From Candidatus Omnitrophota bacterium (GTDB lineage Bacteria > Omnitrophota > Gorgyraeia > 1-14-0-20-64-10): DNA of 35,948 nt. The position numbers and the translations under genes were made by a program. The DNA lies in NCBI GenBank assembly GCA_016177405.1, contig JACOVG010000010.1, positions 1 to 35,948 on the forward strand, given 5' to 3'. Shown here piece after piece: positions 1 through 35,948 of this stretch. Below the pieces are notes generated by a model. It searched no databases. It saw nothing but the letters and a program-made list of their open reading frames with translations, and was not told where the DNA came from. Positions within the stretch are counted from its first letter, which is position 1; each line of letters begins with the position of its first letter.

Positions 1-232
1 GGGAACCATGCCCGGGCAGCCTCGGGAGGTGCGCTTCGGGACATCCCCTCGCGTGGGTTCCTCTCTCACCGGCCCAGCCCACATAGGCGTCACCCGTGGC
101 CTCATCAGGGGGTACCCCGCCCTGGGGATGGGGGAAGGGCGAGCCCTCTCCCCCAGACCAAGGGCGGGGAGTTCTGCGAGGACCCGTGGCTGGCAGTCCC
201 GCACACCGAATCGGGGGTCTTGGAGGAACCAC

Positions 233-260
233 TTGACATCGCGGGCGGATTGGGCATAAT
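233..260 (+). promoter_or_regulatory. Putative sigma70-like promoter upstream of smc (TTGACA - 16 bp - CATAAT)
   Basis: Perfect -35 TTGACA at 233-238 and CATAAT at 255-260, 31 nt before the TTG start of smc at 292. Confidence 0.6.
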
Positions 261-291
261 TTAAGTCAACTCCCCGGGAAAGACGAACGTA

Positions 292-3200
292 TTGCGCTTT
301 AAAAAACTCGAGCTTCTCGGGTTCAAGTCTTTCGCGGAACCGACCGAGCTCACCTTCGAGCCAGGCATCACCGCCGTGGTCGGTCCCAACGGCTGCGGCA
401 AGTGTCTAAGTTTCTCTTCCCAAGTCCTTACGGTCGCCGGCAAGTCCTGGAAGATCGGCGATCTTGTTGAAGTATCCCTCCGCGAGGCTTCAAATCTCGT
501 CACGCTGGATGATGGCTTCTCGACTGTTGATAACCCGCTTGGCGTTTCCGTTCTTTCCTTAAATCCCGCCACGCTCAAACTCGAGCCCCGGCCTGTGGCG
601 GCCTTCATCAAGCGGACAGCTCCGGAATTCATGCTCAAGATTCAAACCAAGAGCGGCCGAGAGGTTACGGCAACCCCTTACCACCCCCTCTTCGCTTTGA
701 AAAATGGGAAGCTCCATGCCCTTCGCGCCGACGAGCTTAAAGCAGCTGTCAAGATCGCTGTTGCTCCTGCGCTCAAGTTTGGCGGCGAAAGGGAATATTC
801 TAAGGTTGTTGAGTCAAGAAATCCCTGCCAAGCCGTTATTGAACAGGTTTCCGCTGAATTATGGATTGGTTCTCCTGTCGATTGGGACGAGATTGTCGCG
901 GTGGAGCAGGTTCCGCCGGAGGGGCCGTGGGTGTACGACCTTTCCATCGCTGAAACGCACAACTTTGTGGCCGAGAACATCGTCGTCCACAACTCCAACA
1001 TCGCCGACGCGATCAAGTGGGTGCTCGGCGAGCAGTCGGCCAGGGAGTTGCGCGGCGGCCGGATGGAAGACCTCATCTTCAACGGCTCCGACCGCCGGGA
1101 CCCCGTTGGCTACGCCGAAGTCTCCCTCACCCTAGACAACTCCAACAAAGAGCTCCCCCTGGAATACGCCGAGGTGACGATCTCCCGCCGGCTCTTTCGG
1201 ACCGGCGAGAGTGAATACCTCCTGAACAAGACCCCGGTGCGCCTGAAGGACATCCAGGAACTTTTGATGGGCACCGGCATCGGCACCTCGGCCTACTCCC
1301 TCTTCGAGCAGGGCAGGATCGAGCAGATCATCTCCGCCAAGCCCGAGGACCGCCGCGAGGTTTTTGAAGAGGCGGCCGGCATCACCAAGTACAAGTCGCA
1401 AAAACGGGAGGCGATGCGCCGCCTCGATGAGACCGAGGCGAATCTGACCCGGTTGAGCGATGTGGTGGCCGAGGTGAAAAGGCAGATCGCCTCGATGGAT
1501 CGGCAGGTCCGCCGCGCCAAGGCCTACCGGGAGCAGTTTGAGGAGCTTAAGGGGCTCGAGGTCTCGGTGGCCCTGTCCGAGGCGGCGGCGCTGGCGGCGA
1601 GCTTCAGTTCCAGGGAGGCGGAGTTGGCCGGCCTGCGCGGCGAGATGGATCAGTGGGAGACCAAGCTTGCCAGCCACGAGGGGGCGCTTCGGGAGGTGCG
1701 CTCCGGCTTGGAGCAGGCCGACGCGGAGCTCTCCAAGGCGAGGGAATCCCTTCTTCAGGTCAGCCACCAGCGCCAGACGGTCCAGGGCGGCCTCTCGGTG
1801 AACCGGGAAAGGATTCAGGAGGCCCGCGGCCGCCAGGAAAGGGTCCAGGCCGACTCGGCCTCCGTGAAGAGCCGGATGACCGAGCTGACGGCGAATCTGG
1901 AAGACCTCTCCAAGATCCTCGCCCAGTCCGACGAGGAGCGCCGCCGGAAAGAAGACGAGCTGGCCGCCTGCGAGCAAACCCTTCAAACCTGCGCCCGGGC
2001 CATCGCGGAGGCCGAAGCCGCCATCGCCAAGAGCAAAGAGCTTCTCCTGGAGGAAACCCATCAGGAGGTTCAGGTCAAGAATCAATTCTCCAAGGCAAGC
2101 CAGGAGCTGACCCGTCTGGAGACGCGGTTCACCCGGCTGACCCTGGAGTCGGGGAAGGTGGCCGGCGAGAAGACGGAGCTTCTTCAGCTCCTCAAGGATT
2201 TGGAGGAGGTTCTCTCCGGGGCCCAGCAGAATCTGGAGAAGGTGACGGCCGAGCGCCAGGGGCGCCAATCGCGTTTGGCCGAACTGGATGAAACCCTCCA
2301 GGGGATGCGCTCCGAGTCCTCGAAGATGGAGCAGGAAGTGACCCGGGTGAGTTCACAGCTGGAGATGTTGAAGGGGCTCGAGGCCAGCCACGAGGGCTAC
2401 ACGAGCGGCGTCAAGGCCCTCTTGAGCGCGCTCGCCGAGGGCCGGGTCTCGAAGGAGGGAGTCATTGGTCTTCTGCCGGAGCTGGTCCAAGTGGCGGCGC
2501 CGGATTGCGCCGCCGTGGAGGCGGCCCTGGGGCCGTGGGCCGGCGCGGTGCTTGTGGAATCGGCCCAGGCGGCCGAGCGCTGCCGCCGCCATCTGGAGGA
2601 GACCAAGGCCGGCCGCGTCCTTTTTCTGATCCGGGACCGGGTCCCTTCCGGCGGCGCGGCAAACGGAAGCTCTCCGGCGGCCCTCGCCGCCGGGGCCGAA
2701 CCCTTGATCCAGCGGGTGGGGATCACGCCGCACCTGGAGCCGCTCGTACAGCTTCTCCTGCAGGAGACTTGGCTTGTCCCGGATCGGGAGAGGGCCCTCC
2801 GCTTGGCGGAGGGAATGAACGGCGGCGGCCACGGGGTCCGGATGGTCACGCCGGAGGGGGAGCTCTTCACCGTCTTGAGCGCCCTGGTCGGTTCCGCCCC
2901 CACGCAGGAGAATCTGGTCGTCGGACGCAGGAGCCGCCTGGAATCCCTGGAGGCGGCCCTGGGTCACCATGAGAAGGCCCTGGAGGAGGTTCGAAGGCAG
3001 GTCGGGCGCGTGCAGGAAGAGCGCCTCATCGAAACCCAGGCCATGACCGAGCTGGAAGCTCGCCTGCAGGAGGCCAGCCAAGAGGTCCAACAGGCCCAGG
3101 CCCGGCTGGCCAGCCAGGCCACGGCATTGGCCAAGCTCAACGAAGAGGAAGGGCTCTTGAAGGCCGAAGAGGATCAAGCCGAAGAGGAGCTCACGCAGGC

Positions 3201-4494
3201 CAGAGGCCAGGCCCTCCAGATGGAGCAGGCCCTCAAGGAAAAACATGAAGCGCTGGCCGGTTTGACCGAGTCGATCGAACTCTGCCGCCGGCAGATCACC
3301 GACCAGACCCGGCGGCGGGAGACCGAGTCGGTGGGGCTGGCCTCCCTGAAGGCCGAGTTGTCCTCTTTTGATTCCGTGATGGAAAGCCGCAGGGCCTCGC
3401 TCGCGGTCCTCACGGCCAGTCTCAAGGAGGCGCGGGAGCTCGAGCAGGCGCGCCGGAACGACTGGGTTGAGCTCGAGGAGGCGGTCAAGCGCTGGGAGGA
3501 GGAGTGCCGCCAGCGGGAGGCCCAATCCCACCAGCTCTCCGGCGAGGAATCCCGCGTCGAGACCCAGGTGCAGGAGGCCCAGGCCCGCCGGGCCCAGGCG
3601 CTCCACCGGGCCCAGGAGCGGGAGGCCGAGTTCCAATCGCTGGCGCGCAACCTGGAGCAGATCCGCTCCAGGCTTCACGCCAAGGAGATGGAGCAGGCCC
3701 AGCTTCAGTTCTCACGCCGGCAGATCGGAGACCGCATCCAACAGCTTTATCAGGTGAATCTGGAGTCCGGCCAGGAGAACCCCCCGGCCGCCGCCCCGGA
3801 GGATGGGCCCAGGCGCAGGGAGAGGATCGAGGAGCTCAAGGAGAAGCTTCAGAGGATGGGGCCGGTCAACCTGGGCTCGATCGACGAGGAAAGGGAGCTG
3901 ACGACCCGCCACGAGTTCCTCCTGACCCAGCAGGCGGACCTGGAGAAGGCGCGGGAGGATGTGAAAGAGGCGATCACCAAGATCAACCGGACGACCCGGG
4001 CGATGTTCCGGGAAACCTTCCAGGCGATCCAGAAGGAATTTCAGGCGACGTTCAAACAGCTCTTTGGGGGCGGCGAGGCGAGGCTCATCCTGATGGATGA
4101 GGAGGATGTCCTGGAAAGCGGCATCGAGATCATCGCCCGCCCGCCGGGCAAACCGGTGCAGGCGATTTCCTTGCTCTCCGGCGGCGAGAAGGCCCTCACG
4201 ACGATCGCGCTCCTGTTCGCCATCTTCCGGATCAAGCCGTCTCCCTTCTGCCTCCTGGACGAGATAGACGCGCCGCTGGATGAGACCAACATCGGCCGCT
4301 TCACCGGGGCGCTTCGGGAGTTCCTGAAGGATTCGCAGTTCATCATCATCACGCACAACAAGAAGACGATGACCATGTCCGACATCATGTACGGCATCAC
4401 GATGGAGGAGTCGGGCGTCTCCAAGATCGTGTCGGTCAAGCTCCGGGAGACCGCCGCAAGTCCCAAAGCGCCCACCCCGCCGCCAGCCCCATAA
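292..4494 (+). CDS. smc: Chromosome segregation ATPase SMC, interrupted by an intein
   Basis: N-terminal MRFKKLELLGFKSFAEPTELTFEPGITAVVGPNGCGK, then after the insert SNIADAIKWVLGEQSARELRGG; long coiled coil; C-terminal LLSGGEKALTTIALLFAIF and CLLDEIDAPLDETN. Start codon TTG. Confidence 0.97.
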   Translation: MRFKKLELLGFKSFAEPTELTFEPGITAVVGPNGCGKCLSFSSQVLTVAGKSWKIGDLVEVSLREASNLVTLDDGFSTVDNPLGVSVLSLNPATLKLEPRPVAAFIKRTAPEFMLKIQTKSGREVTATPYHPLFALKNGKLHALRADELKAAVKIAVAPALKFGGEREYSKVVESRNPCQAVIEQVSAELWIGSPVDWDEIVAVEQVPPEGPWVYDLSIAETHNFVAENIVVHNSNIADAIKWVLGEQSARELRGGRMEDLIFNGSDRRDPVGYAEVSLTLDNSNKELPLEYAEVTISRRLFRTGESEYLLNKTPVRLKDIQELLMGTGIGTSAYSLFEQGRIEQIISAKPEDRREVFEEAAGITKYKSQKREAMRRLDETEANLTRLSDVVAEVKRQIASMDRQVRRAKAYREQFEELKGLEVSVALSEAAALAASFSSREAELAGLRGEMDQWETKLASHEGALREVRSGLEQADAELSKARESLLQVSHQRQTVQGGLSVNRERIQEARGRQERVQADSASVKSRMTELTANLEDLSKILAQSDEERRRKEDELAACEQTLQTCARAIAEAEAAIAKSKELLLEETHQEVQVKNQFSKASQELTRLETRFTRLTLESGKVAGEKTELLQLLKDLEEVLSGAQQNLEKVTAERQGRQSRLAELDETLQGMRSESSKMEQEVTRVSSQLEMLKGLEASHEGYTSGVKALLSALAEGRVSKEGVIGLLPELVQVAAPDCAAVEAALGPWAGAVLVESAQAAERCRRHLEETKAGRVLFLIRDRVPSGGAANGSSPAALAAGAEPLIQRVGITPHLEPLVQLLLQETWLVPDRERALRLAEGMNGGGHGVRMVTPEGELFTVLSALVGSAPTQENLVVGRRSRLESLEAALGHHEKALEEVRRQVGRVQEERLIETQAMTELEARLQEASQEVQQAQARLASQATALAKLNEEEGLLKAEEDQAEEELTQARGQALQMEQALKEKHEALAGLTESIELCRRQITDQTRRRETESVGLASLKAELSSFDSVMESRRASLAVLTASLKEARELEQARRNDWVELEEAVKRWEEECRQREAQSHQLSGEESRVETQVQEAQARRAQALHRAQEREAEFQSLARNLEQIRSRLHAKEMEQAQLQFSRRQIGDRIQQLYQVNLESGQENPPAAAPEDGPRRRERIEELKEKLQRMGPVNLGSIDEERELTTRHEFLLTQQADLEKAREDVKEAITKINRTTRAMFRETFQAIQKEFQATFKQLFGGGEARLILMDEEDVLESGIEIIARPPGKPVQAISLLSGGEKALTTIALLFAIFRIKPSPFCLLDEIDAPLDETNIGRFTGALREFLKDSQFIIITHNKKTMTMSDIMYGITMEESGVSKIVSVKLRETAASPKAPTPPPAP
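403..993 (+). mobile_element. Mini-intein (197 aa) inside the SMC Walker A motif, between GPNGCGK and SN
   Basis: Begins CLSFSSQVLTVAG (Cys1, block A), contains GREVTATPYHPLFAL (block B TxxH), ends WVYDLSIAETHNFVAENIVVHN followed by +1 Ser (blocks F/G). No room for a LAGLIDADG endonuclease domain. Confidence 0.95.
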
Positions 4495-5938
4495 TCCCGA
4501 CCGCCAGCCACCCCGGACAAAAGGCCTTCGGAATCCGCCGGCTTCCGGCTGCCTTGGGATTCGTGAGCAGATAGGCGATCGGTGTTTCCCCCGCGGGGAT
4601 GAGGCCAAGTTTCCGCGCGATCCGGTTGAGCTCCGCGGGTTCGCTGCCGTCGGCGGGCTTGATCCAGACGATGAGGCGCGCCCGCTCGATCTCCAGGAGA
4701 GGATGAACGTCCGCCATCTCCCGCAGCATCCGGTTGGTGGTGGCGCGCCCGGTCAAGACGTTCATGAGCCCGCTCACGTAGGGAAAATTGCTGTAGATCA
4801 GCTCGTCCGGCCCCGCCAGCGCTTTCACCCGGTTGGCCAGCTCGTTCATGAGCTTGGCGTTGAAGATCGTCCGGGCGAAAGGCCGCTCCGGCGCCTTGGC
4901 CCAGCCGGCCAGCTGGGTGAAGGTGGTGTCGGCAAAGGCCCACCGGGCGGAACCCTGGGAATAAAAAAGGGTAGGTGAAGCGAGCGCCAGCCCCGCCAGA
5001 AGTCCGAAAAGGAGCCTGGCCGATTTCAGCCTCGACGCCAACGCCGCCAGCGCCAGCCCCGCCAGCAAAAGCCACGGAAAAAGCCCCTGGGCCGCGAAGA
5101 AACGGAAACGGTAGCCGGCCAGCATCGGCCCAAACCCAACCGCCAGCGCCGCCGGAAAACGCTCCATCCCCTTGGCCGTGAGCGACAGGAAGAATCCCGC
5201 CGTCCCCAGGGCCAGCGGGATGACCGGAAACTCCAGGAAGCGCTCCTCCCCGCGGGGTTGGAGCTGGAGGAGGTTGGCGTGGCCGACGCTGTGCAAAAGC
5301 CAGGGGCCGGCCAGCAGGATTCCAAGAAACAGGACCCGCAGGGAGGTCTTCCGGTAGGACGGCTCGATTCCCGCGAAGATAAGCAGCGACAAGGCCGCCA
5401 GCCACGGCAACCCCGCGTGAAGCCAGAAGGAGAAACCCAGCAGGATCCCTCCGGCAGCCCACCGCCTCTTGAAAAGAGCGAGCATGAGCCCCAGGGTGCA
5501 GACCAGAACACCGGTGGCCGGAAGGTTGTTGACCGCCGAGAGAAAAAAACTGTAAGGGGTGGCCAGAACCGCGAGGGTCAGGGCGGCCTTGGGGGGCCCG
5601 AAGATCCGCGAGAGAGCAAGCCAGGCCGCGGCCAGGAGCGCCGGCATCGCCGCCCAGGACCAAAGACGCGCCAGGAAGATCGGATCAAGCCCTAGCTGGG
5701 CCAGGGGCAGGAAGATCAGGTGGAAGCCAGGGGGATATAGGTGGGGGCGCCCTTCCGGGGCGGCCTCCCAGAAGGCGTGGAGAACCGGGCCTCCGGCGTC
5801 CCGGAACCCCTGGATGACGCTCAAGTGGTAGTAGCTGTCTAGGAAGTAAGGCAGGACCGGCCATTGGGCCGCCGTCAGGATGGCCGCGGCCCCGATGGCA
5901 AGCCACGCTGCGAGCCGGGCGGAACGGTCACCGAGCAT
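4436..5938 (-). CDS. Multi-pass membrane protein, glycosyltransferase-like
   Basis: 500-aa ORF with many hydrophobic helices and an N-terminal DSYYHL motif; convergent with smc, 59-bp tail overlap. Confidence 0.75.
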   Translation of the reverse strand: MLGDRSARLAAWLAIGAAAILTAAQWPVLPYFLDSYYHLSVIQGFRDAGGPVLHAFWEAAPEGRPHLYPPGFHLIFLPLAQLGLDPIFLARLWSWAAMPALLAAAWLALSRIFGPPKAALTLAVLATPYSFFLSAVNNLPATGVLVCTLGLMLALFKRRWAAGGILLGFSFWLHAGLPWLAALSLLIFAGIEPSYRKTSLRVLFLGILLAGPWLLHSVGHANLLQLQPRGEERFLEFPVIPLALGTAGFFLSLTAKGMERFPAALAVGFGPMLAGYRFRFFAAQGLFPWLLLAGLALAALASRLKSARLLFGLLAGLALASPTLFYSQGSARWAFADTTFTQLAGWAKAPERPFARTIFNAKLMNELANRVKALAGPDELIYSNFPYVSGLMNVLTGRATTNRMLREMADVHPLLEIERARLIVWIKPADGSEPAELNRIARKLGLIPAGETPIAYLLTNPKAAGSRRIPKAFCPGWLAVGIMGLAAGWALWDLRRSPGA

Positions 5939-5991
5939 GGGGTCATTATACTATTCGGCTCTGTGGTACAATGAACCTCTTCGTAAAGACG

Positions 5992-7428
5992 ATGGAATCC
6001 ACAATCGCAGTCTCTAAAACCACGGAAAACCTTCCCAGGAGCTCGGTCCGCCGGCTCTACGGTCCGGAGGTTCAGGCCAACAGCTTCTCGCTGGACGGCT
6101 TTCCCTCATGCCCGGAGGGCCAGGACTGGCGGACCCGGCTTCAGGAGGTGGCGCGGGAGCAGGGGCCCCTGGGGATGACGACCAACCAGACCCTCTTCAG
6201 ACAGCTTCTGGAGGCGGGCGCCCTGGACGGGCGGCTGGCGGCTTTCAAGGCGCGCGGCCGGACGATTCCGGAGATCTACCAGATTCTTTACAACGAGGCC
6301 GCCGTCGAGGCGGCCCGGATCTTTCTGCCCATCAACGCCCAATGGGCATGGGAGGGGCGCGTCTCTCAAGAGGCCTCGGCCCTGCTGACGGAGCTTACGC
6401 CCCTGGTGAAGGAGATCCGCCGGATTTCACAGTTGATGGCCGGCGTGGGGGCCTTCACCAAGATCCCCAATCTGCCGGCCGCTCCGCGAGCGATCGCCGA
6501 GGCCGTTTCCGGCGAGCCGGCGGTCCAACCCAACGTGACCCTGGTCTTCTCGGATCTGCACTACCTCCAAACCGTGGAGGGTTATCTGACCGGTCTGATC
6601 CGCCGGGCGGAGAACCTGAAGGCCCGGGGCCTTTCCGAGGAGCGGATCCGGGAAGACCTCTCCCGGATCCATTCGGTGAATTCCCTGTTTGTCAGCCGGG
6701 TGGACCGGGTGGTGGACCCGATGATCGACGAGAAGCTCAAGGCCAACCGCGACCCCGCCCTCCAAAAGAGGCTGGCTCTCCTGAAGGGGAAGGTGGCGGC
6801 GGCGCAAGCCAAAAAGATCTATGAAATCCTGGAGGCGGTCTTTCTGGGAGTTCCCTTCCAGGACCCGCGGGGTCTTTACCGGGATTCCGAGGGGCAAAAG
6901 ATGCTGGAGACGATCCGGCGGCTTGGAGAGCTCTTTCAGTCCCTTCGGCGCTATGGCGTCCATCCGCAGAGGCTCCTCATCGCCTCGAGCGGCGTGAAAA
7001 GCGACCAGCCCTACTCGAGTCTCCTTTACGTGCTCCCGTTCCTGGGGCCTTGGGCGGCCAACACCCTTCCGGAGGCCACCCTGGGCCATTTGAGCCGGTT
7101 CGTTTCGGGGCTTTCGGAGGAGGAGGCCCGGTGTCTCGCGGCGAGGAACGTGATGAAGGAGCCCCTTCCCGGAATCCCCACCGATATCCAGCCGGTCACG
7201 GAGTGGAACCGGATCCTGCTGCTTTCCCTGGAGGAGCGCCATCGGCAGGGCATTGCCGATTTGACCGCCGATCAGATCCTGTGGGAGGTGCGCGAGCACG
7301 TCCTGGCGCCGCGGGGCGCCAGCTTGCGCGCCCTGTGCGACGACCTCCGGGACAAGGGAGCGCGGGCCTTCGCCCAGGATGAGCAGGCCACCCTGAAGGC
7401 GATCGAAACCAAGCTGGCGGCGTTGTAA
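5992..7428 (+). CDS. tal: Transaldolase
   Basis: [35 protein letters not shown] and [15 protein letters not shown] are transaldolase-like; ATG 5992 preferred over 5971 because 5971 overlaps a possible -10 (TGGTACAAT). Confidence 0.8.
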
Positions 7429-7432
7429 CCCT

Positions 7433-8641
7433 ATGTTCAACACCATCGAAGAGATCCTGGAAGAGCTCGCGGCCAAGCGCCTGGTCATCGTTGTGGACGA
7501 CGAGGACCGGGAGAACGAAGGGGACCTGGTGGCGGCGGCCCAGTTTGCAACACCGGAGGCGGTCAATTTCATGGTCAGCCACGGGCGCGGGCTGATCTGC
7601 GTTCCCATGGAGGCGCCTCGCCTGGAGCTTTTGGAGCTTAAGCCGATGGTGGTGGAATCTTCCGCCCCCCTGGGGACGGCCTGGATGGTTTCGGTGGACG
7701 CCAGGAGCGGGATCACCACCGGGATCTCGGCCCACGACCGGGCCGCCACCATCTCCCGCCTGATCGATCCGAACGCCAAGGCCTCGGACCTGGTCAAGCC
7801 GGGCCACATATTTCCCCTGAAGGCCAGGAACGGCGGCGTCCTGGTGCGGGCCGGCCACACCGAGGCGGCGGTGGACCTGATGAGGCTGGCCGGACTGTAT
7901 CCGGCCGGGGTGATCTGCGAGATCATGAATCCCGACGGCACGATGGCGCGCGTTCCGGAGCTTAAGCGGTTCGCCGCCGGCCACGGATTGAAGATCTGCG
8001 CCATCTCGGATCTCATCAAATACCGCCTGCGCAAGGAGCGGTTTGTCCGGAGGGTCGTGGAGACCGCCCTGCCGACCCCTTACGGCGATTTCCAGCTGGT
8101 CCTGTACGAGTCGTCGGTGGACGGCCAGGCCCACATGGCCCTGGTGCTGGGCGACATCCGCCAGCCGCCGGTTCTGGTGCGGGTTCACTCCCAGTGCCTG
8201 ACCGGGGATGTCTTCGGCTCTTCTCGGTGCGACTGCGGCCCGCAGCTTGAATCGGCCCTCAAGCTGGTTCAGAAGGAGGGCCGGGGGGTGATCCTCTATC
8301 TCCGGCAGGAAGGGCGGGGGATCGGCCTGGCCAACAAGCTGAAGGCCTATGCCCTGCAGGACCAGGGGATGGATACCGTGGAGGCGAACCAAGCCCTGGG
8401 GTTTGACCCCGATCTTCGGGATTACGGCATCGGGGCGCAGATCCTGGCCGATCTGGGCTTGACCCAGGTGAGGCTGATGACCAACAATCCCCGCAAGGTG
8501 GTGGGCCTGGATGGGTTCGGCCTCACCATTGTGGAGCGGGTTCCCCTGGAGATGCCCCCCACCGCCGCCAACGCGAAGTATCTGAAGGCCAAGAAGGAGA
8601 AGCTGGGTCACCTCCTTCTGGAAGTTCTCGACTCCGAATAA
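7433..8641 (+). CDS. ribBA: Bifunctional 3,4-dihydroxy-2-butanone-4-phosphate synthase / GTP cyclohydrolase II
   Basis: [16 protein letters not shown] (RibB) and [35 protein letters not shown] (RibA). Confidence 0.97.
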
Positions 8642-8653
8642 GCCCTCCCCCTC

Positions 8654-9100
8654 ATGCCCTCCAAGCGTGTTCGATTCTGCGTGGTGGCGAGTCTCTTCAA
8701 CCCAGGAATAGTCCGCCGTCTGGCCGACGGCGCGCGGGAGGCCTTTTACGGCCACGGCGTGAAGCGCTCCCTCGTGGATCTGGTTTGGGTCCCGGGAGCG
8801 TTCGAGCTTCCCGCGGCGGCCCTGAAGATGGCCAAGTCGGGCCGGTACCGGGCCGTGGCGGCGGTGGGCTGCATCCTGCAGGGCGAGACGCCCCAATTCA
8901 CCTTTCTCTCGCAGGCGGTCTTCTCGGGGCTGGCCCTGGCCTCGGTGGCCGGCGGCATTCCGGTGACCAGCGGGGTCATCACGGCCCGGAGCGCGCGCCA
9001 GGCCCTCGCGCGTTCCAAGAAAAGGGGCGTCAACCGCGGCAGGGAGGCGGCCGACGCCGCCTGGTGGATGGCCAACGCCGCGTGGCCCAAGGAGATTTAG
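8654..9100 (+). CDS. ribH: 6,7-dimethyl-8-ribityllumazine synthase (divergent active site)
   Basis: WVPGAFELPAAALKMAKSGRYRAVAAVGCILQGETPQF; location in rib cluster between ribBA and nusB. Confidence 0.9.
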   Translation: MPSKRVRFCVVASLFNPGIVRRLADGAREAFYGHGVKRSLVDLVWVPGAFELPAAALKMAKSGRYRAVAAVGCILQGETPQFTFLSQAVFSGLALASVAGGIPVTSGVITARSARQALARSKKRGVNRGREAADAAWWMANAAWPKEI

Positions 9101-9101
9101 G

Positions 9102-9551
9102 ATGACCGGCAGAAGATCCAGGGCGCGCGAGGCGGCCCTCAAAATCCTTTATCAATTGGACATCACCAAGGATCCCCCGGAGGAGGGGCTGGCGATCTTC
9201 TTGAAGAACCATCGGGTGCCGGTCAGCTCCCGGGCCTTTCTGGAAGCCCTGGTCCGGGGGACCGCCGGCCACCTCGCCGAAATCGACAGCCTCCTTTCGA
9301 AATACGCCACGAACTGGTCTCTGAACCGCATGGCGGTGGTGGACCGGAACATCCTCCGCCTGGCCGCCTTTGAGCTTCTCTTCGGAAACGAAACCCCCCC
9401 CAAGGTGGCCATCAACGAGGCGGTGGAGCTGGCCAAGCGGTTTGGGTCGCCGGACTCCAGCAAGTTTGTCAACGGTGTTCTCGACTCCCTCCACAAGGCG
9501 CAAAAGCCTCAACCCGAGCAGGTCCAGGGTGAACCCGCCGCCCCTTCGTAA
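9102..9551 (+). CDS. nusB: Transcription antitermination factor NusB
   Basis: RRSRAREAALKILYQLDI..., NWSLNRMAVVDRNILRLAAFELLF, PPKVAINEAVELAKRFGSPDSSKFVNGVLD. Confidence 0.95.
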   Translation: MTGRRSRAREAALKILYQLDITKDPPEEGLAIFLKNHRVPVSSRAFLEALVRGTAGHLAEIDSLLSKYATNWSLNRMAVVDRNILRLAAFELLFGNETPPKVAINEAVELAKRFGSPDSSKFVNGVLDSLHKAQKPQPEQVQGEPAAPS

Positions 9552-10398
9552 CGGCCGGGCCGATCTTCATCTGCACACCTTCCATTCGGACGGGACCTTC
9601 TCGCCCGAGGAGGTGGTCCGGCGGGCGGCCGCCCTGAATCTCGCGGCGATCAGCGTCACCGACCACGATTCGACGGCCGGGCTTCCGGCGGCTTTCAAGG
9701 CCGCGGGCGATAAATTGGAGATCCTCACCGGGGTGGAGCTCACCGTGGTTTTTAAGGCCAGGGAGCTGCACCTTTTGGGCTACGGCTTCGATCCGGCCGA
9801 CGAAACCTTCCGGGCTTTCCTCGGCCGGATGCGCCAGTACCGGCAGGACCGGATCCGCGCCATGATCGATCGCTTGAAGACGAAGGGGATCGAGGTCACC
9901 TTCGAAGAGGTTCAGGCCGCCGCCGGCCAGGGCATCATCGGAAGGCCCCATCTGGCGCAGGTGCTGGTGGAGCGGGGCCTCGTGCGCGGCCTGGACGAGG
10001 CCTTCGAGCGTTACCTGGGAGATCGCGCCCCCTGTTTCGTCAAGGGGGCCACCTTGACCGTTCCCAATGGGGTCAAACTCATCCGGGACGCCGGCGGCGC
10101 GGCGGTCCTGGCCCATCCCTTCCGGCTCATCCAGGAATCTTGGCTGCCGGAGCTTGCCGACTGCGGCGTTCAAGGGATCGAGGTCTTCCACACCGATCAT
10201 TCGGCCGCTGTCGCCAAGCGCTACGAGCGCCTGGCCCGCGAGCTCGATCTTCTGGTCACGGGCGGGTCCGACTGCCACGGGTTTCGGAAATCCTCCGGGC
10301 CCACCCTGGGCACGGTGACGGTTGCCTACGACCGCGTGGAGCGTTTGAAGGCCGTTATCCACAAACGGGGTCAGACCCCTCCTGTTGAAAACTCTTGA
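9529..10398 (+). CDS. PHP domain phosphoesterase
   Basis: ADLHLHTFHSDGTFSPEEVV, ISVTDHDSTAGL, GVELTV; GTG start at 9529, overlapping the end of nusB. Confidence 0.88.
   Translation: MNPPPLRNGRADLHLHTFHSDGTFSPEEVVRRAAALNLAAISVTDHDSTAGLPAAFKAAGDKLEILTGVELTVVFKARELHLLGYGFDPADETFRAFLGRMRQYRQDRIRAMIDRLKTKGIEVTFEEVQAAAGQGIIGRPHLAQVLVERGLVRGLDEAFERYLGDRAPCFVKGATLTVPNGVKLIRDAGGAAVLAHPFRLIQESWLPELADCGVQGIEVFHTDHSAAVAKRYERLARELDLLVTGGSDCHGFRKSSGPTLGTVTVAYDRVERLKAVIHKRGQTPPVENS
10354..10394 (-). repeat. 41-bp palindromic dispersed repeat, copy 1 (GAGTTTTCAACAGGAGGGGTCTGACCCCGTTTGTGGATAAC on - strand)
   Basis: 34/41 identical to 26274-26314 on the + strand; core GGGGTCTGACCCC is palindromic. Confidence 0.75.
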
Positions 10399-11491
10399 AG
10401 CGGATAGGCGATTTATGCGTCTGGCGCTCGCGCTGGCGGCCCGGGCGCGCGGCCGGACGCGCCCCAACCCCATGGTGGGAGCGGTCGTGGTCCGGCAGGG
10501 GCGCGTGGTCGGGGCCGGTTTCCATCGCAGGGCCGGCGCTCCGCATGCCGAGGTCCTGGCCCTTCGCCGCTCCGGCCCGCGCGCCCGCGGCTCGACGCTG
10601 TACGTCACGCTGGAGCCCTGCGCCCACTTCGGGAGAACCCCGCCGTGTGTCGAGGCGGTCGTGAACTCCGGCGTCCGGCGGGTGGTCGCGGCGATGACAG
10701 ACCCCAATCCAAGGAACCGGGGCCGCGGCCTTAAAAAACTGAAAGCCCGCGGCCTCTTGACCCGGGTCGGAATCCTGGAGAAAGAGGCCCGCCGGCTTAA
10801 CGAACCCTTTATCAACTGGGCCACCCTGGGGCGCCCCTGGGTGACGGTGAAGGTGGGGCAGTCGCTGGATGGCAAGATCGCTACCCGCTCCGGCGCCTCC
10901 CGCTGGATCACGAGTCCCGCGGCCCGGCGCTGGTCGCAGGCCTTAAGAAGCCAGGCCGACGCCATCCTCGTCGGGTCAAGAACGGTTTTGCTCGACGACC
11001 CGGAGCTGACCATCCGGGGGGCGGGGCCCAGCCGCCAGCCGATCAAGGTGATCCTTGATTCGCGCCTTTCGACGCCCGTCACGGCGAAGATCTTTCGTTC
11101 GAAGACACCGGTGATCCTGGCAGCTCTGGCCACGGCGCCCCAACGCCGGGCGGCGGTCCTTGAGCGTGCCGGGGCTCAAATCCTGCGCTTGCCGGGCCGG
11201 GGAGGCCGCCCGGATCTTAAGGCACTGCTTAAGGAGCTGGCCAAAAGGGAAGTGACGCATCTTTTAATCGAGGGCGGCGGCGAGGTGATCGCCTCCGCCT
11301 TGAAGGCCGGCGTGGTGGATCGAATGATCTTCGTGATCGCTCCGACGGTGATCGGCGGCCGGGAGGCGGTCACCTCGGTGGAAGGGGATGGGGTGGAGCG
11401 CCCCAGTCAGGCGCTGCGTTTTCGGGAGATCGTGGTGGGCCGGTTCGGCCCGGATCTGGTGGTGACCGGATATGTTCAGCGGCATCGTTGA
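10385..11491 (+). CDS. ribD: Bifunctional riboflavin deaminase/reductase RibD
   Basis: MRLALALAARARGRTRPNPMVGAVVV, HAEVLAL, LEPCAHFGRTPPCVEAV; start TTG 10385 or ATG 10415. Confidence 0.95.
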   Translation: MKTLEADRRFMRLALALAARARGRTRPNPMVGAVVVRQGRVVGAGFHRRAGAPHAEVLALRRSGPRARGSTLYVTLEPCAHFGRTPPCVEAVVNSGVRRVVAAMTDPNPRNRGRGLKKLKARGLLTRVGILEKEARRLNEPFINWATLGRPWVTVKVGQSLDGKIATRSGASRWITSPAARRWSQALRSQADAILVGSRTVLLDDPELTIRGAGPSRQPIKVILDSRLSTPVTAKIFRSKTPVILAALATAPQRRAAVLERAGAQILRLPGRGGRPDLKALLKELAKREVTHLLIEGGGEVIASALKAGVVDRMIFVIAPTVIGGREAVTSVEGDGVERPSQALRFREIVVGRFGPDLVVTGYVQRHR

Positions 11492-12044
11492 AACCACCGG
11501 CCGAGTGGTCGGCCGGCCTGCCGGGCGGTTGATCCTCGCGCCCCGAAAGGCCCTGGCCGGTCTTCAGGTGGGGGAATCGGTTGCCGTGGACGGCGTTTGC
11601 CTCACCTTGGACTCCCAGAGGGCCGGCCGCTTGACCTTTCGCCTGCTTCCTGAAACCTGCCGGGTGACCACCTTGGGGGGCCTTCGGGCCGGAGAGATGG
11701 TCAACCTGGAGAGGTCGTTGAGGCTGGGGGCGCGCGTGGGCGGCCACCTGATGCTCGGCCACGTCGACGCCATGGGAACCCTGCTGAAGCGCCTCAAGCG
11801 GAAGGGAGTGCTCACCCTGGAGATTCGAATCCCCAAGGAGCTTTCGGCCTGCCTCACGGCCAAGGGGCCCATCGGGGTGGATGGGATCAGCCTCACCCTG
11901 GACCCCAAGATCGAGGCCGGCCGATTCCGGGTGCACCTGATCCGCCACACCCTGGCCGTGACGACGCTCTCCATTAAGGAAGCTGGAAGCCGCGTCAACC
12001 TGGAGGTGGATCTCGTCGCCAAGTATCTGCGGGGCATGCTATAG
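11472..12044 (+). CDS. ribE: Riboflavin synthase alpha subunit
   Basis: MFSGIVETTGRVV, VAVDGVCLTL, GHLMLGHVDAMG, IGVDGISLTL. Confidence 0.95.
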   Translation: MFSGIVETTGRVVGRPAGRLILAPRKALAGLQVGESVAVDGVCLTLDSQRAGRLTFRLLPETCRVTTLGGLRAGEMVNLERSLRLGARVGGHLMLGHVDAMGTLLKRLKRKGVLTLEIRIPKELSACLTAKGPIGVDGISLTLDPKIEAGRFRVHLIRHTLAVTTLSIKEAGSRVNLEVDLVAKYLRGML

Positions 12045-12052
12045 TGAGAAAA

Positions 12053-12526
12053 ATGACCATTCAGGCCGTCCCTCTTTTCCTCGCTCTTCTGGCGTTGCAG
12101 CCTTCGCCCGCCTGGGCCCAGACGCCGTATCCCTCGGAGGAGGCCCTGGTGGAGCGGGCGGTGGATGGGGACACCGTGGTCTTAGCCGGCGGCCGGCGGG
12201 TGCGCTACATCGGAGTGGACACCCCGGAGATCCATCATCCCAGGAAGCCGGTGGAGTTCATGGGGCGGGAGGCGATGAACTTTAACCGCCGCCTGGTGGA
12301 GGGCAAGAAGGTCCGCTTGGAGTTCGATGTCGAGAGGTACGACCGGTACCGCCGCCTCCTGGCCTATGTGTATCTGACCGATGGAACCTTCGTGAACGCC
12401 GAGCTGGTCAAACAGGGTTACGCCCAGATCATGACGATCCCTCCCAACGTCAAGCACGCCGAGCTTTTCCTCAAACTCCAGCAGGAGGCCCGCGAGGCGA
12501 AGCGCGGCCTGTGGGGCAAGAGATGA
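12053..12526 (+). CDS. Secreted thermonuclease (SNase) domain protein
   Basis: Signal peptide MTIQAVPLFLALLALQPSPAWA; VDGDTVVLAGGRRVRYIGVDTPE, RYDRYRRLLAYVYL, AELVKQGYA. ORF can also start at GTG 12044. Confidence 0.88.
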   Translation: MTIQAVPLFLALLALQPSPAWAQTPYPSEEALVERAVDGDTVVLAGGRRVRYIGVDTPEIHHPRKPVEFMGREAMNFNRRLVEGKKVRLEFDVERYDRYRRLLAYVYLTDGTFVNAELVKQGYAQIMTIPPNVKHAELFLKLQQEAREAKRGLWGKR

Positions 12527-12541
12527 GTCAACCGACAACAG

Positions 12542-12590
12542 GTCATCCTCGCGAAAGCGAGGATCAGATTCCCGCTTTCGCGGGAATGAC
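12542..12590. repeat. Composite palindromic (REP-like) element
   Basis: Outer GTCAT/ATGAC; inner hairpins TCCTCGC-GAAA-GCGAGGA and ATTCCCGC-TTTC-GCGGGAAT. Confidence 0.8.
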
Positions 12591-12591
12591 G

Positions 12592-13872
12592 ATGGTTTCC
12601 CTTATCACGTTTTTTCTATTGTCTTCGACGGGCTGCGTGAAGCGGACGATCGTCATCGAGTCCAATCCCCCGGGGGCGAAGGTCTGGATCAATGAGCATC
12701 CGGCCGGAACCACGCCGGTGAGCCACGAATTCATCACCCACGGCCGCTACAAATTCCGTCTGGATAAGCCCGGTTTCAGGGAATTGACGGTCCGGGAAAT
12801 GGTGCGGGCCCCGATTTACCAGTGGATTCCGCTCGATCTGTTCTTTGAGCATCTTCTGCCGTTTCACCTGGAGGATCGCCACGCCTTCCGGTATTCGTTG
12901 ACCCCGGAATCCCCTAAGGAGCGGCTGGGTAAGACTCCCGCGTTCGAGCTGCCCCAGATCGAGGCCGATTTGCGCAGCCCCGATCCCGAGAAGAGGAGAC
13001 AGGCCTGTTTCCTTCTGGCGGGAAGGCGGGACCCGGCCACCGCCCAGGAGGTCCTTCAGGCGACGCGAGACCCGATCCCGACGGTGCGCTCGTCGGCGCT
13101 GTCCGCCTGGCGGGCAATCCGGCAGGCGGAATCCCTGGATCGGCTTGAGGAAGCTCTGCGGCTGGATCCGGATGACAACGTGCGCTGGCAGGCGGCCATC
13201 GAGATGGAAGCCCTGGCGAGCCCCAAGGCGGTTCCCGCCTTGATCGGCGCTCTCAAGGATAAGAAGCCGCTGGTCAGGATCGGAGCGGCCGAGGCGCTCA
13301 ATGGAATTCCGGACCCCAAGGCCCTCGATCCGTTGATCGCCGCTTTGCGAGATAGGGAAAGCCCCGTGCGCAGGGCGGCGGCCCAGGCTTTGGGCAAGAT
13401 CGGCGACCGGAAGGCCGTTCGCCCCCTGACCCGCGCCCTCCGCCACCATGATTTTCAGACCCGGAGAAAGGCGGTCGAGGCGCTGCGCGGGCTTAAGGAT
13501 CCGGCCTGCGGCCCGGCCCTCGTCCGCACCTTCACCGACTGGGACCCGAAGATTCGAGACACGGCCACCCTGGCGCTGATCGAGTTTGGCGACGAGCGGG
13601 TCGTGCCGCCGCTCATCCGGAGCCTCAAGGGCTGGAAGCCGTGGACCCGGGAGCATGCCGCCCGCGCGCTGGGAGGCCTGAAGAATCCCCGCGCCATCGA
13701 ACCCTTGAAGCGGGCTCTGCTTCGCGAACCCAATCCCACCGCGTACGCCGCGATGTCCGAGGCGTTGGTCGCCCTGGGGGTTGCCATTGAAAAGAGCTGG
13801 ATCAGGACCTTCGCCCCGCCGAAGGAGGATGAGCTGAAGGGTAAAAAAGACTGGCGCGAAGGAACATCATAG
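12592..13872 (+). CDS. Lipoprotein with PEGA domain and HEAT/PBS-lyase-like repeats
   Basis: Lipobox LLSSTGC; IVIESNPPGAKVWINEHPAGTTPVSHEF (PEGA); repeated ALKDKKPLVRIGAAEALNGI / ALRDRESPVRRAAAQALGKIGD. Confidence 0.85.
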   Translation: MVSLITFFLLSSTGCVKRTIVIESNPPGAKVWINEHPAGTTPVSHEFITHGRYKFRLDKPGFRELTVREMVRAPIYQWIPLDLFFEHLLPFHLEDRHAFRYSLTPESPKERLGKTPAFELPQIEADLRSPDPEKRRQACFLLAGRRDPATAQEVLQATRDPIPTVRSSALSAWRAIRQAESLDRLEEALRLDPDDNVRWQAAIEMEALASPKAVPALIGALKDKKPLVRIGAAEALNGIPDPKALDPLIAALRDRESPVRRAAAQALGKIGDRKAVRPLTRALRHHDFQTRRKAVEALRGLKDPACGPALVRTFTDWDPKIRDTATLALIEFGDERVVPPLIRSLKGWKPWTREHAARALGGLKNPRAIEPLKRALLREPNPTAYAAMSEALVALGVAIEKSWIRTFAPPKEDELKGKKDWREGTS

Positions 13873-13878
13873 TTTCAT

Positions 13879-14122
13879 CTGGAAGAGGGGGGTCTCCCAG
13901 GTGTCTTCCAGGGTGGTACAGGCGAGGCTGGGGGGAGATGGGAAATCGCCCCCCAGCCGTCCGATCGCTTTTGCCGGAGAAAGGAGCCATGAGGGAAGAA
14001 CCAGGCAGTGGTTCTTCCCTCATAATGAGCCACGACCGTTGAACGTCCAGCATAGGAGTTTGCCGGCAGGAAAGCGTCAGACAGTGCTGATCTTATCGGG
14101 TAGGAAAATTTAGTGGCTCATT
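13879..14122. other. Intergenic cluster of perfect inverted repeats (possible structured RNA) upstream of tRNA-Pro
   Basis: CTGGAAGA/TCTTCCAG (13879-13886/13904-13911); GGCTGGGGGG/CCCCCCAGCC (13926-13935/13949-13958); ATGAGGGAAGAACC/GGTTCTTCCCTCAT (13989-14002/14010-14023); AATGAGCCAC/GTGGCTCATT (14024-14033/14113-14122). Confidence 0.55.
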
Positions 14123-14197
14123 CGGGGCGTGGCTCAGTTTGGCTAGAGCGCTGCGTTCGGGACGCAGAGGTCGCCAGTTCAAATCTGGCCGCCCCGA
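14123..14197 (+). tRNA. tRNA-Pro (anticodon CGG)
   Basis: Acceptor CGGGGCG/CGCCCCG, anticodon stem-loop CTGCGTTCGGGACGCAG, T arm GCCAGTTCAAATCTGGC. CCA not encoded. Confidence 0.95.
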
Positions 14198-14307
14198 TAC
14201 CCACTCCCAGACGGCCAGTTTGAACGGTGTTCAGGATCACCCGACGATTGGCAGCACAGGGAAGATATGGCCGGCTTGCCGGACCATCAACTTACAAGGC
14301 CGGCCAC

Positions 14308-14323
14308 AATCTGGCCGCCCCGA
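14308..14323 (+). repeat. 16-bp perfect duplicate of the tRNA-Pro 3' end (AATCTGGCCGCCCCGA)
   Basis: Identical to 14182-14197. Confidence 0.85.
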
Positions 14324-14356
14324 CAAACTTATCATCTCATTTAGAATTCCAATGGC

Positions 14357-14662
14357 ATGCGGGGAAATCATACGGTAAAGAAGGCTCTTAAACGGCTGCA
14401 CGTCTACTGGAGCGGGCGGGTTCAGGGGGTGGGCTTCCGCTACACCGCCGAGACGGCCGCCCTGGAGTTGGGGTTAACCGGCTGGGTGCGCAACTGTCCC
14501 GACGGCAAGGTGGAGGCCGTGGTGGAGGGGGTCCCAGAGGCCCTGCGGAAGTTCGTCGATCGGATAGGGCAGGGCCCCATGAAGCCGTACATCCGGAACA
14601 CCCAGACAAGCGAATCGGAAGCCACCGGCGAGTTCGACGATTTCGGCATCCGGTTCTATTAA
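14357..14662 (+). CDS. acyP: Acylphosphatase
   Basis: VYWSGRVQGVGFRYTAETAALELGLTGWVRNCPDGKVEAVVEG. Confidence 0.96.
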   Translation: MRGNHTVKKALKRLHVYWSGRVQGVGFRYTAETAALELGLTGWVRNCPDGKVEAVVEGVPEALRKFVDRIGQGPMKPYIRNTQTSESEATGEFDDFGIRFY

Positions 14663-17244
<2,582 letters not shown>

Positions 17245-18161
17245 ACTTCCTTCATCTGGAGCGGGCCTTAAGCGCCAACACCGTCGCCGCCTACGGGCGG
17301 GACCTGCGCCAGTTCGCCAAAAACCTTAAACCCCCCAAGCCGCCCGCCGAGGTCGCCCGCGCCGACGTCCTTCGCTACCTCATGGGGCTTAAAGAGAGCA
17401 AGCTGGCCACCACCTCCATCGCCAGGAAGCTCGTGGCGATCAAGGTCTTCTTCCGCTTCCTGGTTTCCCAGGGGGCCGTCCGAACCGACCCTGCCGGCCC
17501 CATAGAGACTCCCCGGCTCTGGAAGACCCTGCCGGAGGTTCTCAATGTGGAAGAGGTGACCCGGCTGCTTCAGGCCGTCGGCGGCCGAAAGGCCAAGGAG
17601 GTCCGGGACCGGGCGATCCTGGAGCTGCTCTACGCCTCGGGCCTTAGGGTTTCCGAGGCGGCCCAGCTTACCCTTTCCGACTTGAACCAGGAGGCGGCCT
17701 TTCTGCGCTGTCAGGGCAAGGGAGGCCGGGAGCGGGTGGTGCCGGTGGGCCGCCAGGCGCTGGCCTGGATCGGCCGCTACCTCACCCAGGTGCGGCCCGG
17801 TTTTAAAACGGAGTCGCCCAAGCTTTTCCTGAACCGGTTCGGCAAGCCCCTCTCGCGCCAGTCGATCTGGATCCTGATCAAGCGAAGCGCCGTGGCAGCC
17901 GGCATCAAGAAAGAGATCAGCCCGCACACCCTGCGCCACTCCTTCGCGACCCATCTTCTTGAGCGGGGGGCGGATCTTCGGGTGGTGCAGGAGCTTTTGG
18001 GCCACGCCAACATCGCCACCACGCAGATCTACACCCACGTGGACCGGGCGCGCCTTAAGGCGATCCACGCGAAGTTCCACCCGCGCGCTTAACTGTTAAT
18101 CGTACGCTAACTTTCTATTGAAATTAGACTGCCCACCCAGTAAGCTTATTTTTGTTTTCCA

Positions 18162-21100
18162 ATGACCCCGACAAAGAGGTTTCCCACGCGCTGCCTCGCC
18201 GGCGGGCTGATTCTCGCCCTGGCTTGGCCGATCCACCCTGCCCATGCAGTCCGCGCCACCGCTGCCCAGGAAGGGACCTCCCGCGCTGGTCTCGAGGAGC
18301 GCCTCGTCTCCGGCCCGCCACATGATCGGCGGACAGGCCTGGAGGAAGAAGAAGAGAGGGAGATCACCGAGAAGCAGATTGTGGCCCGCTACAGCGGGGA
18401 TGTCCTGATGGCAGGGGGCTCCTTGAAACTGCCGCCGTTGGCGTCGGTGGCAGCCCTGGTTCCTTTTCCGGGAGAGAACCTTCTTGGGGTTTTAAGCGGG
18501 GAGAGCCTCGATCTCCTGACGGCCTCGACGGCTTCAGGAACTCCTTTTATGCCGGTTGTCCACTTAACCCCTGGTCCCTTTGCGGGCCCGGTCCATGCGG
18601 TGAAGGCGGGCGAGGATCTCCTGGTTCTTCATCCCAACGGTTCGGGTTCTCGATCCTATGAGCTGGAGCGCTTCCATCTGACCTTCGGCGGCTTGCCCTC
18701 CGGGGCTCTTCAGCCGTCCGGCTTTGACGCGAGGGGATACGTGCGGTCGAGCGAGGGAGCTCCCCTGGGCCTGGTCTTCGATTCCAAGCACCAGCGGCTC
18801 ATCCACTTTGTCCTGAACAACAGTGGCTACCGAAAGGATCTCACCGTTGAAGTTCGACAGAGGCACCAGTCGGGTTATGCGCGAAAGAACTCCGAGGAGA
18901 TCGTTTTTTCCCGTTCCCTCACCTATCCTTTAGCGGCGGCCTACGACGACACCCGCAAGGGAAAGGAACGGATCTGGGTTCTGGATAAAGAAGAGGACGG
19001 CTTCTACCTCAAGGCCTACGCCTGGGATGTCAGTCTGGAGGAGTACAGAAGGGCCGGTTCGATTCTTTTGCCAAGGCGTTTGGCAGACCGCATTCCCTGG
19101 AACGAGGAAAATCTTCATCTCGGGATGGCGGCTGACCCGCTCACGCAGAACCTTGTTGTTGCCCATCCTTATCCAGATGTCCGGGCCGCTTCATCCACCC
19201 TGCCGGAGGTCTGGATTTTAAAGCCCACCCTCTCGGGCCCCAAAGACGATCTTGAGAAGGTTGACGTGGAGGGAATCTTCAAGGTTCTTTCTGGACCCCT
19301 CGACCAGATGCCTGTGGCGATGGGCTCTGACGGCAACCCGGCGATCGGGATATGGAAGCCGGGGACAGGGGGCAAGGCGGGCGAGATCCTGCTTTTACCC
19401 CCCTTGCGGGAACTGAAGCTCTCTGTGGATTCGGCGCGGTCACAAGCGGCCTCGGCCATCTGGTTGAGGCCGCGGCCCTACCCTTATCCTCCTCGGGAGA
19501 TCAGAAATCCTGTCGGGGTCCAGCTCAAGGAAGCTTCCCAGGGAAGGTGGGCGGCAGAGGTTTGGAGCGGTTCCGGGCAAGGTGGCTATACCCTTTACAG
19601 GGCCTGGCTGGATCCTCACCAGGTGGTCAGCGGCGTGATTAAGGGTCCGCTTCGTTGGCTTCCGGATAAGGATGAATACCGGGGAAGCAAACCGCAGGAG
19701 CTTTACCGCCGAGCCGAAACATCCACCTGGCATGCCGAGGCGGTTACCGGACGGACCAAGAATCCCGACGACCTGCTGGCCCCCCTGGCGATCAAGGTTC
19801 GCCGGACGAAAGGAAACTTGGGGGAAACGGTTCCCATAGAGATGGGCCGGAGACTGAACAAGGTTGAAGGAGAGCTTTGGGTTGCCTGCCAGGAGACAGG
19901 ACAGAATGAGCTGCTGGTTCTTGTTCATCGCCAAGATCCGGCCTGGAAGAATCCGGAGCTTGGGCTGGTCAGGTTTCAGATCAAGGAAGGTGTCATCCAG
20001 GTGGTGGAGGGGCCGGCTTGGTTCGGCTTTCCGAAGATGGGAGAGTCGCCCTACGGCCCGGACAACCGCCCCATCGGCCTGACGGCCGCGGATGGGGCCT
20101 TTTGGTTCTTTCACTCTGCGGTAGACCAGCCGGAGCGTCCGGTCCGAATTGACCTCGCCTCTCTCAAACCCCAGGCCGGCTTTGGCCCGCCACATGACCG
20201 GCAGGCAGGCCTGGAGGAGACGGAGGTAAAGAACAAGGATCCTCTCGAGGCCTTGGAGTTGGAGTCGGCGGGGCTCTACCTGAAGGGGGATGTCGGGGGA
20301 TCAAGGAAAATCATGGAGGGGTTTCTGGTTGACCCCATGATCAATCCTTATCCTGTCGCTCGGGGCCTTCAGGCCGCCTTCCTTCTGGAGGGGATACTTC
20401 AAAGTCTGCCGGTGTCTTTTAATCTGGGGACGCTTCTAGAGATGTTGGACATCTGGGGAAAGGCAAATACGACAAGCCAGCAGAACCGCACCTGTATTGC
20501 CCTCGCCGTGCGAATGATGGGCCTGGTGGACGAAAAGGCGAAGGAGGCTTCAGGGACATTGCCGGAGGGCCTGCTCGTTTTTAAGGACCGGCTGGCAGAG
20601 TTCATCAGGAAGAAGGAGGAGGAAGAGATATTGAAGATCCTTCAGTCTCGCCTCCGGATGGCCGGACCGCAGGTGACCAGCGCGGAGCTCCGACAGGCGA
20701 TCAAGGAAACGTTTGCGGGGATGCCGGACGATGCGAAGAACGAGGTCACGCGGGGGATTGGGAATGTGCTGATGGAAAGAGCCCTCGCTGAGGCTTCCCG
20801 GAGGAGAGAGACTTTTGGCTCCCCGGAGGCCCTGGCCCAGACCCGGTTGGGCGGCGTCATCGTCAACAGCCCCCTCGACCTGACACTTCAGTGGCGGGTC
20901 CAGGCCGGCGTGGTCAAGCTTATCGGATGGAGGTTTGATGCCGGAGGCGGATCCATCAACGCGGGAAAGGCGCTGGCCAACCACAACGTCCTTTTTGGCC
21001 TGGTTGCCCTGACGGGAGAAAACAGTTTGGACAGGTTATGGCAGGCGAGTTTCGCGGCCCGTGAGATCCTGCCTATCTTTGTTCAGGTTCCGGGCTTTTA

Positions 21101-22955
21101 TCGGAGGGTCAACATCCATCACGTGGTGGATGGCGAGATGTTGGGGTTCATGGCAGGGCCAGGAGAGAGAATTCCCCCTGGCGCGGTTGACGAATTGAAG
21201 CGAAGTCTTGAACGGTTGCTCGATCGTTCGCCCCTCATGAAGTGGTTTCTCATGACATCGAGCGAGCGAATGATCTTAGAGAACAAGCCGGACCTATTCC
21301 GTTCATTCCTTGAGGTCTCCCATCGGCACAACGTTCCAGCCCTCATCGATTTTAACACCACCTCAAGCCCAGAGGAAATCCTGGCGGTCTTGAATGTGAA
21401 CAGGGAAGAACCCCTAGACATCCTGGCTCCCAACGTGGAAGAGTTTGCTCGAATCCTGAACGCCATACCCTCCATAAGAAAGAAAGATCTTGCCGCTTCG
21501 GATCATGAAGCCGGTGAGATGGAGGATCTTGCGCGTCGGCTCATGAGGGCCTATCACCTTCAGGCGGTCCTGATAAAGAGAGGTCCCAAGGGACTTGTTC
21601 TTGTCTTGGGGGATCGGGTCATTGATGAACCGGGCATCCCCGTCAGGAAGGTGGAAAGTCCGATGGGCGCCGGGGACGCGACCAACGCAGGATTGGCCAT
21701 GGCCTTGGCTAACGGGGAGAGCTGGGAAAAGGCAGCGGAACAGGCCAATCGGTTTGGCGCCGCTACCGTGACCTTAAGAGGCAGCCAAGTGGCCACACCT
21801 CGAGCCGTTCAGGCCTTGGAGGATAACGCCGCCGGCCCGCCACATGACCGGCGGACAGGCCTGGAGGAGGGGAAGGTTCGGGCGGCCGGCAGAGGGAGAA
21901 CGCCGGAGGAACGGGTAAAGGAGCTGGAAGGCGAGTTGAAAAAGGCCTCCCTAAATCTGTCGGAGGCCTCGGAAGCTCTTCAGATCGGTAAATCAGATTG
22001 GGTGACATTCCACCAAAATGGCGTCGCTGCTCAAGAGCGGGCGGGAGCGCTATTTCATAAAGCAATGAAGGCGGCAGCTGATATTGCCCAAGGAAAACAA
22101 AAGGAAGAGCTGCTTGAACGCCTTGCCAGCGTGAAGAAAGATCTCAAAGGTTTGGAGTATAAGGTTGCCCTGCTGGATGGAAAGATCGAGGAGTTTCGGG
22201 GAACGCAGGAGCTTCGCCGGATCAAGACCAGGCGGCGCTTGCGGGATCTGTTTCTTCGGACGTCCCTACCTTGGTGGGGTCGTCTGATTCTGGGCGGTGG
22301 TTTGGCGGCGGCTTTGGTTTCAGGCTACGTTGCCAGGGACGATACCGCTTCGCTGGAGAACAGGAATCAACCTCTATCCGTCCGAGGTTTTGGGGAGGAG
22401 TCCGCGCCTGTGGTGAGACTGGCTCATTCGACCGAGGATCTTGCCGGCTTCAAGTTTCCGGAAGGGCAGAAAGCGCAGTGGTTTTGGTTCCGGCAGACGA
22501 ATCTCTATTGGCTGCTGCTTAGCGGGGAGGATCCGAACGAAAGGTTTGTTTACGCGAACCGCTTTGCCCAAGCGGAGGGGGCCCCAGGAATCTCCGGCGC
22601 CGTCTTTCTTCCCCTTCAAACCCTGGTCAGGTTTTTCAATTCGGACCCTCTCGCGACCGGCTCGGAAAACGGACTTCTTCGAGATCTGTTAAGGATGAAA
22701 CTGCTTGTTCGGGAGGGAGGGCGGTTTCAACCGGCCTACCCGGATCCGGGGGCTGTGGTGATCACGCAGGGAGCCGCCGGCCTCGCGGGCCCCTACGGCC
22801 ACATCCACAAGGTCATCGGGGACAGGGAACCGGGATATCTTAAGAGCAGCCACCCGCCCGAGGGGGTTCTCTCCCCGCTGGATGAGCCCAAGGGCGGCCT
22901 GGAGGAGGAGCGGCGGGCGCCGCTCACGCGCGATGGGCTCGATCGCTATCTGTAG
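18162..22955 (+). CDS. 1597-aa modular exported/membrane protein with embedded PfkB-family kinase domain
   Basis: Signal-like N-terminus MTPTKRFPTRCLAGGLILALAWPIHPAHA; PfkB hallmarks DAGGGSINAGKALA, APNVEEFARIL, LIKRGPKGLVLVLGD, SPMGAGDATNAGLAMAL; coiled coil then TM LPWWGRLILGGGLAAALVSGYVA; repeated GPPHDRxxGLEE linkers. Confidence 0.85.
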   Translation: MTPTKRFPTRCLAGGLILALAWPIHPAHAVRATAAQEGTSRAGLEERLVSGPPHDRRTGLEEEEEREITEKQIVARYSGDVLMAGGSLKLPPLASVAALVPFPGENLLGVLSGESLDLLTASTASGTPFMPVVHLTPGPFAGPVHAVKAGEDLLVLHPNGSGSRSYELERFHLTFGGLPSGALQPSGFDARGYVRSSEGAPLGLVFDSKHQRLIHFVLNNSGYRKDLTVEVRQRHQSGYARKNSEEIVFSRSLTYPLAAAYDDTRKGKERIWVLDKEEDGFYLKAYAWDVSLEEYRRAGSILLPRRLADRIPWNEENLHLGMAADPLTQNLVVAHPYPDVRAASSTLPEVWILKPTLSGPKDDLEKVDVEGIFKVLSGPLDQMPVAMGSDGNPAIGIWKPGTGGKAGEILLLPPLRELKLSVDSARSQAASAIWLRPRPYPYPPREIRNPVGVQLKEASQGRWAAEVWSGSGQGGYTLYRAWLDPHQVVSGVIKGPLRWLPDKDEYRGSKPQELYRRAETSTWHAEAVTGRTKNPDDLLAPLAIKVRRTKGNLGETVPIEMGRRLNKVEGELWVACQETGQNELLVLVHRQDPAWKNPELGLVRFQIKEGVIQVVEGPAWFGFPKMGESPYGPDNRPIGLTAADGAFWFFHSAVDQPERPVRIDLASLKPQAGFGPPHDRQAGLEETEVKNKDPLEALELESAGLYLKGDVGGSRKIMEGFLVDPMINPYPVARGLQAAFLLEGILQSLPVSFNLGTLLEMLDIWGKANTTSQQNRTCIALAVRMMGLVDEKAKEASGTLPEGLLVFKDRLAEFIRKKEEEEILKILQSRLRMAGPQVTSAELRQAIKETFAGMPDDAKNEVTRGIGNVLMERALAEASRRRETFGSPEALAQTRLGGVIVNSPLDLTLQWRVQAGVVKLIGWRFDAGGGSINAGKALANHNVLFGLVALTGENSLDRLWQASFAAREILPIFVQVPGFYRRVNIHHVVDGEMLGFMAGPGERIPPGAVDELKRSLERLLDRSPLMKWFLMTSSERMILENKPDLFRSFLEVSHRHNVPALIDFNTTSSPEEILAVLNVNREEPLDILAPNVEEFARILNAIPSIRKKDLAASDHEAGEMEDLARRLMRAYHLQAVLIKRGPKGLVLVLGDRVIDEPGIPVRKVESPMGAGDATNAGLAMALANGESWEKAAEQANRFGAATVTLRGSQVATPRAVQALEDNAAGPPHDRRTGLEEGKVRAAGRGRTPEERVKELEGELKKASLNLSEASEALQIGKSDWVTFHQNGVAAQERAGALFHKAMKAAADIAQGKQKEELLERLASVKKDLKGLEYKVALLDGKIEEFRGTQELRRIKTRRRLRDLFLRTSLPWWGRLILGGGLAAALVSGYVARDDTASLENRNQPLSVRGFGEESAPVVRLAHSTEDLAGFKFPEGQKAQWFWFRQTNLYWLLLSGEDPNERFVYANRFAQAEGAPGISGAVFLPLQTLVRFFNSDPLATGSENGLLRDLLRMKLLVREGGRFQPAYPDPGAVVITQGAAGLAGPYGHIHKVIGDREPGYLKSSHPPEGVLSPLDEPKGGLEEERRAPLTRDGLDRYL
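18312..18347 (+). repeat. 36-nt in-frame repeat copy 1 encoding GPPHDRRTGLEE
   Basis: GGCCCGCCACATGATCGGCGGACAGGCCTGGAGGAA. Confidence 0.85.
20184..20219 (+). repeat. 36-nt in-frame repeat copy 2 encoding GPPHDRQAGLEE
   Basis: GGCCCGCCACATGACCGGCAGGCAGGCCTGGAGGAG. Confidence 0.85.
21834..21869 (+). repeat. 36-nt in-frame repeat copy 3 encoding GPPHDRRTGLEE
   Basis: GGCCCGCCACATGACCGGCGGACAGGCCTGGAGGAG. Confidence 0.85.
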
Positions 22956-22967
22956 CTGCCGAGGCTG

Positions 22968-22976
22968 TGCTAGAAT
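22968..22976 (+). promoter_or_regulatory. Extended -10 motif (TGCTAGAAT) for tRNA-Arg
   Basis: TGnTAGAAT ends 12 nt before the first base of the tRNA. Confidence 0.5.
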
Positions 22977-22988
22977 GAACGGTTCGTT

Positions 22989-23063
22989 GCGCTCGTAGCT
23001 CAGCCCGGATAGAGCACTAGCCTCCGGAGCTAGGTGTCGCGCGTTCAAATCGCGCCGAGCGCG
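22989..23063 (+). tRNA. tRNA-Arg (anticodon CCG)
   Basis: Acceptor GCGCTCG/CGAGCGC, anticodon stem-loop CTAGCCTCCGGAGCTAG, T arm GCGCGTTCAAATCGCGC. Confidence 0.95.
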
Positions 23064-23081
23064 TATTCATCTTCTCATACC

Positions 23082-23363
23082 ATGACCATCGGCCTGCTGA
23101 TGTTGAAGCTGCGCATTCCCGAGAGCCAGTCCCTGAAGGCCAAACGTCAGGTCCTGTTGAGCTTCAAGACGAGATTGAGAAGTAAGTTCAATGCCTCGGT
23201 TTGCGAGTCGGACGACCAGGACAAGTGGCAGGCGGCCACCCTGGCGGTGGCCTGCGTCGGGACCGATCAGGCCGGAGTGAACGGCCTGTTGAGCCAGGTG
23301 GCGGAGGCCGCCCAAAGGGAGAGAGATCTGGAAATGATCGATTACACGCTGGAGTTCTTTTAA
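23082..23363 (+). CDS. DUF503 (YlxP-like) family protein
   Basis: MTIGLLMLKLRIPESQSLKAKRQVLLSFKTRLRSKFNASVCE; directly upstream of rbfA. Confidence 0.9.
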   Translation: MTIGLLMLKLRIPESQSLKAKRQVLLSFKTRLRSKFNASVCESDDQDKWQAATLAVACVGTDQAGVNGLLSQVAEAAQRERDLEMIDYTLEFF

Positions 23364-23720
23364 ATGGCCTCCCCGCGGTTAAACCGGGTGGCCGAGGCGA
23401 TCAAGGAGGAGGTGGCGAGGATCCTCCAACATGAGCTCAAGGATCCCCGGGTCGGCTTTGTCACGGTGACCCGGGTGGAGGTGACGGCGGATCTGGAGCA
23501 CGCCGTGGTCTACTTCAGTTTGCTCGAGGGACATGGGACAGCCGCCGGCACCGAGGCGGGGTTGAAATCCGCCGCCGGGTTCATCCGCAAGCTTGTCGGA
23601 GAAAGGCTGCGCATCCGGGTGACCCCCGAGATCTCCTTCCGGCTGGATCCCTCGGTGGCCGAGAGCGTCCGGATCTCCAAGTTGCTAAGCGACATCCGAA
23701 AACAGGAAAACCCGGAATGA
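23364..23720 (+). CDS. rbfA: 30S ribosome-binding factor A
   Basis: RLNRVAEAIKEEVARILQHELKDPRVGFVTVTRVEVTADLEHAVVYFS. Confidence 0.96.
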   Translation: MASPRLNRVAEAIKEEVARILQHELKDPRVGFVTVTRVEVTADLEHAVVYFSLLEGHGTAAGTEAGLKSAAGFIRKLVGERLRIRVTPEISFRLDPSVAESVRISKLLSDIRKQENPE

Positions 23721-24706
23721 CGAAGGCCCTGCAGGCAAACCAGATGCGCGCCGTGGTCAAGGCAATCCGGGCCAACCGGCGGTTTCTGATCTCCTCCCAC
23801 GTCAATCCCGAGGGGGACGCCCTGGGCTCCGCCCTGGCCCTGGCCTCCTTGCTCAAGCGCCTGGGCAAGGAAGCCCGGCTGGCGCAGGAGGGAGGAATCC
23901 CCGAGGCCTTCTCCTTTTTCCCGAGGCTGGCCCAGGTGATCGATCGGCCGCCCCGGCGGAACCGGGTGGACTGCGCCATGACGGTGGACGTGCCGGTCCT
24001 GGGCCGCCTGGGAAGCATGGAGCCCGTGGTCTGCCGCGCGCCGCTTTTGATCTGCATCGACCACCACGTGAGCAACCAGCGCTTCGGCCACATCAACTGG
24101 GTGGACCCGAAGGCGGCGGCGACGGGGGAGATGATTTACCGGCTTTATGAGGCTTTTCATCTTAAGCCCACGAAGGAAGAGGCCGAATGCATGTACGTTT
24201 CGATTGTGACCGACACCGGCTCTTTCCGGTACATCAACACGACCCATGGGGTTCTTGGGATCGCCGCTTCCCTGGTGGCCAGGGGGGTGAGCCCTCTCAA
24301 GGTTTCTCAAGCCCTCTACGAGGCGCACAGCCTGGCCGACATCCGCTTTCTGGGCAGGGTTCTAAGCGAGGTCCAGCACACGCCGGACAACCGGATTGTT
24401 TGGCTGGAGCTGTCGCGGCCCGTTCTGCTCGCGCTCAAACCCAGCGAGGAGGTGCTGGATGAGCTGGTGAACTTTCCCCGCTCGGTTCGGACGGCCGAGG
24501 TGGCGATGGTCCTGCGCGACGCCTTTGGCAACGGAACGATCCGGGTGAACTTGAGATCCAAGGGGAGGATCAACGTGGATCTGATTGCCCGCCATTTTGG
24601 GGGCGGCGGCCACCCCTTGGCGAGCGGCTGCACCATCCCCGGTACCCTGGCCCAGGTGCGGGCCGGACTGCTGGCCCGAATACGCCAGGCGCTCAAAAGG
24701 CTTTGA
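23717..24706 (+). CDS. nrnA: DHH/DHHA1 oligoribonuclease / pAp phosphatase (NrnA-like)
   Basis: SSHVNPEGDALGSALAL, ICIDHHVSN, VTDTGSFRYINT, HFGGGGHPLASGCTI. Confidence 0.94.
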   Translation: MTKALQANQMRAVVKAIRANRRFLISSHVNPEGDALGSALALASLLKRLGKEARLAQEGGIPEAFSFFPRLAQVIDRPPRRNRVDCAMTVDVPVLGRLGSMEPVVCRAPLLICIDHHVSNQRFGHINWVDPKAAATGEMIYRLYEAFHLKPTKEEAECMYVSIVTDTGSFRYINTTHGVLGIAASLVARGVSPLKVSQALYEAHSLADIRFLGRVLSEVQHTPDNRIVWLELSRPVLLALKPSEEVLDELVNFPRSVRTAEVAMVLRDAFGNGTIRVNLRSKGRINVDLIARHFGGGGHPLASGCTIPGTLAQVRAGLLARIRQALKRL

Positions 24707-25362
24707 TGGACGGCCTTCTGCTTATCGATAAGCCCTCGGGGATCACCTCCCACGACGTGGTGGACCGGGTCCGCCGGCGGTTTAAGGTCCGCAAGGTGGG
24801 CCACGCCGGGACGCTGGATCCGATGGCCACGGGGCTGCTCATCCTCCTGGTCGGGGCGGCCACCCGCCGGGCCCAGGAATTTCTTCAGTGCGACAAGAGC
24901 TACCTGGCCGCGGTCCGGCTGGGAAAGACCACCGACACGCAGGATGCCGAGGGAAAGATTCTCACCGAGCAAGAGGTGGGCCCTCTCACCGGGGATGAGA
25001 TAGAGGAAGCCTGCCGGCGGTTCCGGGGAGAGATCGAGCAGGAGATCCCCGCCTATTCGGCGGTGCGGATACAGGGAAGGCGTTCCTACGCCTTGGCCCG
25101 GGCCGGCCTGGAGGTTCCCCGAAGGAGCCGGCGGATCCGGATCGATGAGCTTACGATCCTCGCGGTTCGCCTGCCCGAGGTGGAGCTCAAGGTGACCTGC
25201 TCCTCCGGGACGTACATCCGGGCGCTGGCCTCCGGTCTGGGCGAGGTCTTAGGCTGCGGCGCGCACCTGGCAAGACTGCGGCGCATTCGGGTGGGCTCCT
25301 TCACGATCGATCAAGCGGTCAAGCTGGACGAGGTCGAGCCCCGTCACCTGCTCGCGGTATGA
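24706..25362 (+). CDS. truB: tRNA pseudouridine(55) synthase TruB
   Basis: LLIDKPSGITSHDVVDRVRR, KVGHAGTLDPMATGLL, YLAAVRLGKTTDTQDAEG. Confidence 0.97.
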   Translation: MDGLLLIDKPSGITSHDVVDRVRRRFKVRKVGHAGTLDPMATGLLILLVGAATRRAQEFLQCDKSYLAAVRLGKTTDTQDAEGKILTEQEVGPLTGDEIEEACRRFRGEIEQEIPAYSAVRIQGRRSYALARAGLEVPRRSRRIRIDELTILAVRLPEVELKVTCSSGTYIRALASGLGEVLGCGAHLARLRRIRVGSFTIDQAVKLDEVEPRHLLAV

Positions 25363-25517
25363 CCCCACCACTCCTCGGAGCCTGCGCCGTCCGACGGCGC
25401 ACGGGAAGAATGGAAGCTCGGACGGCGTCTGTGCCGGCAGCAGACTTTCCGAGGAGTAGATTCTGCCGGCACAGCGACAAGGCTGTGGCCTTGTCGGGTT
25501 TCCAAGGAGTGGTGGGG
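25363..25517 (+). promoter_or_regulatory. Cloverleaf-like structured RNA element in the truB-ribF gap, predicted to sequester the ribF SD
   Basis: Outer helix CCCCACCACTCCTCGGA/TCCAAGGAGTGGTGGGG (16/17 bp; 25363-25379/25501-25517); arm A CGCCGTCCGA/TCGGACGGCG (25385-25394/25418-25427); arm B CTGTGCCGGCAG/CTGCCGGCACAG (25429-25440/25463-25474); arm C CGACAAGGC-TGTG-GCCTTGTCG (25475-25496). Confidence 0.7.
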
Positions 25518-26515
25518 TGAGGGTTCTCCGCCGGCTGCCCGCGCGTCCCCCCGGGTGGAAGCGTGTTGTGGCGGCCATCGGGATCTTCGACGGCGTTCAC
25601 CGGGGCCACCGGGCGATCCTGGCCAAAGCGGTCCAGCGCTCCAGGGCCGTGCGGGGGACGGCCGCGGCCGTCACCTTCTACCCCCACCCGCTGGCGGTCT
25701 TGGCTCCCCGTTTTCTGCCGAAGCTCCTCATCTCTCTTCCCAGGCGCCTGAAGGGCTTCGCGGCGCTGGGCATCCGGGCGGCCTTTGTGATTCCCTTCCG
25801 AAGATCCTTCTGCCGCCTGTCTCCCAGGGTTTTCGTCAAGCGGTACCTCGTGAAGACCCTTCAGGTTAAAGAGGTTGTTGTGGGTCACGATTTCAGGTTT
25901 GGGGCGGGCAGATCCGGTTCGGCGCGGACCCTCCGGGAGCTGGGAGACGAGCTCGGTTTCAGGGTCCATGTGGTGGGCCCTGTGAAGGTGCGCGGCCAAC
26001 GGGCCGCCTCCCACCGGATCCGGAAACTGATTGCCAGGGGAGCGCTGAAGAAGGCCGGTTCCTTCCTGGGGCGTCCGGCGACGATCGAGGGAAGGGTGAA
26101 GGCCGGTTCCGGACGCGGAAGGAAGCTTGGATTCCCGACGGCCAACTTGAAAGTGGAAGCCGGGGTTCTGCCTCCGGTGGGGGTCTATGCCATTTGCGCC
26201 AGGGTGGGTGAAAGGGCTTATCCCGGGATGGCCAATGTCGGGTACAGGCCCACTTTTAAAAAGTCAACGGCCGGAGTTCTCCGCAGAAGGGGTCTGACCC
26301 CGATGGTGGAAAACCATCTGTTTGGCCTGAAGGGGTCTGTCTATGGGCGGCGGATGGTGACGGCCTTCTTGAAACGGCTCCGGCCGGAGAGGCGTTTTCC
26401 TTCGGCCGGCGCGCTGGCCCGCCAGCTCAAGAGGGATGCCCGCCAGGCGCGTCAGGCCATCCGGCAGCTTCGGCCGCCCGGGTTTTCTCTGGACTCCTTC
26501 GGAAGGGCGTGGTAG
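25517..26515 (+). CDS. ribF: Bifunctional riboflavin kinase / FAD synthetase
   Basis: VAAIGIFDGVHRGHRAIL, VKRYLVKTLQVKEVVVGHDFRFGAGRSG, GRKLGFPTANL, NVGYRPTF; GTG start with SD AAGGAG at 25504-25509. Confidence 0.95.
   Translation: MRVLRRLPARPPGWKRVVAAIGIFDGVHRGHRAILAKAVQRSRAVRGTAAAVTFYPHPLAVLAPRFLPKLLISLPRRLKGFAALGIRAAFVIPFRRSFCRLSPRVFVKRYLVKTLQVKEVVVGHDFRFGAGRSGSARTLRELGDELGFRVHVVGPVKVRGQRAASHRIRKLIARGALKKAGSFLGRPATIEGRVKAGSGRGRKLGFPTANLKVEAGVLPPVGVYAICARVGERAYPGMANVGYRPTFKKSTAGVLRRRGLTPMVENHLFGLKGSVYGRRMVTAFLKRLRPERRFPSAGALARQLKRDARQARQAIRQLRPPGFSLDSFGRAW
26274..26314 (+). repeat. 41-bp palindromic dispersed repeat, copy 2, in-frame within ribF
   Basis: GAGTTCTCCGCAGAAGGGGTCTGACCCCGATGGTGGAAAAC, 34/41 identical to 10354-10394 reverse complement. 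Confidence 0.75.
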
Positions 26516-26524
26516 ATTACCTCA

Positions 26525-26809
26525 ATGGAAGCTCCAGCCATGACGGTAGTGAAAGACGAGAAGCTGAAAAAGATCCAGGATTTCCAAATCCACGGCACCG
26601 ACACCGGCTCCGCCCCTGTCCAGATTGCCCTGTTGACCAACAGGATCAATCTCCTGACGGATCACTTCAAAGAGCATCGGAAGGACCACCATTCCCGCCG
26701 TGGGCTGCTGAAGATGGTGAGCCAGCGCCGGAAGCTTCTGGAGTACCTGAAGCTCTCCAGCAAAGAGAAATATCTCAAGCTCATCGAGCGGCTGAATCTC
26801 CGAAAGTAG
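26525..26809 (+). CDS. rpsO: 30S ribosomal protein S15
   Basis: [54 protein letters not shown]. Confidence 0.98.
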
Positions 26810-26820
26810 CGTATCCTTTG

Positions 26821-26849
26821 AAAGCCCCCGCCGGAGGCGGCTGGGCTTT
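26821..26849 (+). other. rpsO-pnp intergenic hairpin
   Basis: AAAGCCC-CCGCC-GGA-GGCGG-CT-GGGCTTT; not followed by a T tract. Confidence 0.65.
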
Positions 26850-26899
26850 AAGAAAAACTCCCCGAATGAGAAACGTAATCCCTTTAGAAGGAGGTTGTT

Positions 26900-29215
26900 G
26901 TGACTGTTCATGAGAACGCGCGCCGCGTCTCGGCGAGATACGGCAAAGAGGAATTGATTCTAGAGACAGGCCGAATGGCCAAGCAGGCCGATGGGGCGTG
27001 TCTGGTGCAGTACGGCGGGACGATGGTGCTCGTCTCCGTGGTGATCGCCAAGGAGCCCAAGCCGAGCGTCAACTTTCTGCCGCTCACCGTCGAGTATCAA
27101 GAGAAGACCTATGCCGCCGGCAAAATCCCGGGCGGCTTTTTTAAACGGGAGGGGCGCCCCTCGGAGAAGGAGATCCTGACCGCCCGCCTGATTGACCGGC
27201 CGATCCGCTCCCTGTTTCCGAACGGTTTCCGAAACGAGGTGCAGGTGATCGCCCTGGTTCTTTCCCACGACGGGGCCAACGACCCCGATGTCCTGGCCAT
27301 CCTGGGGGCCTCCGCGGCCCTGGGGCTGGCCGGCGCGCCGGTGGATCAGCGCCTGGGGGTGGCCCGGGTGGGAAGGGTCAACGGCCAGTTCGTGCTGAAT
27401 CCCACCTACGCCGAAGAGGAGCAGGGGGATCTGGATCTGGTCGTGGTTTCGCACCGCGACGGCATCGTGATGCTGGAGGCCGGGGCCAAGGAGATTCCGG
27501 AAGAGGTGATCGTTGAGGCGATCCGCTTCGGGCAAACCGAGGGCCAAGCCGCCATCCGCCTTCAGGAAGAGCTTTTGGCGCAAGTTTCCGTCCCAAAGCG
27601 GGAGTTCCCGCTGGGCCGGCTGAATCCCCAATTGCTTGCGAAGGCGCGGTCTTTGGCCGAAGAAAGAATCAAGGAGCTGATGCGCGCCCAAGTGGAAAAG
27701 GAGCAGGCGAGCGAAGGGATGAAGGCCCTCTCGCAGGAGGTCTTCGAGAAGCTCTCGCCGCCGGCCCAGGCCCCCGCCAAGGCCGAAGAGATCGTGACCT
27801 TGGCCCAGGTGCAGGAAGCCCTGGAAGAGATCGAGAAGGGGCTCATGCGCGGGATGATCCTGGAAGAGAAGAGGCGCCTGGACGGCAGGGATTTCACCAC
27901 CGTTCGGCCCATCACCTGCGAGGTCGGGGTTCTCCCCCGGGCCCACGGTTCGGGTCTTTTCACCCGCGGCCAAACGCAGAGCCTGGCCGCCGCGACGCTG
28001 GGCACCTCCCGCGACGAACAGATGATCGACGCGCTCGAAGGCAAAACATACAAATCGTTCATGCTCCACTACAGCTTCCCGCCCTTTTCGGTCGGTGAGA
28101 TTCGGCCGATGCGGGGGCCGGGCCGGCGCGAGATCGGACACGGGGCCCTGGCCGAGCGGGCCTTGAAGGCGGTGATGCCCGCCAAGGAGGCCTTTCCCTA
28201 CACCGTCCGGGTGGTTTCAGAGATCCTGGAGTCGAACGGCTCCTCCTCCATGGCCACGGTCTGCGGTTCGACCTTGGCCCTGATGGATGCCGGCGTTCCG
28301 ATCAAGGCGCCCGTCTCCGGCATGGCGATGGGCCTGGTGAAGGAGGGGCCGCGCCACGCGATCCTGACCGACATCATCGGGATGGAGGACCACTTCGGCG
28401 ACATGGATTTCAAGATCACGGGAACCTCGCAGGGGGTCACCGCGCTTCAGCTTGACCTGAAGCTTGCCGGGGTGGACCTGGCCATCTTGAGCGAGGCGAT
28501 TGAGCAGTCCAGGCCGGCGCGCAAGCTGGTCCTGGAGAAGATCCAGGCCACCCTGACGACCCCGCGGAGCGATCTCTCGCCCTATGCCCCCAGGATCACG
28601 GTCTTGAAGATCGATCCCGAGAAGATCGGCGAGGTGATCGGGCCGGGCGGCAAGATGATCCGGAAGATCACCAAGGAGTCCGGGGCGACCGTGGAGATCG
28701 AGGACGACGGGACCGTGCTGGTGGCCAGCGCCGACCAGCAGGCCTCGGAGAAGGCCCTGGCGATGATCAAGGGGATCACCCAGGAGGCCGAGGTGGGGAA
28801 GGTCTACCAGGGGGTCGTCAAGCGGATCATGAATTTTGGCGCGTTCCTTGAGATCGCGCCGGGCAAGGAAGGGCTTTGCCATGTTTCCGAGATCTCCGAG
28901 CAGTTTGTCCCCAAGGTGGAGGATGTCGTGAAGCTGGGCGACACCCTGGCCGTCAAGGTGGTGGAGGTTGATTCTCAAGGCAGAATCAACCTAAGCCACA
29001 AGCAGGCCCTGCTGCCTCCCGGGACGCCCCCGGTGGCTCCCCGCAGAGGGCCGGAACGCCCCCGGGGAGGCGATGACCGCCCCCGGCGCCATTCCGGCGG
29101 AGAGCCCCGCCGGGAAGGGAATTGGTCGCGGGAAAGGGGGGGCCCGCCGCGCCGATCGCCGTCGCCCAGCGGCCCCAGCGGAAATCGGGAGCGGCCCTGG
29201 GAGCGCCCCGCTTAG
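26900..29215 (+). CDS. pnp: Polyribonucleotide nucleotidyltransferase
   Basis: FFKREGRPSEKEILTARLIDRPIRSLFPNGF, GPGRREIGHGALAERAL, KH and S1 domains; SD GAAGGAGG upstream of GTG start. Confidence 0.98.
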   Translation: MTVHENARRVSARYGKEELILETGRMAKQADGACLVQYGGTMVLVSVVIAKEPKPSVNFLPLTVEYQEKTYAAGKIPGGFFKREGRPSEKEILTARLIDRPIRSLFPNGFRNEVQVIALVLSHDGANDPDVLAILGASAALGLAGAPVDQRLGVARVGRVNGQFVLNPTYAEEEQGDLDLVVVSHRDGIVMLEAGAKEIPEEVIVEAIRFGQTEGQAAIRLQEELLAQVSVPKREFPLGRLNPQLLAKARSLAEERIKELMRAQVEKEQASEGMKALSQEVFEKLSPPAQAPAKAEEIVTLAQVQEALEEIEKGLMRGMILEEKRRLDGRDFTTVRPITCEVGVLPRAHGSGLFTRGQTQSLAAATLGTSRDEQMIDALEGKTYKSFMLHYSFPPFSVGEIRPMRGPGRREIGHGALAERALKAVMPAKEAFPYTVRVVSEILESNGSSSMATVCGSTLALMDAGVPIKAPVSGMAMGLVKEGPRHAILTDIIGMEDHFGDMDFKITGTSQGVTALQLDLKLAGVDLAILSEAIEQSRPARKLVLEKIQATLTTPRSDLSPYAPRITVLKIDPEKIGEVIGPGGKMIRKITKESGATVEIEDDGTVLVASADQQASEKALAMIKGITQEAEVGKVYQGVVKRIMNFGAFLEIAPGKEGLCHVSEISEQFVPKVEDVVKLGDTLAVKVVEVDSQGRINLSHKQALLPPGTPPVAPRRGPERPRGGDDRPRRHSGGEPRREGNWSRERGGPPRRSPSPSGPSGNRERPWERPA

Positions 29216-29230
29216 GGGGTTCTTAAGCCG

Positions 29231-31534
29231 ATGGCGCGGGCTTCCAAACGCCCCTTCTTCACCCTAAGCCCCGAGCGCCGCAACGAGCTTTGGGGCATCG
29301 GGTTCACCGCGATGAGCCTGCTTTTGTTCATGAGCCTCATCTCTTACGACCCCTCCGATCTGTCCTTCTTCACCTCCCATCCCAGGGTGCCGGTCCGGAA
29401 CCTCTGCGGCGTGGCCGGCGCCGTGGCGGCGGGCCTGTTCCGTTCGACGATCGGGCTCACGAGCTACCTGGTGGCGATCTTGGGAATCCTCTGGTCGCTG
29501 GCCCGCTTTTCCGGAAAGAGCAATCCCAGGCCCCTGTTGAAGTGGGTGAGCTTGGTTATCTTTTGCCTGGGGGTGAGCGGCCTGCTTTCCCTGGTCCTCT
29601 CGCCCTCGCCGGAGGCGCGCGTCTGGCGGGGAGGAACCCTGGGCCTTCTGGCGGGGAACTTCACGGTCCATTACTTCGGCCGCTGGGGGGCCTACGTGGT
29701 GCTTCTGACGTTAAGCCTCCTTTCCTTCTTGATGGTCACCGAGATGGCGGCCTTGCCCCTCTTCACCCGGACCGGGAGCTGGATGTGGGCGGGGCTGGCC
29801 TTGGGCGGCCGGAAGGCTTCCGAGGCGGTCTCCCGGCTCAAGGAGCTTCCCAAATCGGCGGTGCTCAAGCCGCCGGTTCTGCACCGGACCCGGCCGGTCA
29901 TCCGGATGCCCAAGGCTTCCCCCCCTCCTCCGGCGCCGCCCTCCCTGAAGGCCGAGCCACAGCCGGCCGTTGAAGTCTCCGCGGCATCTCCCGCGCCCCA
30001 GCCGAAGCCCGCTCCGCGCCGGAGCGCGCCCCATCGGGAAGAAGCCGCCCCGGCCGTCCGGACCGACTTCAAGCTTCCGGGCCTGGATCTCCTCAACGTC
30101 GCCTCCGCCGACGGAGCGAAGATGGAGCCGAAGGCGTTCTTCGAGGCCAACGCCAAGATTCTGGAGGAGTCCCTCCGGGATTTCGGGATCGAGGTGAAGG
30201 TGGCGGAGGTGGAGACCGGCCCGGTCATCACCCGATACGAGCTGGAGCCGGCGCCCGGCGTCAAGATCCAGAAGATCGCCACCCTAAGCGACGACCTGGC
30301 CCTGGTGCTGAAGGCCCCCTCGGTTCGAATCATCGCGCCGATCCCGGGCAAGGCGCGCGTCGGTATTGAGGTGCCCAATCCCTCCACCGCCAACGTGATA
30401 CTTCGCGAGGTCTTGGAATCGGAGGAATTCCGTCAGACCGATTCCAGGATCAGGATCGCCATCGGCAAGGACACGGCGGGCCACCCCCTGGTGGCCGATC
30501 TGGCCGACATGCCGCACCTCCTGATCGCCGGCACCACCGGCTCCGGCAAGACGGTCTGCATGAACGCCCTCATCACCTCCATCCTCTTCACCTCCACGCC
30601 CCAGGAGGTGCGCTTCCTGATGGTGGACCCCAAGATGGTGGAGCTGGCCGTCTTTAACGGGCTGCCCCATTTGCTGATGCCGGTGGTGACCCACGCCAAG
30701 AGGGTTCCGGCCGCCCTTCAATGGGTCGTCCAGGAGATGGAGGCCCGCTACCGCCTCTTCGCCAAGCTGGGCCTTCGGAACATTCAGGCCTACCACGCCA
30801 AGCTGGCGGCGGGGGAGCTGCCGGCGGAGGAGATTCCGGAGAGCCTGCCGTACCTGGTGGTGATCATCGATGAGCTGGCGGATCTGATGCTCGTGGTGCA
30901 GTCCGAGGTGGAGAACGCCATCGCCCGGCTGGCCCATCTTTCCAGGGCGGTGGGGATCCACATGATCCTCGCCACCCAGCGGCCTTCGGTGGACGTCCTG
31001 ACCGGCGTGGTCAAGGCGAACTTCCCGGCCAGGATCTCTTTCCAGGTCGCCTCCAAGGTGGACTCCAGAACCGTTTTGGACGCCGGCGGCGCGGACAAGC
31101 TCCTGGGCAAGGGAGACCTCCTCTTTATGCAGCCGGGCAGCTCCCGGCTGGTCCGCGCCCAAGGGACCCTGGTCACCGACGAGGAGATCGGACGAGTCAG
31201 CGCTTTCTGGAAGGAGCAGCAGGGCCCGTCCTACGAGGCCTCTCTCATGGAGGAGGTCCCGGAGGGCACCCGGGGGAGCCAGGCCCAGGAACAGGTTCAG
31301 GATTCGCTCTACCCGGAGGCGGTTCGGGTGATCGTGGAGACGGGCCAGGCCTCGGTTTCGCTCCTTCAGCGCCGGATGCGGCTGGGTTATGGCCGGGCGG
31401 CCAGGATCTTGGACCGGATGGAGGAAGAGGGGATTGTGGGGCCCATCCGCGGGGCCAAGCCGCGGGAGGTCTTTTGGAAGGAGATTCCGGAGGAGTACCA
31501 TGTCGATCGGGGAACGTCTCAAGTCCGCGCGTGA
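29231..31534 (+). CDS. ftsK: DNA translocase FtsK/SpoIIIE
   Basis: N-terminal TM helices, HLLIAGTTGSGKTVCMNALITSIL, MVDPKMVELAVFNGLPHLL, C-terminal gamma-like winged helix ASVSLLQRRMRLGYGRAARILDRMEEEGIVGP. Confidence 0.97.
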   Translation: MARASKRPFFTLSPERRNELWGIGFTAMSLLLFMSLISYDPSDLSFFTSHPRVPVRNLCGVAGAVAAGLFRSTIGLTSYLVAILGILWSLARFSGKSNPRPLLKWVSLVIFCLGVSGLLSLVLSPSPEARVWRGGTLGLLAGNFTVHYFGRWGAYVVLLTLSLLSFLMVTEMAALPLFTRTGSWMWAGLALGGRKASEAVSRLKELPKSAVLKPPVLHRTRPVIRMPKASPPPPAPPSLKAEPQPAVEVSAASPAPQPKPAPRRSAPHREEAAPAVRTDFKLPGLDLLNVASADGAKMEPKAFFEANAKILEESLRDFGIEVKVAEVETGPVITRYELEPAPGVKIQKIATLSDDLALVLKAPSVRIIAPIPGKARVGIEVPNPSTANVILREVLESEEFRQTDSRIRIAIGKDTAGHPLVADLADMPHLLIAGTTGSGKTVCMNALITSILFTSTPQEVRFLMVDPKMVELAVFNGLPHLLMPVVTHAKRVPAALQWVVQEMEARYRLFAKLGLRNIQAYHAKLAAGELPAEEIPESLPYLVVIIDELADLMLVVQSEVENAIARLAHLSRAVGIHMILATQRPSVDVLTGVVKANFPARISFQVASKVDSRTVLDAGGADKLLGKGDLLFMQPGSSRLVRAQGTLVTDEEIGRVSAFWKEQQGPSYEASLMEEVPEGTRGSQAQEQVQDSLYPEAVRVIVETGQASVSLLQRRMRLGYGRAARILDRMEEEGIVGPIRGAKPREVFWKEIPEEYHVDRGTSQVRA

Positions 31535-32207
31535 AGCCAAGGGGCTCACGCTGGATCAGGCCCACAAGATCACCAAGGTTCAGACCGATCTCATCCTGGC
31601 GATCGAGGAGGACCGGCTGGAGGATTTGCCGGATCCCGCCTACGCGAAGATCTTCCTCAAGAAATACGCGAACTTTCTAGGGCTGGACGGCTCGGCCCTG
31701 GTCCAGGAATATCTGGCGCTTCATGGGCCGCTTCCGCCGCGCCCCCTCGCCCCGGTGGCGCACGATGAGCCCAAGGAGGTCGTTCTTCCCCGTTACCTGG
31801 GTCCGGCGGCCGCTTTGGCGGCGGCCGTTATCGGCATCGCCTTCCTGGCCTACCTGGCCTTCGATCTTCTGGGGAACCCCAAATCGCCGCGGGCCCCGGA
31901 GCGGCCAAAGGCCCGGGTCGTGGAGCCCGCGGCCCCCGCCAAACTGCTGGTCCCCCGAGGCCAGCCCTTGAAGCTCACCATCGTCTCCAAGGCCGACGTC
32001 TGGATGCAGGTCAAGTCCGACGGCGCCGTGATCTTTCAAAACGTGCTGGCCAAAGGGGCCAGGGAGAGCTGGACCGCCAAGGAGGAGCTGGAGCTGTGGA
32101 CCGGAAACGCCGGCGCGATGGAGCTGGTCTTGAACGGGAAATCACTGGGTTCCCCCGGCACCGGGGTCAAGAAGGGAATCAAGGTGACCCACGAAGGGGT
32201 GAAGTGA
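31500..32207 (+). CDS. RodZ-like HTH membrane protein
   Basis: MSIGERLKSAREAKGLTLDQAHKITKVQTDLILAIEEDRLEDLPDPAYAKIFLKKYANFLGLD; single TM; C-terminal DVWMQVKSDGAVIFQNVLAKGARESW (DUF4115-like). Confidence 0.88.
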   Translation: MSIGERLKSAREAKGLTLDQAHKITKVQTDLILAIEEDRLEDLPDPAYAKIFLKKYANFLGLDGSALVQEYLALHGPLPPRPLAPVAHDEPKEVVLPRYLGPAAALAAAVIGIAFLAYLAFDLLGNPKSPRAPERPKARVVEPAAPAKLLVPRGQPLKLTIVSKADVWMQVKSDGAVIFQNVLAKGARESWTAKEELELWTGNAGAMELVLNGKSLGSPGTGVKKGIKVTHEGVK

Positions 32208-33529
32208 AGGTCTACGTCTTAAGCCTGGGATGCGCCAGGACCCTGGTGGATTCGGAGCATGTCAGCGGCCTGCTGGCCGCCTCGGGGCACACCCTCACCG
32301 ACTCCGCCTCCGCCGCCGACTGTGTTGTGGTGAACACCTGCGCTTTCATCCGGGAGGCGGAAGAGGAATCGATCGCCGCCGTCCTGGAGCTGGCGGATCT
32401 GAAACGCTCCGGTAAGGTCAAGAAGCTTTACGTGGCCGGCTGCCTCCCCCAGAAGAGGCGCGGCGAAAAGGAGGACCTTCTCGCCCTTCTGCCGGAGGTG
32501 GACGGCTTCTTGGGGCCCGGCGATCTTCGCAAGCTCCCGGCGCTGATGGAAGAAACCGCCGAGCGCTTCTTCGTGACCTCGCCGGTCCCCACCCTGCTCT
32601 TTGAGTCCAAGTCGCCCCGCCTGCGGATGACCCCCAGCCACTTCGCGTATCTGAAGGTTTCCGAGGGGTGCGATCATGCTTGCACCTTCTGCTCGATCCC
32701 CCAGTTCCGCGGGGCCCACCGTTCCAGGCCGATCGAGGATCTGGTGGAAGAGGCGAAGTCCCTGGCCGGTGAGGGGGTGGTGGAGCTGAATCTGATCGGG
32801 CAGGACACCTCTTACTACGGGGCCGACCTGTACGGAAGCCCCAAGCTGACCGAGCTCTTGACGGCCTTAAACGGCGTCCAAGGGATTCACTGGATCCGTC
32901 TCCTCTACGCCCATCCGGCCCACGTGACCGACCGGCTCATCGAGGCCCTTCGGGACTTGCCGCGCGTGGTTCCGTATCTGGACATCCCGATTCAGCACAT
33001 CGCCGACGATCTTTTGAAGGCCATGCGGCGCGAAACGGACGGCCGCCGCGTCCGCGCCCTGATCGAGAGATTGAGGGCCCGGGTCCCCGGGATCGCGATC
33101 CGGACCACCTTGATCGTGGGTTTTCCGGGAGAGACCGAGGCGCACGTGGAGGAGTTGGCTCAATTCATGGAAGAGACCCGGTTTGAACGCTTAGGTATCT
33201 TCCCCTATTCGCCGGAACCCAAGACCCCGGCCGAAAGATTGCCCCACCCGGTCCACGAAAAGGTCAGAGAGGAGCGGTTTCACCGCCTCATGTCGCTTCA
33301 GCAGAGGATCTCCGAGACGGTCAACCGGACATGGCTGGGCCGGGAGGTGGAGGTGCTGATCGATGAGCCCGGCGAAGGCCGAACCTACGCCGACGCGCCC
33401 GAGGTGGATGGGCTCGTCCACGTGAAGGCCTCCCAAGTTTTGAGGCCCGGCCAGTTTGTCCAGGCGCGCGTCACCGACACCACCGAATACGACCTGGTGG
33501 CGGAAACCGCCGCCTCGGTGGCGGCTTGA
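32204..33529 (+). CDS. rimO: Ribosomal protein S12 methylthiotransferase
   Basis: VYVLSLGCARTLVDSEHVSG, radical-SAM KVSEGCDHACTFCSIPQFRGAHRSRPIEDLVEEAKSLAGEGVVELNLIGQDTSYYG, TRAM-like tail; GTG start. Confidence 0.94.
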   Translation: MKVYVLSLGCARTLVDSEHVSGLLAASGHTLTDSASAADCVVVNTCAFIREAEEESIAAVLELADLKRSGKVKKLYVAGCLPQKRRGEKEDLLALLPEVDGFLGPGDLRKLPALMEETAERFFVTSPVPTLLFESKSPRLRMTPSHFAYLKVSEGCDHACTFCSIPQFRGAHRSRPIEDLVEEAKSLAGEGVVELNLIGQDTSYYGADLYGSPKLTELLTALNGVQGIHWIRLLYAHPAHVTDRLIEALRDLPRVVPYLDIPIQHIADDLLKAMRRETDGRRVRALIERLRARVPGIAIRTTLIVGFPGETEAHVEELAQFMEETRFERLGIFPYSPEPKTPAERLPHPVHEKVREERFHRLMSLQQRISETVNRTWLGREVEVLIDEPGEGRTYADAPEVDGLVHVKASQVLRPGQFVQARVTDTTEYDLVAETAASVAA

Positions 33530-34089
33530 CCCTGCCCAATCGGCTCACCCTGCTTCGGATCGTCCTGTCCTTTATCCTCATTGCCCTGCTGTGGGCTCCG
33601 GGGTTGGCCGCGAAGATCGCGGCCATTTTTGTTTTCGCGGCGGCGGCCCTCACCGACCTGTGGGACGGCAGGCTCGCCCGGGCCAAGGGCCAGGTGAGCG
33701 ACTTCGGCGTCTTGATGGATCCCATCGCCGACAAGATCCTGGTCTTGTCGGCCTTTGTTTCCTTCGTGGCGCTGTCGGTGGCCCCCGCCTGGATGGTGGT
33801 CCTCATGGCGGCCCGGGAGTTCCTCGTGACGGGTTTAAGATTCTTTGCCTTGGGGAAAGGGCAGGTTCTTCCGGCCGAGGCCGCGGGCAAGCACAAGACT
33901 GCCTCTCAGATGACGGCGATCTCCATCACCCTTCTTTACCTGGCCGCCCGCGAGGCGCTTGGCGGCGGCTCCTGGGTGAGCCGGGGCGAGGCCGCCATCT
34001 GGTGGCTCATGCTGCTGACGGTGATCCTCACCCTGACCAGCGGTGTCTCTTTCCTCTGGCGCCACCGCCGGATCATCCTGACTCTCTAG
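33526..34089 (+). CDS. pgsA: CDP-diacylglycerol-glycerol-3-phosphate 3-phosphatidyltransferase
   Basis: LPNRLTLLRIVLS; CDP-alcohol motif DLWDGRLARAKGQVSDFGVLMDPIADK. Confidence 0.95.
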   Translation: MTLPNRLTLLRIVLSFILIALLWAPGLAAKIAAIFVFAAAALTDLWDGRLARAKGQVSDFGVLMDPIADKILVLSAFVSFVALSVAPAWMVVLMAAREFLVTGLRFFALGKGQVLPAEAAGKHKTASQMTAISITLLYLAAREALGGGSWVSRGEAAIWWLMLLTVILTLTSGVSFLWRHRRIILTL

Positions 34090-34524
34090 ATGCGCCCCAT
34101 CGCCACGGTGGGAGGTCTGGGTTATCTGCCGGTTGCTCCGGGCACGGCAGGCTCCTTGGCGGGGCTGGCGGTTTCCTGGTTCTTGAGCGTGGGCCCCTGG
34201 TACCAGTTGGCCGGATGCGTCGTCGCGATCGTGCTGGCCCTCTGGTCGGCCGGCCCCACGGCAAAAGCCATGGGCCAGGCCGATCCTTCCTGTATCGTGA
34301 TTGATGAGGTTGCCGGCATGATGACGGCGGTCGCGGCCCTGCCGGCCCAATGGCCGGTTTACCTGGCCGGCTTTCTCCTTTTCCGGTTCTTCGACGTGGT
34401 CAAGCCGCTGGGCATCCGGTCGCTCCAACGCGTTCCCGGCAGCCTGGGGATCGTCCTGGACGACCTGGCCGCCGGACTCGCGGCCCAGGCCGTCATGAGA
34501 TTGGGTCTGATCTTCCTCGGATGA
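34090..34524 (+). CDS. pgpA: Phosphatidylglycerophosphatase A
   Basis: GLGYLPVAPGTAGSLAGL, DPSCIVIDEVAGMMTA, FRFFDVVKPLGIRSLQRVPGSLGIVLDDLAAG. Confidence 0.95.
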   Translation: MRPIATVGGLGYLPVAPGTAGSLAGLAVSWFLSVGPWYQLAGCVVAIVLALWSAGPTAKAMGQADPSCIVIDEVAGMMTAVAALPAQWPVYLAGFLLFRFFDVVKPLGIRSLQRVPGSLGIVLDDLAAGLAAQAVMRLGLIFLG

Positions 34525-35723
34525 AGCGCTCCGGCTGGACCGGGCTCGCGATCATCCTCCTGTTTTCCGGCGTCCTGGTCCATTCCACCTTCAGGCAGGT
34601 TCAGTACCAACCCCAGGCCGATGAGGGCCACCTGCTGGCCTATGCCAGCCGGGTGGCCCAAGGGGGCCTCCGGGTCTGGCCGGAGCTTTTCAAGGACTAT
34701 CTGGCCGGCGCCGAAACCAACCAGTATCATCCCAGCCCCACCCGCCTGACCACCATTCTCGCCCAGGCGGCGGCGGTCCGCCTGCGAGGGCCGGAGTTTC
34801 GGTCCCTCTCGGAGCTGTCGCTGGCGAGCTTCCTGGCATTCCTCGCGGTCATGTTCGCGGGTCTTTACCGGACCTTCGGAGAGAAGACGGCTCTTTGGAC
34901 AACGCTCCTTTTGGCGGTTTCCCCCCTGCACATGGGGATGGCCAGGCGCGCCCTCGGCGATTCGTTGACGGCCCTCCTGTTCACCGCCTCCTTTTGGCTT
35001 CTGCTGGCGAATTTGGCCAAGGCCCCCGCGAAGCGCTGGTGGCTGTTGTCCGCCCTTTACACTGCCGCCTTTCTTTCAAAGGAATCGACCCTCCTCCTCA
35101 CGCCGGTGTCGCTTGTCTTTCTCTTCTGGAAGGCGCGGCGGGGCAGGGCGCCGACTCTTCTTTCGGTCTGCGCGGTCTCTGTCATTCCGGCTGCCGCCGC
35201 CTTCCTTTTAACAGGTTTAGCCGCCGGCAGCTTTTCGATCGCCTGGCAGACCGAATGGGCCTTCACCCACTCCGCCAAACTAAGCCGCTACGCCATGCTC
35301 TACGACCAGGGGCCCTGGTTTCTGTACCTGGCCGACCTCATCCTTCTTTCTCCGTGGGTTGCCTTCCTTTATGCGGGGTGGCTGGGGCACCTGACGGCGA
35401 GCCGGGAAAAAGAGGAATTTCTCTGGAGGTGGGCCCTGCTGCCGGTTTTCTTCGTCGCCTTCACCTGCTTGCTCCCGGCCAGAAACATCCGCCACCTCTT
35501 GTTGATCGAGGCGCCGGTTCGGCTGGGGGCGGTCCTTTTTCTACAGGGGCTTTTTGGCGGCTGGGCCGGGCGGGGCAGGCGGCAGGAGCTTGTGATGGGA
35601 GCGGTTGTCCTGATGCTGGCCTCCCTGGATCTGAAGGCCTTCCACGATCTCTTCCTGGTCCACCGTTTCTACGATCCGGTCAGTTTCTGGCTTCTCTACT
35701 GGCGGGGTTTCCTGCCCCAATGA
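34521..35723 (+). CDS. Glycosyltransferase-like (GT39/PMT-type) multi-pass membrane protein
   Basis: ADEGHLLAYASRVAQGG near the first TM segment, multiple hydrophobic segments, MGMARRALGDSLTALLFTASFWLLLAN. Confidence 0.75.
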   Translation: MKRSGWTGLAIILLFSGVLVHSTFRQVQYQPQADEGHLLAYASRVAQGGLRVWPELFKDYLAGAETNQYHPSPTRLTTILAQAAAVRLRGPEFRSLSELSLASFLAFLAVMFAGLYRTFGEKTALWTTLLLAVSPLHMGMARRALGDSLTALLFTASFWLLLANLAKAPAKRWWLLSALYTAAFLSKESTLLLTPVSLVFLFWKARRGRAPTLLSVCAVSVIPAAAAFLLTGLAAGSFSIAWQTEWAFTHSAKLSRYAMLYDQGPWFLYLADLILLSPWVAFLYAGWLGHLTASREKEEFLWRWALLPVFFVAFTCLLPARNIRHLLLIEAPVRLGAVLFLQGLFGGWAGRGRRQELVMGAVVLMLASLDLKAFHDLFLVHRFYDPVSFWLLYWRGFLPQ

Positions 35724-35946
35724 TGCGCCCGGCCAAGACCACGATTCCCGCCACCCAAATCAAGGCGTTTATCCCGAAGAAGCGGTAAGCCCAAACAAGC
35801 GCCTTCGACTCGAAAAAGAAATGAACCCGGTTCTCCCCGGGCAAGATCGGCACGGCCTTGTAAGCGAGATTCGCCCTCGCGACCGGAACCGGCCTGCCGT
35901 TGACCTTGGCCTTCCAGAAGGGATGCCAGACATCGGAGTAAAAGGC
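35680..35946 (-). CDS. C-terminal fragment of a YfhO-like membrane protein, running off the window
   Basis: Reverse-strand frame reads AFYSDVWHPFWKAKVNGRPVPVARANLAYKAVPILPGENRVHFFFESKALVWAYRFFGINALIWVAGIVVLAG..., stop at 35680-35682; absent from the supplied ORF track because its start lies beyond the window. Confidence 0.75.
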   Translation of the reverse strand, partial: AFYSDVWHPFWKAKVNGRPVPVARANLAYKAVPILPGENRVHFFFESKALVWAYRFFGINALIWVAGIVVLAGRIIGAGNPASREARN

Positions 35947-35948
35947 CC

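Follow-up and report, generated by a model that had tools for sequence, protein, structure and literature searches.

A dispersed inverted-repeat element in the ribF start codon of an Omnitrophota bacterium and its relatives that encode a GIY-YIG nuclease

The truB–ribF gap and its dispersed copies

What fills the gap between truB and ribF in this Omnitrophota genome, and does it act on ribF? The window that we analysed is a 35,948-nucleotide stretch of contig JACOVG010000010.1, and all of its features described below lie on the plus strand. The upstream gene, truB (24706..25362; Pfam TruB_N, 1.4e-53), overlaps the stop codon of the preceding gene as TGATG at its ATG 24706; the list of open reading frames places the truB start at TTG 24703, and the ATG is the likelier start given this overlap and the N-terminal sequence MDGLLLIDKP (window 24703–24708). 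The downstream gene, ribF (25517..26515), encodes FAD synthetase and riboflavin kinase domains (Pfam FAD_syn, 2.6e-43; Flavokinase, 3e-35). From the base after the truB stop (TGA 25360–25362) to the first base of the ribF start (GTG 25517–25519), the gap is filled exactly by a sequence originally predicted to be a structured RNA that buries the ribF ribosome-binding site, either as a switch sensing a ligand or protein or as a device through which a ribosome finishing truB melts the 5′ arm.

The structural part of this original prediction was borne out. The outer helix pairs 16 of 17 bp (25363–25379 with 25501–25517, one mismatch; inverted-repeat arms 25362–25379 and 25501–25518, 94%) and carries the Shine–Dalgarno sequence AAGGAG (25504..25509) in its 3′ arm. 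Inside it lie three helices without mismatch, of 10, 12 and 9 bp: hairpin A (25385..25427; 25385–25394 with 25418–25427, or alternatively 25383–25391 with 25393–25401), hairpin B (25429..25474) and hairpin C (25475..25496). The 10-nt complementarity between 25370–25379 and TCCGAGGAGT (25448–25457) in the loop of hairpin B, proposed to form a competing pseudoknot, is also exact. The predicted RNA fold reached −111.7 kcal/mol compared with −86.2 ± 4.9 for shuffled sequences (z −5.24), and 0 of 200 shuffles were as stable. An Rfam scan of the window returned two tRNAs only and no family, FMN riboswitch included, in the truB–ribF gap.

Copies of the sequence occur elsewhere. The same genome holds three in all: that between truB and ribF, a second with 71% identity between fchA (FTCD_C) and folD, and a third on contig C18 that was found with a pattern requiring two 9-bp ends and leaving the flanks free. 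SDR and SLOG-type genes follow related copies in two relatives. Across the nine family genomes searched, the end-only pattern yielded 69 curated copies in seven genomes (around 42 of them in genome G002, and 28 of the 69 forming one subfamily), and the backward pattern, used as a control, gave 0–3 matches per genome. Three single-end matches in G000 (two on C2, one on C26) had no right end within reach, and one of these runs off its contig. A class-wide sample showed TGA-flanked copies in 18 of 384 genomes, with no control match in any genome, and a scan of named genomes added five copies in Elusimicrobiota and one in a ‘Deltaproteobacteria’ bin; further Omnitrophota families hold copies too, and a plasmid collection searched by distant blastn contained none. 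Look-alikes in Bacteroidetes, Actinobacteria and other groups outside Omnitrophota were judged to be chance matches or different G+C-rich repeats. Those in Prevotellaceae/Bacteroidales (L195, L218 and L233) are G+C-rich inverted repeats, TACTGACCCCGCCCC...GGGGCGGGGTGA, that follow TACTGA and form a separate, probably unrelated family.

Several variants accompany the typical copies. A second, longer sub-type in G002, GGGGTCCTGG...CGGTTCGGGG, has ends related to those of the typical copies but differs in its interior and has no recognised enzyme (L326, 586 bp; L063, 503 bp; L328, 287 bp; L107; L106). Nested arrangements, with one inverted-repeat element inside another, were seen on G050 contig C4 (L110) and at G050:C64:54307-54452. 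The G002 copy at the start of that genome’s truB (L090, contig C48) sits at the end of an apparent other dispersed repeat, CATCCTGAGCTGAGTCGAAGGATGA.

This distribution bears directly on the switch. Sensing of a ligand or protein is contradicted by the recurrence of these ends upstream of folD, of SDR and SLOG genes and of dozens of others, and control specific to ribF by relatives whose truB–ribF gap has an element of different interior (G003) or none (G007 and G008). The pseudoknot fared no better, as the hairpin B loop sequence that would form it is missing from the nearest copy, at fchA/folD. A dedicated RNA switch sensing FMN, FAD or a protein to control ribF would explain the very stable multi-branch fold with the Shine–Dalgarno sequence in its outer helix, but against these copies, and with the pseudoknot lost and no Rfam match, we regard it as very improbable. 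The original prediction had itself named a MITE-like insertion with copies elsewhere as the contrary outcome, and this is essentially what was found. It had remarked neither on the 17-bp inverted repeat with its direct TGA repeat, nor on a 53-codon open reading frame, nor on the copies at unrelated genes.

Ends, target duplication and insertion at start codons

The mobile element core spans 155 bp (25363..25517) and is bounded by 17-bp terminal inverted repeats (left, 25363..25379; right, 25501..25517), the right one supplying both a new ribosome-binding site and the first base of the new GTG. In the direction of the gene, the consensus NTGA/CCCCRCCMC...GKGGYGGGG/TGA describes nearly all copies; the window copy reads TGA/CCCCACCACTCC...GGAGTGGTGGGG/TGA. 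Among the 69 copies, complementarity of the ends holds through position 17 and collapses at position 18, and two-sided changes occur at positions 5, 8 and 10–17 (positions 1–9 are partly fixed by the search pattern). The compensatory pairing for which the original prediction had asked is therefore present in that end pairing is kept across copies, but it takes the form of a sharply bounded DNA inverted repeat, so covariation in the outer helix cannot count as proof of RNA function.

TGA flanks the element on the left in 68 of the 69 family copies and on the right in 67. The base before the left TGA is A in 38, G in 19, T in 6 and C in 5, the make-up of start codons, as would follow from NTG being the original start; beyond NTGA, we found no upstream motif in the family copies that could serve as a target determinant. 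Together with the TG that follows, the last G of the element forms a new GTG that opens a long gene in nearly all copies (more than 80 codons or running off the locus in 80 of 84). In other families, 36 of 42 end-only matches have TGA on both sides, and TTA, TAG and TGG are duplicated in one copy each, which identifies a true 3-bp target duplication. Given this layout, removal of the element restores the start codon. Empty sites have exactly this form: G007 and G008 both retain an intact ATGA overlap at truB/ribF and an intact GTGA overlap at fchA/folD, and G003 carries its different-interior element at the same truB/ribF overlap. Applied to the window, the original ribF start codon is the ATGA at 25359..25362, uninterrupted in G007 and G008; the left target-site duplication is the truB stop (25360..25362), and the right one (25518..25520) overlaps the GTG at 25517–25519. 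Terminal inverted repeats, target-site duplication and empty sites are thus all present, as in MITE-type elements.

Exceptions to start codons are few. One copy is intergenic (L039), one lies before a mutS-like start (L100) and one at TGATG (L103), the last two near stop codons. Copies without an overlapping upstream gene often begin a few bases after a TATAAT-like box (L023, L029, L046, L068, L095 and L098), which looks like the arrangement of a leaderless start.

Do these elements seek out start codons, or merely persist there? Insertion might be aimed only at TGA, with copies surviving where they are harmless or kept where they help downstream expression. The three copies off start codons all have broken open reading frames, as would follow if the frame is kept by selection where a gene depends on the element, and among the 45 clustered copies one orientation prevails by about 42 to 3, a bias that also agrees with retention and for which we dropped the idea that both orientations occur freely. 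Against this, the window, although 96% coding, offers 29 intergenic TGA sites on both strands compared with about a dozen NTGA starts (from a hand-chosen gene list), and only 1 of the 69 copies (L039) is clearly intergenic. Intergenic copies should be common if insertions were merely tolerated; their rarity favours targeting or positive retention without separating the two. We give retention without targeting somewhat less than an even chance, and targeting itself is unproven.

A conserved reading frame and a proposed translational relay

The element carries an open reading frame of its own. Of the 69 cores, 66 are 2 mod 3 in length (binomial 5e-28 on the assumption of independent copies, which does not hold, as many belong to the one subfamily of 28). 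A frame read from the old start codon therefore closes precisely on the duplicated TGA, where the new GTG overlaps it. In the window this mini-ORF has 53 codons (25359..25520; ATG 25359–25361, TGA 25518–25520) and encodes MTPPLLGACAVRRRTG...SGFQGVVG, in full MTPPLLGACAVRRRTGRMEARTASVPAADFPRSRFCRHSDKAVALSGFQGVVG. It is uninterrupted in about 61 of the 69 copies, compared with 18.3 ± 3.5 (largest 28) for shuffled interiors of equal lengths. Reverse-strand frames are also open in 47 of the 69, so the palindromic make-up adds to openness. The rule is looser in other families, in which 24 of 42 matches are fully open.

Some copies depart from this rule. At what appear to be gene starts, the frame is interrupted in L041, L078 and L084 (177 bp), which shows that the mini-ORF is not absolutely required; at these the Shine–Dalgarno sequence may act alone. 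Copies with a length of 0 mod 3 (L049, L306 and L124) would fuse to the N terminus of the host protein. Two minimal copies at start codons consist of the inverted repeats only: the 26-bp one (L318, G002:C14:11662) keeps the frame (MTPPPREVVG, then stop), and the 21-bp one (L306, G005:C69) would extend the host protein, both as read by hand.

Could the mini-ORF encode a functional small protein? The 137-bp copies show an excess of third-position changes (139 versus 72 and 56), the frame is open and amino-acid changes are fewer than expected of a neutral frame. Interiors are, however, completely different between genomes, and two copies are nothing but the bare repeats of 26 and 21 bp; we consider such a protein improbable.

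We favour a role for the act of translation. The element probably inserted into the ribF start codon where its ATGA overlapped the truB stop, duplicating TGA and turning one 4-nt overlap into two: ATGA 25359–25362 (truB stop and mini-ORF start) and GTGA 25517–25520 (mini-ORF stop and ribF start). A ribosome ending truB would reinitiate at the overlapping AUG and translate the 53 codons, melting the hairpins that bury AAGGAG (25504–25509); it would then stop at the duplicated TGA and reinitiate at the overlapping GTG of ribF, with the Shine–Dalgarno sequence supplied by the right inverted repeat. Copies with other end types have similar purine runs (GGAG, GAGG or GGAGG) at the equivalent position. 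Such a relay would account for the conserved frame and length, and for broken frames being found mostly where no start codon was interrupted. Judged from the sequence, the mini-ORF is probably translated and ribF is probably still coupled to truB through it. The coupling reading of the original prediction is therefore probably right in effect, but it would work through translation of the mini-ORF and not through a bare RNA switch; given the 2 mod 3 rule, the relay replaces melting of the 5′ arm alone by a ribosome at the truB stop, and both could act.

GIY-YIG-encoding relatives and known systems

Longer elements with such ends were considered as putative autonomous parents. Eight, of about 315–355 bp, encode a GIY-YIG nuclease of around 95–120 residues and nothing else: L333 and L176 in family f1, L363 in f8, and L368, L370, L375, L376 and L377 in f10. 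Each has paired ends and lies at an NTGA start, and all match PF01541 (5.7e-11 to 1.4e-15); Y19, Y30, G32, R40, H44 and E76, the expected catalytic residues, are invariant in the five nucleases aligned. In the five f10 carriers the reading frame runs from the host ATG (M[IT]P[PR]P...) through the nuclease to the duplicated TGA. The nucleases of L176, L333 and L363 are read in a frame of their own from their own start, but this frame too closes at the duplicated TGA. The nuclease frame would take the role of the mini-ORF in these relatives. By eye, L324, L334 and other G002 copies resemble a shortened nuclease-bearing type. L378 (G198 contig C18) has a GIY-YIG gene and a composite left side, in which two units, first CCCCACCACTTG...CAAGTGGTGGGG and then TCCCATCACCTG...CAGGTGATGGGA, lie near one start codon. 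Inside elements with these ends, no HUH Y1 transposase (IS200/IS605, RAYT/REP) was seen.

With eight such relatives, the short copies, the window copy included, are most readily explained as non-autonomous derivatives. In the case of the window copy, this reading draws on shared ends, site and frame, as it contains no recognisable GIY-YIG domain or nuclease remnant; in its genome we found no element-borne GIY-YIG gene, only one stand-alone gene without such ends and a UvrC-sized frame. That the GIY-YIG protein drives mobility is our inference and is unproven. An unrelated transposase might instead move the same element in trans, with the GIY-YIG genes as passengers or secondary colonists. A pair of 17-bp inverted repeats flanked by a 3-bp target duplication is what DDE transposons typically have; GIY-YIG enzymes are familiar as homing nucleases and, to our knowledge, not as transposases; and the carriers are split between two or more positions of a GIY-YIG tree (80 columns, mostly unresolved). 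All of this would suit the alternative. Yet the eight carriers, from three families, each have GIY-YIG as their sole gene; and in G002 a span of 3.2 kb from the unpaired ends analysed contained no longer element with such ends, nor was any other enzyme recognised. We hold a transposase acting in trans to be unlikely, if well short of negligible. From the dispersal, ends, target duplication, empty sites, frame and nuclease-bearing relatives that sequence comparison reveals, we consider it quite probable that the truB–ribF feature is a mobile element inserted into a start codon, non-autonomous itself but derived from a type that encodes a GIY-YIG nuclease, and that the mini-ORF lets the host gene survive the insertion. 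Whether these elements form a new class of prokaryotic transposon, with a GIY-YIG nuclease as sole enzyme, that recognises start sites (NTG-A), captures the host start and rebuilds start codon and Shine–Dalgarno sequence seems to us evenly balanced.

We found no published description of the Omnitrophota element, which appears previously undescribed: full-text searches of the literature, covering GIY-YIG in combination with terminal inverted repeats, MITEs or Omnitrophota as well as start-codon palindromic elements, gave no account of such an element, though accounts may exist elsewhere. We know of no bacterial mobile element that is almost confined to start codons, is itself translated from the host start and repays a ribosome-binding site and start codon. 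Such elements would account for a class of odd small open reading frames and structured operon ‘gaps’ in uncultured bacteria, features that could be taken for small genes or riboswitches. They also raise the possibility that GIY-YIG nucleases act in a form of transposition that involves inverted repeats and a target duplication.

The closest published systems are the Rickettsia palindromic elements (PMC10969869) and the free-standing seg/mob homing endonuclease genes of phage T4 (PMC2988022). The former are dispersed palindromes of about 100–150 bp whose open frame is tolerated by host genes (PMC10969869), and the Omnitrophota element is likewise palindromic and dispersed, with an open frame that the host tolerates. 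Rickettsia elements lie inside genes as in-frame fusions, whereas the Omnitrophota element lies in the start codon with its own stop and a Shine–Dalgarno and GTG restart; in 66 of its 69 copies the length is such that the mini-ORF closes at TGA instead of fusing inside a host frame. It adds 17-bp inverted repeats, TGA duplication and nuclease-encoding relatives. The seg genes are small, free-standing GIY-YIG genes between other genes, often promoter-less and some overlapping the upstream gene (PMC2988022). In being small GIY-YIG genes inserted between genes they resemble the carriers, but the Omnitrophota element occupies many unrelated start codons. Each seg gene homes to one allelic site, and we know of no seg gene with terminal inverted repeats, target duplication or a swarm of short derivatives.

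MITEs and other non-autonomous derivatives of insertion sequences are, like the element, short, with inverted-repeat ends and target duplication, and many of their copies cannot encode a transposase; the differences are that the candidate parent here encodes a GIY-YIG nuclease instead of a transposase, that the sites are almost wholly start codons and that the frame is conserved. Finally, ATGA-type overlaps couple translation by termination–reinitiation (PMC6728339). Both the site and the proposed route of downstream-gene expression are shared with such coupling at ATGA and TGATG overlaps, but here a mobile mini-cistron placed between two genes makes a chain of two 4-nt overlaps, a natural system in which termination–reinitiation could be studied.
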